Shown one piece after another: positions 1 to 64,000 of a DNA stretch of 64,000 bases; the stretch's first letter is position 1, and each line of letters starts with the position of its first letter. Made by a program: the position numbers and the translations under genes. Where the stretch lies: NCBI RefSeq assembly GCF_014191605.1, contig NZ_JACHWU010000002.1, forward strand, positions 558,001-622,000, given 5' to 3'. The DNA is from Prauserella isguenensis. Its GTDB lineage: Bacteria; Actinomycetota; Actinomycetes; Mycobacteriales; Pseudonocardiaceae. Under the pieces are notes generated by a model. It was not told the DNA's origin. It ran no database searches and saw only the letters and a list, made by a program, of their open reading frames with translations.

Positions 1-1633
1 TCAGCTCCTTGCGCAGCGCATGGATCCGCTCCCCGACCGCCTGCGGGCGCGCCGCGGGCTCGGGTGCGGGCTCGGGCTGTTTCGGTTTCCGCCGCTGTTC
101 GTCGGCGAGCTGCTCCTCCTGCCGTTTACGCAGCAGTGCCCGCACCTGGTCGGGTTCGAGCAGGCCCGGCAGCCCCAGATACTCCTGCTCCTCCTCGCTG
201 CCCGAGAACACGGCGGTGCCGAACGAGTCGCCGTCGTAGATCACCTGGTCGAGCTCGGCAGAGGCGCCCAGCGAGGTGAACGCCTTCTCCTCCTCACCGG
301 GCTCGTCCTCGGTCCGGTTGGCCGCGAGCAGCAGCTCGTCGTCCCAGCCGTCGGACTCCCGGTGCGGTGTGCCCAGCACGTGATCGCGTTCGGCCTCCAG
401 CTGGCTCGCCAGCTCGAGCAGCACCGGCACGCTCGGCAGGAAGATGCTCGCCGTCTCCCCCGGCTTGCGCGCACGTACGAAACGGCCGATGGCCTGCGCG
501 AAGAACAGCGGCGTGGACGCGCTCGTGGCGTACACGCCGACCGCCAACCGCGGCACGTCGACGCCTTCGGAGACCATCCGCACCGCCACCAGCCACCGCT
601 CCGTCGAGTCGGCGAACTCACCGATGCGCTGCGTGGCCTTCGGGTCGTCGGAGAGCACGACGACGGGCTGCTCGCCCGCGATGCGCTGGAGGATCTTCGC
701 GTAGGCGCGCGCGGAGTCCTGGTCGCTCGCGATCACCAGACCACCCGCGTCCGGTATGCCGTTCGCCCGCAGTTGGGACAGCCGCGTGTCGGCGGCCTGC
801 AGCACCGACGGCACCCACTCCCCACCCGGGTCGAGCGCGGTGCGCCAGGCCCGTGCGGTCTGTTCGGCCGTCAGCGGTTCGCCCAGGCGGGCGGTGAACT
901 CGTCCCCCGCGCTGGTGCGCCAGGACGCCTCCCCGGAGTAGGCCAGGAACACCACGGGCCGTACGACACCGTCGGCGAGCGCGTCCGAGTAGTTGTAACT
1001 GCTGTCGGCCTTGCTGCGGAGGGCCCCGTCGGCGTCCGGCTCGTAGGTGACGAACGGGATCGGCGAGTCGTCGCTGCGGAACGGCGTACCGGTCAGGGCC
1101 AGCCTGCGGACCGCAGGGGTGCACGCCTCCTCGATGGCCTCGCCCCACGACTTGGCGTCGCCGGCGTGGTGGATCTCGTCGAGGATGACCAGCGTCTTGC
1201 GGTTCTCGGTGCGCACCCGGTGCAGGTTCGGATGCGCGGCGATCTGCGCGTAGGTGACGGCGACGCCCTGGTAGTCCGACGAGGTGACACCGATGGTGTT
1301 GCGGAAGTTCGAGTCGATCGCGATGCCCGCAGCCGCGGCGGAGGACGCCCACTGGTGTTTGAGGTGCTCGGTCGGCGTGACGATCGTGATCGCGTCGATC
1401 GTGCGGTCCGACAACAGCTCGGCGGCCACCCGCAGGCCGAACACCGTCTTACCGGCACCCGGCGTCGCGACCGCGAGGAAGTCCTTCGGCCGCTGCGTGA
1501 GGTACTTGGTCAACGCCCGTCGCTGCCACGCACGCAGCGGCCGGGCCGTCGCGTCGCTGTCGGGCTCCGGTGCGGCCACGGCGCGCTCCTCGCGGCGCGT
1601 CCGAGCCGCCTCCTGGTCCGACGTCGCCGACAC
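1..1633 (-). CDS. DEAD/DEAH-box helicase, C-terminus beyond window edge
   Basis: Superfamily 2 ATP-dependent helicase. 544 codons are visible and the frame is still open at base 1, so the C-terminus is missing. Reading inward from a GTG at 1633 (preceded by AAAGGGGAG), the motifs appear in order: Walker A ATPGAGKT, motif II DEIHH (a DEIH box), motif III LTGTPFRSD, then in the second RecA-like lobe SEGVDVPRL (motif V) and QAIGRFVRAR (motif VI). The family is widespread in actinobacteria and commonly lies near DUF3039 genes, as here (3275). The substrate is not known; a nucleic-acid repair or remodelling role is inferred only from the helicase core. A second GTG about 18 codons downstream is an alternative start. 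Confidence 0.88.
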   Translation of the reverse strand, partial: MSATSDQEAARTRREERAVAAPEPDSDATARPLRAWQRRALTKYLTQRPKDFLAVATPGAGKTVFGLRVAAELLSDRTIDAITIVTPTEHLKHQWASSAAAAGIAIDSNFRNTIGVTSSDYQGVAVTYAQIAAHPNLHRVRTENRKTLVILDEIHHAGDAKSWGEAIEEACTPAVRRLALTGTPFRSDDSPIPFVTYEPDADGALRSKADSSYNYSDALADGVVRPVVFLAYSGEASWRTSAGDEFTARLGEPLTAEQTARAWRTALDPGGEWVPSVLQAADTRLSQLRANGIPDAGGLVIASDQDSARAYAKILQRIAGEQPVVVLSDDPKATQRIGEFADSTERWLVAVRMVSEGVDVPRLAVGVYATSASTPLFFAQAIGRFVRARKPGETASIFLPSVPVLLELASQLEAERDHVLGTPHRESDGWDDELLLAANRTEDEPGEEEKAFTSLGASAELDQVIYDGDSFGTAVFSGSEEEQEYLGLPGLLEPDQVRALLRKRQEEQLADEQRRKPKQPEPAPEPAARPQAVGERIHALRKEL

Positions 1634-1931
1634 AGCCGATGCACTCCCCTTTCCCACCAGAACCGACAACGGCCACCGGACGCCCCGGTGACCCGCTCGC
1701 GGGCGCCCGCCACACGGCGCGCTCGCACAGCAAAACCCTCCCGCGCCGGCCGGCTCCGGTGGCGGCCGCGTGGTGAGGGCGCGTCGGAAAGAGTACCCGG
1801 ACCGTCCGACGGGATCGGGCCACGGCGGGCCCCCGAGATCGCCCGGCACGGCCTTTTCGTGCGACACGCCGGGGCCGATCTTCCGGGCGGACGCGCCAAC
1901 GCCGCGCCGATAGAGCATGCTGGGACCCGTC
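1634..1931. other. Divergent intergenic region, no gene seen
   Basis: 298 bases separate the helicase start from the BrkB-type gene. I see no convincing open frame, tRNA or hairpin. The region must carry both divergent promoters, but no clear -10/-35 pair stands out in this GC-rich stretch. Confidence 0.4.
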
Positions 1932-3170
1932 ATGAACGACCAGAACACCGGCCGGCCCACCGGCGAGGACCCGCCCGCTCGGCCGGGCGGGGGCGACACC
2001 GGTGGCGACGAGCGTCACCCGGGCCCGCCCCCGAGCGCCGCGGAACGCTCGCCGTCGAAGGGCGGGCACGCGCCGCGCCGCCGCAAGGGCCCGTTTCGCC
2101 TGCTCGGCCGCACGATGAACAAGGCCTGGGAAGGCAACATCTTCTCCGAGGCCGCCGAGGCAGCGTTCTGGCAGACGCTGTCGCTGCCACCGCTCCTGTT
2201 GGGCCTGCTGGGCAGCATCGGCTACATCGGCGACTGGTTCGGCCAGCAGGTCGTGACGCGCGTCCACGACAACATCATCGGTTTCGCCGAGACCGTCTTC
2301 AGCGACAGCGTGGTCCGGCGGATCATCGAGCCGACCGTCAACGACATCCTGACCACCGGCAAGGGCGAGATCGTCTCCGTCGGTTTCCTGATCTCGCTGT
2401 GGGCCGGGTCGTCGGCCATGTCCTCGTTCGTGGACGCGATCACGGTCGCCCACGACCAGTACGGCGTCCGCAACGAGGTGTGGCAGCGGATCTTCGCGCT
2501 GCTGCTGTACATGGCGAGCCTGGCGTTGTTGATCGTCGGTCTGCCGATCATCGCGATCGGGCCGGACCTGCTGCCCGGCTTCTTCCCCACGGACTGGAGA
2601 CCGACCGTGTCGGCGTGGGTCGGCACGCTGTACTACCCGACGGCCGGACTGGCCCTCGTGCTCGCTCTCGCGACGCTGTACAAACTGTCGCTGCCGCGCA
2701 AGCTGCCGTGGCACCGCGGCCTGCCCGGTGCCGTGCTGGCCATGGTGATCTTCCTGCTGTCCAGTGTCGGCCTGCGGCTCTACATCGGCTGGATCACCAC
2801 GACCGGCTACACCTACGGCGCACTCGCCACACCGATCGCGTTCCTGTTGTTCGCGTTCTTCATCGGGCTGGCCATCGTCGCGGGCGCCTACTTCAACAGC
2901 GCGATCCAGGAACTCTGGCCCGCCAAGCCGACCCGGAGACAGCGCCGCGCCTGGCAGCGGCTCGAACGCGAACGGGCGGCGGAACGGATCGAGGCCGACG
3001 AAAGGTCACCCGTGGAGGACCGCACGACGTTGCCGCTCCGCAGGCCACGGCGGGACCGGACACCACCGGACGACACGGCACCGGAGGCCGTGGCAGGGCA
3101 CGATTCGGCGCCCCACGACCCGGCACAGGACGACCCGCGCACGACCGGCGACCGGGCGACCGACGCCTGA
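1932..3170 (+). CDS. YihY/BrkB-family membrane protein
   Basis: Integral membrane protein of 412 aa from the ATG at 1932; an in-frame ATG lies at 1917. The N-terminal 55 residues are polar and rich in Gly/Pro. They are followed by a segment around WAGSSAMSSFVDAITVAHD that is characteristic of the YihY/BrkB family, and by several hydrophobic helices (about residues 190-330). The C-terminal 80 residues are charged and disordered, rich in Arg, Asp and Pro, and probably cytoplasmic. Family members were once called ribonuclease BN in error; their transport or envelope role is unsettled. The gene stands alone and ends just before a strong hairpin at 3186-3232. Confidence 0.82.
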   Translation: MNDQNTGRPTGEDPPARPGGGDTGGDERHPGPPPSAAERSPSKGGHAPRRRKGPFRLLGRTMNKAWEGNIFSEAAEAAFWQTLSLPPLLLGLLGSIGYIGDWFGQQVVTRVHDNIIGFAETVFSDSVVRRIIEPTVNDILTTGKGEIVSVGFLISLWAGSSAMSSFVDAITVAHDQYGVRNEVWQRIFALLLYMASLALLIVGLPIIAIGPDLLPGFFPTDWRPTVSAWVGTLYYPTAGLALVLALATLYKLSLPRKLPWHRGLPGAVLAMVIFLLSSVGLRLYIGWITTTGYTYGALATPIAFLLFAFFIGLAIVAGAYFNSAIQELWPAKPTRRQRRAWQRLERERAAERIEADERSPVEDRTTLPLRRPRRDRTPPDDTAPEAVAGHDSAPHDPAQDDPRTTGDRATDA

Positions 3171-3185
3171 GGCTCCGCACGGCCG

Positions 3186-3232
3186 GCGGGCTTCCGGCCG
3201 GAGCCCGTGTTCGACCCCGGCCGGAAGCCCGC
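3186..3232. terminator. Bidirectional hairpin terminator
   Basis: A 16-bp perfect inverted repeat (3186-3201 with 3217-3232, 15-nt loop) lies between the convergent BrkB-type gene and the DUF3039 gene. It lacks a long T tract, as is usual in high-GC actinobacteria. Confidence 0.65.
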
Positions 3233-3274
3233 TAGGACCGCGCGGCCGGACGTGTCACCCGGCGGCCGCGCGTG

Positions 3275-3526
3275 TCACTCGTCGTCGCCGCCGGGGGGCA
3301 GGCCCTCGAAGACCTTCTTGCAGTCGGGGCACACCGGCGAGCCCGGCTTCGCGGACTTCGTGACGGGGAAGACCTGGCCGCAGAGCGCCACCACGTGCGT
3401 GCCCGTGACCGCGCTCTCCGCGATCTTGTTCTTCTGCACGTAGTGGAACACCTCGGGGGCGTCGTCGTCGGTGCTCTCGGTGCCCTCGGGGCGGGTGTCG
3501 ACATCAGGCAGCGTTGCAGTGCTCAT
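3275..3526 (-). CDS. DUF3039-family protein
   Basis: Small 83-aa protein beginning MSTATLPDVDTRPEG, the usual N-terminal form of actinobacterial DUF3039 proteins; the frame extends nine codons upstream but the ATG at 3526 fits the family. The middle reads VALCGQVFPVTKS and the end has SPVCPDCKKVFEGLP, so three cysteines (C and CPDC) could form a small metal-binding ribbon. No function is established. It lies close to a DEAD/DEAH helicase, a common association for this family. Confidence 0.85.
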   Translation of the reverse strand: MSTATLPDVDTRPEGTESTDDDAPEVFHYVQKNKIAESAVTGTHVVALCGQVFPVTKSAKPGSPVCPDCKKVFEGLPPGGDDE

Positions 3527-3587
3527 GTTCACCAGTTTGCCACCCACGGCCACGAGAGTGGATGCCTATGGGCCAGGATTGCGCGCT

Positions 3588-4568
3588 GTGACCAGTACGC
3601 CCCGCCACGCCGCCGCCCGCCATGTTGCCGCCCGCCACGTTGCGGATCCCGCCGCCGCTCCCGTCACGCCGTCGACCGAGGTCGCCGAGGCGCTCGACGC
3701 CGGCACAGCGGTCGTCGCGCTCGAGAGCACGATCCTCTCGCACGGTCTGCCGTCCGGCCGGAACCTGGAGGTCGCGGCCCGGCTCGAGGACACGGTCCGC
3801 CGCGCGGGCGCGGTTCCCGCCACGATCGCGGTGCTGGACGGCACGCCGCTGGTGGGCCTGACGGCCGCCCAACTCGAACGGGTGTGCGCGCCGGATGCGG
3901 AGCTCGACAAGCTCTCCGCGCGGGACCTCGGCCCGGCGCTCGCTTCGGGCGGTTCGGGGGCGACCACGGTCGCGAGCACCTCGGTGCTGGCCCATGCCGC
4001 GGGCATCGACGTGTTCGCCACCGGCGGCCTCGGCGGCGTCCACCTGCCCCTGCCGGGCGAGTCGGCGACGTGGGACGTCTCTGCCGACCTCGCGGTGCTC
4101 GGCCGCACCCCGATCCTCGTCGTGTGCTCCGGCATGAAGTCGATCCTCGACATCCCCGCCACGCTGGAAGTGCTCGAGACCGGTTCCGTCCCGGTACTCG
4201 GCTACGGCGTCGACGAATTCCCCGCTTTCTACCTGCGTTCCTCGGGCCTGCCGGTGCCGCACCGGGTCGACAGCCCGGACCGGGTCGCCCGGGCGATGAC
4301 CGCGCACAGCGCGTTCTCGTCGGCGGGCATGCTGCTGGCCAACCCGATCCCGGCGGAGGCCGAGATGGATCGGGACCTGCACGACCGGCTGCTCGCGGAG
4401 GGCCTGGCGAAGATCGGCGACGCGGCGGTGAGCGGCGCCGACGTCACTCCGGTGCTGCTGGAACATTTCCACACCGCCTCCGGGGGCGCGAGCCTCGACG
4501 CCAACGAGGAACTCGTCGTCGCCAACGCCGAGTTGGCCTCGCGAGTCGCCGTGGAGCTCGCCCGATGA
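3588..4568 (+). CDS. psuG: Pseudouridine-5'-phosphate glycosidase
   Basis: Enzyme that reversibly splits pseudouridine 5'-phosphate into uracil and ribose 5-phosphate. It is 326 aa from a GTG at 3588, with about 20 Ala/His-rich residues before the conserved core starts at PSTEVAEAL. Family signatures are seen in order: VALESTILSHGLPSGRNLEVA, IAVLDGTPLVGL, KLSARDLGPAL, TTVASTSVLAHAAGI and VFATGGLGGVH. The stop overlaps the start of the PfkB-family kinase gene as ATGA (4565-4568), so the two are translationally coupled. That pairing is the classic psuG-psuK module for pseudouridine breakdown. Confidence 0.92.
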   Translation: MTSTPRHAAARHVAARHVADPAAAPVTPSTEVAEALDAGTAVVALESTILSHGLPSGRNLEVAARLEDTVRRAGAVPATIAVLDGTPLVGLTAAQLERVCAPDAELDKLSARDLGPALASGGSGATTVASTSVLAHAAGIDVFATGGLGGVHLPLPGESATWDVSADLAVLGRTPILVVCSGMKSILDIPATLEVLETGSVPVLGYGVDEFPAFYLRSSGLPVPHRVDSPDRVARAMTAHSAFSSAGMLLANPIPAEAEMDRDLHDRLLAEGLAKIGDAAVSGADVTPVLLEHFHTASGGASLDANEELVVANAELASRVAVELAR

Positions 4569-5461
4569 GGGTCGTCGTGGTCGGCGACGCCGGCCTGGAC
4601 GTGGTGGCCCGGCACGAGGGACCGCTGGTCCACGGGGGCGACACCCGCGCGACCGTCGGGCTGACCGGTGGCGGGGCGGGCGCCAACACGGCCCTGTGGC
4701 TGCGCGCGGCGGGCGCGGACCCGGTGCTGCTGGCCCGCGTCGGCGACGACCCGGGCGGCAGGCTGCTGCGGACCGAACTGGAAGCAGCGGGCGTGACGTG
4801 CGCGTTCGCCGTGGACGCCGACGCTGCGACGTGCTGTGTCGTCGTCCTCGTCGATCCCGACGGTCAGCGCACGATGCTGCCCGACCGGGGCGCCAACAAG
4901 CTCTTCTGCCCCGCGGACGTGCACGCGGTGGGCCCCGCGGCACTGGCGGGGGCCGAGCACCTGCACCTGTCCGGGTACGTCCTGCTGGACCCGTCGTCGC
5001 GGCCGGCGGGCCTGGCGGCGCTGAAGGCCGCACGCGCGGCGGGAGTGCCGACCTCGGTGGATCCGCAGGCGGCCGCGCTCATCACCGATCCCGAACGGTT
5101 CCTGGCCGACGTCCGCGGCGTCGACCTGCTGCTGCCGAACGCCGCGGAGCTGGCCGCGCTCACCGGGTCGGGCGATCCGGGCGCCGCACGCGACCTACTC
5201 GGGCACGTGGGTGCCGTCGCCGTGACCACCGGGCTCGACGGCGCGGCCTGGGTCGACCGGGACGGACTGTGGACCGTGCCCGCTCAGCCTGCGTCGTGCG
5301 TCGACAGCACGGGTGCCGGCGACGCCTTCAACGCGGGCCTGCTCACGGCACACCTCCGCGGCGAGCCGGTCCGAGACCGCCTGGCGGCGGGGGTGCGGTT
5401 CGGCGCGCAGGTCGTGAGCCGGGTGGGCGCACAGCCCGCACCCGGTCCGCAGCCCGCCTGA
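4565..5461 (+). CDS. psuK: PfkB-family kinase, probable pseudouridine kinase
   Basis: Ribokinase/PfkB-fold sugar kinase of 298 aa. Visible signatures are the N-terminal nucleotide-sugar motif GGGAGANTALWLRAAGADP, PDRGAN (about residue 105), and the C-terminal PfkB signature DSTGAGDAFNAGLLTA with the catalytic Asp in GAGD. Sequence alone does not separate pseudouridine kinase from other PfkB sugar kinases. The assignment rests on the 4-nt ATGA overlap with psuG, which would consume the pseudouridine 5'-phosphate made here. Confidence 0.82.
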   Translation: MRVVVVGDAGLDVVARHEGPLVHGGDTRATVGLTGGGAGANTALWLRAAGADPVLLARVGDDPGGRLLRTELEAAGVTCAFAVDADAATCCVVVLVDPDGQRTMLPDRGANKLFCPADVHAVGPAALAGAEHLHLSGYVLLDPSSRPAGLAALKAARAAGVPTSVDPQAAALITDPERFLADVRGVDLLLPNAAELAALTGSGDPGAARDLLGHVGAVAVTTGLDGAAWVDRDGLWTVPAQPASCVDSTGAGDAFNAGLLTAHLRGEPVRDRLAAGVRFGAQVVSRVGAQPAPGPQPA

Positions 5462-5529
5462 GCACCAGTCTCCGTCGCCACACCCGCGGGCCCGCGACGC
5501 GACCGCGGCCCCCTTGCTCGGCGAGCCGG

Positions 5530-6006
5530 CTAATCCCCCGGAGCCGCGCCGTCGGCGGTCCGCGGCTGCGGGCCGCCCTGCGGTGTCGTTCCCTGCGGTG
5601 TCGTTCCCTGCGGTGTCGTTTCCTGCGGTGTCGTTTCCTGCGCTGCCGTTTCCTCGGCGGGCGCGCCCTGCGGTCCGGCGACGTCGATCACCTGGTGCGG
5701 CGTCGCCTCCAGCCGGCGGTGCTGCCGCTGATAGCGGTTGACCTCTTCGGTCTTGCGGGGTGGCCGGTCGTTCGCGACCAGCACGGCGATCCACGGGAGC
5801 GGAATCGACAGCACGAGCAGCGCCACCGCGAGCCACCACGTCTGGTAGAAGACGCCCGCCAACACCAGGCAGGGGAAGCGCATCCCCATCGTGAGGACGT
5901 ATTTGCGTTTGCGGGCAGCGAGCTCGTCGTCGTGGGAGGGCGCCGCCTCGGTGATCAGGACCGGGTCGCCGGACCTGTCGCGTTCCTCCACCGGCCTCAC
6001 CTCCAC
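5530..6006 (-). CDS. DUF3099-family membrane protein with TTPQ repeats
   Basis: Protein of 158 aa from a GTG at 6006; other GTG codons follow closely. The pattern LITEAAPSHDDELAARKRKY followed by two hydrophobic helices (about residues 38-80) and KRKY/RFPCLVLA is typical of actinobacterial DUF3099 proteins, which are small two-helix membrane proteins of unknown role. The C-terminus holds five tandem five-residue repeats of the form ETTPQ or GTTPQ, encoded by a 15-bp tandem repeat. The repeats are presumably an extended, disordered tail and probably vary in number between strains. Confidence 0.8.
   Translation of the reverse strand: MEVRPVEERDRSGDPVLITEAAPSHDDELAARKRKYVLTMGMRFPCLVLAGVFYQTWWLAVALLVLSIPLPWIAVLVANDRPPRKTEEVNRYQRQHRRLEATPHQVIDVAGPQGAPAEETAAQETTPQETTPQGTTPQGTTPQGGPQPRTADGAAPGD
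5577..5651. repeat. 15-bp tandem repeat, five units, coding
   Basis: Five head-to-tail 15-bp units (plus strand, close to CCTGCGGTGTCGTTC) lie inside the DUF3099 gene. On the coding strand they give repeated (E/G)TTPQ residues. The last unit is the most diverged. Confidence 0.85.
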
Positions 6007-6134
6007 CGGTCCATGCTCCCACCGCGGCCCGGGCTACGACAGGCGGGGCGCGAGCGGCGGCGGTGGGATCCCAAGCCCGCCGGTGGCGACCACACGCGGG
6101 CTCACGCACGCGAGCCGTGCGACGATGACGCACC

Positions 6135-7727
6135 GTGAACAGTGGCGAATCCTCCGAGACCGTTCCCGCACTCACGCCCGACGTCTGCGCCCGGCTGCGC
6201 GAGGCGCTGCTCCGCTGCCGGTACGACGCCGACGGCGTCACCGGGGCCCTGGGCGCGGCGGCGCACTCCGCACTGGGCCGCGGTGAACCGCTGCCCGCAT
6301 TGCGGGCGAGCGCCGACGCCGGCCAGCTCGGCACACTGATCCGGCTGTTCCTGCTCGGTCGCAGCGAGCCCGGCGAGGCGGTCTCCGCGGCCTTCGCTCC
6401 CCTGCCGGTCGCCGACGCCGTCGCCGCGGGCCTCCTGCGGCCGGACGGCGACGGCTTCCGAGCCGGCCTGGACATCCGGCCCCACAGCGACGGCGAGACC
6501 TCGTGGTGGGTGGTCGCGGACCTGGACTCCGACCAGCTGGGCCGCCCGGTCGACAGGGAACACGTGCTCGGCGTCGGGCACGCGTCGCTGAGCCTGGTAC
6601 GGGCGACGAGCCGCAGGCCGGTCCGGTCGCTGCTCGACCTCGGCACCGGCAACGGGGTGCAGGCGCTGCACGCCAGCACGCACGCCGAGCACGTGACCGC
6701 CACGGACGTCTCCGTGCGGGCGCTCGCGCTCGCCCGCGCGACGTTCCTGCTCAACGAGCTCGACGTGGAACTCGTGCAGGGCGAGTGGTTCAGCCCGGTG
6801 GCACGCCGCCGGTTCGACCAGATCGTGTGCAACCCACCGTTCGTCGTCGGCCCGCCGCGGGTCGACTACACCTACCGTGACTCCGGCCTGGGCGGCGACG
6901 ACGCGAGCGCCCTGGTCGTCCGGCAGCTGCCGTCGCTGCTGACCGACGGCGGGGTGGGGCAGCTGCTCGCGTCCTGGCTGCACGTCGGTGACGAGGACTG
7001 GTCGGACCGGGTGACCCGGTGGCTGCCGCACGGCACCGACGCATGGTTCGTGCAACGCGACGTGGCCGATCCGGCACTGTACGTCGGCACGTGGCTGCGC
7101 GACGAGGGCATCGACCCGAGGTCGCCCGAGGGCCTGGCGAAGGCCGAGGCGTGGCTCGACTGGTTCGCCGCCCACGACGTGCGGGGCATCGGATTCGGGT
7201 TCGTCACGCTCCGCAAGACCGCAGGCGAGCCGACGATCGTGTGCGAAGACCTGCGGCAGGCCTACGACGATCCGCTGGGCGCCGAGGCGGCCGTCTGGCT
7301 GGACCGCGTGGAATGGCTGCGGTCCCGCGACGACACTGCGTTGCTGGCCACGCCGTTCCGGGTGCCGGACAGCGTCGTGCTCGAACGGATCGACGCGCCG
7401 TCGGACGAAGGCTGGGAGCCGTCGGTCCGGCGGCTGCACCGGCTCGACGGTCCCGGCTGGCAGCACGAGGTCGACGAGCTCGTCACGGCGCTGCTCGGCG
7501 GCTGCCGGGGGCTGCTGCCGCTGGAGGACCTGCTCGACCTGCTGGCCGCGGCGCACGGGGAGGACGTGACGCAGCTGCGCGAGGCCGCGACCCCGCTGGT
7601 CCGCGAACTCGTCCGGCACGGCATGCTCGAACCGGCGGGTGGCGTTCCCGAGACGGCTCCCGCGGGTGTGCAGCCGGCCGGCGCGGCCGGACGCGATAAA
7701 GGCGGCGCGATGAAGGCGGCGCGATGA
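6135..7727 (+). CDS. Class I methyltransferase, HemK/RlmG-like
   Basis: SAM-dependent methyltransferase of 530 aa from a GTG at 6135. After an N-terminal domain of about 160 residues comes the SAM-binding motif DLGTGNG (168-174), an acidic TDVS motif, and NPPF (233-236), the (D/N)PPY-type motif of enzymes that methylate amide or exocyclic amino nitrogens in proteins or nucleic acids. The C-terminal 180 residues form an additional domain usual for the actinobacterial family. The exact substrate is not known. The stop overlaps the dtd start as ATGA, which links the gene to a translation-quality gene and favours a translation-related target. Confidence 0.82.
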   Translation: MNSGESSETVPALTPDVCARLREALLRCRYDADGVTGALGAAAHSALGRGEPLPALRASADAGQLGTLIRLFLLGRSEPGEAVSAAFAPLPVADAVAAGLLRPDGDGFRAGLDIRPHSDGETSWWVVADLDSDQLGRPVDREHVLGVGHASLSLVRATSRRPVRSLLDLGTGNGVQALHASTHAEHVTATDVSVRALALARATFLLNELDVELVQGEWFSPVARRRFDQIVCNPPFVVGPPRVDYTYRDSGLGGDDASALVVRQLPSLLTDGGVGQLLASWLHVGDEDWSDRVTRWLPHGTDAWFVQRDVADPALYVGTWLRDEGIDPRSPEGLAKAEAWLDWFAAHDVRGIGFGFVTLRKTAGEPTIVCEDLRQAYDDPLGAEAAVWLDRVEWLRSRDDTALLATPFRVPDSVVLERIDAPSDEGWEPSVRRLHRLDGPGWQHEVDELVTALLGGCRGLLPLEDLLDLLAAAHGEDVTQLREAATPLVRELVRHGMLEPAGGVPETAPAGVQPAGAAGRDKGGAMKAAR

Positions 7728-8149
7728 AGGCGGTCGTGACGAGGGTCACCGAGGCGACGGTGACCGTGGGCGACGAGGTCGTCGGAACGCTCGACAAACC
7801 GGGTTTGTTGGTATTGCTCGGAATTCACGCCGACGATACGTCCGACAAAGCAGACACGATGGCGCGAAAACTGCACGAAATGCGACTGCTCCGCGACGAG
7901 GAGTCGTGTGCGACCGCCGATGCTCCCCTTCTCGTCGTCAGCCAATTCACCCTCTACGGCGACACCCGCAAAGGTCGGCGTCCATCGTGGACGGCCGCGG
8001 CCCGCCCGGAACAGGCCGAGCCGCTCGTGGGCGCGGTCGTCGCAGCGCTGCGGGATCGGGGCGCACGCGTGGAAACCGGCCGATTCGGCGCGATGATGCA
8101 GGTCCACAGCGTCAACGACGGTCCGTTCACGGTGCTCGTCGAGGTCTGA
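7724..8149 (+). CDS. dtd: D-aminoacyl-tRNA deacylase
   Basis: Removes D-amino acids (and glycine mischarged on tRNA-Ala) from tRNA. At 141 aa it is full length for DTD. Both active-site signatures are present: SQFTLYGDTRKGRRPSW (about residues 73-89) and NDGPFT near the C-terminus, the Gly-cisPro element that rejects L-amino acids. It starts within the stop of the upstream methyltransferase gene (ATGA), so it is probably co-translated. Confidence 0.95.
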   Translation: MKAVVTRVTEATVTVGDEVVGTLDKPGLLVLLGIHADDTSDKADTMARKLHEMRLLRDEESCATADAPLLVVSQFTLYGDTRKGRRPSWTAAARPEQAEPLVGAVVAALRDRGARVETGRFGAMMQVHSVNDGPFTVLVEV

Positions 8150-8225
8150 CACCCGCCGCTCCCCACCTCCCTTCGGCAGCGCCCAAACCCGAACGTGAGG
8201 CGTTGCACAGCACCGGAAAACCCCG

Positions 8226-8252
8226 GGAACGATTTCGCGTGGGTTGACGTTG
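8226..8252 (+). promoter_or_regulatory. Candidate ECF (SigE/SigH-type) promoter of sigB
   Basis: GGAAC (8226-8230), an 18-base spacer and GTTG (8249-8252) match the GGAAC-N18-GTT pattern of stress ECF sigma factors such as SigH/SigE and SigR. It lies about 150 bases upstream of the sigB-type start, and mycobacterial sigB is known to be driven by such a promoter. Use in this organism is inferred. Confidence 0.5.
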
Positions 8253-8399
8253 TTCGAGGTAACCGGCCACGAAGCCGGCCGGTGCGTAACGGATCCCCGG
8301 GCCTGATCGACTTTTCCGGGGAACACCGCGCGGCAACACACAGGCGGCGGGCGCCCGCCGCATCGCACCGCACGTGAGCCCGCCATCCGGGGAGGCAGA

Positions 8400-9548
8400 A
8401 TGACCGTCCAGACTCTCGAACGCGAGGCCCGGGACATCCGCGACCGCGACACTGCGGCCGACGTCCCGACGCCCACGGTCGGTGCGGTCGAACCGGCCAC
8501 CGTCGGCTCAGGGACCGTCGGCGACGAGACCGCCGACACCGACACCACGGGCGCGGGGAGCGCACTGGCGTCGATACCGGAGCCCGCCGAGCCGACGGCA
8601 CGCGCCGCGCTGCAACTCGAGGATCTCGACGCCCAGGGCCCCGCGGCCGACCTCGTCCGCGTGTACCTCAACGGCATCGGCAAGACGGCGCTGCTCAGCG
8701 CCTCCGAAGAGGTCGCCCTGGCCAAGCGCATCGAGGCGGGCGTGTACGCCCAGCACCTGCTGGACTCCGCCGAGGACCTCGCCGACGAACGCGCATGGGA
8801 GCTGCGGCTGGTCGCCCGCGACGGCCGCCGCGCGAAGAACCACCTGCTGCAGGCGAACCTGCGGCTGGTCGTGTCGCTGGCCAAGCGCTACACGGGCCGC
8901 GGCATGCCGCTGCTCGACCTCATCCAGGAGGGCAACCTCGGGCTCATCCGTGCGGTCGAGAAGTTCGACTACGCGAAGGGCTTCAAGTTCTCCACCTACG
9001 CCACCTGGTGGATCCGCCAGGCCATCACGCGTGGCATGGCCGACCAGGGCCGCACCATCCGGCTGCCCGTCCACCTGGTCGAGCAGGTCAACAAGCTCGC
9101 CCGCATCAAGCGGGACCTGCACCAGAAGCACGGCAGGGAGGCCACCAACGAGGAGCTCGCCGAGGAATCGGGCATCCCGGTGGAGAAGGTCTCCACCCTG
9201 CTCGACCACGCGCGCGACCCGGTGAGCCTCGACATGCCGGTGGGCAACGAGGAGGACGCCCCGCTGGGCGACTTCGTCGAGGACGCGGAGGCGGCCGACG
9301 CCGAGACGAGCGTCATCTCGGGACTGCTGCACGACGACATGCGGCGGGTCCTGGGCACGCTCGACGACCGGGAGCAGAACGTCATCCGCATGCGCTACGG
9401 CCTCGACGACGGCCAGCCCCGCACGCTCGACCAGATCGGCCGCCACTTCGGCCTCTCCCGGGAGCGGGTCCGGCAGATCGAGCGCGAGGTCATGACCAAG
9501 CTGCGGCAGGGCGAGCGGGCCGACAAACTCCGCGCCTACGCCAGCTGA
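8400..9548 (+). CDS. sigB: RNA polymerase group 2 sigma factor, SigB-type
   Basis: Sigma-70 family protein of 382 aa. A variable acidic N-terminus (1-80) is followed by region 1.2 ([21 protein letters not shown]), region 2 with the core-binding and -10 recognition helix ([20 protein letters not shown] and [13 protein letters not shown]), region 3 ([13 protein letters not shown]) and region 4 with the -35 helix-turn-helix ([21 protein letters not shown]). The large region 1.1 of the housekeeping sigma is absent, so this is a SigB/HrdD-like group 2 factor used in stress or stationary phase. An ECF-type promoter at 8226-8252 would place it in a sigma cascade. A hairpin at 9753-9785 follows. Confidence 0.9.
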
Positions 9549-9716
9549 GGCCTTCCCGTAGGTGCCGCCGGCGCTGTGCGCACCGGGAACGCGTACCTGG
9601 AACGCCGCGCTGCCCCGATGTAACCCAGATCACGGCTGGTACGAACAAATTCGGTGGGCGAAAACGCGCAACCTTTCGGCCAACCGGACGTCTACCTAGT
9701 GGGGTTAGGGCAACGC

Positions 9717-9740
9717 GGCACGCGTTCCACGGAGCGTGCC
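9717..9740 (+). other. Short hairpin upstream of the sigB-fum terminator
   Basis: A 7-bp perfect stem (GGCACGC at 9717-9723 with GCGTGCC at 9734-9740) lies 25 bases downstream of a candidate ECF promoter and 12 bases before a strong terminator hairpin. Confidence 0.4.
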
Positions 9741-9752
9741 GGCTGTCCGTCG

Positions 9753-9785
9753 AAGGCCGGGTCCCTCGGGGTGGGGCCCGGCCTT
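9753..9785 (+). terminator. Hairpin terminator between sigB and fumarase gene
   Basis: A 13-bp stem with one G-T type mismatch (9753-9765 with 9773-9785), flanked by AA and TT, lies 205 bases after the sigB stop and before the same-strand fumarase gene. Confidence 0.6.
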
Positions 9786-9953
9786 CATCGTGTCCACCCC
9801 CGGTACGTGCCCCGTGACCGGTGGTCCGCTCGGCGTGCCGTGATCTGCATCGCCTGCCGCGCCCGGCCGATCCACCCGGACCCGCCGCCGTTGTACTGTC
9901 GGCTCGTTTCGTGAACCGTCCCTTACCGACCGCGTGCGAGGCGAGCAGCTACC

Positions 9954-11633
<1,680 letters not shown>

Positions 11634-11675
11634 GCACGCGCGCGGGGCCACGCCCGAGGCGGGGACGTCCCGTGG

Positions 11676-11725
11676 CTCCGGTGGTCTCCCGGCCGCGCCC
11701 CGATGCGGCCGGGAGACCACCGGAG
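11676..11725. terminator. Strong bidirectional hairpin terminator
   Basis: A 21-bp perfect inverted repeat (11676-11696 with 11705-11725, 8-nt loop) lies between the convergent fumarase and SRPBCC genes. It is the longest perfect stem noticed in the window. Confidence 0.75.
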
Positions 11726-11741
11726 ACTCACCGCTCGAACG

Positions 11742-12179
11742 TCACCGTTCGCCGAAGTGCGCCGCCAGTCGTTCGAGACTCTTGCGGATGGCGGCCTCGT
11801 TCTTACGCGGGACGGGAGACCGGTCGAACACGAACGGGATCCGTGCCGGTGCCCAGTCGAACGTCTCGGTGACGTCGGTGGTGCCGTTGTCACCGGGGAC
11901 GAGTTCCCACCGCCAGCGGTGTCCGTAGAAGTGTCGCCAGGCGATGAGGCGGTCCTGCTCGAACTCGACGACCTTGTTCGTGATGCGGTACTTCGCGCCC
12001 AGTTTCATGTCCATCGCGAACCGGGAGCCGAGTTCGAGCCGTTCCGGGTTGCCGCCGCGCGCGCCGCGCACGGTGCCGGAGCCGTCCAGGATCGTATGCT
12101 TGTCCGGGTCCGTGAGCAGCGCGAAGATCTCCGGAGCACTCGCGGGGATCCTGCGGGTGACGCTGACCTGTCGTGTCAT
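11742..12179 (-). CDS. SRPBCC-family (START-like) protein
   Basis: A 145-aa protein of the polyketide cyclase/Bet v 1-like SRPBCC fold. Features seen are an N-terminal strand VSVTRRIPASAPEIFALLTDP, a central MDMKLGAKYRITNKVVEFEQDRLIAWRH, and the DVTETFDWAP strand before a C-terminal helix (EAAIRKSLERLAAHF). These proteins bind small hydrophobic ligands; the ligand here is unknown. It is transcribed with or next to the lipoprotein gene at 12217, 37 bases upstream. Confidence 0.8.
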   Translation of the reverse strand: MTRQVSVTRRIPASAPEIFALLTDPDKHTILDGSGTVRGARGGNPERLELGSRFAMDMKLGAKYRITNKVVEFEQDRLIAWRHFYGHRWRWELVPGDNGTTDVTETFDWAPARIPFVFDRSPVPRKNEAAIRKSLERLAAHFGER

Positions 12180-12216
12180 GCGGTCACCCTAGCCTGAACC
12201 TACTCGCCGGTAGCCT

Positions 12217-12669
12217 TCACTCCTTGCGTTTCGTGTGCTCGAGCACCAGCGTGCGCTCCCCCAGCGGCTGGTCGAGTTCCACGCTCACCGGCGGGTACCG
12301 CATGTCCATCGTGCACATCATCTTGCCCGCCGGTTCGGTTTCGACGAGCAGGACGGCCACGGTGTCGGCGCTCTGGTCGGTCACTTCGGCACTTGCCTCG
12401 CCGCAGCCGCCCTCCTGTGCGGTGATGGTCAGTTCGGTGTCACGGGCCGACGCCTCCCGCGGGAAGCCTTCCGGCAGGCCGCGCGCGTTGAGCTGTGGGT
12501 CGGGCACCGGGCCGTTCTTCGCCTCGTGCTCGGCGGGCTGTTTCTTGAACTGCTCCGACGCCGATTCCGACGGGCCTCCGCCCGCGTCCTGTTCGGCGGG
12601 CGCCTGGCCGCAGGCCGACAACACCAGCACGCCGGCCACCGCGCCGAGGATCGTCTGTTTCCATCTCAT
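12217..12669 (-). CDS. Putative secreted lipoprotein
   Basis: A 150-aa protein with a type II signal peptide: MRWKQTILGAVAGVLVLSAC, where LSAC is the lipobox and Cys20 the predicted lipidated residue. The mature part is a short acidic linker (to about residue 60) followed by a beta-rich domain with two further cysteines (GGCGEA and MMCTMD), which could form a disulfide outside the cell. The ATG at 12669 is chosen because it alone gives a proper signal peptide. It is divergent from the permease gene 41 bases away. Function unknown. Confidence 0.78.
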   Translation of the reverse strand: MRWKQTILGAVAGVLVLSACGQAPAEQDAGGGPSESASEQFKKQPAEHEAKNGPVPDPQLNARGLPEGFPREASARDTELTITAQEGGCGEASAEVTDQSADTVAVLLVETEPAGKMMCTMDMRYPPVSVELDQPLGERTLVLEHTKRKE

Positions 12670-12710
12670 GTTCGTCTGGACGTAACCGGGCCCCCGGTAG
12701 GTTGCACCCG

Positions 12711-13943
12711 ATGACGGATCGACTCGCGCGCAGACTGGGCACTCCGCAAGCCGTGGTCGTGGGCCTGAGCGCCATGGTCGGCGCGGGCGTGTACACGGCG
12801 TTCGCCCCGGCCGCGGCGGCCGCGGGCGGGGCGTTGCCCGTCGCGCTGTTGCTGGCGGCGTTCGTGGCCTACTGCAACGCCACGGCGTCGGCCCGCCTCG
12901 CCGCGCGGTACCCGGAGTCCGGCGGAACGTACGTCTACGGCCGGGAGCGCCTCGGCCCGTTCTGGGGGTATCTCGCCGGGTGGGGGTTCGTCGTCGGCAA
13001 GACGGCCAGTTGCGCGGCGATGGCGCTGACGGTGGTCGCGTACGCGGCACCCGGGCTCGGCCAGCCGTGGCGCGGGGTGCTGGCCGTGGCGGTGGTCGCG
13101 GCGATCACGACGCTCGACTACCGCGGGGTGCACCGGTCCACCCGTGCCGCCGCGGTGCTGGTGACGATCAGTCTGCTGGCCCTCGCCACTGCGGTCGTCG
13201 CCGCACTCGCCGCGGGGAATCCGCAGGCGAGCGGACTCGATCCGAGCGTGGGCACCGGGCCGCGGGGCGTGCTGGAGGCGGCCGGGCTGCTGTTCTTCGC
13301 CTTCGCCGGGTACGCACGGGTGGCCACGCTCGGCGAGGAGGTCCGGGACCCGTCACGGACGATCCCGCGCGCCGTCGCGTGGGCGCTCGGACTCGTACTC
13401 GTGGTGTACGCGGTCGTCGCGTTCGCCCTGCTCGCCACGCTCGGCCCCGACGGGATCGCGGCCGCCGAGGACCCGGTGGCCGAGGCGGTCGCCGCGACCG
13501 GGTTGACCGGCCTCGTCCCCGTCGTGCGTATCGGTGCCGTGCTCGCAGCACTGGGCGCGCTGCTCGCGCTGCTGCTCGGCGTGTCGAGGACGGTTCTCGC
13601 CATGGCCCGCGACCGGCACCTGCCCCACGGTCTCACCGCGGTGCATCCGCGTTTCGGCGTGCCACACCGGGCCGAGGTCGCCGTCGGCGTCGTCGTGGCG
13701 GCCCTGGCGGCGACCGTCGACCTGCGGGAGGCCATCGGGTTCTCGTCGCTGGCCGTGCTCGTCTACTACGCCGTCGCCAACGCGAGTGCGTTCACACTCG
13801 GCCGCAGGTTCGTCCCCGTCGCCGGGCTCGCGGGATGCCTGTTGTTGGCCGCGAACCTGCCGACGGCGTCCGTCCTGAGTGGACTCGCCGTGCTGGCGGT
13901 GGGAGCGCTCGCCTACGCGGTCAGGCGTCGTCGATCGCGGTGA
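12711..13943 (+). CDS. APC-family amino acid/polyamine permease
   Basis: A 410-aa secondary transporter with about 12 hydrophobic helices. TM1 contains the APC signature GLSAMVGAGVYTAFAPAAAAAGGALP, with the unwound GAGVY substrate site; YPESGGTYVYGRERLGPFWGYLAGW follows TM2, and FFAFAGYARVATLGEEVRDPSRTIPRA is the TM6 region. Cationic or neutral amino acids or amines are plausible substrates. The last eight codons (ending VRRRRSR and the stop) lie in the left copy of the 25-bp direct repeat that bounds the islet, so the C-terminus is the insertion point yet remains intact. Confidence 0.87.
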   Translation: MTDRLARRLGTPQAVVVGLSAMVGAGVYTAFAPAAAAAGGALPVALLLAAFVAYCNATASARLAARYPESGGTYVYGRERLGPFWGYLAGWGFVVGKTASCAAMALTVVAYAAPGLGQPWRGVLAVAVVAAITTLDYRGVHRSTRAAAVLVTISLLALATAVVAALAAGNPQASGLDPSVGTGPRGVLEAAGLLFFAFAGYARVATLGEEVRDPSRTIPRAVAWALGLVLVVYAVVAFALLATLGPDGIAAAEDPVAEAVAATGLTGLVPVVRIGAVLAALGALLALLLGVSRTVLAMARDRHLPHGLTAVHPRFGVPHRAEVAVGVVVAALAATVDLREAIGFSSLAVLVYYAVANASAFTLGRRFVPVAGLAGCLLLAANLPTASVLSGLAVLAVGALAYAVRRRRSR

Positions 13944-13945
13944 GC
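13921..13945. repeat. 25-bp direct repeat, left copy (putative attL)
   Basis: Identical over 25 bases to 17934-17958, beginning TCAGGCGTCG and ending GCGGTGAGC. It contains the permease stop codon (TGA at 13941-13943). Identity ends at both borders of the repeat. Confidence 0.85.
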
Positions 13946-14041
13946 AGCTACCCCTGATCAACCGGCGCCAGGAGCACCGGCGCCGTACCACCCCCACCGA
14001 CGGGCGCACGCCGGAGCCGGATGTCGTCACCCGGTCGGACC

Positions 14042-14062
14042 TTTCTGTCAGGTAGACAAAAA
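14042..14062 (+). promoter_or_regulatory. Inverted-repeat operator before the Nudix regulator gene
   Basis: TTTCTGTC, a 5-base spacer AGGTA and GACAAAAA form a near-perfect palindrome (7 of 8 arm positions; core TGTC/GACA) directly upstream of the start. It is a candidate self-binding site for the NrtR-like protein that would control the three-gene operon. Confidence 0.5.
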
Positions 14063-14077
14063 GATATGGTTCGAGCC

Positions 14078-14809
14078 ATGTCCGACGAGAACTGGTCTCC
14101 TCCACCCGTCCTGCTCGCCGTGGACCTGGTGATCTTCACCTTGCGGCACTCGCAGCTACAGGTCCTGCTCGTCGAACGTGGCATCGACCCGTACCGGGGT
14201 CGTGCGGCGTTACCGGGAGGATTCCTCAACAACGACAGTGAGGACCTGCTGGCGGCTGCTCATCGTGAGCTCGACGAGGAAGCAGACCTCGATGCCGCAC
14301 GACTGCACCTCGAACAGCTGGGCACCTACGGTGCAGCGGACCGGGATCCCCGTGGCCGCGTTGTCTCCGTGGCATATTTGGCGATCGCCCCTCACCTGCC
14401 AGAGCCCACGGCCGGTACCGACGCCGCAGGCGCCGCGTGGCGGCCAGTCGACGCGATCACCTCGGGCGAACTCCCCCTCGCCTTCGACCACGACGTCATC
14501 ATCGCCGACGGAATCGAACGGGCTCGCTCGAAGCTGGAGCACACCCCGCTCGCGACGGCGTTCTGTGAACCGACCTTCACGATCTCCGACCTTCAGCAGG
14601 TGTACGAGGCCGTATGGGGAGTCGACCTCGACCCACGCAACTTCTACCGGAAAGTACAGAAGGTTCCGGATTTCATACGGCCCGTCGACGCTGAACGTCG
14701 CGTCACGAAGGGACGTCCGGCTCGACTCTTCACCGCCGGACCGGCGACCTCGCTTCATCCACCCATCCCGCGACCTGGCGGTACCGCCGAACCCGAGGGG
14801 CAGCGATGA
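14078..14809 (+). CDS. NrtR-like Nudix-domain transcriptional regulator
   Basis: A 243-aa protein with an N-terminal Nudix domain (about 10-145) and a C-terminal winged-helix segment (TFTISDLQQVYEAVWGVDLDPRNFYRKVQKV, about 165-200), the architecture of NrtR-type regulators that sense NAD-derived ligands such as ADP-ribose. The Nudix box is degenerate. One extra residue separates the first Gly from the Glu, and the conserved terminal Gly is Asp in RELDEEADL, suggesting binding rather than hydrolysis. The ATG at 14078 is chosen; 14066 is also in frame. The stop overlaps the next gene as ATGA. A palindrome at 14042-14062 is the likely operator. Confidence 0.78.
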   Translation: MSDENWSPPPVLLAVDLVIFTLRHSQLQVLLVERGIDPYRGRAALPGGFLNNDSEDLLAAAHRELDEEADLDAARLHLEQLGTYGAADRDPRGRVVSVAYLAIAPHLPEPTAGTDAAGAAWRPVDAITSGELPLAFDHDVIIADGIERARSKLEHTPLATAFCEPTFTISDLQQVYEAVWGVDLDPRNFYRKVQKVPDFIRPVDAERRVTKGRPARLFTAGPATSLHPPIPRPGGTAEPEGQR

Positions 14810-15948
14810 CCACTCACACGATCGTCGTACTCACCGCGCTCAATTCCGAATACCGCGCGGTCCGACGCCACCTTTCCCATTTGCGCAAGCACCGTCACGA
14901 GAAGGGAACCCGGTTCGAACTGGGGACCATTCCGGACACCCCTCACCAGGTCGCTCTCGGATTGGCCGACAAGGGGAACCATCGGGCGGCCGTCATGGCG
15001 GAACGAGCACTCACCGAGTTCGACCCTCTCGCCGTCCTGTTCGTCGGCGTGGCGGGCGGGCTGTTGAACACGCCGCTCGGCGATGTCGTGGTTGCGTCGA
15101 AGGTCTACGGCTACCACGGCGGTACCAGCGAGGACGACGGTCTCAAGGCACGCCCGGAGGCATGGCAGCTCGACCACGGGCTCAGTCAGCTGGCTCAGGA
15201 GCTGGGCCGCAGCGGCGGTTGGGCGACCGGAATCCAGGAGACGGACCGGACGCCGGCCGTGCACTTCGCGCCGATCGCAGCCGGTGAGGTCGTGCAGAAC
15301 TCCGGCACATCACGCGAGGCGGTCTGGCTCCGCGAACACTTCAATGATGCGCGTGCCGTCGAGATGGAGGGAGCCGGTGTCGCTCAGGCCGGGCAACTCA
15401 ACGGCGCACCGGTCGCGGTCATCCGCGGCATCAGCGACCACGCCGACGGCACCAAGACAACAGCAGCCGACGCCGTGTGGCAGCCCCGAGCGGCAGACCA
15501 CGCTGCGGCGTTCGCCATCCGACTCGCCCGCGAACGGGCCGCAGAAGAGGAGCATTCACCCATGTCCCGACAGCACGATCCCGGGCCCCGGTACGTCCAG
15601 AAGGTCGACGGCGGATCGGTCGCCATCCAAGGCAGCACCGTGACGAACTCCGTCGTCGCGGCACAGAACACGGACCGCGACGTCGACGCGCCCACCGACC
15701 TTCGCCGCGAGCTGATGGACCTTCGCACCGAGCTCGAGCAACTCAGAGCCCGCAACGAACTCGACGCCGAAACGGCGCATGCCGCCCAGACCGAACTCGA
15801 CACGGCGAGCGCGACGCTGACCGATCCGGACTCGACGAAGAAGTCCTTCGTGCTTGCCCTCAGGCGACTCTACGGGGTGGTCATGGGTGTCACGGATTTC
15901 GCGGCAAAGGTCGCCACACTGATCACCGCCGCGGAGGCGCTGCCATGA
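14806..15948 (+). CDS. Nucleosidase-domain protein with C-terminal adhesion-like motif and coiled coil
   Basis: A 380-aa protein. Residues 1-240 form a PNP/UDP-type nucleoside phosphorylase fold of the MTA/SAH nucleosidase kind: start VVLTALNSEYRAVRRHL, glycine motif LFVGVAGGLLNTPLGD, and the catalytic signatures VEMEGAG (185-191) and ISDHAD (Asp211), so the active site looks intact. A short motif GSVAIQGSTVTNSVV (about 270-284) follows, then a Leu/Glu-rich coiled coil (295-335) and a helical tail (345-378). The motif recurs at the N-terminus of the next protein. This domain is a known effector in bacterial and fungal immune-type proteins. It overlaps both neighbours by ATGA. The substrate is unknown. 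Confidence 0.75.
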   Translation: MTTHTIVVLTALNSEYRAVRRHLSHLRKHRHEKGTRFELGTIPDTPHQVALGLADKGNHRAAVMAERALTEFDPLAVLFVGVAGGLLNTPLGDVVVASKVYGYHGGTSEDDGLKARPEAWQLDHGLSQLAQELGRSGGWATGIQETDRTPAVHFAPIAAGEVVQNSGTSREAVWLREHFNDARAVEMEGAGVAQAGQLNGAPVAVIRGISDHADGTKTTAADAVWQPRAADHAAAFAIRLARERAAEEEHSPMSRQHDPGPRYVQKVDGGSVAIQGSTVTNSVVAAQNTDRDVDAPTDLRRELMDLRTELEQLRARNELDAETAHAAQTELDTASATLTDPDSTKKSFVLALRRLYGVVMGVTDFAAKVATLITAAEALP

Positions 15949-17918
15949 CCAGCGAGGAGAACGAGGAACCCACGGGTGAACACGTCGCCGAGGTCCGAGA
16001 GGGAAGCGCCTCCGTCAACAACAGCGTTCTCATCGACAGCGTCGTCCATACTTCCACTCACTATCACCTCGACGGAGGGGCCTCTTACGAAGACCTACTC
16101 CGCGAAGCAATCACCATGCTCGACACGCGGGCACGAACGAAAGCCATCGAGTATCTACACGACGCGAGGGCCAAGCGTGACACGACCGAAGCCAGATTCT
16201 ACCTGGCAATCGCCCTCCTCAGTAACCGTTCTTTCCGGGACCTCAAAGAGCACGAAGAACAGGAACTCCTCGGCCTTACCAGGTTTCTAAATTGGTACGA
16301 CGATCAACGATGGAAGCCAGCACTGAGCCTGGTGTGCGAGCTGGCCAGACGACACCGCAACGGCGAAACCGGAGGAGAACACCTCGTTGGACAAATCAAC
16401 GAGCTGGGCCCTATCCAGAAGAGGCTCATCGACGACCACCTTCGACACGTCTTGGACGGTGAGTCACGAGAACGCCTGTGGGCAGCTCGCCACCAGGACG
16501 CCCGCAACCGCCGGATCGAGAACGACCGCCGCAGTCGCGTCTGGGCGTACTTCTGCGCAAAGCCGGCAAACGCCCGAGCTCGAACGCCACGGCCGGACGC
16601 CACGACCCTAGATGATCTCGTTCGCGCCCGGGTCTGGCTCGCCGTCTTCACCGTCTCCGCGACCTACATCGGCTGGTTGACTGTATCGACAACCAACCTG
16701 CTGATGGCGGCGATCTTTCTCCTCGCCGTCGGCAGCACGTTTGTGGGTGTTCGCTGCGGGGTCGACTGGCACTATCGAAGTCGACGCGTCGCCGGCAAGG
16801 ATCGGCAGTACACATTCGACCCGTTCAAGCGGCGTTCGGACAGCGGATTCGCCGGAGACGTGACGTTCTACTTCGACAGGTACTTCCGCAGGTATGCACC
16901 CGAGGGTGTCGATGAACACGTCTACCTCAAGGAGGTCGCCGGCTTCAAGGCGTTTCTTCGCGACGAGATCGTAGAGATATACAGAGAACAAAAGGTGGGT
17001 TGCAGCAATGTGCGCTGGCTCATCCGCGATCTCGCAAAGGAGGTCCAGAGCCGCTACGAAGACCGGAAATTGCATGCTTACCACGAGCGTTACCGAACAC
17101 CGACAGCCATCAAACGGTGGTGCGTACTCGGCGTTCTCTCGGCGGCAGCAGGATGGATCACGACCGTCGTGCAGCTGTCCTCGCTATCTCCTCTCCGCAC
17201 AACAATAGCCGTGCTGATCGCCGCGACAGCGGGAGCAGTCAGCATGCTCCGGTGGGACCACATCGTTCTCGAGCGTCGCCGGGCGTTCGATGACCGCGTC
17301 GAGTACGACGAGGAGATCGCACAGCGTGAACGATGGCTGGAAGAATGGAAGCAGAAGATCGACGATGCACTTCCAAGCGAAACGGAGATGCAAAGCTGGC
17401 TGGAATACGACCTCACCCTATTGCTCGACCAAATCCTCAAGACCTATCGACTGTCGTGGAAAGACGTGATCCGGGACGCCACTCTCCTGTCACCACCCGA
17501 CAAGCGACACCGAGCTCGTATCAGGAACGGGCCGTGGCGATACACACGCTACGAAGTCCACATCTTTCTGCTGACCAAGGACGGCGTTCGCGAGGTCACC
17601 ACCGAGCTCGACTTCAAAGGGATCCGATTCGGAGCCCAGTCGAGGCACAATTTCCGCTTCGACGCCGTCTCTTCCATCTATGTCGAACGCGCGACGAATG
17701 GGAGCCATCAACTCCAACTGTCACTCATGAACGGTGATCCGAGGCCGATCCGTGTCGCCGATACCGTGGTGGACGACGACCTCCGGGAGGGCGAGGACCC
17801 GGACCGGATCGCCGAAATGAACCTCGATGCCTCCGGTTTCGTCCACACCTTGCGACTCCTGGAAGGCATTGCGGCCGAGGGCAAAGAGTGGATCCGGCGC
17901 GAACCGGTGCACCGATGA
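15945..17918 (+). CDS. Four-helix membrane protein sharing a motif with the upstream nucleosidase protein
   Basis: A 657-aa protein that I do not recognise. Residues 19-35 hold EGSASVNNSVLIDSVVH, which aligns without gaps to the GSVAIQGSTVTNSVVA motif of the preceding protein. Residues 45-200 are helical and charged. Two pairs of transmembrane helices follow (about 229-250/252-271 and 391-411/418-436) with about 120 residues between them. A soluble C-terminal part (440-657) includes a possible beta-rich domain around RYEVHIFLLTKDGVREVTTELDFKGIRFG. It is coupled to the upstream gene by ATGA and lies last in the islet. By position it could be the membrane partner of a signalling pair; that is inference. 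Confidence 0.62.
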   Translation: MTSEENEEPTGEHVAEVREGSASVNNSVLIDSVVHTSTHYHLDGGASYEDLLREAITMLDTRARTKAIEYLHDARAKRDTTEARFYLAIALLSNRSFRDLKEHEEQELLGLTRFLNWYDDQRWKPALSLVCELARRHRNGETGGEHLVGQINELGPIQKRLIDDHLRHVLDGESRERLWAARHQDARNRRIENDRRSRVWAYFCAKPANARARTPRPDATTLDDLVRARVWLAVFTVSATYIGWLTVSTTNLLMAAIFLLAVGSTFVGVRCGVDWHYRSRRVAGKDRQYTFDPFKRRSDSGFAGDVTFYFDRYFRRYAPEGVDEHVYLKEVAGFKAFLRDEIVEIYREQKVGCSNVRWLIRDLAKEVQSRYEDRKLHAYHERYRTPTAIKRWCVLGVLSAAAGWITTVVQLSSLSPLRTTIAVLIAATAGAVSMLRWDHIVLERRRAFDDRVEYDEEIAQRERWLEEWKQKIDDALPSETEMQSWLEYDLTLLLDQILKTYRLSWKDVIRDATLLSPPDKRHRARIRNGPWRYTRYEVHIFLLTKDGVREVTTELDFKGIRFGAQSRHNFRFDAVSSIYVERATNGSHQLQLSLMNGDPRPIRVADTVVDDDLREGEDPDRIAEMNLDASGFVHTLRLLEGIAAEGKEWIRREPVHR

Positions 17919-17933
17919 TCGGGAGTTACCTCC

Positions 17934-17958
17934 TCAGGCGTCGTCGATCGCGGTGAGC
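17934..17958. repeat. 25-bp direct repeat, right copy (putative attR)
   Basis: Perfect copy of 13921-13945. It contains the stop codon of the minus-strand nitronate monooxygenase-like gene (TCA at 17934-17936, read TGA). Confidence 0.85.
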
Positions 17959-19043
17959 TTGCCGACGGCGGCGGAGAAGCCGGCCGTCAGCTCCGCGACG
18001 ATGTCCGCGACCGGGCGCACCTCGTTCATCCGGCCCACGATCTGGCCGACGGGCATCGACACGACCGACGGGTCGGTCGAGGCGTGGATCCGGTTGTGCG
18101 CCGGCGCCACGAGCAGGTTCTGCAACGGCATCGGCAGCGGGTGCGGGGCGTCCGGCTGCGACCACGCCTCCGTCCACCGCGTCTTCAGCAGCCGCGCCGG
18201 TTTGCCGGTGTAGATCCGCGTCCGCACCGTGTCGGCCGACGTGGCCGCCAGCAGTGCCTGCTGCATCGGCTCCGACGACGGCATCGTCTCGAGATACTCG
18301 CGGGTGCCCAGCCAGATCGACCCGGTCCACACCCCGGCCGCACCGAGCGCGAGCGCCGCCGCGGCCTGCCTGCCCGAACCGATACCGCCCGCAGCCAGCA
18401 CCGGGGCCCGATCGCCCACCGCGTCGACGATCTCCGGCAACAGCACCATCGACGCGATCTCACCGGTGTGCCCACCCGCTTCGTGACCCTGCGCCACGAC
18501 GAAGTCCACGCCGTTGTCGACGTGGCGCACCGCGTGCTCGGCCTTGCCCGCGAGCGCCGCCACCGGCACACCGCGGGAGTGGGCCTGCGCGATGACGTCC
18601 GGCGGCGGCGAACCGAGCGCGTTGGCGATCAGCGCGATCGGATGTTCGAGGGCCACCTCGACGTGCGAACGGGCCACCGAGTGCAGCCAGCCCAGCACGC
18701 CGTCGCGGCCCTGGCCCTCGGGCAGTTCCGGCACACCCAGCTGCGCGAGCGTGCGGTCGACGAACTCCCGGTGCTCCTCCGGGATCAGCGTCTCGGGATC
18801 GATGCCCTTGACCTCGTCGGGCACCTTCGCCGGCATCACGACGTCGACGCCGTACGGTTTGCCGTCGGTGTTGGCGTCCATCCACCCGAGCACCTTGTCG
18901 AGCTCGTCGGCGTCGTTGAATCGCACACAGCCGAGCACTCCGAGCCCGCCCGCACGGCTGATCGCCGCCGCGACGTGCTCGGACGGGGTGAAGCCGATGA
19001 TCGGCACGTCGATGCCGAGGGTGTCGCACAGGGACGTGCGCAT
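17934..19043 (-). CDS. Nitronate monooxygenase-family flavoprotein
   Basis: A 369-aa FMN-dependent TIM-barrel protein of the 2-nitropropane dioxygenase/NMO family. It shows an N-terminal PIIGFTPSEHVAAAISRAGGLGVLGCVRF, the catalytic-region sequence VDFVVAQGHEAGGHTGE, and the FMN phosphate loop VLAAGGIGSGRQAAAALALGAAGVWTGS. Relatives oxidise nitronates or act as flavin reductases; one (IpdC) works in mycobacterial steroid ring degradation, but this sequence looks closer to the Rv1533-like branch, so no symbol is given. The ATG at 19043 gives the canonical N-terminus. The final codons lie in the right direct repeat of the islet. Confidence 0.82.
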   Translation of the reverse strand: MRTSLCDTLGIDVPIIGFTPSEHVAAAISRAGGLGVLGCVRFNDADELDKVLGWMDANTDGKPYGVDVVMPAKVPDEVKGIDPETLIPEEHREFVDRTLAQLGVPELPEGQGRDGVLGWLHSVARSHVEVALEHPIALIANALGSPPPDVIAQAHSRGVPVAALAGKAEHAVRHVDNGVDFVVAQGHEAGGHTGEIASMVLLPEIVDAVGDRAPVLAAGGIGSGRQAAAALALGAAGVWTGSIWLGTREYLETMPSSEPMQQALLAATSADTVRTRIYTGKPARLLKTRWTEAWSQPDAPHPLPMPLQNLLVAPAHNRIHASTDPSVVSMPVGQIVGRMNEVRPVADIVAELTAGFSAAVGKLTAIDDA

Positions 19044-19098
19044 CGATGATCCTCCTACGCTGGGTCCGGCCGGACTTCGGCGCCGACCTGCAGCCGGT

Positions 19099-20715
19099 TC
19101 AGGCGGCCGTCTTCTCGGTGTCGGGCGCGTGGGCGGCGGCGTGTCGCTGGGCCCACGGATAGTCGGGCTTGCCACTCGGGAGCCGCTCGACCTGCGACAC
19201 GAGCCAGATGCTGCGCGGCACCTTGTACCCCGCGACCGCACCGCGAACGTGCTCCTCGATCGCGGTCAGGTCGAGCTGCGCTCCCGGCCGCGGTTCGACG
19301 AGCGCGCCGACACGCTGGCCCATGCGCTCGTCCGGCACGCCGATGACGAGCGCGTCGAACACGTCGGGGTGCGATTTGAGCGCACCCTCGACCTCCTCGG
19401 GAAACACCTTCTCCCCGCCGGTGTTGACGCACTGCGACCCGCGGCCGAGCAGCGTGACAGTGCCGTCCTCCTCGTAACGGGCATAGTCGCCGGGCACGAC
19501 GTAGCGCGCTCCCCCGGCCTCGACGAAGATCGTGTCGCTCTTGGCCCGGTCCTTGTAGTAGCCGAGTGGGACGTGCCCGCGCCTGCCGATCCGGCCGACC
19601 GCACCCGGTTCGGCCGCCACGATCCCGCCGTCGTCGTCGAGCAGCACGGCGTCCTTGCCGAAGTTCACCCGAGGGCCCGCCGAGTGGTCGTCGTCGCGGC
19701 CCATCATGCCGATGCCGGTGAAGCCGCTCTCCGACGAACCGATCGCGTCGGTCAGCACGAGGTTCGGGAACTCGGCGAGGTACTCCTGCTTGACCGACTG
19801 GGAGAACAGCGCCGCGTGACTCGAGACGGCGACGATCGACGAGGCGTCGTACGAGCCGGCCCGGTAGGCGTCGAGCAGCGGCCGTCCCATGGCGTCGCCG
19901 ACGATCGTGAGCACGTTGACCCGGTGCCGTTCGATGGCGCGCCAGACCTCGTCGGCGTCGAACTGCGGCACGAACACGACCGTGCCGCACTCGAAAAGCG
20001 CACCGAAGGCAGCCCACTGCGCCGCGCCGTGGATCAACGGTGCCGCGGGCAGGCGCACCATCGCGCCGTCGCGACCCTGTTCGGCCAGTGCCCACTCGTC
20101 GGGTACGTACTCCCCGGTGAGGAAGTCGATCCCGCCGCCCAGCGCGCGGAAGACGTCCTCGTGGCGCCACATGACGCCCTTCGGATACCCGGTGGTGCCG
20201 CCGGTGTAGAGGATGTAGAGGTCGTCGCCACTGCGCTCCGGGAAGTCGCGCTCCGGCGAACCGCCCGCCATCGCGTCCTCGTACCGGACGGCGCCGGGCA
20301 CCGCCTCGGCGTCGCTACCGTCGTCGACGACGAAAACGTGTTTCAGGTCCGGTAGCGACGGCAGCACCGCCGCGACACGGTCGGAATACTGCCGCTCGTA
20401 CATCAGCGCGACGACGTCGCCGTTGTCGAGCAGGTAGCTCAGCTCGGCCTCGACGTAGCGGTAGTTGACGTTGATCGCGATGGCGCGGAGCTTGTACGCC
20501 GCGAACATCGTCTCGATCATTTCCAGGGAGTTTCGGGAGTACACGCCGATGTGATCACCCTTGCCGACCCCGACGGACGCCAGGTGGTGCGCGAGCCGGT
20601 TGGCCCGCTCGTCCAGTTCGGTGTAGGTCAGGCTCCGGTCACCACAGACGACCGCGGTGCGATCGCCCGCGACGTCGACGGCGTGCTCCAGCAGGTCTGC
20701 GATGTTGAAGGCCAC
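19099..20715 (-). CDS. fadD19: Steroid side-chain CoA ligase, FadD19-like
   Basis: A 538-aa ATP-dependent acyl-CoA synthetase that would activate C27/C24 steroid carboxylates to CoA thioesters. It has the AMP-binding P-loop [11 protein letters not shown], a GSSESG A5-type motif, [29 protein letters not shown] (A7-A8), and the A10 lysine region [13 protein letters not shown]. The N-terminus [14 protein letters not shown] matches FadD19 proteins and favours the GTG at 20715; a TTG lies three codons upstream. It is divergent from an echA19 homologue, as in Mycobacterium tuberculosis (Rv3515c/Rv3516), with a KstR box between them. Confidence 0.87.
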
Positions 20716-20726
20716 GACGAACAAAC

Positions 20727-20740
20727 TAGAACATGTTATC
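20727..20740. promoter_or_regulatory. KstR operator, fadD19/echA19
   Basis: TAGAACATGTTATC fits TnnAACnnGTTnnA at seven of eight fixed positions. It lies 12 bases upstream of the fadD19 start, in the divergent promoter region. Confidence 0.75.
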
Positions 20741-20869
20741 GTTCACGGCAATGGTGGAGTTCCGCGGAACCGATCCCGGAACCCCGGACGGCCGACGAGT
20801 CGGACCGCCGGCGATGCCCGCGACGACCGCGCACCACCGGCAGCACATCCGACGGGCGAAAGGACCCAC

Positions 20870-21658
20870 ATGACCGACGCGCACGCTCTGGTGGAACAAC
20901 GCGGCCACACCCTCGTGGTGACGATGAACCGGCCGGAGGCGCGCAACGCGCTCACGGCCGACATGCTCGCGATCATGACCGAGGCCTGGGACCGGGTCGA
21001 CGAGGACACCGAGATCCGCAGCTGCGTGCTGACCGGTGCGGGCGAGACGTTCTGCGCGGGCGCGGATCTGAAGGCGATGAACAGCAACCGCCCCTCGGAC
21101 GCGTTCGACAAGGGCACATTCGACCCGAGCCGCATGGACGGCCTACTCAAAGGCCGCCGGTTGACCAAACCGCTCATCGCCGCAGTCGAAGGTCCCGCGA
21201 TCGCGGGCGGTACCGAGATCCTTCAGGGAACCGACATCCGGGTCGCGGGCGAGAGCGCGACGTTCGGCGTCTCCGAGGCGCGCTGGGGACTGTTCCCCCT
21301 CGGCGGCTCGGCGGTGCGCCTGCCGCGGCAGATCCCCTACACGGTCGCCGCGGAGATCCTGCTGACCGGCAGGCACATCACCGCGGCCGAGGCGCGCGAC
21401 ATCGGCCTGGTGGGCCGCCTCGTCCCCGACGGCAACGCCCTGGACACGGCTCTGGAGATCGCCGAGGTGATCGCCGCGAACGGCCCGCTCGCCGTGCAGG
21501 CCATCCTCCGCACGATGCGCGACACTGAGGGGATGCACGAGGAGGAGGCCTTCAAGCTGGAGTCCCAGTACGGCGTCGGCGTGTTCGCCAGCGAGGACGC
21601 CAAGGAAGGCCCGCGCGCCTTCGCCGAGAAACGCACCCCGAACTTCCGCGCCCGCTGA
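20870..21658 (+). CDS. echA19: Enoyl-CoA hydratase, EchA19-like
   Basis: A 262-aa crotonase-fold hydratase for steroid enoyl-CoA intermediates in side-chain beta-oxidation. Seen are the N-terminal [14 protein letters not shown], the oxyanion-hole segment [21 protein letters not shown], and the catalytic loop [21 protein letters not shown], with a Glu in SEARWG. The ATG at 20870 follows GAAAGGACC. The pairing with a divergent fadD19 homologue and a KstR box reproduces the mycobacterial arrangement. A strong hairpin follows the stop. Confidence 0.88.
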
Positions 21659-21670
21659 GGCCGAAAGGCA

Positions 21671-21701
21671 CGGCACCCCTCGCCTGCGGCGAGGGGTGCC
21701 G
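21671..21701 (+). terminator. Hairpin terminator after echA19
   Basis: A 14-bp perfect stem with a 3-nt loop (21671-21684 with 21688-21701) begins 12 bases after the echA19 stop. Confidence 0.75.
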
Positions 21702-21726
21702 ACGCGGCACGCCGACGTGCCCTTGA

Positions 21727-21849
21727 CGACGACGGCGGTTCTCACAGCCGGGTGTGTCGCAGCATCTCAAGGTGCTGCGTGACAACGGGTTCACCCGCGT
21801 CCGCACAGCGGGCACCCGCCGCGGCCACCGAGACAGGAGGACGACATGA
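21727..21849 (+). pseudogene. Remnant of an ArsR-family repressor gene
   Basis: Downstream of an in-frame TGA (21724-21726), the frame reads QPGVSQHLKVLRDNGFTRVRTAGTRR, which matches the DNA-recognition helix and wing start of ArsR-family repressors that normally precede AHSA1-type genes. There is no usable start, and the first half of the HTH domain and the C-terminal part are missing. Its stop (21847-21849) still overlaps the next gene as ATGA, the usual coupling of intact arsR-AHSA1 pairs. Confidence 0.7.
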
Positions 21850-22346
21850 CCGCCACCACCCCGCTCGGCCGGGTGCTGCGCGACGAACACGGGATACGAC
21901 TGGAGTTCGTACGTACCTACGACACCGACCCTGCCGACGTGTGGTCGGCGCTCACCGACTCCGAGCGACTGGGCCGCTGGTTCGGCACCTGGAGCGGCGA
22001 TCCCGCGGCCGGGACGGTGGAGCTGCGCACGGGATTCGAGAACGATGCCGGCCCGCAGACCGTCATCATCGTGGAGTGCGAGGAACCAACACAGCTGGTC
22101 GTCGACCTGCCCAGCCCCGAGGACACCTGGCGCCTACAGCTCTCGCTGACCGCGAACACCGACGGATCCACCACCCTGGTCTTCGTCCAACGCCTCGCCG
22201 AGCCCTACGACGCCACCGGCGTCGGCCCGGGCTGGCACTACTACCTCGACCGACTCGGCGCCGTCATCGCCCACACCCCCGTCGACCAGGATTGGGGCAC
22301 CGACTACTACCCCGCCCTCAGCGACGCGTACACGCTGCCCGACTAG
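21846..22346 (+). CDS. AHSA1/SRPBCC-domain protein
   Basis: A 166-aa protein of the Aha1 C-terminal-like SRPBCC family. Typical elements are VRTYDTDPADVWSALTDSERLGRWFG near the N-terminus, a central beta-sheet with ELRTGFEND, and a C-terminal helix (GPGWHYYLDRLGAVIAH). Such genes usually sit behind an ArsR-type repressor; here only a repressor fragment remains, with its stop overlapping this start (ATGA), so the gene may now be constitutive. The ligand or partner is unknown. It is not obviously part of steroid catabolism and has no KstR box. Confidence 0.82.
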   Translation: MTATTPLGRVLRDEHGIRLEFVRTYDTDPADVWSALTDSERLGRWFGTWSGDPAAGTVELRTGFENDAGPQTVIIVECEEPTQLVVDLPSPEDTWRLQLSLTANTDGSTTLVFVQRLAEPYDATGVGPGWHYYLDRLGAVIAHTPVDQDWGTDYYPALSDAYTLPD

Positions 22347-22434
22347 AACCACGGTCGGCCGGAAGGCCCAGCGGTCACGCTCACGGCAGCGGACTCCTGC
22401 GCGCGGGAGCAACCAGGTGCCCATGACGCACCAC

Positions 22435-24027
22435 TCAGATGGCGCGGTCGCGGCCTTCCCAGTAGGGGTCCCGCAGGCGGCGCTTGTACAGCTTGCCGTT
22501 GGGGTCGCGCGGCAGGCTGTCGCGGTAGTCGATGCTCCTGGGCAGCTTGAACTTCGCCAGCCGGCCGCGGGCGTAGTCGAGCAGTTCCTCGGTCAGCTCG
22601 GCCGAGCCGTCGACGCCCTCGGCGGGCTGTACGACGGCCTTGATCTCCTCACCCCAGTCGTCGTGCGGCACGCCGAACACGGCGACGTCGGCGACCTTGG
22701 GATGCACGGCCAGCTCGCCTTCGATCTCGGCGGGATAGATGTTCACCCCACCGGAAATGATCATGTCGCTCTTGCGGTCGTGCAGGTACAGGTAGCCGTC
22801 CTCGTCGAGGTGGCCGATGTCGCCGAGCGTGAACAGTTCGCCCACTTTCGCGCGCTCGGTCTTCTCCCTGTCGTTGTGGTACTCGAACCGCGAACCGCCC
22901 ATCTGCAGGTACACCGAACCGGTCTCTCCCGCGGGCAGTTCGTTGCCGTCGTCGTCGAGGATCCTCACCGTGGAGTTCGGCCACGGCCTGCCCACCGAGC
23001 CGGGTTTGCGCAACCATTCGCCGCCGCTGATGACGGTGCCGCCGCCCTCGGTCGCGGCGTAGTACTCGGTCACGACCGGTCCCCACCAGTCGAGCATCCG
23101 CCGTTTGATCTCGTCCGGACACGGGGCGGCGCCGTGGATCATCACGCGCAGCGACGACACGTCGTAGCGCAGCCGGGTCTCGTCCGGCAGGGCCAGCAGC
23201 CTGCGGAACTGCGTGGGCACCATGTGGCTGTGCGTCACGCGATGACGCTCGATGAGCCGCAACATCTCCTCCGGATCCCAGCGGTCCATCAGCACCGCCG
23301 GATGCCCGAGCTGGATGGAGATCGCGACGAAGTTGAGGACCGCGGTGTGATACAGCGGCGACCCGCACAGGTGGACGTGCCCGTCGAACGGTGCGATGCC
23401 GAAGATCGCGAAGAAGCCGCGGTTGGCCGGTGACACCTCGTCCGGGTCGGCGCCGGTCAACGGCCGCCGCACGCCCTTCGGCTTGCCGGTCGTGCCGGAG
23501 GTGTAGAGCATCGGCGACCCGGCCGTGCGCCGCGGCGGCCTGCCGTCCCCCTCGCCCGCGCCGAGCTCCTCGATGCGGCGGAATCCGTCGACCGAACCGA
23601 CGGCGAACCTGCCGCGCGCGTCGAGACCCGCCTCGTCGGCGGCGGCGACCGCGGTGCCGGCGAACCGCTCGTGCACCAGCAACGCCTTCGCCCCGGAGTC
23701 GGTGATCAGGTAGGCCACCTCGGGTCCGGTCAGGTGCCAGTTCGCCATCACGACGTACAGCCCGGACTGGATCGCCGCGAAGTAGGCGGCGACGAGCTCG
23801 ACGCCGTTCGGCTGCAGCACGACGAGGGCGTCCCCGGTCTCCAGGCCGAGCGCCTGCAGTCCCCGCGCGTACGTGTTCGCCTTCGCCGCGAGCTGACCGT
23901 AGCTGACCTCGGTGCCGTCGGGGTCGACGGCGGCGGTCAGCTCGGGCCGTTCGGCGGCAATGTTCCACAGTCCGACGGTCTCGGCAGGGCGATCGGTCGC
24001 GGGGGGCGCAGCATTCGTCGACGTCAT
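22435..24027 (-). CDS. Acyl-CoA synthetase (FadD family), KstR-controlled
   Basis: A 530-aa AMP-forming acyl-CoA ligase. Motifs seen are the P-loop YTSGTTGKPKG, the A5 region YYAATEGGG, A7 TLGDIGHLDEDGYLYLHDRKSDMIISGGVNIYPAEIE, and the C-terminal Lys in RDPNGKLYKRRL. The ATG at 24027 is preceded at 24039-24052 by a perfect KstR box, so it belongs to the steroid regulon. It probably activates a side-chain or ring-derived acid. The sequence does not look like FadD17 or FadD19, so the exact substrate is left open. It is divergent from the DUF35-ltp4-ltp3 operon. Confidence 0.85.
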   Translation of the reverse strand: MTSTNAAPPATDRPAETVGLWNIAAERPELTAAVDPDGTEVSYGQLAAKANTYARGLQALGLETGDALVVLQPNGVELVAAYFAAIQSGLYVVMANWHLTGPEVAYLITDSGAKALLVHERFAGTAVAAADEAGLDARGRFAVGSVDGFRRIEELGAGEGDGRPPRRTAGSPMLYTSGTTGKPKGVRRPLTGADPDEVSPANRGFFAIFGIAPFDGHVHLCGSPLYHTAVLNFVAISIQLGHPAVLMDRWDPEEMLRLIERHRVTHSHMVPTQFRRLLALPDETRLRYDVSSLRVMIHGAAPCPDEIKRRMLDWWGPVVTEYYAATEGGGTVISGGEWLRKPGSVGRPWPNSTVRILDDDGNELPAGETGSVYLQMGGSRFEYHNDREKTERAKVGELFTLGDIGHLDEDGYLYLHDRKSDMIISGGVNIYPAEIEGELAVHPKVADVAVFGVPHDDWGEEIKAVVQPAEGVDGSAELTEELLDYARGRLAKFKLPRSIDYRDSLPRDPNGKLYKRRLRDPYWEGRDRAI

Positions 24028-24038
24028 ATCCGGGAATC

Positions 24039-24052
24039 TAGAACTCGTTCCA
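24039..24052. promoter_or_regulatory. KstR operator, acyl-CoA synthetase side
   Basis: TAGAACTCGTTCCA matches TnnAACnnGTTnnA at all eight fixed positions, 12 bases upstream of the synthetase ATG on the minus strand. Confidence 0.85.
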
Positions 24053-24104
24053 CATTTGGGCAACCCTGTCGGATCCAACTCGGGGCCGGGTTGCCGGATA
24101 TATC

Positions 24105-24118
24105 GAGAACATGTTTCA
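24105..24118. promoter_or_regulatory. KstR operator, DUF35-ltp4-ltp3 side
   Basis: GAGAACATGTTTCA fits the KstR pattern with one deviation (first T is G). It lies 10 bases before the GTG of the DUF35 gene. Confidence 0.75.
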
Positions 24119-24127
24119 CTTTCGTGC

Positions 24128-25162
24128 GTGACTGCTGTCGAATCCGAACCAGCCGAGATGCCAGAGCAGCCGTTGTCCGCACCGCTCGACATCGGCTTCG
24201 ACTACACCCGTTCGGTCGGCCCCGTACTGGGACGGTTCATGACCGCGCTCGCGCAGCGCCGCGTGCTCGGCGTCCGCGGCTCAGACGGCCGGGTCCACGT
24301 GCCCCCGGTCGAGTACGACCCGGGAACCGCCGAACCGCTCGACGAGCTGGTCGACGTCGCCGCCGAGGGCACGGTCGTGTCCTGGTCGTGGACGGCCGAC
24401 CCGCTGCCCGGACAGCCGGTGCAACGGCCGTTCGCCTGGGCGCTCATCCGGCTCGACGGCGCCGACACCGCCCTGCTGCACGCCGTCGACACCGGCGGCG
24501 AACCCACGTCCGTCCGCTCGGGACAGCGCGTGCGGATCCGCTGGGCCGACGAGCCGGTCGGGCACATCCGCGACATCGCCTACTTCGTCCCGGTGACCGA
24601 TCCGCCCGCCGACGCGGCACCGACCGCGCCCGCTCCCCCTGCGGCCACGTCCCCGGAGCCCGGAACCGGCGACGACACGGCATCGGTCGACACCGTCATC
24701 ACCCCGGTGCACCTGAACTACACGCATTCGGCCTCGCTCGAGGAGAGCCGCTACCTCAGGGCCCTCGCCGACGGCCGTCTGCTGGGCCAGCGCTGCCCCG
24801 CATGCGGCAAGGTCTACATCCCACCGCGCGGCGCCTGCCCCACCTGCGGGGTGCCGACGACCGACGAGGTCGAGCTGCCCGACACCGGGATCGTGACGAC
24901 GTTCTGCATCGTCAACGTGCCGTTCCTCGGACAGCGCATCAAGCCCCCGTACGTCGGCGCCTACATCCTGCTCGACGGCGCCGACATCCCGTTTCTGCAC
25001 CTCGTGCTCGGCTGCGAGGTCTCCGAGGTGCGCATGGGCATGCGCGTGCGCGCCGCCTGGAAACCGCGCGACGAGTGGTCGACGACGCTCGAGAACATCG
25101 CGCACTTCGAACCCACGGGCGAGGCCGACGCGCCGTACGCGTCGTACGCCCACCACCTGTAG
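24128..25162 (+). CDS. Two-domain DUF35/OB-fold protein, Rv3521-like
   Basis: A 344-aa partner protein for thiolase-like lyases. Residues 15-165 form one OB-fold DUF35-type domain. After a Pro/Ala linker (about 165-185), the second half has a rubredoxin-like zinc ribbon, CPACGKVYIPPRGACPTCG, followed by another OB fold. DUF35 proteins bind acyl-CoA and assemble with Ltp-type aldolases in steroid side-chain removal. The GTG at 24128 has no clear Shine-Dalgarno and sits just after a KstR box, so a leaderless message is possible. It begins the operon with ltp4 and ltp3, the gene order of Rv3521-Rv3522-Rv3523. Confidence 0.83.
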   Translation: MTAVESEPAEMPEQPLSAPLDIGFDYTRSVGPVLGRFMTALAQRRVLGVRGSDGRVHVPPVEYDPGTAEPLDELVDVAAEGTVVSWSWTADPLPGQPVQRPFAWALIRLDGADTALLHAVDTGGEPTSVRSGQRVRIRWADEPVGHIRDIAYFVPVTDPPADAAPTAPAPPAATSPEPGTGDDTASVDTVITPVHLNYTHSASLEESRYLRALADGRLLGQRCPACGKVYIPPRGACPTCGVPTTDEVELPDTGIVTTFCIVNVPFLGQRIKPPYVGAYILLDGADIPFLHLVLGCEVSEVRMGMRVRAAWKPRDEWSTTLENIAHFEPTGEADAPYASYAHHL

Positions 25163-25173
25163 AGAGGCCGACG

Positions 25174-26226
25174 ATGACGGAAGTCGCGGTGGTCGCGTTC
25201 GCGCAGGCACCCAACGTGCGACGGACCCACGGCACCACCAACGGCGTCGAGATGCTCGTGCCGATCTTCGACGAGGTCTACACCCGCACCGGACTGTCCA
25301 AGGCCGACATCGGATTCTGGTGTTCCGGCTCCTCGGACTACCTCGCCGGGCGGGCGTTCTCGTTCATCTCGGCGGTCGACGCGATCGGGGCGTTCCCCCC
25401 GATCCACGAGTCGCACGTGGAGATGGACGCCGCCTGGGCGCTCTACGAGGCGTGGCTGAAGATCCGCATGGGCGAGGTCGACACCGCGCTCGTGTACGGC
25501 TTCGGCAAGTCCTCGGCGGGTGACCTGCGGCGGGTGCTGTCGTTGCAGCTCGACCCCTACACGGTCGCACCGCTGTGGCCGGACTCGGTGAGCATCGCCG
25601 CGTTGCAGGCGCGGCTCGGCCTCGAATCCGGGCGGTGGACGGAGAAGGACCTGGCCGAAGTGGCCGCCCGTAGCAGGCGGGACGCCACCGGCAACCCCCG
25701 CGCACAGTTCGGCGGCGAGACCGACGTGGCGGCCCTGCTCGACGCCGATCCCGTGGCGGATCCGCTGCGCCGCCACGACATCGCCCCGGTCACCGACGGC
25801 GCCGCGGTCATCGTGCTCGCCTCGGCCGAGCGGGCCCGTGACCTTGCCGACCGGCCGGCCGTGATCGGCGGCATCGAGCACCGCATCGACACGCCCTCCC
25901 TCGGGGCCCGCGATCTGACCACCTCACCGTCGACGCGACTCGCGGGTGAGGCCGTCGGCACCGACGGCGTCGAGGTGGCCGAGCTCCATGCGCCGTTCAC
26001 CCACCAGGAGCTCATCGTGCGTGACGAGCTCGGGCTCGGCGACGCGGTGCGGATCAACCCGTCCGGCGGCACCCTCACCGGCAATCCGATGTTCTCGGCC
26101 GGCCTCGCCCGGATCGGCGAGGCCGCGCAGCGCATCCTCGACGGCGAGGCCACCCGCACGCTCGGCCACGCCACCAGCGGCCCCGCACTGCAACAGAACC
26201 TGGTCACCGTCCTGGAGAGGGGCTGA
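25174..26226 (+). CDS. ltp4: Thiolase-like lipid-transfer protein/aldolase, Ltp4-like
   Basis: A 350-aa thiolase-superfamily protein of the SCP-x/Ltp type. It shows thiolase-fold segments ADIGFWCSGSSDYLAGRAFSF, the PPIHESHVEMDAAWALYEAW region in place of a classic Cys-containing thiolase motif, and a C-terminal NPSGGTLTGNPMFSAGLARIGEAAQRI. Ltp proteins cleave or form C-C bonds in side-chain CoA intermediates together with a DUF35 protein; here that partner is directly upstream (11-bp gap). Together with the following gene it forms a two-subunit set like Rv3522/Rv3523. Confidence 0.82.
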   Translation: MTEVAVVAFAQAPNVRRTHGTTNGVEMLVPIFDEVYTRTGLSKADIGFWCSGSSDYLAGRAFSFISAVDAIGAFPPIHESHVEMDAAWALYEAWLKIRMGEVDTALVYGFGKSSAGDLRRVLSLQLDPYTVAPLWPDSVSIAALQARLGLESGRWTEKDLAEVAARSRRDATGNPRAQFGGETDVAALLDADPVADPLRRHDIAPVTDGAAVIVLASAERARDLADRPAVIGGIEHRIDTPSLGARDLTTSPSTRLAGEAVGTDGVEVAELHAPFTHQELIVRDELGLGDAVRINPSGGTLTGNPMFSAGLARIGEAAQRILDGEATRTLGHATSGPALQQNLVTVLERG

Positions 26227-26229
26227 CAC

Positions 26230-27390
26230 ATGGCCAAGCAACGCGCCGCGGTCCTGGGCACCGGGCAGACGCACCACCGCAGCAAGCGCACCGACGTGTC
26301 GATGCCCGGCCTGCTGCGCGAAGCCGTGGACCGCGCGATGGTGGATGCCGACGTGGGCTGGTCCGACATCGACGCCGTCGTGGTCGGCAAGGCGCCGGAC
26401 CTGTTCGAAGGCGTCATGATGCCGGAGCTGTTCCTCGCCGACGCTCTCGGCGCCAACGGCAAACCGCTGTTGCGCGTCCACACCGCGGGGTCGGTCGGCG
26501 GGTCGACCGCGCTCGTGGCGGCGAGTCTCGTGCAGTCCGGTGTGCACCGCCGCGTGCTGACGGTGGCGTTCGAGAAGCAGTCCGAGTCCAACGCGATGTG
26601 GGCACTGTCCATCCGGGTGCCGTTCACGATGCCCGTGGGCGCAGGCGCGGGCGGCTACTTCGCCCCGCACGTGCGGTCCTACCTGCGCCGGTCGGGGGCC
26701 CCGGAGCACGTCGGCGCCGTCGTCGCGGCGAAGGACCGGCGCAACGGCGCGCTCAACCCGCACGCCCACTTGCGCCAGTCCGACATCACCGTCGACTCCG
26801 TACGCGCCTCGCAGATGCTGTGGGATCCGATCCGCTACGACGAGACGTGCCCGTCGTCGGACGGGGCGTGCGCGATGGTCATCGGCGACGAACGCGCCGG
26901 TGACGACTCCCCCGCCCCGGCGTGGATCCACGCGACGGCGATGCGCACCGAACCGACCACGTTCGCAGGCCGGGACCAGGTGAACCCGCAGGCGGGCAAG
27001 GACGCCGCCACCGAGCTGTGGCGGCAGGCCGGTATCACCGACCCACTGTCCCAGGTGGACACCGCGGAGATCTACGTGCCGTTCTCCTGGTTCGAGCCCA
27101 TGTGGCTGGAGAACCTCGGCTTCGCCGCCGACGGAGAGGGCTGGAAGCTCACGGAGGCGGGCGAGACGGCGCTCACCGGACGTCTCCCCGTCAACCCCTC
27201 CGGCGGGGTGCTGTCGTCCAACCCGATCGGCGCATCCGGCATGCTCCGCTTCTCCGAGGCGGCCAAACAGGTCATGGGCCGCGCGGGCGACTACCAGGTC
27301 GACGGCGCCCGCACAGCGCTCGGTCACGCCTACGGCGGCGGTTCCCAGTACTTCTCCATGTGGCTGGTCGGCGCGGTCAAACCCACCTGA
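26230..27390 (+). CDS. ltp3: Thiolase-like lipid-transfer protein/aldolase, Ltp3-like
   Basis: A 386-aa thiolase-superfamily protein. Signatures are AVLGTGQTHHRSKRTDVSMPGL at the start, VHTAGSVGGSTALVAASLVQSG (the nucleophile-helix region, with Gly/Ser instead of the usual Cys), PSSDGACAMVIGDE, and the C-terminal NPSGGVLSSNPIGASGMLRFSEAAKQV and GHAYGGGSQYF. It is three bases downstream of ltp4 and last in the KstR-linked operon. The lack of a normal thiolase Cys supports a retro-aldolase or partner role rather than thiolysis. Confidence 0.82.
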   Translation: MAKQRAAVLGTGQTHHRSKRTDVSMPGLLREAVDRAMVDADVGWSDIDAVVVGKAPDLFEGVMMPELFLADALGANGKPLLRVHTAGSVGGSTALVAASLVQSGVHRRVLTVAFEKQSESNAMWALSIRVPFTMPVGAGAGGYFAPHVRSYLRRSGAPEHVGAVVAAKDRRNGALNPHAHLRQSDITVDSVRASQMLWDPIRYDETCPSSDGACAMVIGDERAGDDSPAPAWIHATAMRTEPTTFAGRDQVNPQAGKDAATELWRQAGITDPLSQVDTAEIYVPFSWFEPMWLENLGFAADGEGWKLTEAGETALTGRLPVNPSGGVLSSNPIGASGMLRFSEAAKQVMGRAGDYQVDGARTALGHAYGGGSQYFSMWLVGAVKPT

Positions 27391-27400
27391 TACCACCGGC

Positions 27401-27439
27401 GTGTGACTCCCGGCCAGGTGTGACGGCCGGGAGCCACAC
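27401..27439. terminator. Bidirectional terminator between ltp3 and cyp125
   Basis: A 15-bp stem with one mismatch (27401-27415 with 27425-27439, 9-nt loop) lies between the convergent ltp3 and cyp125 genes. Confidence 0.7.
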
Positions 27440-27468
27440 GCACGACGTGGTGGGCCCCTGACCCACAC

Positions 27469-27552
27469 CGGAATCCGCAACACGGTCCCTCGGAGGCGCA
27501 ACACGGACCCCCGGAGCCGCAACACGGTCCCCGGAATCCGCAACACGACTCG
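27469..27552. repeat. Four degenerate ~21-bp intergenic repeats
   Basis: Four tandem units share a CGGA(AT)CCGCAACACGG core. Unit starts are at 27469, 27491, 27512 and 27532. They lie in the ltp3/cyp125 gap after the terminator and have no open frame of their own. Similar GCAACAC-type arrays occur between genes in related actinobacteria (recalled, not searched). Confidence 0.7.
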
Positions 27553-27623
27553 CGCCCCGGGCCCACGCGCACATCGGTGGTTCAGCGCGGGGTCCGGGGC
27601 GCGGTTGCGGTCGACTTCCGTGG

Positions 27624-28850
27624 CTACTCGTAGGCGACCTCGTAGTGCTTGATGCCGTTGAGCCAGCCGGAGCGCAGGCGTTCCGGTGTCGACACCTCGC
27701 GGATGTCGGGCATGGCGTCGGCGATCGCGTTGAAGATCAGGTTCATCTCGAGGCGGGCCAGGTTCGCGCCGATGCAGTAGTGCGCCCCGGTACCGCCGAA
27801 GCCGACGTGCGGGTTCGGGTCGCGCATGATGTCGAACGTCTCCGGCTCGTCGAACACCTCGGGGTCGAAGTTGGCGGAGCTGTAGAACATCGCCACGCGG
27901 TCGCCCTTGCGGATGTGCTGACCACCCAGTTCGGTGTCGGCCGTCGCCGTGCGCTGGAACGCCACGACAGGTGTCGCCCAACGCACGATCTCGTCGGCGG
28001 TCGTGTCCGGGCGCTTGCTCTTGTAGAGCTCCCACTGGTCCGGGTGGTCGAGGAACGCCTTCATGCCGTGCGTGATGGCGTTGCGTGTGGTCTCGTTGCC
28101 CGCCACGGCCAACAGGATGACGAAGAAGCCGAACTCGTCGGAGGCGAGCGACTCACCGTCCACGTCGGCCTGGACGAGCTTGGTGACGATGTCGTCGGTG
28201 GGGTTCTGCCGCCGCTCCTCGGCCATCGCGAAGGCGTAGCTGACCAGTTCGGCCGAAGCGGTCAGCGGATCCACGTCGTACTCGGGGTCGTCGTAACCGA
28301 TCATCTGGTTGGACCAGTCGAAGATCTTCAGCCGGTCCTCCTGGGGAATGCCGATCAGATCGGCGATCGCCTGCAACGGCAGCTCGCAGGCCACGTCCTG
28401 CACGAAGTCGCCGGAGCCCTTCTCCTTCGCGTCGGCGACGATCTGACGTGCACGTTCGCGCAGTCCGGCCTCGAGCTTGTTGATCGCGCGCGGCGTGAAG
28501 CCCTTGGACACGATGCGGCGCAGCTTGGTGTGCTGCGGGGCGTCCATGTTGAGCAGCACGAGACGATTGGCGTTGAGCCCGTCCTCGTCCATGTTCTCGT
28601 CGAACCGGACGATCGCGGTCTTCTCGCTGGAGGAGAACAGCTCGCTGTCCTTCGACACGGTTTTCACGTCTTCCAGGCGGGTCACCACCCAGAAACCGTC
28701 GTCGCCGAAGCCCGCAACGTTGTGCGGCTGGTCGTTCCACCACACGGGGGCGGTGCGGCGCAGCAGCGCCAGTTCGTCGAGCGGCAGCCGCCGCGCGAGC
28801 AGATCGGGATCGGTGAAGTCGAAACCTTCGGGCAACAGTGACGTCGTCAT
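27624..28850 (-). CDS. cyp125: Cytochrome P450 CYP125, steroid C26/C27 monooxygenase
   Basis: A 408-aa P450 that oxidises the terminal methyl of the cholesterol-type side chain to the carboxylic acid. The I-helix oxygen-activation motif is AGNETT (250-255), the ExxR is EIVR (287-290), and the heme loop is FGGTGAHYCIGANLA with Cys359 as thiolate ligand. The start MTTSLLPEGFDFTDPDLLARRLP at 28850 and the overall sequence match CYP125. A perfect KstR box lies 26 bases upstream and the gene is divergent from fadA5, as in M. tuberculosis (Rv3545c/Rv3546). A ferredoxin partner is not in the window. Confidence 0.92.
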   Translation of the reverse strand: MTTSLLPEGFDFTDPDLLARRLPLDELALLRRTAPVWWNDQPHNVAGFGDDGFWVVTRLEDVKTVSKDSELFSSSEKTAIVRFDENMDEDGLNANRLVLLNMDAPQHTKLRRIVSKGFTPRAINKLEAGLRERARQIVADAKEKGSGDFVQDVACELPLQAIADLIGIPQEDRLKIFDWSNQMIGYDDPEYDVDPLTASAELVSYAFAMAEERRQNPTDDIVTKLVQADVDGESLASDEFGFFVILLAVAGNETTRNAITHGMKAFLDHPDQWELYKSKRPDTTADEIVRWATPVVAFQRTATADTELGGQHIRKGDRVAMFYSSANFDPEVFDEPETFDIMRDPNPHVGFGGTGAHYCIGANLARLEMNLIFNAIADAMPDIREVSTPERLRSGWLNGIKHYEVAYE

Positions 28851-28876
28851 GCGCCGGACCTCCGCGAGCAGCGTCA

Positions 28877-28890
28877 TGGAACTCGTTCTA
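28877..28890. promoter_or_regulatory. KstR operator, cyp125 side
   Basis: TGGAACTCGTTCTA matches the KstR pattern at all fixed positions, 26 bases upstream of the cyp125 ATG. Confidence 0.85.
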
Positions 28891-29030
28891 CCCGCCGAGT
28901 GAAGCATACGGTGTTAACTCGGTGAAGAGTTTGAGTGAACCCCGTTAACTGAATCGATTAGGATCGGGCTGATCACCACCGTCGCCGCCCGACTGCTCCG
29001 GGCGAGGCTTTCGTGGTCGCATTGATCTAA

Positions 29031-30242
<1,212 letters not shown>

Positions 30243-30246
30243 GCTC

Positions 30247-30284
30247 GCCGTCCGGGCGGAGCGCCGTCCCTCCGCCCGGACGGC
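30247..30284. terminator. Bidirectional terminator between fadA5 and the SDR gene
   Basis: A 15-bp perfect stem (30247-30261 with 30270-30284, 8-nt loop) lies four bases after the fadA5 stop, in the convergent gap. Confidence 0.75.
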
Positions 30285-30364
30285 CGTCACTCCTCGTGCA
30301 GCTCACGGCGGAGCGGCTCGGCTGCGGCGTCCGGTCGCAGCCGAGCCGGCCGGACGCCCCGGGC

Positions 30365-31105
30365 TCAGCCGCGGCCGATGAACGGCATGCCGTTGGCCAT
30401 GATCGTCAGGAACGGCACGTTCGCCGACAGTGGCAGGTTGACCATCGTCAGCACCGCGTCGGCCACGTGGGCGGCGTCGAACGTCGGCTCCGACTTGAGA
30501 CTGCCGTCGGCCTGCGGCATCCCGACGTCGGAGAACCCGCTGGTCAGCTCGGTGGCGGCGTTACCGATGTCGATCTGGCCGCACGCGATGTCGTGAGGCC
30601 TGCCGTCGAGCGCGATCGACTTGGTCAGTCCCGTCAGCGCGTGCTTCGTGGCGGCGTAGGCGACGGTCTCCGGCCGCGGCGTGTGCGCCGAGATCGAACC
30701 GTTGTTGACGATGCGCCCGCCGCGCGGGTCCTGCTCCTTCATCATGCGCACGGCCTGCTGGGCGCACAGGAACATGCCGGTCAGGTTGACGTCGACGATC
30801 GCCTTCCAGTCCTCGACCGGCAGCGTGTCCACCGAACCGCGCGTGCCGGTGGTGCCCGCGTTGTTGAACAGCACGTCCAGCCTGCCCCACCGCTCGCGGA
30901 CCGCGTCGAACAACGCCGCGACCGACTCCGCGTCGGTGACGTCGGTGGGCACGACCAGCGCCCCGGCGGACTCGCCGGCCGCCTCCAGCAGCGGGTCCCG
31001 CCTGCGCCCCGCCAGCGCGACGCCGTACCCGTCGTCGAGCAGCGCCCGCGCGACCTGCCTGCCGATCCCTGTTCCTGCACCCGTCACCACGGCAACCTTC
31101 GTCAT
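30365..31105 (-). CDS. Short-chain dehydrogenase/reductase
   Basis: A 246-aa classical SDR. The cofactor motif is GAGTGIG (about 9-15), NNAGT is present, and the catalytic Ser and Tyr/Lys lie in [22 protein letters not shown]. An Arg-Arg pair after the second strand (AGRRRD) suggests NADP(H) preference. It lies between fadA5 and the hsa operon but has no KstR box upstream, so a role in steroid alcohol/ketone interconversion is only suggested by position. It is 75 bases from hsaB in the same orientation and could be read through from that operon. Confidence 0.82.
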
Positions 31106-31180
31106 GGCTGCAGGCTATCCCCGGCGATCGGGCCCGGTGCCGGCGTGGTCACGACCGTGGACCGGATGTGGCCGACCTGG

Positions 31181-33524
<2,344 letters not shown>

Positions 33525-34727
33525 CTAGACCATCGCGTTCTCGACCGGCAGGCCGAACTCACCGGTGCCGAACATGGTGTACGCGCGCTCGGGGTCGTTG
33601 GCGGCGTGCACCCGGCCCGCGTGGGCGTCCCGCCAGAACCGCTGGATCGGCGTACCCGCCCGCAGCGCGCGGCCGCCGGAGTTCTCGAAGAGCCGGTCGA
33701 TCGCGGCGATGGCGCGCTCGCTGCCGCGCACCTGGTCCCTGCGCACCCGCAGCCGGGTGTCGAACGGCAGCTTCTCACCCCGGCAGGCCAGCTGGTAGAG
33801 CTCGTCGATGTTGCGGGTCAGCTGCAGCCAGGCCGCGTCGATCTCGCTGGCGGCCTCGGCGATCCGCACCTTGGCGAACGGGTCCTCCTGCGACTTCTCC
33901 CCCGCGTACGCGGCGCGGACCCGCTGTCGCTGGTGCTCGACGTGCGCGTCGTAGGCGCCCTGTGCCATGCCGATGATCGGCGCCGTGATCGTGCTCGGAT
34001 GCACCGAGCCGTACGGCAGGCGGTAGAGCGGCCCCGGGTTCACCTTCTGACCCGGCGTGTCCAGTTTGGACGTGAGCAGGAAGCTCAGCGTGCGGTGCTT
34101 CGGCACGAACACGTCGTCGACGACGATGTCGTTGCTGCCGGTCCCGCGCAGGCCCACGGTGTCCCACACGTCGTCGATCGCGTAGTCGGCGGCGGGCAGC
34201 AGGTAGGTGCAGAAGTCGACCGGGTTGCCCTCGGCGTCGAAGGCGGGTGCGCCCAGCAGGACCCACGTCGCGTGCCCGCAACCCGACGAGAAGCTCCACT
34301 GGCCGCTGAGCCGGTACCCTCCCTCGACGACGGTCGCCTTCCCCATCGGCGCGTACGACGAGGAGATCAGCGTGTCGGGGCCGGCACTGCCGTCGCTGCC
34401 CTCACCGCCACCCCAGACGTCCTCCTGGGCCTGCGCCTCGAACAGACCCAGGTGCCAGGGGTGCACGCCGAGGATCGAGGCGACCCAGCCGGTCGAGCCG
34501 CACGCGCTCGCGATGAGTTTCACGGCCGTGTAGAAGGTGACCGGGTCGGCCTCGAACCCGCCGTAGGGCTTCGGCTGCAGCAGCCTGAAGAACCCGGTCT
34601 CCTGCAGGGCCTTGATCGACTCGTCCGGAATCCTCCGCGCGTCCTCGGCCTCCTGCGCGCGCTCCCGCAGCACGGGCAGCAACTCCTCGATCCCGGCGAT
34701 CACCGCGTGCGCGCCCTGCTCGCTCAT
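33525..34727 (-). CDS. hsaA: Flavin-dependent oxygenase component HsaA
   Basis: A 400-aa oxygenase of the acyl-CoA dehydrogenase-like group D flavin monooxygenases; it hydroxylates 3-HSA to the catechol DHSA with reduced FMN from HsaB. Sequence signs are the helical N-terminus with [62 protein letters not shown], and a C-terminal [23 protein letters not shown]. The ATG at 34727 is chosen over an upstream start at 34757 because homologues begin with a short polar segment. It is first in hsaADCB, with a KstR box upstream (34791-34804). Confidence 0.93.
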
Positions 34728-34790
34728 ACCTGCCTCGTTCCTTCTCCGCCGAACCACTGGGGTCCGCCTGCTCGGTGTACCTGCCCAGAT

Positions 34791-34804
34791 TAGAACACGT
34801 TCTT
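34791..34804. promoter_or_regulatory. KstR operator, hsaA side
   Basis: TAGAACACGTTCTT fits the KstR pattern with one deviation (last A is T), 63 bases upstream of hsaA. Confidence 0.8.
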
Positions 34805-34940
34805 GTTTTTGTCACTGGATCCCGGCCTGACCAGGCGAGAAAGCCCGTGGACCCGGCGTCGCCAGGACGAAATCACTCCTCCGCACCCCGGGTGACGCAC
34901 TGCCCCCTCGGCGAAACCTGTTCCCGATCCCCGGTAGAAC

Positions 34941-34954
34941 TGGAACACGTTCTC
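34941..34954. promoter_or_regulatory. KstR operator, kshA side
   Basis: TGGAACACGTTCTC fits the KstR pattern with one deviation (last A is C), 123 bases upstream of the chosen kshA start. Confidence 0.78.
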
Positions 34955-35077
34955 ATCTATGGTAGGCGTCGTCGACCGTCATTCACTACGACAGGCATGC
35001 ACCGCGTGCCACCGCCGCGGGCGGGAACGCGGGGCATGAGCCACGGGCAGAGCAGCCCGGAGAGCTGGAGGTTCGTC

Positions 35078-36232
35078 ATGACGCAGGCAGGCTCCGTTCG
35101 CACGATCGACGTCGGCGCACCGCCGGAACGGTTCGCCCGCGGGTGGCACTGTCTCGGCCTCGTGGAGCACTTCGCCGACGGCAAGCCGCACGCCGTCCAC
35201 GCGTTCGGCACCAAACTGGTCGTGTTCCAGGGTTCGGACGGGGAGATCAACGTCCTCGACGGCTACTGCCGCCACATGGGCGGCGATCTGACCCAGGGCG
35301 AGGTCAAGGGCAACGAGGTCGCCTGCCCCTTCCACGACTGGCGCTGGGGCGGCGACGGCAAATGCAAGTCGATCCCCTACGCCAAGCGGGTTCCACTGCG
35401 GGCCCGGACCCGCGCGTGGCGGACGTTGCAGGAGAACAACCAGCTGTTCGTGTGGCACGACCCCGAAGGCAACCCGCCGCCCGAGGACGTGACGATCCCG
35501 CGGATCGACGGCATCTTCACCGACGAGTGGAGCAACTGGACGTGGGACTCGGTCACCATCGAGGGCGCCAACTGCCGCGAGATCGTCGACAACGTCGTCG
35601 ACATGGCCCACTTCTTCTACATCCACTACGGCATCCCGACGTACTTCAAGAACGTCTTCGAAGGCCACATCGCGTCGCAGTACCTGAACTCCAAGGGCCG
35701 CGCCGACATGGGCATGTCGTCCAACTACGGCGGCGAGGACAATCTCCTCGAATCCGAGGCGTCGTACTACGGCCCGGCGTACATGATCAACACACTGCAC
35801 AACGACTACAAGGGCATCAAGATCGACACGGTGCTGATCAACTGCCACTATCCGGTCAGCCCGACCTCGTTCGTGCTGCAGTGGGGTGTCGCCGTGCGCA
35901 AACCGCCGGGTGTCGACGACGCGCAGGCCGACAAGATCGCGCAGAAGTTCGCCGAGGGTGTCGGTGTCGGGTTCCTCCAGGACGTCGAGATCTGGAGGAA
36001 CAAGACCCGCATCGACAACCCGCTGCTGTGCGAGGAGGACGGGCCGGTCTACCAGCTTCGGCGCTGGTACGAACAGTTCTACGTGGACGTCGACGACATC
36101 GACGAGGACATGACGCAGCGGTTCGAGTTCGAAGTGGACGTCACCCGCGCCAACGAGGTGTGGGAACGGGAGGTCGCCGACAACCTCGCCCGGCAGCAGC
36201 AGGAGGCGGCCGACCGGGCGGGAGTGTCCTGA
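35078..36232 (+). CDS. kshA: 3-ketosteroid 9-alpha-hydroxylase oxygenase KshA
   Basis: A 384-aa Rieske non-heme iron oxygenase that 9-alpha-hydroxylates 3-ketosteroids, which leads to opening of ring B. Rieske ligands are seen as CRH (Cys64, His66) and CPFH (Cys83, His86). The mononuclear iron site has His178 and His183 in DMAHFFYIHYG, the long C-terminal domain giving substrate contacts. The ATG at 35078 follows GGAGG; upstream in-frame ATGs (e.g. 35036) are less likely. It heads an operon with the 110-aa Cys protein, kshB and hsd4B, under the KstR box at 34941. Confidence 0.95.
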   Translation: MTQAGSVRTIDVGAPPERFARGWHCLGLVEHFADGKPHAVHAFGTKLVVFQGSDGEINVLDGYCRHMGGDLTQGEVKGNEVACPFHDWRWGGDGKCKSIPYAKRVPLRARTRAWRTLQENNQLFVWHDPEGNPPPEDVTIPRIDGIFTDEWSNWTWDSVTIEGANCREIVDNVVDMAHFFYIHYGIPTYFKNVFEGHIASQYLNSKGRADMGMSSNYGGEDNLLESEASYYGPAYMINTLHNDYKGIKIDTVLINCHYPVSPTSFVLQWGVAVRKPPGVDDAQADKIAQKFAEGVGVGFLQDVEIWRNKTRIDNPLLCEEDGPVYQLRRWYEQFYVDVDDIDEDMTQRFEFEVDVTRANEVWEREVADNLARQQQEAADRAGVS

Positions 36233-36565
36233 GTGGCCGCCGACGTGGCCGCCGCGGGCACCGGCGGCGGCGAGCCCGCGGGAACCGACGCCGTCCGTGC
36301 GCAGACGCGGGCCGACCGGGAGGAGTTCCTCACCGCGGGGCTCGTCCCGGTCGCCTGCCACTCCTGCGCGACAACGGTGCTGGTCAAGAAGAACAGCCCC
36401 GAGCACACGAGCATCCAGTGGGTGACCGACTCCGCGACGAGTTGCCCCGTGCTGGCCGAGCGCGTCGCGGCGGGCACGCCCGCGGCGCGCGCGGGCACCT
36501 GCGAGCGCCTGCGTGAGAGCATCACGACCGCCGAACGGGACGGAGCATTCGGGTATGAGCGGTGA
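36233..36565 (+). CDS. Small four-cysteine protein between kshA and kshB (Rv3527-like)
   Basis: A 110-aa protein of unknown function. The GTG at 36233 directly follows the kshA stop (TGAGTG), and its own stop lies inside kshB, so all three are coupled. Cysteines are at 42, 45, 71 and 90: VACHSC, SCPVL and GTCERL, giving a CxxC-x25-C-x18-C pattern that could bind a metal or iron-sulfur cluster. KKNSPEHTSIQW between the pairs is the most conserved-looking stretch; I recall the same in the protein after kshA in mycobacteria. An accessory role for the hydroxylase is inferred from position. Confidence 0.75.
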   Translation: MAADVAAAGTGGGEPAGTDAVRAQTRADREEFLTAGLVPVACHSCATTVLVKKNSPEHTSIQWVTDSATSCPVLAERVAAGTPAARAGTCERLRESITTAERDGAFGYER

Positions 36566-37640
36566 CGGCGCCGTGCGGGCGCAGCGGCTGCGGGTGGCCG
36601 AGGTGGTGGACGAGACCGCGGCGGCCCGGTCGATCGTGTTCGACGCCGACCTGGCCTACCGTCCCGGCCAGTTCCTCACCGTGCGGGTGCCCGGGGACGA
36701 CCGCGGGCCGGTCGCGCGGTGCTACTCGCTGTCGAGCTCGCCCTTCACCGGCGAGCGCCCTCAGGTGACGGTCAAGCGCGACGGGTACGCCTCGAATTGG
36801 CTGTGCGACCACGTCGCGGCGGGCGACGAGCTCGACGTCCTGCCCGCGAGCGGCGTGTTCACCCCCGCCGATCTCCACGCCGACCTCGCGCTGTTCGCGG
36901 GCGGCAGCGGCATCACCCCGGTGCTGTCGATCGTCCGGTCCGTGCTCGCCCACGGGACGGGGTCGATGACGCTGGTGTACGCCAACGCCGACGAGCCGTC
37001 GGTGATCTTCGCGGGCGCGCTGCGCGACCTCGAGGAGACGTATCCGGGCAGGCTCACCGTGGTGCACTGGCTGGAAACGTTGCAGGGACTGCCCACGGCC
37101 GAGCGGCTCGCACCCTTCGCCCGCATGCTGCAGGGCCGGGAGACGTTCGTCTGCGGTCCGGCGCCGTACATGCGCGCCGTCGTCGAGGCCGCCAAGGCGG
37201 CAGGCACGCCGCGGGCACGGATCCACCGGGAAACGTTCGTCTCCCTCGGCGGCGACCCGTTCGCCACCGCCGAACCGGCCACGGGCTCGCCCACCGACGT
37301 CGCGGCGGACGCTCCGGAGCAGGCCACCGCTGCTGACGACGACGCCGGCGCCGCCGAGGGCGACGCGCCCGCGCGGGTGACCGTCGACCTCGACGGCACC
37401 ACGACCGAACACGCCTGGCCACGCGGCGCCAAACTCCTGGACGTCCTGCTGGAGGCGGGCCGCGACGCTCCGTACTCGTGCCGGGAGGGACAGTGCAGCG
37501 CCTGCGCGTGCCGGGTCGTCTCCGGCGAGGTGAAGATGCTCGACAACGAGGTGCTCGACTCCGACGACATCGCCGACGGGATCGTGCTGGCCTGTCAGTC
37601 CCTGCCGCTCACCGACGACGTGTCGATCAGCTACGAGTAG
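36555..37640 (+). CDS. kshB: 3-ketosteroid 9-alpha-hydroxylase reductase KshB
   Basis: A 361-aa electron-transfer partner of KshA. The order is an FAD-binding barrel (CYSLSSSP, about 56-63), an NAD-binding domain (FAGGSGITPVLSIVRSVL; CGPAPYM), an Ala/Asp-rich linker (about 235-275), and a C-terminal plant-type 2Fe-2S domain with CREGQCSACAC and the distant fourth Cys in VLACQS. The ATG at 36555 overlaps the preceding gene by 11 bases. The linker is longer and more acidic than I would expect for the family. Confidence 0.93.
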   Translation: MSGDGAVRAQRLRVAEVVDETAAARSIVFDADLAYRPGQFLTVRVPGDDRGPVARCYSLSSSPFTGERPQVTVKRDGYASNWLCDHVAAGDELDVLPASGVFTPADLHADLALFAGGSGITPVLSIVRSVLAHGTGSMTLVYANADEPSVIFAGALRDLEETYPGRLTVVHWLETLQGLPTAERLAPFARMLQGRETFVCGPAPYMRAVVEAAKAAGTPRARIHRETFVSLGGDPFATAEPATGSPTDVAADAPEQATAADDDAGAAEGDAPARVTVDLDGTTTEHAWPRGAKLLDVLLEAGRDAPYSCREGQCSACACRVVSGEVKMLDNEVLDSDDIADGIVLACQSLPLTDDVSISYE

Positions 37641-37648
37641 GAGCCGCC

Positions 37649-38509
37649 ATGCCCATCGACCCGGACCGCGCGATCGGTGCCGACCTCGGCGAGACCGCGT
37701 TCACCTGGAGCGCCTCCGACGTCCTGCTGTACCACCTCGCGCTCGGCGCGGGCGCGGCGCCGACCGATTCCCGGGAACTCCGCTACGCCACCGAAGGCGA
37801 CCTGCGGGTGCTGCCCACGTTCGCCACCGTCGCCGCCACGGTCCGCGCCACCGAGCCGCCCGAGGTGCGTTTCCCCGGCATCGACATCGACCTCGCGAAG
37901 GTCGTCCACGGGTCGCAGCAGGTCGTCGCGCACCGCCCGTTGCCCACGTCCGGCAAGGCGACGGCGCGCAGCCGCATCGCCGACGTGCTCGACAAGGGCA
38001 AGGCCGCGGTGATCGTCCAGGAGACCGAGGTCACCGACGACACGGGCGAACCGCTGTGGACCGCGCGATCCAGCATCTTCGCCCGCGGCGAGGGCGGATT
38101 CGGCGGCCACCGCGGCACATCCGACCGGTCGCCGGCTCCGGACCGCGAGCCGGACCTCGTCGTCGACGTGCCGACGCTGCCCCAGCAGGCGCTGCTCTAC
38201 CGCTTGTGCGGTGACCGCAACCCGCTCCACTCGGACCCCGAGTTCGCCCGCGCGGCCGGATTCGACGCGCCCATCCTGCATGGCCTGTGCACCTACGGGG
38301 TCGTGGCCAAGGCCGTCACGGACGCGGCTCTGGGCGGCGACGCGACCGCGGTCGGCTCGTGGTCGGCCACGTTCGCAGGCATCGTCCTGCCGGGCGAGAC
38401 GCTGCGGGTGCGGATCTGGCGCGAAGCCGGCCGGCTGCTCGTCACCGCGACGTCGCTCGACCGTGACGAGGCCCCGGTGCTCTCCGACGCCGTCCTCGAC
38501 CCGGCCTGA
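37649..38509 (+). CDS. hsd4B: Steroid enoyl-CoA hydratase of the MaoC type, Hsd4B-like
   Basis: A 286-aa double-hotdog MaoC-family (R)-specific hydratase, the length of Rv3538. The N-terminal half has PIDPDRAIGADLGETAFTWSASDVLLYHLALGAG. The C-terminal half contains the hydratase motif LYRLCGDRNPLHSDPEFARAAGFDAPILHGLCTYG, with the catalytic Asp and His. It hydrates enoyl-CoA side-chain intermediates. It is eight bases downstream of kshB and so probably in the KstR-controlled kshA operon, although in M. tuberculosis it accompanies kstD instead. Confidence 0.87.
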   Translation: MPIDPDRAIGADLGETAFTWSASDVLLYHLALGAGAAPTDSRELRYATEGDLRVLPTFATVAATVRATEPPEVRFPGIDIDLAKVVHGSQQVVAHRPLPTSGKATARSRIADVLDKGKAAVIVQETEVTDDTGEPLWTARSSIFARGEGGFGGHRGTSDRSPAPDREPDLVVDVPTLPQQALLYRLCGDRNPLHSDPEFARAAGFDAPILHGLCTYGVVAKAVTDAALGGDATAVGSWSATFAGIVLPGETLRVRIWREAGRLLVTATSLDRDEAPVLSDAVLDPA

Positions 38510-38526
38510 TCGCCGCCCGCGCCCGA

Positions 38527-38550
38527 TCCCTCGGCCCACCGCCCGAGGGA
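38527..38550. terminator. Weak hairpin between hsd4B and ltp2
   Basis: An 8-bp perfect stem (TCCCTCGG with CCGAGGGA, 8-nt loop) lies 17 bases after the hsd4B stop in the convergent gap. It is shorter than the other hairpins in this window. Confidence 0.45.
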
Positions 38551-38606
38551 CGCACGGGTGCAGGGGCGCAGGACACGCGTGCCCGGGTGCAGGACACGCG
38601 ACGGGG

Positions 38607-39803
38607 TCAGGGCGCCGTGAGGACGAGACCGCTGGTCGGCACGCCGGTTCCAGCGGTGACCAGCACCGTCTCCGCACCCGCCACCTGGTTGGCCGCGGTG
38701 CCTCGCAGCTGCCGCACCGCCTCGGCGATGCCGTTCATCCCGTGGATGTACGCCTCACCCAGCTGCCCGCCGTGCGGGTTGAGCGGCAGCTGCCCGTCCA
38801 GTTCGAGCCTGCCGTCGGCGACGAAGTCCTTCGCCTCCCCGCGGCCGCAGAAGCCGAGCTCCTCCAGCTGCATCAGCACGTACGGGGTGAAGTGGTCGTA
38901 CAGCACCGCCACGTCCACATCGGACGTCGTGCGGCCCGACTGCCGCCACAGCTGCCCGCCGACGACGCCCATCTCCGGCAGCGCGGCGAGGTCGTCGCGG
39001 TAGTAGCTGGTCATGATGTACTGGTCGGGTCCGCTCCCCTGCGCCGCCCCGGCGATGACGGCGGGCGGCCTGCGCAGGTCGCGGGCCCGCTCGGCGCTCG
39101 TGACGACCAGCGCGACCCCGCCGTCGCTCTCCTGACAGCAGTCGAGCAGGTGCAGCGGTTCGGCGACCCACGTGGACGCTTGGTGATCGGCGAGCGTGAT
39201 GGGCTTGCCGTGGAACCACGCGTGCGGGTTGGTCGCGGCGTGTTTGCGGACCGTGACGGCGATCCTGCCGAAGTCCTCACTGCTCGCGCCGTACTCGTGC
39301 AGGTACCGCCGGGCGACCATCGCAACCGTGGCCGCGGGCGTCGCCAGGCCCGCCGGGTAGTGGTACCCGTTGTCCACGCCCGAGGTGTTGACCTGCTGCG
39401 CGACCGCCGAGGACACCTGGCCGAACCGGTTTCCGGAACGTTCGTTGAAGGCGCGGTAGGCGACGACGACGTCGGCCGCTCCGGTCGCGACGGCCATCGC
39501 GGCCTGCTGCACCGTCGCGGCGGCGGCACCGCCGCCGTAGTGGACCCGGCTGAAGAACGTCAGTTCGGGAATGCCCAGTTCCCGCGCGAGCGCGATCTCC
39601 GCGTTGCCGTCCATCGTGAAGGTCACCAGGCCGTCCACATCGGAGGCGGACAGGCCCGCATCGGCCAGGGCCGCCGAGACGCATTCGCTCGCGAGTCGCA
39701 GCTCCGTCCGGCCGGAGTCCTTGGAGAACTCGGTCGCACCGATCCCCGCGATCGCCGCCGCTCCCCCGATGCCCGCCCCGTCCCGTCGGGTCCCGCCGGT
39801 CAT
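38607..39803 (-). CDS. ltp2: Side-chain lyase Ltp2 (thiolase-like aldolase)
   Basis: A 398-aa thiolase-fold retro-aldolase that cleaves 17-hydroxy-3-oxo-4-pregnene-20-carboxyl-CoA to androstenedione and propionyl-CoA, acting with the DUF35 domain of ChsH2. Seen are IAGIGATEFSKDSGRTELRLASECV, VHYGGGAAAATVQQAAMAVATGAADVVV, YDHFTPYVLMQLEELGFC and LPLNPHGGQLGEAYIHGMNGIAEAVRQLRG. The start overlaps the chsH1 stop (ATGA). It ends the five-gene operon homologous to the intracellular-growth (igr) operon. Confidence 0.92.
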   Translation of the reverse strand: MTGGTRRDGAGIGGAAAIAGIGATEFSKDSGRTELRLASECVSAALADAGLSASDVDGLVTFTMDGNAEIALARELGIPELTFFSRVHYGGGAAAATVQQAAMAVATGAADVVVAYRAFNERSGNRFGQVSSAVAQQVNTSGVDNGYHYPAGLATPAATVAMVARRYLHEYGASSEDFGRIAVTVRKHAATNPHAWFHGKPITLADHQASTWVAEPLHLLDCCQESDGGVALVVTSAERARDLRRPPAVIAGAAQGSGPDQYIMTSYYRDDLAALPEMGVVGGQLWRQSGRTTSDVDVAVLYDHFTPYVLMQLEELGFCGRGEAKDFVADGRLELDGQLPLNPHGGQLGEAYIHGMNGIAEAVRQLRGTAANQVAGAETVLVTAGTGVPTSGLVLTAP

Positions 39804-40189
39804 GCCGTCACCTCGATCCGCACCGTCGCCGACACGTGTTCACCCAGACCGTCGGTGCCGGACACCGACACGGTCACCTCGTCACCGTCGACCTCCGCGA
39901 CGCGGCCGGTGAAGGTCAACGTGTCGCCCGCGTAGCACGGCACGCCCAGGCGCAGGGAGATCGACCGGACGAGTGCGTCGGGGCCCGCCCAGTCGGTGAC
40001 GAACCGCTGCACCAGGCCCGTGTCGGTCAGGATGTTCAGGAAGACGTCCTGCGATCCGCGGGCGACGGCCGCGTCACGATCGTGGTGGACGTCCTGGAAG
40101 TCGCGCGTCGCCAGGGCCGTTGCCACCACGAACGTCGGGGTGGCCTCGACGGTCAGCGGCGGCAGCTCCGCCCCCACGGGGATGGTCAT
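39800..40189 (-). CDS. chsH1: MaoC-like hydratase subunit ChsH1
   Basis: A 129-aa single-hotdog MaoC protein, full length for ChsH1 (Rv3541c). The hydratase sequence FQDVHHDRDAAVARGSQDVFLNILTDTG carries the catalytic-type Asp/His residues. It pairs with the N-terminal MaoC domain of ChsH2 to hydrate the 17(20)-enoyl-CoA of the three-carbon side chain. It overlaps chsH2 upstream and ltp2 downstream, each by ATGA. Confidence 0.92.
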   Translation of the reverse strand: MTIPVGAELPPLTVEATPTFVVATALATRDFQDVHHDRDAAVARGSQDVFLNILTDTGLVQRFVTDWAGPDALVRSISLRLGVPCYAGDTLTFTGRVAEVDGDEVTVSVSGTDGLGEHVSATVRIEVTA

Positions 40190-41238
40190 GACCGCACCTT
40201 CCAAGCCGGCAGCGTCAGGTCGTCGTCGATCCGGTCGAAGCTCGCCTCCACCGGAAGTCCGATGTGGACCCCGCCGGGGTCCGCGCCGTGCAGTTCGCCG
40301 AGCACCCGTACCCCCTCGTCCAGTTCGACGAGCGCGAGGACGAACGGCAGGCGTTTTCCCGGTACGGGCGGGTGATGGTGGACGACGAAGCTGTACACCG
40401 TGCCGGTTCCCGCCGCGACGATGTAGTCCGGTTCGGCATCCAGGTCGCCGTCCGGGGCCATCGGACCCGGCGGGTGCCGCAGCGTCCCTCCCCACCGCTG
40501 GATCCGCAGTTCGCCTACGCGCAGCCCCTCCCAGAAGAACGCGTTGTCCCGCGTCACGACCGGGCGCAGCACCGTCGCGGCGGCCGCCTCGCCGCGCCCC
40601 GCGCCGTCGTCGCCCTTCCCGCCGGTCGTCGCCCGGCCCTCGCTCGCGGCGTTCCCGTCGGGACCGCCCGGGGCGGTCTCCGCCTCGGGCGGGCGGAACT
40701 TGAGGATCCGGAACGTCATCTCCGCCACCGGTTCGTCGCCGACGTACCAGGTCGTGCGGGTGGTGACGAACCAACCTTCGCCGAGGGCGGTCCGCTTCGG
40801 CCCGACGACGTCGTCCAGCACCGCCGAGGCGGCGACGTGTTCGCCGGGCCGCAGATAGCGGTGGTAGGTCTGCGCCGAGTCGGTCGCGACGACCGACGTG
40901 TAGCCGGCCTCGTCGAGCAGGTCGGTCATGCGACGGAGCGGGTCGTCGGCCGGGCGCACCCCGTGCAGACCGCGCATGGTCCACACCTGGGCCATCGCCG
41001 GCGGCGCGACGAGCTCGCCGTGCACGGAGGCGGCCGCGGCGTCCGGATCGGTGTACACCGGGTTCGTGTCGCCGATGGCCTCGACCCAGTTGTTGATCAT
41101 GGCCTGGTTGACCGGATCGCGCGCCGGATCGGCAGCCGACGGACCGGCGGCCGCGATCTCGCGCGCGGCCGCCTCGATGCGCCCACCCTCATCGGTCGCC
41201 GCGGCGGGGCCGGTCGCGGTCCGCTCCGTGGCCGTCAT
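40186..41238 (-). CDS. chsH2: MaoC-DUF35 fusion hydratase subunit ChsH2
   Basis: A 350-aa two-domain protein. Residues 25-190 are a hotdog MaoC-type domain (DPVNQAMINNWVEAIGDTNPVYTDPDAA; WYVGDEPVAEMTFRILKF). A Gly/Ala linker (about 192-215) follows, then a DUF35 OB-fold domain (RDNAFFWEGLRVGELRIQRWGGTLRHPPGP; GVHIGLPVEASFDRIDDDLTLPAW). With ChsH1 it is the hydratase, and through the DUF35 domain it docks Ltp2. The ATG at 41238 overlaps chsE2. The N-terminal 20 residues are extra and Ala/Thr-rich. Confidence 0.92.
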   Translation of the reverse strand: MTATERTATGPAAATDEGGRIEAAAREIAAAGPSAADPARDPVNQAMINNWVEAIGDTNPVYTDPDAAAASVHGELVAPPAMAQVWTMRGLHGVRPADDPLRRMTDLLDEAGYTSVVATDSAQTYHRYLRPGEHVAASAVLDDVVGPKRTALGEGWFVTTRTTWYVGDEPVAEMTFRILKFRPPEAETAPGGPDGNAASEGRATTGGKGDDGAGRGEAAAATVLRPVVTRDNAFFWEGLRVGELRIQRWGGTLRHPPGPMAPDGDLDAEPDYIVAAGTGTVYSFVVHHHPPVPGKRLPFVLALVELDEGVRVLGELHGADPGGVHIGLPVEASFDRIDDDLTLPAWKVRS

Positions 41239-42398
41239 CGCGGCACCCTCGGCAGTCCCAGCCCGAACTGGGCGATCAGTTCCCGTTGGATCTCGTTCAC
41301 TCCGCCTCCGAACGTCAGGACGGTGTTGCGTTTCGTGAGCGTGTCCAGCCGTGCGGCGAGCTCGGCCGTGTCGGGATCGGACGGATCGCCGTGCCTGCCG
41401 ACCACTTCCTCCAGCAACCTGCTCACCCGCTGATGCCGGTCGGACGAAAGCACCTTCGTGGCCGAGGCATCCGCCACGGACCCGGTCTCGGACACGGCGA
41501 CCTGCCAGTTCAGCAGCTCGTTGACCCGCACGAGCGCGTACACCTCGCCGAGCGCCCGCCGCACGTCGGGCAGCTCCAGCAGCGGCGTTCCGTCGGGGCT
41601 CTTCCGCGCGGCGGCCCAGGTGCGCACGCGGTCGTAGAGGCCGCCGATCCGGCCCGCAGGGCCGAGCATGATCCGCTCGTGGTTGAGCTGGGTCGTGATG
41701 AGTTTCCACCCCGCGTTCTCCTCGCCCACCAGCATCGACTGCGGAACGCGCACGTCGGAGTAGTACGTCGCGTTCACGTGGTGCGCGCCGTCGCAGGTGA
41801 TGATCGGCGTCCACGAGTAGCCGGGGTCGGCGGTGTCGACCACGAGGATCGAGATGCCCCGATGCCGGGCGGCGTCGGGATCGGTGCGGGCGGCGAGCCA
41901 GATGTAGTCCGCGTCGTGGCCGCCCGTGGTGAAGATCTTCTGCCCGTTGACGACATAGGACTCGCCGTCGCGGACGGCGGTGGTGCGCAGCGCCGCGAGG
42001 TCGGTGCCGGCCTCCGGTTCGCTGTAGCCGATGGCGAAGTGCACCTCGCCCGCCAGGATCGCAGGCAGGAAGCGGCGTTTCTGCTCCTCGGTGCCGAACC
42101 GCTGCAGGGTCGGCCCGACGGTCTGCAGCGTCACCGCGGGCAGCTGCACGTCGGCGCGCGCGGCCTCGTCGGCGAAGATGTGTTGTTCGACCGGCCCGAA
42201 CCCGAGTCCGCCGTGCTCCTGGGGCCAGCCCACACCGAGCCACCCGTCCCGGCCCATCCGGCGCACCACCTCGCGGTACGTCGGCCCGTGCCGCTCGGTC
42301 AGCAGCAACGTGCGTTCCTCCGGTGTGACGAGTCGGGCGAAGTAGCGGCGCAGTTCGTCGCGCAACCGTTCCTGCTCCGCGGTCAGTGCGATGTGCAT
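41235..42398 (-). CDS. chsE2: Acyl-CoA dehydrogenase subunit ChsE2 (FadE29)
   Basis: A 387-aa acyl-CoA dehydrogenase-fold subunit that dehydrogenates 3-oxo-4-pregnene-20-carboxyl-CoA as a heteromer with ChsE1. Clear family signatures are GYSEPEAGTDLAALRTTAVRDG (FAD/substrate loop), VNGQKIFTTGGHDADYIWLAARTDP, and the C-terminal GGGVNEIQRELIAQFGLGLPRVPR with the isoalloxazine-binding EIQR. It overlaps chsE1 upstream and chsH2 downstream. Confidence 0.93.
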   Translation of the reverse strand: MHIALTAEQERLRDELRRYFARLVTPEERTLLLTERHGPTYREVVRRMGRDGWLGVGWPQEHGGLGFGPVEQHIFADEAARADVQLPAVTLQTVGPTLQRFGTEEQKRRFLPAILAGEVHFAIGYSEPEAGTDLAALRTTAVRDGESYVVNGQKIFTTGGHDADYIWLAARTDPDAARHRGISILVVDTADPGYSWTPIITCDGAHHVNATYYSDVRVPQSMLVGEENAGWKLITTQLNHERIMLGPAGRIGGLYDRVRTWAAARKSPDGTPLLELPDVRRALGEVYALVRVNELLNWQVAVSETGSVADASATKVLSSDRHQRVSRLLEEVVGRHGDPSDPDTAELAARLDTLTKRNTVLTFGGGVNEIQRELIAQFGLGLPRVPR

Positions 42399-43567
42399 CA
42401 GGCGGCACCTCCCGCGAGCGCGCCGACCCGGTCGAGCCGCAGTGACGACCCGCCGATGCCACGGACCAGGTCTTTCAACAGCGACGAGTACCGGTGCAGC
42501 GGGTACGTCTCGTCGAGGCCGATCCCGCCGTGCAGGTGGTGGCACGTGGCCAGCGCGAGCGGTGCCTGTTCGGCGAGCCAGTACGCCGCGACCTCCAGAT
42601 CGGCGTCGGGCTCGTGCTCCTCGGCCAGCCGCCAGGCCGCCGACTCCGCGGCCAGATGCACCGTGCGGGCGGCTACGTAGACGTCCGCGATCTGCTGGGC
42701 GACAGCCTGGAACGTGGCCAGTGGGCGGCCGAACTGTTCCCGGGTCGCCAGGTGGGTCGTGGTGAGCGCGAGCGCTCCGGCCAGCAGGCCGTCACCGAAC
42801 GCCGCGGCACCGGCCAGCGCGTGCCGGTGCAGCACGCGCAGCGCCCGTCCCGGTTCGGCGGGAGCGGCGGGATCGGCCAGCGGGGGTCCGGTGTCGGCGC
42901 CGTCGAGCCGCAGGACCGCCTCGGGCACACCCGACGATGTGGGAGCCGGAGTCAGGTGCACCCCGGGCGCCGACGGCTCGAGCAGGAACACACCCGTGCC
43001 ACCACCGGTGAGCGTGGCCGGCACGAGGATCCCGTCGGCCTCGGCGGCCATCGGCACCGCGGTCTTCACTCCGTCGAGCCGCCACGTCCCGTCGGCCGCG
43101 TCTCTCGTCGCCACCCCTGTAGTCGCCGCCCCTGTCACCACTGTGCCGTCGCTCGCCGTCGCGGCGGTCGCGGCGGTCGCGGGCCGGTCGGTCATCGGGG
43201 ACGACGGTTCGTGCAGTGCGGCGGTCAGCAGTGCGTCCCCGGCCGCCACGGCGCGCAACAGCTCCGGACACCGCTCGGCCCCGCCGAGATGTACGAGCGG
43301 GGCCAGGCCGAGCGACAGCGTCGCCCACGCCGGAACCCGCGAACCGGCCCGGCCCGCCTCGCGTACGACGGCGGCCGTCTCCGCGGCGCCGAGCCCGTCC
43401 CCGCCGAGCGATTCGGGCAGGGTGAGCGCCAGCAGTCCGGCGTCGGCCAGCGCGCGCCACGGTGCCGTCGCGCTCGGGTCGCCGTCCTCGCCGCCCGCGG
43501 GTCTGGCCAGCGCGCCCGCCGCGAGCTCGGCCGCGGCGCGCTGCGTGTCCTCCGGGGTGAAATCCAC
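42398..43567 (-). CDS. chsE1: Acyl-CoA dehydrogenase subunit ChsE1 (FadE28)
   Basis: A 389-aa acyl-CoA dehydrogenase-fold partner of ChsE2, more diverged than ChsE2. Recognisable parts are PEDTQRAAAELAAGAL, LPESLGGDGLGAAETAAVVREAGRAGS, ATREQFGRPLATFQAVAQQIADVYVA (helix with the FAD-binding Gln/Phe), and CHHLHGGIGLDETYPLHRYSSLLKDL. A Thr/Ala-rich insertion (about 150-180) is unusual. The GTG at 43567 follows GAAGGAG. It is first in chsE1-chsE2-chsH2-chsH1-ltp2, with a perfect KstR box 99 bases upstream. Confidence 0.92.
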   Translation of the reverse strand: MDFTPEDTQRAAAELAAGALARPAGGEDGDPSATAPWRALADAGLLALTLPESLGGDGLGAAETAAVVREAGRAGSRVPAWATLSLGLAPLVHLGGAERCPELLRAVAAGDALLTAALHEPSSPMTDRPATAATAATASDGTVVTGAATTGVATRDAADGTWRLDGVKTAVPMAAEADGILVPATLTGGGTGVFLLEPSAPGVHLTPAPTSSGVPEAVLRLDGADTGPPLADPAAPAEPGRALRVLHRHALAGAAAFGDGLLAGALALTTTHLATREQFGRPLATFQAVAQQIADVYVAARTVHLAAESAAWRLAEEHEPDADLEVAAYWLAEQAPLALATCHHLHGGIGLDETYPLHRYSSLLKDLVRGIGGSSLRLDRVGALAGGAA

Positions 43568-43666
43568 GCGACTCCTTCGTCCAGCGTCGTCCGGCCCGTC
43601 GCCCGCGCGGCTGCGCACCCGCCGCGCCCGTGGCTCCGCCGGATGACGAATACCGGAACAATATTT

Positions 43667-43680
43667 GTAACATGTTCTAG
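43667..43680. promoter_or_regulatory. KstR operator, chsE1 operon and esterase gene
   Basis: TGTAACATGTTCTA matches all fixed KstR positions. It lies between the divergent chsE1 operon (99 bases) and the esterase gene (102 bases). Confidence 0.85.
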
Positions 43681-43782
43681 TTTGCGCGACGAAAGTGCTG
43701 TGTGGCAAGAACCGTGCACGGATCCATGGGCGGAACCGGTTCTCGACCGGCCCGACAGCCGGCCCCCGGATACGCTTGCGGC

Positions 43783-45057
43783 ATGCACGCGTTGTTCCGC
43801 ACACGCCGAGCGCTGCAACTGGCCTTGACGACCAACGCGATCCGGCCGTGGTCCGGACACCGGGTGTCGGTCCCCGCCTTCGCCGCAGGCTGGCTGACCT
43901 CCGAGCTCGCGCCGCACCTGCTCGCACTCACCGCCGCCGACGCCGCCGCGCACGTCACCCGACACCGCCGGGCGAGCGACCCCGCGGGCCTGGCCATGGC
44001 GGCCGCATCGACGGGTGGCCTCGTGGCCCTGATCGCATCCGCACGGCGCGCCCGCGGTGTCGTCGACGCCGCACTCACCGCCGCGATCGGACCCGACGAC
44101 CGCGGCGGAACCGAGGGACGCACCCCCGACGACGTGGCTACCCCGTGGGGCAGGCTGGCCTTCCCGTTCCGCATGGACACCGACGGCGTGCGCCGCGACC
44201 GCGACATCGCCTACGCGCAGGGCGGCCGCCGATTCCTGCTCGACGTCTACCGACCCGACGAACCCGGCAGCGGCAGGCCCGTACTGCTGCAGGTCCACGG
44301 CGGCGCGTGGATGACCGGCAGCAAGAACGAACAGGGCGTACCGCTGATGCTGCACATGGCCCGGCGCGGCTGGGTCTGCGTGGCGATCAACTACCCGCTG
44401 TCGCCCACATCGCGCTGGCCCGAGCACATCGTGGCCGCCAAACGGGCCCTCGCGTGGATCCGCGAGCACATCGCCGACTACGGCGGCGACCCGTCGTTCG
44501 TCGCCACCACGGGCGGCTCGGCGGGCGGACACCTCGCGTCGCTGCTGGCACTCACACCGAACGATCCCGCGTTCCAGCCGGGATTCACCGGCAGCGACAC
44601 GAGCGTGCAGGCCTGCGTACCGCACTACGGCGTCTACGACTTCGCCGCGACGAGCGGCTCCCGCGCGAGCGCGGCGCGGATGCGCGGCCTGCTGGCACGG
44701 CACGTCATGGGCCCGGACCCGACCCACGAGGACTACGTCGCCGCCTCCCCGCTCGACCGCGTCACCGACGGGGCGCCGCCGTTCTTCGTGATCCACGGCG
44801 ACCAGGACAGCCTCGTACCCGTCCGCGAGGCACGCCGGTTCGTCGATGCCCTGCGCGCGACCTCGCGCGAGCCGGTGGCCTACGCCGAGATCCCGGGCGC
44901 GCAGCACGCCTTCGACATCTTCCCGTCGATCCGCAGCGCCCACGTCGTCGGTGGCGTCGAGCGGTTCCTGGAATGGGCGCACGACCACCACACGCGCCGA
45001 GTGGACCGGCCCGCTAGCGGCGAGGCAGGCCCAGCAACCGCTGCGCGACCACGTTGA
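43783..45057 (+). CDS. Lipase/esterase of the hormone-sensitive lipase family
   Basis: A 424-aa alpha/beta-hydrolase. An N-terminal region of about 120 residues, with the start MHALFRTRRALQLALTTNAIRP, is shared with mycobacterial LipC/LipO/LipM-like esterases. The catalytic part has the HGGA-type oxyanion motif (QVHGGAWMTG), the nucleophile in GGSAGGH, the acid in HGDQDSLVP, and the base in GAQHAFD. The substrate is unknown. It shares the KstR box at 43667 with the side-chain operon, so hydrolysis of a steroid ester or a storage lipid is plausible. The 3' end overlaps the convergent fadE34 by 44 bases. An upstream in-frame start at 43702 is less likely. Confidence 0.8.
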   Translation: MHALFRTRRALQLALTTNAIRPWSGHRVSVPAFAAGWLTSELAPHLLALTAADAAAHVTRHRRASDPAGLAMAAASTGGLVALIASARRARGVVDAALTAAIGPDDRGGTEGRTPDDVATPWGRLAFPFRMDTDGVRRDRDIAYAQGGRRFLLDVYRPDEPGSGRPVLLQVHGGAWMTGSKNEQGVPLMLHMARRGWVCVAINYPLSPTSRWPEHIVAAKRALAWIREHIADYGGDPSFVATTGGSAGGHLASLLALTPNDPAFQPGFTGSDTSVQACVPHYGVYDFAATSGSRASAARMRGLLARHVMGPDPTHEDYVAASPLDRVTDGAPPFFVIHGDQDSLVPVREARRFVDALRATSREPVAYAEIPGAQHAFDIFPSIRSAHVVGGVERFLEWAHDHHTRRVDRPASGEAGPATAARPR

Positions 45058-47176
45058 GCAGCACCTGCGTCGTCCCGCCCGCGATGCTCAGACACCGGGA
45101 CAGCAAGAACTCGTGCTGCGCGGACCGCGTCGCGTCGTCGGCCACGACACCCCGTGATCCGAGGACGTCGAGCGCCGTCTCGGCGACCTCCTGCCGGTGC
45201 CGGACGCCGAGCAGCTTCTGCACGCTCGACTCGGCGCCCGGCTGACCACCGCCGAGCCTGCGCACCGTGTCCCGGACACCGAGCACCGACACCGCCGACC
45301 CGCCGACGACGAGACCACCGAGCCGCTCCGCGTCGATGTCCGGTTCCGCGGCCAGGAGCTGCTCCACCGCCTCACCGACCGCCGAACCGCCGCCGAGGGC
45401 GACGCGCTCGTTGGCCAACGTCGTGCGCGCGAGCGCCCACCCGCCGTTCACCTCGCCCACGACGTCGGCGTCCGGCACGAACACGCCGTCGAGGAACACC
45501 TCGTTGAACCGGACCTCCCCGGTGATCTCACGCAACGGCCGTACCTCGATGCCGGGCGCACGCATGTCGACGAGAAAGTACGTGATGCCTCGGTGCTTCG
45601 GGGCGTCCGGCTCCGTGCGAGCCAGGCAGATGGCCCGGTCCGCCTCGTGCGCCAGGGAGGTCCAGACCTTCTGCCCGGTCAGCCGCCATCCGGGGACACC
45701 CTCGTGCTCGGCGCGTTCCGCCGAGGTGCGCAGGGACGCGAGATCCGATCCGGCACCGGGCTCGCTGAACAGCTGGCACCACGTCACGTCACCGCGCAAC
45801 GTCGGCAGCACGAAGCGTTCACGCTGCTCCTCCGAGCCGTGTTCCAGGATCGTCGGCAGCGCCCACGCGCCCACCACCAGATCGGGCCGCGTCACGCCGA
45901 CGCGGTCGAACTCGCCGTCGATCGCCAACTGCTCGGCGGGCGTGGCGTCGAGACCGTACGGCCGCGGCCAGTGCGGCGCGAGGTGACCGCTCTCGGCCAG
46001 CCGCACCCGGGCGGCGCGCTCGTCCAGGCCGGCCACCTCGGCCGCGACCGCAGCCGCCGCGTGGCGCGTCGCCGCCAGGTCTCCACCGGCGTGGGCGTCG
46101 ACGTCGACCTCGACGCCACGCCGCACGCCGACCCGGGTCAGCTCGCCCGCCCTGCGGCGCCACGGCTCGCTGCCGCCGAGCAGCTGACGCAGCGACACGG
46201 CGCGGCGCAGATACCGGTGCGCGTCGTGTTCCCACGTGAAGCCGATTCCGCCGAGCACCTGGATGCAGTCCTTCGCGGTGTCGACCGCGGCGTCGAGCGC
46301 ACCCGCCGCCGCGACGGCCGCGGCCACGGCGAACTGGTCACCGTCGGCCGTGTCGGCGGCACGCGCGGCGTCCCATGCGAGCGCAGCCGCCGTCTCGGAC
46401 CGGCACAGCATCTCCGCACACAGGTGCTGCACCGCCTGGAACGCGCCGATCGGCCCGCCGAACTGTTCGCGCACCCGTGCGTACTCGCTCGCGGTCCGCA
46501 CGCACCACTCCGCGACCCCGGCGGCCTCCGCGGCGGCCAGGGTCGCCGCCAGTTCCGGTACCGCGACGCGGCCCAGCACGTCCGTGGCCGGCACGGCCAC
46601 CCCGTCGAGCCGCGCCGTCGCGACCCGGCGACTCGGGTCGAAGGCCTCGTGCTCGGTCCGCCGCGTCCGTCCGGCGTCGACCGCGAACCACACCGTGTCC
46701 GTGGCGCACGTGCTCGCCGCGGCCCCGTCCACCGGACCGGCGGAGGTCCGTGCCGCGAGCAGCAGCACGTCGGCCTCCGGCCCGTCCGGCAACGCGGACG
46801 TGATCCCGTCCACGACGAGTCCGCCGCCGACGTCCGGACGGGCGACCAGCCGGCCGGGTTCGACGGCCACGGCGGCACGCACCGAGCCCGCCGCCACGGC
46901 CGGCGCGTACTGCGTGGCCACGACGGTGTCCGGCCGTCGCGCCCACGCCAGCCCGGCCAGGATCGTGCCGAAGCCGACGTCCGCCAGCGCACCCGCTCCG
47001 GCCGCGACCCCGGTGACCAGGTCCGTGACGCTGCCGCCCGCACCGCCGAGCACCTCCGGCAGTGCGATCGCAGGCAGCCCGATCCCGGCGATCGCCGGTG
47101 CCGGGTCGGCGGAGCGCGCCGCGGCGCTCACGGCGTCGGCCAGTGCTCGTTGCTCGTCCGTCATCGCGATACCCAC
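45014..47176 (-). CDS. fadE34: Double-length acyl-CoA dehydrogenase, FadE34-like
   Basis: A 720-aa fusion of two acyl-CoA dehydrogenase-like halves, the size and arrangement of FadE34 (ChsE3), which oxidises the five-carbon-side-chain steroyl-CoA. The N-terminal half (1-350) is a degenerate subunit (ASEYARVREQFGGPIGAFQAVQHLCAEML; DCIQVLGGIGFTWEHDAHRYLRRAVSL). The C-terminal half (355-720) has the active signatures LFSEPGAGSDLASLRTSAER and SIAGGTTQVLLNVVAQRLLGLPRR. The GTG at 47176 (MGIAMTDEQRAL) fits the family; an ATG follows four codons later. It is divergent from kstR with two operators between, as Rv3573c/Rv3574. Confidence 0.9.
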   Translation of the reverse strand: MGIAMTDEQRALADAVSAAARSADPAPAIAGIGLPAIALPEVLGGAGGSVTDLVTGVAAGAGALADVGFGTILAGLAWARRPDTVVATQYAPAVAAGSVRAAVAVEPGRLVARPDVGGGLVVDGITSALPDGPEADVLLLAARTSAGPVDGAAASTCATDTVWFAVDAGRTRRTEHEAFDPSRRVATARLDGVAVPATDVLGRVAVPELAATLAAAEAAGVAEWCVRTASEYARVREQFGGPIGAFQAVQHLCAEMLCRSETAAALAWDAARAADTADGDQFAVAAAVAAAGALDAAVDTAKDCIQVLGGIGFTWEHDAHRYLRRAVSLRQLLGGSEPWRRRAGELTRVGVRRGVEVDVDAHAGGDLAATRHAAAAVAAEVAGLDERAARVRLAESGHLAPHWPRPYGLDATPAEQLAIDGEFDRVGVTRPDLVVGAWALPTILEHGSEEQRERFVLPTLRGDVTWCQLFSEPGAGSDLASLRTSAERAEHEGVPGWRLTGQKVWTSLAHEADRAICLARTEPDAPKHRGITYFLVDMRAPGIEVRPLREITGEVRFNEVFLDGVFVPDADVVGEVNGGWALARTTLANERVALGGGSAVGEAVEQLLAAEPDIDAERLGGLVVGGSAVSVLGVRDTVRRLGGGQPGAESSVQKLLGVRHRQEVAETALDVLGSRGVVADDATRSAQHEFLLSRCLSIAGGTTQVLLNVVAQRLLGLPRR

Positions 47177-47187
47177 GACGCCGATTG

Positions 47188-47201
47188 TAGAACATGTTTC
47201 A
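47188..47201. promoter_or_regulatory. KstR operator, fadE34 side
   Basis: TAGAACATGTTTCA matches all fixed KstR positions and lies 11 bases upstream of the fadE34 GTG. Confidence 0.85.
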
Positions 47202-47263
47202 CTTAACCGGGTGTAACCCGAGGATCGCTTTCAGCAAAAGTTGGGTAGACTGCACCTCAGGAC

Positions 47264-47277
47264 TGGAACAGGTTCTT
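47264..47277. promoter_or_regulatory. KstR operator, kstR autoregulation
   Basis: TGGAACAGGTTCTT has one deviation (last A is T). It lies 18 bases upstream of the kstR start, consistent with autorepression. Confidence 0.8.
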
Positions 47278-47295
47278 CAACCAGGAGAGATGCCG

Positions 47296-47940
47296 ATGGC
47301 AAGCAAGCCCAAGGCGCCGGCCTCGTCGAAGACGGCGTCCCGGAGCTCCACCGCTCTCGGCCCGATGGGCGGGGACGAACCCGGGACGGCGGCCCAGCGC
47401 GACCGGCGCAAGCGCATCCTCGACGCGACCCTCGCCCTCGCGGCGAAGGGCGGCTACGACGCCGTGCAGATGCGCACCGTCGCCGAACGCGCCGACGTCG
47501 CCCTCGGCACCCTCTACCGCTACTTCCCTTCCAAGATCCATCTGCTCGTGTCCGGCCTCGCGCGTGAGTTCGAACGCGCGCAGGAGAAGCTCGACCGGGG
47601 CAGCATCCCGGGCGAGACGTCCACCGAGCGACTGCTCGTGGTCCTGGGCCGCAACACCCGGATGATGCAGCGCGATCCGCACCTCACCGAGGCGATGGTG
47701 CGGGCGTTCATGTTCGCCGACACCACCGCCGCGGCCGAGGTCGAACAGGTCGGCGCCATGATGGAGAACATGTTCGCCAAGGCGATGGGCATCGACGAGC
47801 CCACCGACCACGACCGCGACGTCTTCCACGTGATCGCCGACGTCTGGATGGCCAACCTCGTCGCCTGGGTCACCCGCCGCGCCTCCGCCGCCGACGTCGC
47901 CAAACGGCTCGAGCTCTCCGTCCACCTGCTCCTCGACTGA
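47296..47940 (+). CDS. kstR: TetR-family steroid catabolism repressor KstR
   Basis: A 214-aa TetR-type regulator that represses steroid genes until a steroid-CoA thioester binds. The N-terminal HTH domain reads AQRDRRKRILDATLALAAKGGYDAVQMRTVAERADVALGTLYRYFPSK (about 35-85), nearly identical in pattern to mycobacterial KstR. The C-terminal ligand domain keeps NTRMMQRDPHLTEAMVRAFMFAD and HVIADVWMANLVAWVTRRASAADVAKRLEL. The ATG at 47296 lies seven bases after AGGAGA; an ATG at 47290 is too close to it. It sits opposite fadE34, and ten matching operators lie across the window. Confidence 0.95.
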   Translation: MASKPKAPASSKTASRSSTALGPMGGDEPGTAAQRDRRKRILDATLALAAKGGYDAVQMRTVAERADVALGTLYRYFPSKIHLLVSGLAREFERAQEKLDRGSIPGETSTERLLVVLGRNTRMMQRDPHLTEAMVRAFMFADTTAAAEVEQVGAMMENMFAKAMGIDEPTDHDRDVFHVIADVWMANLVAWVTRRASAADVAKRLELSVHLLLD

Positions 47941-47962
47941 GCATCCCGGCGACACACCCGCC

Positions 47963-48004
47963 CGCGCGTGCCCCGGACCCTTCGCAGGGCCCGGGGCACG
48001 CGCG
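47963..48004. terminator. Bidirectional terminator after kstR
   Basis: A 14-bp perfect stem (47963-47976 with 47991-48004), with an additional CCC/GGG pairing inside the loop, lies between the convergent kstR and LLM genes. Confidence 0.7.
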
Positions 48005-48023
48005 TGTCGTGTGCGCGGTGGCG

Positions 48024-48857
48024 TCAGCCCGCGTAGCGCTCGGCGAACGCGGCGAACTCGTCGAGTTCCCGCAAGGTGTCGGATTCCGGCGCGGTCTCGA
48101 GCATGAACGTCACGTGGTCGACCCCGGCCTCGGCCCAGCCCGCGATGGTCTTCTCGTCGGCGGGAGCCCCGAAGATCGCCATCGGCACGTTCGGCTTGCC
48201 GTGGTCGGCGAACCACGCCTGCGCCTGCCGGATCTCGTCCGGCGTGGTGTGCGGCCGCGGCAACCAGCCGTCACCGAAGGCGACGGTCCGGCGCAGTGCG
48301 GCCGGGCTCTCCCCGCCCACGTAGATCGGCGGGTGCGGCGTCGCGGCGGCCTTCGGCCACGCGTACACGGGGTCGAAGTCCACGAACCTGCCGTGGAACT
48401 CGGCCTGCTCCTCCGTCCACAGTCGCCGCAACGCCTCCAGCTGCTCGTTCATCAGCGCGCCGCGCGTCGCCGGGTCCACCCCGTGGTTCCGCATCTCCTC
48501 ACGGTTCCAGCCGACCCCGACGCCGAGGACGAACCGACCGCCGGACACCAGGTCCAGACTCGCCGACTCGTTCGCGGTGTGGATCAGGTCACGCTGCGGC
48601 AGCAACGCGATCCCGGTGCCCACGGTCAACTCCCGCGTCGCCGCGGCGGCAGCGGTCAGCGCCACGAACGGGTCGAGCGTGCGGTAGTACTTGCGTGGCA
48701 GGTCACCGCCGTCGGGATACGGCGTCTCCCTGCTGGCCGGGATGTGGGAGTGCTCGGCGAGGAACAACGAGCTCAGGCCCCGCTGCTCCAGCGCCGCACC
48801 CAACGGCCCCGGACGGATTCCCTCATCGGTCACGAACGTCGAAACACCGAACTTCAT
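48024..48857 (-). CDS. LLM-class F420-dependent oxidoreductase, Rv3520c-like
   Basis: A 277-aa luciferase-like TIM-barrel oxidoreductase of the short F420-dependent type. Seen are MKFGVSTFVTDEGIRPGPLGAALEQRGLSSLFLAEHSHIP, LTVGTGIALLPQRDLIHTANESASLDLVSGGRFVLGVGVGW, and PPIYVGGESPAALRRTVAFGDGWLPR. An F420-dependent paralogue lies in the mycobacterial steroid cluster, but no KstR box is visible upstream here. The cofactor is inferred from family; the substrate is unknown. It lies 136 bases downstream of icmF on the same strand. Confidence 0.83.
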   Translation of the reverse strand: MKFGVSTFVTDEGIRPGPLGAALEQRGLSSLFLAEHSHIPASRETPYPDGGDLPRKYYRTLDPFVALTAAAAATRELTVGTGIALLPQRDLIHTANESASLDLVSGGRFVLGVGVGWNREEMRNHGVDPATRGALMNEQLEALRRLWTEEQAEFHGRFVDFDPVYAWPKAAATPHPPIYVGGESPAALRRTVAFGDGWLPRPHTTPDEIRQAQAWFADHGKPNVPMAIFGAPADEKTIAGWAEAGVDHVTFMLETAPESDTLRELDEFAAFAERYAG

Positions 48858-48993
48858 ATCCACGACCAACCCGCCGGCACCGGCGTGCATTCCCGGACCG
48901 GACAGCCCGTGCCGATCGCGCCTGCCCGATCGCGCCCGCCCGACCGCGGGCGCCCGCCCACGACGATCGCCCTGCGGCCGTCGCGGGCGGGCC

Positions 48994-51900
48994 TCAGACG
49001 TTACGGCGGTACTGGCCGCCCACCTCGAAGAACGCCTCAGTGATCTGGCCGAGCGAGCACACGCGCGCCGCGTCCATGAGCACGGCGAACACGTTCTCAC
49101 CCCGCGCCGCCGCGTCCCGCAGCCGCGTCAGCTGCACCTGCGCCTCCGCGTGGTTCCTCGCCTGGAACTCCTCGAGCCGCTGCAGTTGCGAACGCTTCTC
49201 GTCCTCCGTGGCGCGGGCCAGTTCGACCTCGCCCTCCGCTTCGTCGTCGTCCGGGTTGCGGAACGTGTTCACCCCGACGATCGGCAACTCGCCGTTGTGC
49301 TTGAGCCGCTCGTAGGTGATCGACTCGTCCTGGATCTTGCCGCGCTGGTAGCCGGTCTCCATCGCCCCGAGCACGCCCCCGCGTTCCGAGATGCGCTCGA
49401 ACTCGGTGAGCACGGCCTCCTCCACGAGGTCGGTCAGCTCGTCGATGATGAACGAGCCCTGCAACGGGTTCTCGTTCTTCGACAGGCCCCATTCCTTGTT
49501 GATGATCATCTGGATCGCCATCGCGCGGCGCACCGAACTCTCGGACGGCGTCGTGATCGCCTCGTCGTAGGCGTTGGTGTGCAGCGAGTTCGCGTTGTCG
49601 TACAGCGCACACAGCGCCTGCAGCGTCGTGCGGATGTCGTTGAAGTTCATCTCCTGCGCGTGCAGCGACCGCCCTGAGGTCTGCACGTGGTACTTGAGCT
49701 TCTGCGACCGTTCCCCCGCGCCGTAGCGCTCGCGCATCGCCACCGCCCAGATCCGCCGCGCCACCCGGCCCAGCACCGAGTACTCGGCGTCCATGCCGTT
49801 GGAGAAGAAGAACGACAGGCTCGGCGCGAACTCGTCGATGTCCATGCCACGGGCCAGGTAGGACTCGACGTAGGTGAACCCGTTGGCGAGGGTGAAAGCC
49901 AGCTGCGAGATCGGATTCGCTCCGGCCTCGGCGATGTGGTAGCCCGAAATGGACACCGAGTAGAAGTTCCGGACTCCGTGCTCGATGAACCACTCCTGGA
50001 TGTCCGACATCATCCGGAGACTGAACTCCGTGGAGAAGATGCAGGTGTTCTGGCCCTGGTCCTCCTTGAGGATGTCGGCCTGCACCGTGCCGCGTACCTG
50101 CCGCAGTGTCCACTCGCGAATCTCGGCGGCCTCGTCGGCGTTCGGCGCACGCCCGTGCTCGGCGCGGAACGCGTCCGTGCGCTGGTCGATCGCCGTGTTG
50201 AGGAAGAACGCCAGGATCGTCGGGGCGGGGCCGTTGATGGTCATCGACACCGACGTCGACGGTGCGGTGAGGTCGAAGCCGTCGTAGAGCGCCTTCATGT
50301 CGTCCAACGTCGCGATCGAGACGCCCGACGTGCCCACCTTGCCGTAGATGTCCGGCCGCGTGTCCGGGTCGAAGCCGTACAGTGTCACCGAGTCGAACGC
50401 CGTCGACAGGCGCTTGGCCTCCGAGTCGGCCGACAGGTATTTGAACCGCCGATTGGTGCGGAACGCGTCACCCTCCCCGGCGAACATGCGGGCCGGATCC
50501 TCACCGTCGCGTTTGAACGGGAAGACACCCGCGGTGTACGGGAAGTAGCCGGGCAGGTTCTCGCGTCGCAGGAACGACACGAGCTCGCCCTTGTCCTTGT
50601 ACCGGGGCAGGGCCACTCGCGGAATCCTGCTGCCGGACAACGTGTCGCGCCACAGCTCGGTGCGGATCTCCTTGTCCCGCACCGTGAACGAGAGCGCCTC
50701 GCCGCGGTACGACTCGGACAGTTCCTCCCACCGGCCGAGCAGCTCGACCGTCCTTCCGTCCACGTCGGACTCAGCGCGTTCGAGGAGCCGGTCGAGCGCC
50801 GCAGCGTCCCCGCCGTCGGCGGCGAGCGCATCCCTGGCGACGGCGAGGTGCTCGCGGGTACGCACGGCATCGGCCTGCCGTTCGGTCTCGGCGTGATAGC
50901 CGCGCACGGTCTCGGCGATCTCCGCCAAGTACCGCACGCGGTGCTGCGGAATGATCGTCGCCGTCTGCGTCGAGACCTTGCCCTCGACCGGCGCGAGCGT
51001 CCCCGCCGACACCGACAGCCCGGCGTCGGCCAGCATGTCGCGCAGCCGCTGGTACAGCGCGGTCACGCCGTCGTCGTTGAACGTCGCAGCACTCGTTCCG
51101 TAGACCGGCATGTCCTCGGGAACGGAACCGAAGGCCTCACGGTTGCGCACCAGCTGCCGCGCGACGTCACGCCGAGCGTCCTCGGCACCACGACGTTCGA
51201 ACTTGTTGATCGCCACGACATCGGCGAAGTCGAGCATGTCGATCTTCTCGAGTTGCGAGGCCGCACCGAACTCGGGCGTCATCACGTACAGCGAGTGGTC
51301 GACGTGGTCGACGATGCCCGCGTCGCCCTGGCCGATGCCCGGCGTCTCGACGACGACCAGGTCGAACCCGGCAGCCTTGCAGGCGAGCACGGCCTCGTCG
51401 AGCCCCTGCGGAATCTCCCCGCTGGTCGTGCGGGTGGCCATCGACCGGAAGAACACGCGGTCGCCGTCGAGGCAGTTCATCCGGATCCGGTCACCGAGCA
51501 GGGCACCGCCGCCGCGACGACGTGTCGGGTCGACCGCCACCACCGCGATCCGGAGTTTGTCCTCCTGGTCGTTGCGGAAGCGGCGCACGAGCTCGTCGGT
51601 GAGCGACGACTTGCCGGAACCGCCGGTACCGGTGATGCCGAGCACGGGCACCGTCCGAGTGCGAGCGGACTCGCGAACGGCGGTGAGCCACTCATCGGAC
51701 AGGACTCCCTGCTGCAGTTGCGAGATCGTCCGCGACAGCGTCCGCGTGTCCCCCGCCAGCAGCTGATCCAGATCGCCGGCCTGATCGCGGGCCAGGTCGA
51801 CGTCACATTCCCGGATCATGTGGTTGATCATGCCGGGCAGCCCGAGCTCCAGCCCGTCCTCCGGGGAGAAGATCCGCGCCACACCCCGTGAGTGCAACAG

Positions 51901-52230
51901 GTCGATCTCGTCCTGGACGATGACGCCGCCACCGCCGCCGAAGACCTTCACGTGGCCCGCCCCGCGGTCCCGGAGCAGTTCGACCAGGTACGAGAAGTAC
52001 TCGACGTGCCCGCCCTGGTAGGCACTGATGGCCACGCCCTGCGCGTCCTCGGCGATGGCCGCGGTCACGACCTCGTCGACGGACCGGTTGTGCCCGAGAT
52101 GGATCACCTCGGCACCCTGCGCCTGCAGGATGCGCCGCATGATGTTGATCGAGGCGTCGTGTCCGTCGAACAGGCTCGCCGCCGTGACGAACCGGACGGG
52201 GTGCACAGGCTGGTGCAGCTCGGTGGTCAT
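48994..52230 (-). CDS. icmF: Fused isobutyryl-CoA mutase IcmF
   Basis: A 1,078-aa B12-dependent acyl-CoA mutase fused to its G-protein chaperone. The order is an N-terminal cobalamin domain (1-145; SLFDGHDASINIMRR as the DxH loop with the axial His), a MeaI/ArgK-type GTPase (about 190-430; P-loop GTGGSGKSS, switch VVETPGIGQGDAG, NKFE base motif), a linker, and the substrate-binding mutase barrel (about 560-1078; GVFPFKRDGEDPARMFAGEGD, YGKVGTSGVSIATLDD). It interconverts isobutyryl-CoA and butyryl-CoA, or related pairs. Its promoter suggests a leaderless mRNA. Confidence 0.95.
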   Translation of the reverse strand: MTTELHQPVHPVRFVTAASLFDGHDASINIMRRILQAQGAEVIHLGHNRSVDEVVTAAIAEDAQGVAISAYQGGHVEYFSYLVELLRDRGAGHVKVFGGGGGVIVQDEIDLLHSRGVARIFSPEDGLELGLPGMINHMIRECDVDLARDQAGDLDQLLAGDTRTLSRTISQLQQGVLSDEWLTAVRESARTRTVPVLGITGTGGSGKSSLTDELVRRFRNDQEDKLRIAVVAVDPTRRRGGGALLGDRIRMNCLDGDRVFFRSMATRTTSGEIPQGLDEAVLACKAAGFDLVVVETPGIGQGDAGIVDHVDHSLYVMTPEFGAASQLEKIDMLDFADVVAINKFERRGAEDARRDVARQLVRNREAFGSVPEDMPVYGTSAATFNDDGVTALYQRLRDMLADAGLSVSAGTLAPVEGKVSTQTATIIPQHRVRYLAEIAETVRGYHAETERQADAVRTREHLAVARDALAADGGDAAALDRLLERAESDVDGRTVELLGRWEELSESYRGEALSFTVRDKEIRTELWRDTLSGSRIPRVALPRYKDKGELVSFLRRENLPGYFPYTAGVFPFKRDGEDPARMFAGEGDAFRTNRRFKYLSADSEAKRLSTAFDSVTLYGFDPDTRPDIYGKVGTSGVSIATLDDMKALYDGFDLTAPSTSVSMTINGPAPTILAFFLNTAIDQRTDAFRAEHGRAPNADEAAEIREWTLRQVRGTVQADILKEDQGQNTCIFSTEFSLRMMSDIQEWFIEHGVRNFYSVSISGYHIAEAGANPISQLAFTLANGFTYVESYLARGMDIDEFAPSLSFFFSNGMDAEYSVLGRVARRIWAVAMRERYGAGERSQKLKYHVQTSGRSLHAQEMNFNDIRTTLQALCALYDNANSLHTNAYDEAITTPSESSVRRAMAIQMIINKEWGLSKNENPLQGSFIIDELTDLVEEAVLTEFERISERGGVLGAMETGYQRGKIQDESITYERLKHNGELPIVGVNTFRNPDDDEAEGEVELARATEDEKRSQLQRLEEFQARNHAEAQVQLTRLRDAAARGENVFAVLMDAARVCSLGQITEAFFEVGGQYRRNV

Positions 52231-52236
52231 GCCACC

Positions 52237-52264
52237 AAAATACTTGGACTTCCTACTAATTCAA
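52237..52264 (-). promoter_or_regulatory. Promoter of icmF, leaderless type
   Basis: Reading the minus strand: TTGAAT (52264-52259), a 16-base spacer, TATTTT (52242-52237), six bases, then the icmF ATG. The expected transcription start falls at or next to the A of the ATG, so the message would lack a 5' leader. Confidence 0.55.
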
Positions 52265-52337
52265 AGACGGCCTCCACCGTGACGACGGTCTCTCCCGACA
52301 ACGCCGGCGAGAAGCTACCGCCGGAGCGGCGACTCGG

Positions 52338-52961
52338 TCACCCGACGGGCTTCGCGTCCGCGGCGCCGCGGACCGCCAACCACTGCTGCATGGCGTACTC
52401 GACCATCGTGATGAGGGTCTGCTTCGTCGACTCCCGTTGACGGGCGTCGCAGCGCACCAGCGGGATGCTCTCGTCGATCGAGAGGGCCTCGCGCACGTCG
52501 TTCAGATCGTGCTGCAGCACGCCGTCGAACGTGTTCACGCCGACGATGTAGGGCAGGCCCCTGTCCTCGAAGAAGTCGATGGGGGCGAACGAGTCGGCGA
52601 GGCGCCGGGTGTCCGCCAGTACGACCGCGCCGATCGCGCCGCGCACCAGGTCATCCCACATGAACCAGAAACGCTCCTGGCCGGGCGTGCCGAACAGGTA
52701 CAGGATCAGGTCCTCGTCCAGGGAGACACGGCCGAAGTCCATCGCCACCGTGGTGGTGGACTTGTGAGGTGTCGCCGCGGTGTCGTCGATGCCGGTGCTC
52801 GCGTCCGTCATCATCGCTTCGGTCGTCAACGGCACGATCTCGGACACCGAACCGACGAACGTTGTCTTGCCCGCGCCGAAACCGCCTGCCACGACGATCT
52901 TCGCCGAGGTCATCGTCTTCGGCGCGGCCTGGCGCGGTGCCTTAAAGCCGACGGAGTCCAC
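52338..52961 (-). CDS. Small GTP-binding protein of a conservon (CvnD-like)
   Basis: A 207-aa Ras-like/MglA-type GTPase, the last member of the actinobacterial conservon. The P-loop is GGFGAGKTT, the switch region has GRVSLDEDLILYLFGTPGQERFWFMWDDL (DxxG-type TPGQ), and NTFD stands in the NKxD position, a known variation in this family. It probably relays signals from the roadblock and kinase partners. The GTG at 52961 lies within the end of the DUF742 gene (20-base overlap). Confidence 0.9.
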   Translation of the reverse strand: MDSVGFKAPRQAAPKTMTSAKIVVAGGFGAGKTTFVGSVSEIVPLTTEAMMTDASTGIDDTAATPHKSTTTVAMDFGRVSLDEDLILYLFGTPGQERFWFMWDDLVRGAIGAVVLADTRRLADSFAPIDFFEDRGLPYIVGVNTFDGVLQHDLNDVREALSIDESIPLVRCDARQRESTKQTLITMVEYAMQQWLAVRGAADAKPVG

Positions 52962-53607
52962 TCAACACCCTTTCCATCAACATAAAATGCGCTTCGGCGT
53001 TCTCGCTGCCCGCCACGGTGCGGTGCACGGTCACCAACCCCGTGTCCGCCGCGTCGCTGATCAGCACTCGCGCCACCCCGAGCGGCACCTGGAGAACCGC
53101 TGCGATCTCGGCCACCGAACGCGGAGTCCGGCATTCTTCCATGATGACCTGATGCTCGACCTGGTCGGGGACCGGGAGGACCGCCGCATCGCGGGTCGAG
53201 ATCAACGTCTCGAGTTCCAGCGGGTAGTTCGCTTTCGTCCGGCCGCCGGTGATGGCGTAAGGACGGACGAAACCGGTTTCCTCAGCCGCCAGCGGCGGTG
53301 CCACCGGCTCGACGGGGATGGGTTCGGCCGACACAAACTGCTCCTCTCCGGTCCATGACCGGTCGTGGTCCTCCTCACCGGGCCACACCACGTCGGTGGG
53401 TTCGGCCGGTGAGGACGGCGCTGCTTCCCGGCTCTCCTGCTCGCCGGTTGCTTCCCGACTGTCGCCGTCGTCGGGGTCGTTCCTGCGCTTGCCGCGTTTG
53501 CGGCGGCGCAGCCCGGACGTGAGCGCGAAGCCGTTGAGCACGTCAGCGATCGCGCCCTCCTCGTTCCCGCTCCCGAATCCGGAGTTCGTGTTCATCGCTA
53601 CGGTCAT
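52942..53607 (-). CDS. DUF742-family conservon protein (CvnC-like)
   Basis: A 221-aa protein. The first 100 residues are acidic and disordered, with a basic patch RRRKRGKRR. The DUF742 domain starts at FVRPYAITGGRTKANYPLELETLI and includes a winged-helix-like stretch, HQVIMEECRTPRSVAEIAAVLQVPLGVARVLISDAADTGLVTVHR, ending with FMLMERVLSGLRRL. It is coupled to the roadblock gene by ATGA and overlaps the GTPase gene. The N-terminal extension is long for the family. Confidence 0.88.
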   Translation of the reverse strand: MTVAMNTNSGFGSGNEEGAIADVLNGFALTSGLRRRKRGKRRNDPDDGDSREATGEQESREAAPSSPAEPTDVVWPGEEDHDRSWTGEEQFVSAEPIPVEPVAPPLAAEETGFVRPYAITGGRTKANYPLELETLISTRDAAVLPVPDQVEHQVIMEECRTPRSVAEIAAVLQVPLGVARVLISDAADTGLVTVHRTVAGSENAEAHFMLMERVLSGLRRL

Positions 53608-54056
53608 CCCACCGATCCGCCGACCAGCGGGCCGCCCGCACCCTGCAGCTGCGCACGCAGCTCGGGCGTCAGGATCTGCCCGACCCGGTCGACGAGCAGC
53701 GTCATCTCGTACGCCACCTGACCGATGTCGCAGTTCGGCGCAGCCAGCACGGCCAGGCACGAACCGTCACTGATGGACATCAGCACCATGATGCCGAGCT
53801 CCATCTCGACGACCGTCTCGTTGACGGCTCCCGCCTCGAAGCAGCGGGCGGCACCCTGGGTCAGGCTGATCAACCCGGAGGCGACGGCGGCGAGCTGGTC
53901 GGCGCGGTCGAGCGGCAGCCGGTTCGACGCGGTGAGCAGCAGCCCATCCGCCGACACGACGACGGCATGCGCGACGCCCGGCACTCGCTCGGCGAAGTCG
54001 TTCACCAGCCATCCGAACTGGTTCTGTTGGGGCTGAGCCCGATCCGGCGCGGTCAT
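53604..54056 (-). CDS. Roadblock/LC7-domain protein (CvnB-like)
   Basis: A 150-aa dynein light chain-type roadblock protein: FGWLVNDFAERVPGVAHAVVVSADGLLLTASNRLPLDRADQLAAVASGLISLTQGAARCFE, then VVEMELGIMVLMSISDGSCLAVLAAPNCDIGQVAYEMTLLV. Such proteins act as non-enzymatic partners or activators of the small GTPase encoded two genes downstream. It overlaps the kinase gene upstream and the DUF742 gene downstream by ATGA. Confidence 0.92.
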   Translation of the reverse strand: MTAPDRAQPQQNQFGWLVNDFAERVPGVAHAVVVSADGLLLTASNRLPLDRADQLAAVASGLISLTQGAARCFEAGAVNETVVEMELGIMVLMSISDGSCLAVLAAPNCDIGQVAYEMTLLVDRVGQILTPELRAQLQGAGGPLVGGSVG

Positions 54057-57000
54057 TCACCCTCCACTTTCTGTTCACTGCTGTCGCTCGCCTGAGCGGT
54101 CCGATGCCGGCCTCGGCGAATTCCCTGCTGGAAACTGCTGAGCCTGCCCTGCACGTCGGCAGGGTCACGCTCGCGCCGCGGCCGGCCGTTCGCCGGTCCC
54201 GTCGACGTCGCGCTGCCCGGCATGAGCTGCTCACCGCGCTGGCGGCGCGGCAGCCCGGCCGGGGTGTAACCGGTCGGCGGCGCATCCGACGCCGCTTCCA
54301 CGGCCTGCCGGCGACCGTCGGTGGCGAACATCCACTCGGACGTGTCGCCCCCCGACTCCTCCGCAGTTGCCGCCTCCGCAGTTGCCGCCTCCGCGACTCC
54401 GGACTGCGCGGCTCCGGACTCCGCCGGGCCGGCCGACGCCTGACTGGTCGCGTCGCCGGTCGTCTCCGGCTCCGCGAGCGCGGTGTCGGTGGCGCCGAGC
54501 TCGGGGGCGGTGTCGGTGGTCCCTGTGTCGGTGGTGCCGCTGTCGGTGGTCCCGGTGTCGGTGGCGACCGGCTCGGGGGTGGGTGCCTCCGCACCGCTGC
54601 GTTCGCCGCTCGGCGACGAGTCGTGTGCGGTCGTCCCGTTCACCCGCGGCTGTGGGCTCGACGCCGGCGCCGGCCGCGGCTTCCGCTGCCGTTGCGGCAG
54701 GCCCGCCGCGGTCGTCGGCGTGTCGGCACCGGAACGCCGAGGCTGCGGGCCGCTCCCGCCGGACGTCGTCCGGTCCGTGTCCTGTGCCGACGCTCCCTGG
54801 GCCGGGCTGTCCTGTGTCGAAGTTCCCTGGGCCGGGCTGTCCTCCGAGGTCGGCGCCGCCTCTGGCTCCGAGGCACCGGCGGCGGTCGTGGCGTCGGCCT
54901 CGTCCTCCGGGTTCTTGCGGCGCCTGCCTCGGCTCACACCGTGCTGGAAGCTACTCAGCCGGCTGCGCACGTCGGAGGCGTCCCGCTGCGGCGGCTTCGC
55001 CTGTGCAGCCTTCTCGTGCGACACGCCGTTCACGGCCCCGTTCACGGCGCGGCCCGCGGCACCGTCCGACGCGTTGCCCGGCATCAGCTTCCGGCCGCGC
55101 TCCCGCCGCGGCAGGCCCGCCGACGTGTAGTCCGCCGGTTCGTCGCCGCTCGCCGTCCCGGCCGCCGGGCGACGCGGGCTCGCCGACGAACCCCAGCCCT
55201 GTTCCTCCTCCGAGTCGGAGGCGCGGAACCAGGCCGACAGCATGTCGTTGAAGATCGGCGTGCCCTCGGAGCCGTCCTGTCGCTGCGGTTTCGGCTCGGG
55301 CGCCGGCGGCTCCTTCGCAGACGTCGCCGCGTTCCACCAGTCGGTGACCTCGGTGTCCGGCACGGCGAACAGCGCGGATCCGCCGAGGTCCGAGCTCCGC
55401 GAGGGCGCGGCGGCCGAGCCGCCGTCACCGTTCGGTTCTCCGCCGGTGTCCGAAGCGCCAGCCTCGGCGGCACCGTCCGATCGCGAGGCACCGTCCGATC
55501 GCGAGGCACCGTCGCGGGACGTGCGGCTCGCGCCCGGCTTGCGCCGCGGGAGTTCCGGCTTCGCGCTCCGGGCATCGGAGCCGGTGTCGCCGTCCTCGGA
55601 TACGGCGCCGGTGTCGCCGTTCGATGTGCCTGCACCGGGTTCGTCCGCCGGTCCGCCCTGCGGCGGGATCGGCAGTCCGCCGTCGACTCCTGCCGGGCCA
55701 CCGTTGCGGGCACCACCGGCGCTCGTGGCACCGGTCGTGTCGTCACCGCCGGAGCCCGCCCGGCCGGTGCCGTTCGTGCCGCCGCTCCCCTGGTCGCCCC
55801 CGGTGACCGGACTGAACAGCGCCGTACCCGACACCTCGGTCTCCGACGGAGCGTCGCCGCCACGGGTCAGCGGAGCGAACGACCCCGGCGTCGCGGCCCC
55901 GGAGGGCCGCCGCTGCGGCAGCCCACTGCTCGTCGTGGCGGATCCACCGCCCGCGCCTTGTGCTCTCCCGGCGGCGCTCCCGTTCGTGGCGGACGTACCG
56001 TTCGCGGCCGCCGTACCGTTCACGGCGGTGCCGGAATCGGCGGTGCCGGTCGGGGTGGCGCCCGCCGTTCCCGGTCCTCCCGCAGGCCGCGCGGCGCTCC
56101 CCGGCAGGGTTGCCGGGCCGGCCTGCGCGAGCACCTCGGTCGGTGCGTGTTGCTCGGCGATGACGACCTCGGACGGCACCGTGACGACCGCCGTGACGCC
56201 GGTCGAGTCCGACCCGGACTGCAGCGCGACGCCGAAGGCGTGCCGCTCGGCGAGCCTGCCCACGACGAACAGGCCCATCCGCCGGGACGTGGCGATGTCC
56301 ACCGGGCCGACGTCGCGCAGCCGGCCGTTGGCCTCCTCCAGTTCGGCCTCGTTCATCCCGATGCCGCGGTCGGAGATGTCGACCTGCAGCGATCCGTTCT
56401 CGAGCAGCCTGCTCGAGAGCGTCACGCGGGTCTCCGGAGCGGAGAACGCGGTCGCGTTGTCGAGCAGCTCTGCCACGAGCCGGACGAGGTCACCCGCGGC
56501 GTAGCCGACGACCCGCGCCGACGGCGGGGCGTTCACCACGACCCGCTGGTACTGCTCGATCTCAGACACCGCGGCACGGAGCACGTCCGTCGCCGACACC
56601 GGACGGCCCGACCGCCTGCCCGGCTCGTCACCGGAGAGCACCATCAGGTTCTCGTTGTTGCGCCGCATCCGCGTGGCGAGGTGATCGAGCTGGAACAGGG
56701 TCGCCAGCTGGTCGGCGTCCTCCTCATCACGCTCGAGCCGCTCGATGAGCTGCAACTGCCGCTGCACGAGGCTCTGGCTCCGGCGGGACAGGTTGACGAA
56801 CACACCGGCGAACCCGGCCCGCATGCCCGCCTGTTCCACCGCGAGCCGGAGTGCCTGGTTGTGCACGGCGTCGAACGCACGCGCGACCTGGCCGATCTCG
56901 TCGTCGGTGGACACGGGGACCGGCCGCACGACCGGGTTCTGCGACTGACCGTCCTGGATCGACTGGACGGCCTCGGGCAGCGCCCGGTCCGCCACGTCGA

Positions 57001-58123
57001 GCGCCGCGGTGCGCAGCACGTTCAGCGACCGCAACAACTGCCTGGTGATGACGAACACGACCACCGCGGCCAACGCCAGTGCCAGCACGAACAGCACCGC
57101 CAGCCACACCACGGCGGCATGGACACCGCCCGCGGCGTCGTCGGCGTCGGTCGTCACCTCGGTGCCGAGCCGGTCCGCGAACTGGCCCATCGAGGTGAAC
57201 ACGCCGCCGGAGGCGTCGCGCCACTGCGCCGGAGGGATGTCGCCGAAGGCGGCGTCACCGTCCTGGCCCGCGAGCAGTCCGCGCATGGTCTGTTCGCGGT
57301 TGTCGAACGCCTCGCCGCGCACGGTCTCGTTGAAGGCCGCGCGCTGGTCGACGGTCGCGGTGCTCCGGAACTCGGTCAGCCGGTCGTCCAGCCGCACCGC
57401 CGAGGTGCGGAGCTGGTCGAACTCACTCGGCGCGAGTCCGCCTCGGTCGATGCCGTGGGCGACGAGCGCCTGCTGGATCGACGCCTCCTCGCGGGCGACG
57501 AGGATGTCGTGCAGCGCGGTGGGGGTGCCGCCGACGGCACGGTCGCCCATGCCGGACACCGCGGCGACGTCCACGGTCAGCAGCGACGAGGTGATCACCG
57601 AGTAGGACTGGGTCGCCTGGATCGAGCCCAGCTGCCCGGTGGTCACTCGTTCCCGCAGCGCGGAGAGACGGTCGAGTTGTTCGTTCAGTCCCGCGCGGGG
57701 CTCGGCGAGCGCTTCGAGATCGGCGCCTTCGGTGGCGAGCGCGGCCCGCACCGGGCCCACCGCGCGGTCGACCTCCTCGCGCAGCGCGTCCAGCTGGTCC
57801 GAATCGACCCCGTTGCCGCGGGTCAGCGCCGCCGCGGTCGCGGTCCGCTCCCGCTGCAGGGCGTCGAGCAGCGTGCGAGAGGCGGAGTTGAGCTGCGCCA
57901 GCTCCGCCACCCGGTCGTACCGGTCCGCACGGTCGAGCTGTGTGGCGAGCGTCAGCCCGCCCAGCACCAACGCGATGACGATGGGAATCAGCGTGACGGC
58001 TCCGAGCTTGGCGGGCAGTTTCCAGTCCCGCCAGCGCGCCAGAGCCTTCCACGGGGACGGCTTAGGGGCGTCCTCGCCGAGCAGCTGCCCCACAGGCACT
58101 CGGCCTTCTCCTGCAACGGTCAC
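54053..58123 (-). CDS. Large nitrate/nitrite-sensor-type histidine kinase (CvnA-like)
   Basis: A 1,356-aa membrane sensor kinase. A cytoplasmic start is followed by TM1 (about 40-62, AVTLIPIVIALVLGGLTLA), an extracytoplasmic helical NIT-type domain (about 65-335), TM2 (about 338-362), a HAMP linker, a dimerisation helix (NLSRRSQSLVQRQLQLIERLE), and an HATPase domain with DNATAFSAP (N box), DRGIGMNEAEL (G1) and RRMGLFVVGRLAERH. The remaining ~680 residues are a low-complexity tail with two copies of a GLPRR-LMPG/RLSSFQ-RGR motif pair. The GTG at 58123 heads the four-gene conservon, all overlapping. Confidence 0.88.
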   Translation of the reverse strand: MTVAGEGRVPVGQLLGEDAPKPSPWKALARWRDWKLPAKLGAVTLIPIVIALVLGGLTLATQLDRADRYDRVAELAQLNSASRTLLDALQRERTATAAALTRGNGVDSDQLDALREEVDRAVGPVRAALATEGADLEALAEPRAGLNEQLDRLSALRERVTTGQLGSIQATQSYSVITSSLLTVDVAAVSGMGDRAVGGTPTALHDILVAREEASIQQALVAHGIDRGGLAPSEFDQLRTSAVRLDDRLTEFRSTATVDQRAAFNETVRGEAFDNREQTMRGLLAGQDGDAAFGDIPPAQWRDASGGVFTSMGQFADRLGTEVTTDADDAAGGVHAAVVWLAVLFVLALALAAVVVFVITRQLLRSLNVLRTAALDVADRALPEAVQSIQDGQSQNPVVRPVPVSTDDEIGQVARAFDAVHNQALRLAVEQAGMRAGFAGVFVNLSRRSQSLVQRQLQLIERLERDEEDADQLATLFQLDHLATRMRRNNENLMVLSGDEPGRRSGRPVSATDVLRAAVSEIEQYQRVVVNAPPSARVVGYAAGDLVRLVAELLDNATAFSAPETRVTLSSRLLENGSLQVDISDRGIGMNEAELEEANGRLRDVGPVDIATSRRMGLFVVGRLAERHAFGVALQSGSDSTGVTAVVTVPSEVVIAEQHAPTEVLAQAGPATLPGSAARPAGGPGTAGATPTGTADSGTAVNGTAAANGTSATNGSAAGRAQGAGGGSATTSSGLPQRRPSGAATPGSFAPLTRGGDAPSETEVSGTALFSPVTGGDQGSGGTNGTGRAGSGGDDTTGATSAGGARNGGPAGVDGGLPIPPQGGPADEPGAGTSNGDTGAVSEDGDTGSDARSAKPELPRRKPGASRTSRDGASRSDGASRSDGAAEAGASDTGGEPNGDGGSAAAPSRSSDLGGSALFAVPDTEVTDWWNAATSAKEPPAPEPKPQRQDGSEGTPIFNDMLSAWFRASDSEEEQGWGSSASPRRPAAGTASGDEPADYTSAGLPRRERGRKLMPGNASDGAAGRAVNGAVNGVSHEKAAQAKPPQRDASDVRSRLSSFQHGVSRGRRRKNPEDEADATTAAGASEPEAAPTSEDSPAQGTSTQDSPAQGASAQDTDRTTSGGSGPQPRRSGADTPTTAAGLPQRQRKPRPAPASSPQPRVNGTTAHDSSPSGERSGAEAPTPEPVATDTGTTDSGTTDTGTTDTAPELGATDTALAEPETTGDATSQASAGPAESGAAQSGVAEAATAEAATAEESGGDTSEWMFATDGRRQAVEAASDAPPTGYTPAGLPRRQRGEQLMPGSATSTGPANGRPRRERDPADVQGRLSSFQQGIRRGRHRTAQASDSSEQKVEGE

Positions 58124-59285
58124 GTACGTGACTCCCTCTCCGGCTCACTCTCGGCCACGACGATCTCCGGCCCGGTACCGCGCGGCGCTCCGGCCCGGAC
58201 CTCGTGGCCGGACGGGACCGCAAGGGCCCGGCCCGTGCACCGCGCGCTGTACCGCATGTCTGGTCGTTCCTCCGTATCCGGCGTCTCCGGGACGGGCGCC
58301 GGCACCGTCCGACGTGTGCCGGACACCACCACCGCGGCGCCGCGGTCCGGCCAGTGCGGCCCGGGTACGACAGGCGCCACCGACGCTGTCACCACCCGCC
58401 CGACGGGCGGGGTGGCCGCTGTCGCTTCCGTCCGCCCCGGTCATGCCGTCCTCCCCCAGGACACCGGCCGGCGAGTTGCGATCTGCAGGCCGAAACCGCA
58501 GATCCGTGCCGTGGCACTCAATTCGCTTGACCGGGGCGCCAGAAATCGTACAGCCAATCGGGTTGTCACCAAATGATCTCGCCTGCCGCAGCATGACCAG
58601 CGGAAATCGCCATTCACCCGATTCGGCGGCGCACCACTTCCGCACCACGGGAAACACCCCACCGGAATGCGGTTACCGAAATGGCAAGGGAATCGTGGTC
58701 AAGCTTCACCCACATGGCCCAGACACCTCGTCGTGACCGCCCGAATAGACCACCTCGCTGCGACGTTCGACTACGCAACGAGTTCGAAGAGTCCACGATC
58801 TTGTGGTACCTCGTCGATGCACCTGACCGCTCGCTGTCCCTCGACCCGGTGGTCCAGTCCCCCTCACCCGCCCAGGGGAGGCGGCCTTCCTCACCCATCC
58901 GCCGGACCTCGCCGTCGGCCCGTCCCACACAGCGGCGGGCCCTGTCACCTCGACCCAGGCACTACGGAGCGCGACCAAAATGGGGAAGGCAACCCTCAGA
59001 TGTGTCACCCGATCCAGTGTGGTTCCGCGTTTGAAATACGACTGAGCGCACAATTCCGCGGCGTTCCATCTCCGGCCCCGTAATGCGGACAGAAATCACC
59101 AATCGGCCGCCGGTTTCGTTCGCGGAAATTCACCGACCGCCGCCATTCGGCGCGCTGTACCCACCCCCGCTGCGCCGTACCCACCCGCTGCGAGTGAACA
59201 GCACCCGGACGGTGCTCAAGTTGCACGTCGCACACCGGCCCGGCCCGCGGCACGCGTCGAGGTCCGGACCTGCGAACCTCCCCTC
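58124..59285. other. 1.16-kb intergenic region between conservon and polyamine operon
   Basis: I find no gene with recognisable content on either strand. The frames that are open have no family-like sequence and run through GC-rich codon shadows. The 58540-58700 and 58960-59110 segments are less GC-rich. A minus-strand promoter pattern at 58545-58572 would give the kinase gene a leader of about 400 nt. The promoter of the decarboxylase gene presumably lies in 59000-59280. Confidence 0.45.
58545..58572 (-). promoter_or_regulatory. Candidate promoter of the conservon
   Basis: On the minus strand, TTGGTG (58572-58567), a 16-base spacer and TACGAT (58550-58545) resemble a sigma-70-type promoter. 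It lies about 420 bases upstream of the kinase GTG. Confidence 0.35.
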
Positions 59286-60473
59286 GTGAACCACCGTGAC
59301 CGCACCCCGACACCGCCCCCGGCGCTGCGCCGGTTCCTGGGCGAGCACGACCCGCCGACCCCATGTCTGGTCGTCGACGTGGACACCGCCGTCGCTCGCT
59401 ACCGGGCTCTCACGGCCGCGTTTCCACAGGCCCGGATCCAGTACGCGGTGAAAGCCAACCCGGCCCCCGCCGTCGTGCGCGCACTGGCCGACTCGGGCGC
59501 CTGGTTCGACGTCGCGAGCCCGGCCGAGATCGACCTGTGCCTGGCGGCGGGTGCCGACGGCGAGAAACTGTCCTACGGCAACACGATCAAGAAACCCGCC
59601 GACATCGCCCACGCCCATGCCGCCGGTGTCGCCGAGTACGCGTGCGAGGCGGCCGGCGATCTCCAGGCCATCGCCGCGCACGCCCCCGGGGCCCAGGTCT
59701 CGGTGCGCCTCCTCGTCGACCCGCCCGACTCGGCCACACCGTTCGGCCGCAAGTTCGGCTGCAGCCCCGCGGTAGCGACCGAGCTTGTCGCCGAGGCCGC
59801 CGCTGCGGGTCTGGACCCGGTCGGCGTCAGCCTGCACGTCGGTTCGCAACAGTGCGACCCGGGAGCGTGGGACGGCGCGGTGGCGACGGCGGCGTCGGTG
59901 TTCACGGCGGCCGCCGAACGCGGAGTGCACCTGCGCAGGCTCAACGTCGGGGGCGGCCTGGCGACGAGCTACCGGGAGACCGCTCCGGCGACGGCCGACT
60001 ACGCCACCGGGATCACCGCCGCCCTGCGCGCCCACTTTCCCTCCGCCGAGCCGGAACTGGTCGTCGAACCGGGGCGCGCGGTCGTCGCCGACGCCGGTCT
60101 GATCCGCGCCGAGGTGGTGCTGGTCAGCCGCAAGAGCCCCGGCGACGACCACCGCTGGGTCTACCTCGACGTCGGCCGGTACAACGGGCTCGCCGAAACG
60201 GAGAACGAGGCGATCGCCTACCCCGTGGAACCCGTCGACGACCGCGGCGGGCCGGACGGCCCGGTGATCCTGGCGGGCCCCACGTGCGACGGCGACGACG
60301 TCCTGTATCAGCGCACGCCGTACCGGCTACCCGAGTCCTTGCGCGCCGGGGACCGGGTCGACATCCTTGCCGCCGGCGCGTACACGGCGAGTTACTCGTC
60401 GGTGGCGTTCAACGGCATTCCACCGCTCCGTACCTACTGCATTCGCGAAGGGAGGCCAACCGGTGCCGACTGA
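59286..60473 (+). CDS. PLP-dependent ornithine/lysine-type decarboxylase, fold type III
   Basis: A 395-aa alanine-racemase-fold decarboxylase, probably making putrescine or cadaverine from a basic amino acid. The PLP lysine is Lys56 in IQYAVKANP. Other signatures are SPAEIDLCLAAGA, SLHVGSQQ, LNVGGGLATSY, VEPGRAVVADAG and the catalytic-Cys motif GPTCDGDDVLYQ. Ornithine and lysine specificity cannot be told from sequence. It is followed at once by speD and speE, so a polyamine pathway is likely. The GTG at 59286 follows CCTCCCCTC rather than a clear Shine-Dalgarno. Confidence 0.87.
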   Translation: MNHRDRTPTPPPALRRFLGEHDPPTPCLVVDVDTAVARYRALTAAFPQARIQYAVKANPAPAVVRALADSGAWFDVASPAEIDLCLAAGADGEKLSYGNTIKKPADIAHAHAAGVAEYACEAAGDLQAIAAHAPGAQVSVRLLVDPPDSATPFGRKFGCSPAVATELVAEAAAAGLDPVGVSLHVGSQQCDPGAWDGAVATAASVFTAAAERGVHLRRLNVGGGLATSYRETAPATADYATGITAALRAHFPSAEPELVVEPGRAVVADAGLIRAEVVLVSRKSPGDDHRWVYLDVGRYNGLAETENEAIAYPVEPVDDRGGPDGPVILAGPTCDGDDVLYQRTPYRLPESLRAGDRVDILAAGAYTASYSSVAFNGIPPLRTYCIREGRPTGAD

Positions 60474-60861
60474 CCGCAGCTACGTCGGTGTGTTCTCGGG
60501 AACGCACGTGCTCGCCGAGCTCGACGGTGTCGATCCACGGTTGCTCGACGACGAGACGTTCCTGCGCGCCGCGCTGGCGCACACGCTCACCGAGGCCGGG
60601 GCGACCGTCTGCGACGTCATCGCCCACCGGTTCGAGCCGCAGGGCGTGACCGTGCTGGCGATGCTCGCCGAGTCGCACGCCTCAGTGCACACCTATCCGG
60701 AGGTCGGGGCCGCGTTCGTGGACGTGTTCACGTGCGGTGACCGCGCCGACCCCGCTCATGCCGTCCGGCTGCTCGGCGACGCCCTGGGCAGCAGGCCGGT
60801 GACCATGTCCACCGTCCGGCGCGGCGACCCCGCCCGGCAGACGACCATGACAGGAGGGTGA
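60463..60861 (+). CDS. speD: S-adenosylmethionine decarboxylase proenzyme
   Basis: A 132-aa pyruvoyl enzyme that makes decarboxylated SAM, the aminopropyl donor for spermidine. Self-cleavage is expected at Glu70-Ser71 in MLAESHASVHTYPE; the processing His76 and catalytic Cys91 (VFTCGD) are present. The GTG at 60463 lies 11 bases before the stop of the decarboxylase gene and follows GGGAGG. It is the small prokaryotic class 1b form. Confidence 0.93.
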   Translation: MPTDRSYVGVFSGTHVLAELDGVDPRLLDDETFLRAALAHTLTEAGATVCDVIAHRFEPQGVTVLAMLAESHASVHTYPEVGAAFVDVFTCGDRADPAHAVRLLGDALGSRPVTMSTVRRGDPARQTTMTGG

Positions 60862-60864
60862 CGC

Positions 60865-61767
60865 GTGTCCCCCGTCAGCACCGATTCCGCCATCGAGATC
60901 GCCGAACCGCTCGCCGACGGCATGACCCGCACCTGGCGGGTCGACGACGTGGTGGTCGACGCGACGACCGCCTTCCAGCACGTCCTGATCGGCCGCACCG
61001 CTCACGGCCTCACCCTGTTCTGCGACGACGAACGGCAGAGCGCCGACGCCACCCAGCTTGTCTACCACGAGGCACTCACCGTGCCGCCGCTGCTGCTGGC
61101 CGACAGGGTGCGTTCGGTGTTGATCATCGGTTCGAGCGAGGGCGTCGCGAGCGCGATGGCCGTGGCCCACGGCGCGACCCGGGTCGACCACGTCGACATC
61201 GACGCCGAGACCGTGCGGCTGTGCGCGCAGCACCTGCCGTACGGCTACACGCCCGACGAACTGGCCGCGGCCGAGGCCCACGAGGGTCCGGTGCGGATGC
61301 ACTTTCGCGACGGCTTCGACTTCCTCGACACCGCCGAGGCCGACGGCACCCGCTACGACGTCGTGCTGATCGATCTGCCCGACGAGAGCGAGGACACCGA
61401 GGCACAGCACAACCGCCTCTACGAGGCCGACTTCCTGCGCCGGTGCAGCAGCCTGCTCGCACCCGGCGGCGTGGTGACCTGCCAGGGCGGTTGCCCCACG
61501 ATGTGGCGCAACCGCACGCTCGTCACCGCGTGGCGGCGGTTCACCGAGGTGTTCGGCACCGCCGTCTACTACGGCTCCGACGAGCACGAGTGGGCGTTCC
61601 TGTCGGGCAGGCTCGACCACCTGGACGATCCGGTGACGACGATGCAGCAGCGGCTCGCGGGCGGCGAGGGCTACCGGCCCGAGTCGATCGACACCGAGGC
61701 GCTGCGGGCGGGCACCGTGCCTCCGCACGCGGTGCGGGCGTCGGTCAGAGCTTCTTCCCGGCCGTGA
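60865..61767 (+). CDS. speE: Spermidine synthase-like aminopropyltransferase
   Basis: A 300-aa aminopropyltransferase that would move an aminopropyl group from decarboxylated SAM to putrescine or cadaverine. Seen are TAFQHVLIGRT (in place of the usual S(x)YQ(x)I), LFCDDERQSADATQLVYHEALTVPPLL, the nucleotide-binding IIGSSEGVASAMAVAHGATRVDHVDIDAE, and the catalytic-Asp stretch VVLIDLPDES. The EGG motif of typical SpeE is replaced by SEG, so the acceptor may differ. The GTG at 60865 is three bases after speD. Its 3' end overlaps the convergent DUF3817 gene by 23 bases. Confidence 0.87.
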   Translation: MSPVSTDSAIEIAEPLADGMTRTWRVDDVVVDATTAFQHVLIGRTAHGLTLFCDDERQSADATQLVYHEALTVPPLLLADRVRSVLIIGSSEGVASAMAVAHGATRVDHVDIDAETVRLCAQHLPYGYTPDELAAAEAHEGPVRMHFRDGFDFLDTAEADGTRYDVVLIDLPDESEDTEAQHNRLYEADFLRRCSSLLAPGGVVTCQGGCPTMWRNRTLVTAWRRFTEVFGTAVYYGSDEHEWAFLSGRLDHLDDPVTTMQQRLAGGEGYRPESIDTEALRAGTVPPHAVRASVRASSRP

Positions 61768-62125
61768 CGCGCTGGTGGACCTTGCGCTCGACCCAGAACG
61801 ACAGCAGCGGTACGCACCCGGCGAGCAGCACGCCGACGGTGCCCTTCACCGACCAGCGGGCCTTGAGCGCAAGGTCGACCGCCAGCACCAGGTAGATCAT
61901 GTAGATGACGCCGTGGATGGGCGAGTACACCGCCGACGGCGCCGCGTTGTCGAAGCCGTAGCGGATCACCATCACCACCACCAGTCCCAGCAGGCCGATA
62001 CCGGTGGCGAAGGCGGCGACGCGGAATCGGGCCAGCGGGCCGCGCAACGATGCCGGAGCCCGGTCACCCGCCGCGGTCGTGGCCGCGGTGTTCCCGCCGT
62101 CGGCGTCGTGGTCGGTCGTCACCAT
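61745..62125 (-). CDS. DUF3817-family membrane protein
   Basis: A 126-aa protein with about three hydrophobic helices: FRVAAFATGIGLLGLVVVMVIRYGF, VYSPIHGVIYMIYLVLAVDLALKARW and VGVLLAGCVPLLSFWVERKV. The HGVIYM and PLLSFWVER sequences are typical of DUF3817, an actinobacterial membrane family of unknown function. It is four bases downstream of another small membrane protein gene, so the two are probably co-expressed. Confidence 0.87.
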   Translation of the reverse strand: MVTTDHDADGGNTAATTAAGDRAPASLRGPLARFRVAAFATGIGLLGLVVVMVIRYGFDNAAPSAVYSPIHGVIYMIYLVLAVDLALKARWSVKGTVGVLLAGCVPLLSFWVERKVHQRVTAGKKL

Positions 62126-62129
62126 GTCG

Positions 62130-62594
62130 TCACTTCACCTCTTGATCACGTGCGTTGAGCTCGGCCAGATACCGGTTGTACGCGGCCAGCTCGGCATCGG
62201 CGGGGTCTTCGGAATCGGCGGCGTCCTCGGGTGCACCGCCGGCGGGCCTGATCGGTCGGGGCGAACGCGATCGTGCGGACTCGCGCGCCCTCGTGCCCGG
62301 TGCCGCGGCCTGCCCGCCGGTCTCGGCCGCGGCCGTCCCTCCGGACTCGGCACCGGATTCACCGGCGGCCTCCTCGGCCCGGCGGCGGCTGAGTACCCGC
62401 CACCGCCACACCATGAACGCCGGGAACAGCCCGAACAGCGGCCATTGCAGGACGTACCCGAGATTCTGGAACGTCCCGCCCGCGGACGAGAACCGATCCC
62501 ACTGCCACCAGGCCAGGCCGAAGCACACCACCATGGCCGCGACACAGAGCACCGCGATGCCCACGGCGCGACCGGTGATGGAGCGGGGATTCAC
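62130..62594 (-). CDS. Conserved actinobacterial two-helix membrane protein
   Basis: A 154-aa protein. Two helices (about 7-29, VGIAVLCVAAMVVCFGLAWWQWDRF, and 42-58, YVLQWPLFGLFPAFMVW) are joined by a short loop with FQNLGY. An Ala/Gly/Glu-rich cytoplasmic tail follows and ends in a predicted helix, AELAAYNRYLAELNARDQEVK. The family typically neighbours DUF3817 genes, as here. The GTG at 62594 is chosen from the pattern MNPRSI. Function unknown. Confidence 0.78.
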   Translation of the reverse strand: MNPRSITGRAVGIAVLCVAAMVVCFGLAWWQWDRFSSAGGTFQNLGYVLQWPLFGLFPAFMVWRWRVLSRRRAEEAAGESGAESGGTAAAETGGQAAAPGTRARESARSRSPRPIRPAGGAPEDAADSEDPADAELAAYNRYLAELNARDQEVK

Positions 62595-62679
62595 GTCTTC
62601 GACGCTAGCACCCGGGCGGCCGAGGCCGTGGTCACACACCCTGACGTGCGCAGCCTCGGCTCCGTACCCACAGGGCGCG

Positions 62680-63600
62680 TCAGTCCCGGGCGCCCGCGGC
62701 CTGTGCGGCGTAACCGTCGGCGAGGCCGAACACCTTCTGCGCGTACTCCACCGAGTTGTTGTAGGACATGATCCCGGCCCACCAGCCGTCGGCGCCGGCC
62801 ATGTCGCGTCCGCCCGCACAGAGGTACCGCGCCGCGGTGACGGCGGCGTCGTCGATCTGTTGCGGGTCGGCCTGTCCGTCGCCGTTGCCGTCGCTGGCGT
62901 AGCGCATCCAGGTACTGGGAATGAACTGCATCGGGCCGACGGCGCGGTCGTGCCGGGGGTCGCCGTCGAGACGCCCGCCGTCGGTGTCGGTGATGCTGCG
63001 CACGCCGGGTGAGCCGTTCAGCGGTACGCCGATGATCGGGGACGAGGGTCTGCCGTCCTGTTGGAGGGTCACGCCGCCGTATCGGCCGTGGTCGGATTCG
63101 ACCCGGCCGATACCGGCCAGGGTCGCCCAGGAGACACGGCATTCCGGCCGGTGTTCCCGCATCGCGAGTTCGGCGTGGCCGTAGGCCCGCAGCGCACGGG
63201 CGGGCACGCCGGTGGCCGTCGCGGTGCGCTCGGCCCAGGCGTCGAGCGAGCCCGGGGGCCGCTGCGCACCGCCGCCGGTGCTCGCGCCCGGATCGGGCGG
63301 GGTGTCGCCGCCCGGGTCGGGTGCCGCCGACGGGTCCTCGCCGGGGGCTTCGGAACCGGGCGTCACGTGTGCCGGTTCGATGTCCCGCGCGGGCACGTCC
63401 GTCGTCGTGGGGCTCGCCTGCGGAGTGGCGGCGCCCGCCACGAGCCAGATGCCGCCCGCACCGACGGCGAGTACGAGAACGACGATTGCCAGCCTGGCCG
63501 CCACGGGCCGGAACGTCGTCAGGAGCCCCGCCACGGCTCTCGGTGCCGAATCCGTGCCACCACGGCTCTGCCCATCGTCCCCGGTTCCCGCTGTGCGCAA
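62680..63600 (-). CDS. Secreted or membrane-anchored lytic murein transglycosylase
   Basis: A 306-aa cell-wall enzyme. A short cytoplasmic N-terminus is followed by a single hydrophobic segment (about 36-58) that anchors or exports it, then a Pro/Gly/Asp-rich linker (60-115). The MltB-type SLT domain runs from about 120: WATLAGIGRVESDHGRYGG (catalytic Glu in RVESDHG), AVGPMQFIPSTWMRYASDGNGDG, DAAVTAARYLC and GIMSYNNSVEYAQKVFGLADGY. It cleaves glycan strands of peptidoglycan. The TTG at 63600 follows GGAAAGG and is the only in-frame start ahead of the anchor. A palindrome at 63654-63665 lies upstream. Confidence 0.85.
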   Translation of the reverse strand: MRTAGTGDDGQSRGGTDSAPRAVAGLLTTFRPVAARLAIVVLVLAVGAGGIWLVAGAATPQASPTTTDVPARDIEPAHVTPGSEAPGEDPSAAPDPGGDTPPDPGASTGGGAQRPPGSLDAWAERTATATGVPARALRAYGHAELAMREHRPECRVSWATLAGIGRVESDHGRYGGVTLQQDGRPSSPIIGVPLNGSPGVRSITDTDGGRLDGDPRHDRAVGPMQFIPSTWMRYASDGNGDGQADPQQIDDAAVTAARYLCAGGRDMAGADGWWAGIMSYNNSVEYAQKVFGLADGYAAQAAGARD

Positions 63601-63653
63601 CGCCTGGCCTTTCCGTGCACCGATCCACCCGTGGGGCTAACGAACGGAGGCAC

Positions 63654-63665
63654 CGTAACGTTACG
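63654..63665. promoter_or_regulatory. 12-bp perfect palindrome upstream of the transglycosylase gene
   Basis: CGTAACGTTACG lies 54 bases before the TTG start. It is AT-richer than its surroundings and a candidate regulator site; I cannot name the regulator. Confidence 0.4.
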
Positions 63666-63757
63666 CCCGTCCGGTGACGGAGCGGCACGCCGCACCGGGC
63701 CGTGCCGGTGGTCCGCGCCGGGCCGGAAGGCCGGTGACGCGGAACGCCCGGCGGACC

Positions 63758-64000
63758 TCAGCTCGCGGCGTCGCGGCGCTGCCGCGTCAGGCGTGCCACG
63801 CACCAGGCGGGGGCGCTGCCCCTGCGAAGGTGCTCGAGGACCGTGAGCGGTCCGAGCCACTTGGCGAGGTCGTCGGGAGTCAACCCGGCGGCACGGTAGT
63901 CGAGCGCACGCTGGTCCAGCGGACTGATGCCCGCATCCCACCAGGCCTCGGCCTCGCGCACGTTACCGATCATCTGCCACCACCCCGCGGCGGCGACGAG
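63758..64000 (-). CDS. Hypothetical protein, N-terminus beyond window edge or starting at 63973
   Basis: The frame is open from the right window edge to a stop at 63758. It contains WWQMIGNVREAEAWWDAGISPLDQRALDYRAAGLTPDDLAKWLGP, a helical, Trp-rich sequence that reads like a genuine protein. An ATG at 63973 would give 71 aa, but coding-like sequence continues upstream, so this may be the C-terminus of a longer protein. The stretch AGLTPDDLAKWLG resembles a helix-turn-helix repeat. Function unknown. Confidence 0.5.
   Translation of the reverse strand, partial: LVAAAGWWQMIGNVREAEAWWDAGISPLDQRALDYRAAGLTPDDLAKWLGPLTVLEHLRRGSAPAWCVARLTRQRRDAAS

Follow-up and report, generated by a model that had tools for sequence, protein, structure and literature searches.

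A three-gene cassette inserted precisely where two convergent genes of Prauserella isguenensis share their 3' end, and its possible role in defence

Introduction

Genomic islets bounded by direct repeats are known at the 3' ends of genes, where the insertion restores the end of the gene that it enters. The islet of Prauserella isguenensis described here differs from them in two ways: two convergent genes are restored at once, and no integrase accompanies them. It carries a cassette of three genes (a NUDIX-type regulator, an enzyme of the PNP/MTAN type and a partner protein) which resembles several described systems. In bacterial amyloid signalling pairs (BASS), and especially in the RHIM-like BASS3, the genes are adjacent, as in the cassette, and a motif is found both on the C-terminal side of the effector and at the N-terminus of its partner, as in most copies of the cassette family; these pairs further share with the family an xGxQxG-type core and an occurrence in filamentous actinobacteria. 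The cassette departs from BASS in that its putative effector is a PNP/MTAN enzyme rather than Bell, with a nested start for a free tail, in that its partner has two hydrophobic stretches and no recognised NLR or NTPase domain, and in that the motifs of Prauserella are degenerate.

Fungal PNP_UDP effectors carry C-terminal PUASM, PP or HRAM motifs and, as may hold for the cassette, this C-terminal amyloid signalling motif is matched in the N-terminus encoded by a neighbouring gene; the fungal partners, however, are NLRs, and a NUDIX repressor is not mentioned in the part of that source cited here (PMC9815663). The repressors NrtR and AraR combine, like the first protein of the cassette, a NUDIX domain with a winged helix, and have a palindromic upstream site, but the NUDIX gene of the cassette is tied to a PNP-type operon rather than to genes for NAD salvage or for arabinose. 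In Pseudomonas, the binding of ADP-ribose makes NrtR release its DNA, according to the passages cited here (PMC11535050). We found no published description of the three-gene cassette in the literature, as judged by titles and the openings of abstracts.

A precise insertion between two gene ends

We analysed a stretch of 64,000 nucleotides of P. isguenensis (contig NZ_JACHWU010000002.1, positions 558,001 to 622,000), hereafter the window, whose numbering is used throughout. A preliminary description had claimed that a perfect 25 bp direct repeat bounds an islet of 3,988 bp (13946-17933). This is confirmed: the left copy (13921-13945) is exactly identical to the right copy (17934-17958) and the match cannot be extended by one base on either side. 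The repeat is not one of a common genomic family, which would have spoken against an insertion: a query of 81 bp that spans the left copy matched the genome (15 contigs, 100% complete) at only these two places, the second match being exactly the 25 bp. The longest exact direct repeat is 25 bp in the 8 kb tile of the islet; the window's 14 other tiles, which overlap, give 13-17 bp and 300 order-2 Markov sequences 12-18 bp. The repeat exceeds chance. A looser search, for the core of the repeat with 2 mismatches, is uninformative and gives 21-38 places per strand per genome (0-2 for the backward control).

The left copy contains, as had been described, the stop codon of the left host gene, which encodes an APC-type amino acid permease (12702-13943, plus strand; PF13520, E 3.9e-42; 80-95% amino acid identity in six congeners): its TGA lies at 13941-13943, that is at offset 21-23 of the copy. 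The right copy contains the stop codon of the right host gene, a nitronate monooxygenase-like (NMO) gene on the minus strand (17934-19043; PF03060, 1.6e-45; 91-96% identity in six congeners), which reads TCA on the plus strand at 17934-17936, offset 1-3. It had been predicted from this geometry that an empty site would show the two genes overlapping tail to tail by about 23 bp around one copy of the repeat. Comparison with close relatives revealed exactly such a site in two congeners (G003 and G006), with an overlap of exactly 23 bp and a single copy. Two more genomes (G001 and G002) lack the islet at this site, so that it has no counterpart in four of the seven Prauserella genomes, and the opposite outcome, namely that all relatives carry the same three genes without repeats, is not what is seen. 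The islet is genuinely an insertion, and a precise one.

The same site is filled in P. halophila and P. salsuginis (the two genomes G004 and G005), between imperfect repeats of 49 bp (43/49 and 41/49). At all three filled sites the repeats derive from the target. The left junction of the window differs from that of the P. halophila/P. salsuginis pair: the left spacers of G004 and G005 resemble each other (0/1000 shuffles reach their alignment score), whereas the left spacer of the window has no significant similarity to that of G004 or of G005 (261/1000 and 161/1000 shuffles reach the score). A separate insertion in the window is more likely because this alignment is not significant. The two types of left junction are also what is expected under repeated use of one site, and the site was probably used more than once. 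The notion that the 25 bp repeat is a decayed 49 bp repeat is weakened, as the resemblance noticed by eye between the left spacers is not significant on alignment. Identity to the closest relative of the window shows no drop at the edges of the islet; import of the islet with long flanks by homologous recombination is unsupported.

The three genes of the islet

The first gene (14078-14809, plus strand) encodes a protein in which both domains expected of an NrtR-type repressor are present, a NUDIX domain (PF00293, 2.5e-14) and an NrtR-type winged helix (PF21906, 1.4e-14). Its score against the NCBIfam model of the ADPR-responsive repressor NtrR is 122 bits, under the cut-off of 400, and its matches in the PDB are 5bs6 (AraR) and 3gz5 ('MutT/nudix'). 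It is probably an ADP-ribose-responsive autorepressor. Upstream of its start stands a palindromic operator-like element of the TGTC-N-GACA type (CTTTCTGTC...GACAAAAAG, 14041-14063). Of 75 loci, 52 match a strict pattern of this palindrome ahead of the NUDIX start, nearly always at a distance of about 28-37 bp (one match lies at -65); by eye, many of the remaining 23 loci have variants of it. A -10-like box, TATGGT, can be seen by eye directly after the palindrome (14065-14070). A Shine-Dalgarno-like site precedes the NUDIX start in 5/75 loci, against 70/75 for the PNP gene, and the NUDIX start is probably leaderless.

The second gene (14806-15948, plus strand) encodes a PNP/MTA-SAH-nucleosidase-like enzyme with a C-terminal tail (PF01048, 4.7e-31; PADLOC PN-superfamily effector, 2.8e-20; MTAN structures), which scores 90.7 bits against the NCBIfam equivalog NF004079, under its threshold of 169. 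The catalytic Glu, Met-Glu and Asp positions are present: E15, M187-E188 and S210-D211, which we take to be the catalytic positions of E. coli MTAN, are invariant in 68 sequences. The enzyme is probably an effector. PADLOC matches it alone among the three proteins of the window, and reports no known anti-phage system with all its components.

Within this gene, an internal Shine-Dalgarno-like GAGGAG (15547-15552, plus strand) precedes a nested in-frame ORF of 128 amino acids (15562-15948, plus strand), which would yield the tail, with its motif region, as a free protein. When the best candidate is picked in each locus, 66 of 75 loci have an ATG or GTG preceded by a Shine-Dalgarno site. The start is ATG in 63 of the 75; 60 of these have the site, against 73 of the 640 other internal Met codons. 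The sequence comparison thus supports a three-gene operon with a nested start.

The third gene (15945-17918, plus strand) encodes a partner protein of 657 amino acids, whose copy in the window has no match in Pfam, NCBIfam or PADLOC. Among its 68 homologues, three Pfam families give one weak match each, none of them an NTPase, and five PADLOC families match one or two members weakly (best 3.2e-4). Mean hydropathy over 68 alignment rows delineates two hydrophobic stretches, at residues ~224-275 (16614-16769, plus strand), enough for a two-helix hairpin, and ~385-438 (17097-17258, plus strand). A RHIM/PP/BASS3-like motif occurs in the PNP tail (GGSVAIQGSTVTNSVV, 15610-15657, plus strand), and a motif region at the N-terminus of the partner (15984-16064, plus strand). 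The motif has a strict core, whose pattern was derived from the same data in which it was counted; 61 of 75 loci have this core in the enzyme as well as in the partner, and 0 of 1042 control windows do. Homologues of Micromonospora are among those with the strict core. The paired motif lies above the 99th percentile of shuffles in 65 of 75 loci. In the three Prauserella islets, that of the window included, both proteins fail the strict core and the motifs are degenerate.

Origin of the cassette and its distribution

The GC3 of the islet genes is 0.58-0.80, against 0.85-0.93 for the permease, lipoprotein-like and CoA-ligase genes. At fourfold sites, the NUDIX gene of the window diverges from those of the two congeners more than the permease gene does (p 0.008 and 0.0016); differences in GC3 may inflate this divergence, but the G004-G005 pair shows no such effect, its NUDIX divergence being like that of the hosts (p 0.17). 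The NUDIX gene of the window shows no acceleration relative to outgroups. The catalytic part of the window's PNP likewise differs from its counterparts in the other two Prauserella islets more than the permease does. The trees of NUDIX plus PNP and of the third gene conflict, and the tail and third gene were apparently exchanged as one block between two species, with a boundary at the nested start. That the cassette is foreign to the host genome is the best explanation.

Of 79 named loci, which lie almost all in Actinomycetota, 74 keep the three-gene operon. For 74 of the 75 loci (the flank of the other was too short), flanking repeats were sought within 500 bp to the left and right, with a control of mean score 10, 99th percentile 14 and maximum 38. 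Outside Prauserella (71 other loci), L129 scores 53, its repeat being a locally repeated element whose unit is present twice on each side, and L162 scores a borderline 15; the rest score at most 13. A repeat-bounded cassette is therefore not a general rule. Neither do the orientations of the neighbouring genes in 74 loci (24 -/+, 18 +/-, 17 +/+, 14 -/- and one unknown), counted with a crude ORF caller which miscalled at least one known neighbour (L099), show any preference for convergent gene ends. No relatives of the third gene were found in phage records and viral contigs, and a single one on plasmids, in Streptomyces; a mobile carrier of the cassette was not found in these records. For Amycolatopsis keratiniphila, 6 of the 10 related genomes resume homology 11-19 bases past the third gene, but the upstream flank could not be located within ~12-13 kb in the four relatives compared, which left no clean empty site.

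Discussion

We think it somewhat probable, taking all parts together, that an immune-type cassette was inserted at the shared 3' end, that this site was reused, and that the cassette serves as a threshold device for cell death or defence. In this reading a foreign self-contained cassette entered exactly where the two convergent overlapping genes share their 3' end, and recombination left target sequence to its left and right (25 bp here, 49 bp in two congeners), so that both gene ends survived. The likeliest event would be an att-like crossover in which the gene end of the chromosome recombined with a copy of itself on the incoming DNA, by way of an integrase in trans or of short homology. That the site was used more than once is probable: the window's cassette differs from that of P. 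halophila and P. salsuginis in its left junction and exceeds the hosts in divergence, sister species are empty, and the block of tail plus third gene has apparently been exchanged.

The preliminary description had proposed att-site integration at gene ends. The empty sites, the target-derived repeat, the steady identity of the flanks and the two left junctions speak for it, and a precise insertion with such a repeat is what an att-type integrative element would show. The rest of the proposal fares less well: no recombinase can be linked to the islet, copies elsewhere are rarely bounded by repeats, and convergent ends are not preferred. The islet had indeed been said to contain no recombinase, and neither PF00589 nor PF00239 matches anywhere in the window, although the genome has 8 matches to the tyrosine and 4 to the serine family; nor does ARAGORN find a tRNA gene in the window. 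As the cassette elsewhere is rarely found between repeats, the mechanism of insertion (integrase in trans, short-homology crossover or long duplication) is unproven.

The three islets could all stem from a single, ancient insertion that the five closest species inherited vertically from their common ancestor, with precise losses in G003 and G006 through recombination of the repeats, later decay of the window's left copy and no reuse of the site. In agreement with this, all three islets have a right repeat that starts at the NMO stop, the left repeat of G005 keeps the NMO-end version of G003, G004 and the window, unlike its own NMO gene and that of its sister G006, and the NUDIX divergence of G004 and G005 is host-like. 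We nevertheless hold this history to be unlikely, given the left spacer of the window, which has no significant similarity to the other two, the excess divergence of its NUDIX gene and PNP catalytic part without acceleration, and the conflicting trees. It is also somewhat unlikely that the islet is the remnant or cargo of an integrative element, in which the gene end served as attB for a tyrosine integrase that is now lost or acts from another place. A gene 3' end with a restoring repeat is the usual att geometry, tyrosine-recombinase matches exist in the genome and one site shows two types of junction; yet all those matches lie outside the window, and the islet genes with Pfam matches include no integrase or phage gene. 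The scarcity of repeats around other copies counts against such an element, as it does against a long target duplication, by which a transposition or break-repair event would have copied 25-49 bp. This last process would dispense with a recombinase and would leave target sequence at all three filled sites, but 25-49 bp is, to our knowledge, long for a target duplication, and the outer 40 bp contain no significant terminal inverted repeat (77, 642 and 731/1000 shuffles for G000, which is the genome of the window, G005 and G004); we regard it as distinctly improbable.

As for the function, the NUDIX repressor would autoregulate the operon, its repression being lifted by a ligand derived from NAD, for example ADP-ribose; the PNP/MTAN enzyme would act as effector; its tail would also be made separately from the nested start; and this tail and the N-terminus of the membrane-type partner would signal to each other via an amyloid-type motif, possibly by amyloid assembly. 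A threshold cell-death or defence device is the most likely role of such a cassette. The resemblance of the NUDIX protein to ADP-ribose-responsive NtrR and AraR-type regulators, and of the enzyme, with its conserved catalytic positions, to MTAN, would also suit an operon that is not immune but metabolic or regulatory, for the salvage of NAD or methylthioadenosine. That seems improbable to us in view of the patchy presence of the cassette at varied sites, its fast-evolving third protein, the paired motif, the block swapping and the PADLOC effector match.

We suggest, tentatively, that the cassette is an undescribed actinobacterial immune module, in which an ADP-ribose-type sensor-repressor would control a PNP/MTAN effector with an amyloid-type tail, also free via the nested start, a membrane-type partner would replace the NLR, tail and partner would form one specificity block, and the whole would enter and leave its gene-end site harmlessly. 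It would offer a compact case in which to test bacterial immune signalling of the amyloid type without an NLR, the nested signalling peptide being built in. The filled and empty sister species and the two types of junction may serve as a natural experiment on the precise entry of small recombinase-free cassettes at gene ends.

Insertion of the islet between two convergent genes

The direct repeat of 25 bp reported in the preliminary description, with copies at 13921..13945 and 17934..17958, was found to be identical in both copies and to end exactly at these positions. Chance does not account for this repeat: in a simulation of 300 sequences the longest exact repeat had 12-18 bp, and in the window's 14 other tiles, which overlap, it had 13-17 bp. 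When the left copy and its surroundings (81 bp in all) were searched against the whole genome, only these two places matched. The islet (13946..17933) is 3,988 bp long, and the 25 bp consist of the 23 bp gene overlap plus 2 bp, the portion which either gene needs.

We compared seven Prauserella genomes, the window's among them. The third gene of the islet is present in three (the window, P. halophila or G004, and P. salsuginis or G005) and missing from four. In two of the empty genomes, G003 and G006, the 3' ends of the permease and the nitronate monooxygenase-like gene (NMO) do overlap over 23 bp, as had been predicted for the empty site. The overlap is 14 bp in G002, and in G001 an 83 bp gap separates the two genes. 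To the eye this gap (locus L098), at a place where the genes of G002, G003 and G006 overlap, holds an apparent inverted repeat, long and rich in GC, which may be a bidirectional terminator. The window's nearest genome is G003 (fourfold sites of the permease and of a CoA-ligase-like gene), and G005 is, by identity, nearest or equal nearest to G006; among the three filled species, two therefore have a close relative whose site is empty. In steps of 100 bp, the identity between the window and G003 is 87-100% right to the islet edges on both sides. We concluded that the insertion is real and precise.

Junction types and history of the site

In G004 and G005 the repeat is 49 bp long, from the NMO stop to beyond the permease stop. 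The left copy matches the right one at 19/25 plus 24/24 positions (G004), 24/25 plus 17/24 (G005) and 25/25 plus 3/24 (window); the uneven agreement of the two halves suggests that parts of the repeat were exchanged or converted separately. The left copy of G005 carries the NMO-end version of G003, G004 and the window, and G005's own NMO is the G006 variant. The left spacer of the window has no significant similarity to those of G004 and G005 (score reached in 261 and 161 of 1000 shuffles), and these two are alike (score reached by none of 1000). Hence, the site shows two types of junction, which would be explained if the window's lineage had acquired its islet by an insertion of its own, or if the spacer had been replaced.

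GC3 is 0.58-0.80 in the islet genes versus 0.85-0.93 in three host genes. At fourfold sites the window differs from G005 at 58/133 positions of the NUDIX gene versus 88/294 of the permease (Fisher p 0.008) and from G004 at 56/132 versus 78/291 (p 0.0016); unequal GC3 could inflate such differences, though there is no excess between G004 and G005 (31/143 versus 86/307, p 0.17). The window copy is not accelerated, since six of the seven chosen outgroups are nearer to its NUDIX than to those of G004 and G005. Thus, the window cassette looks like a lineage older, at the same site, than the divergence of the hosts predicts. This favours, not conclusively, a repeated occupation of the site.

Distribution of the cassette

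In the family, 108 of 390 genomes match the third gene, many of the matches being distant or partial. When named genomes were scanned, 87 relatives turned up; the best 80 were kept (79 loci). The three genes stand in the same order in 74 of these 79, and the named hosts of these best 80 of 87 are all Actinomycetota but two contigs labelled as an Acidobacteriota MAG. The cassette fragments L172 and L174 come from contigs assigned to Acidobacteriota, perhaps through mis-binning of actinobacterial DNA. Neighbours of the cassette differ mostly between genomes.

In 13 loci (L131, L133, L137, L138 and nine others of Streptomyces or Kitasatospora) the first gene downstream, directly 3' of the cassette, is a fourth gene of 177-227 aa; L131, the sole member scanned, matched no Pfam family. 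In Micromonospora lutea (L129:5610-10340) a 39 bp unit flanks the cassette twice per side and seems to belong to a local family of intergenic repeats. Two other loci, L162 and L130, from two Micromonospora species, have imperfect direct repeats of 24-30 bp some 60-110 bp outside the cassette, scoring just above and just below the control threshold, respectively.

Gene products and nested start

The first gene encodes a NUDIX plus NrtR-type winged-helix protein. Upstream of its start, a strict TGTC-N-GACA-type palindrome occurs in 52 of 75 loci, about 28-37 bp before the start (one at -65); many of the other 23 have apparent variants by eye. The second product is MTA/SAH-nucleosidase-like, scores under the NCBIfam equivalog cut-offs, is invariant at the positions we take to be catalytic, and matches a PADLOC PN-superfamily effector. 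PNP-superfamily domains are known from conflict systems (PMC7159879, PMC8195603). The third protein has two hydrophobic stretches, each with room for a helical hairpin; the window copy has no match in Pfam, NCBIfam or PADLOC, and among 68 aligned rows the matches are weak only and fall in one or two members per family.

Within the PNP gene, 15562..15948 begins with a conserved in-frame internal start preceded by a ribosome-binding site. An ATG lies in the tail linker of 63/75 loci, 60 of these having a Shine-Dalgarno match of 4 or more, versus 73/640 other internal Met codons and 70/75 real PNP starts. With GTG included and a slightly different interval, the best candidate has a Shine-Dalgarno match in 66/75 loci (8 without, 1 with no candidate); both counts use the best candidate per locus, which somewhat favours the claim. 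Arg or Gly codons preceding the conserved Glu have G as their third base in 12/16 cases versus 3559/10955 (p 6e-4), and this Glu is encoded by GAG in 47/49 versus 2850/4267. Such codon choice is independent support for the putative nested start, whose predicted free tail product would have 128 aa in the window.

Paired motif and apparent block swap

The tail of the enzyme and the N-terminus of the third protein, its partner, share a motif, for example VNNTSSGQVGIQAGHVTGSTV (tail, L110) and NTAGPGATVGIQAEEVHNSTVY (partner, L102). Its strict core is found in 67/75 tails, 63/75 partner N-termini and 61/75 pairs, and in 0/1042 control windows, a control of specificity and not an independent discovery, because the core was defined on the same sequences. 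The misses include L153 and L173, where the reading frame could not be properly set. Both proteins lack the strict core in the three Prauserella islets, the window included. The tail-partner score lies above the 99th shuffle percentile in 65/75 loci; in the window it is 42 (shuffle mean 23.7, s.d. 4.6). The xGxQxG core of the cassette resembles the fungal PP core NxGxQxGxN, itself RHIM-related, and fungal PNP_UDP effectors bear such signalling motifs, according to PMC9815663. In bacterial BASS families, as described in PMC7889193, effector C-termini are paired with NLR N-termini.

The islets of G004 and G005 are 84-95% identical as far as about window position 15576, beyond which the identity is 44-70% (150-column steps), the break falling, by eye, at the nested start. 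By part, the identity is 95% for NUDIX, 94% for the catalytic part of PNP, 55% for the tail and 47% for the third protein. Among 293 cassette pairs with a NUDIX identity of at least 80%, none is a stronger outlier than this one for the third protein (z -7.1), and for the tail it ranks third (z -3.4). Trees built from 15 of the 75 loci are in line with a block swap: G004 groups with G005 for NUDIX plus PNP (100/99) and with the window for the third gene (99/98). Indirect evidence makes a putative cassette for regulated cell death or defence, with a specificity block formed by tail and partner, the best reading of the cargo.
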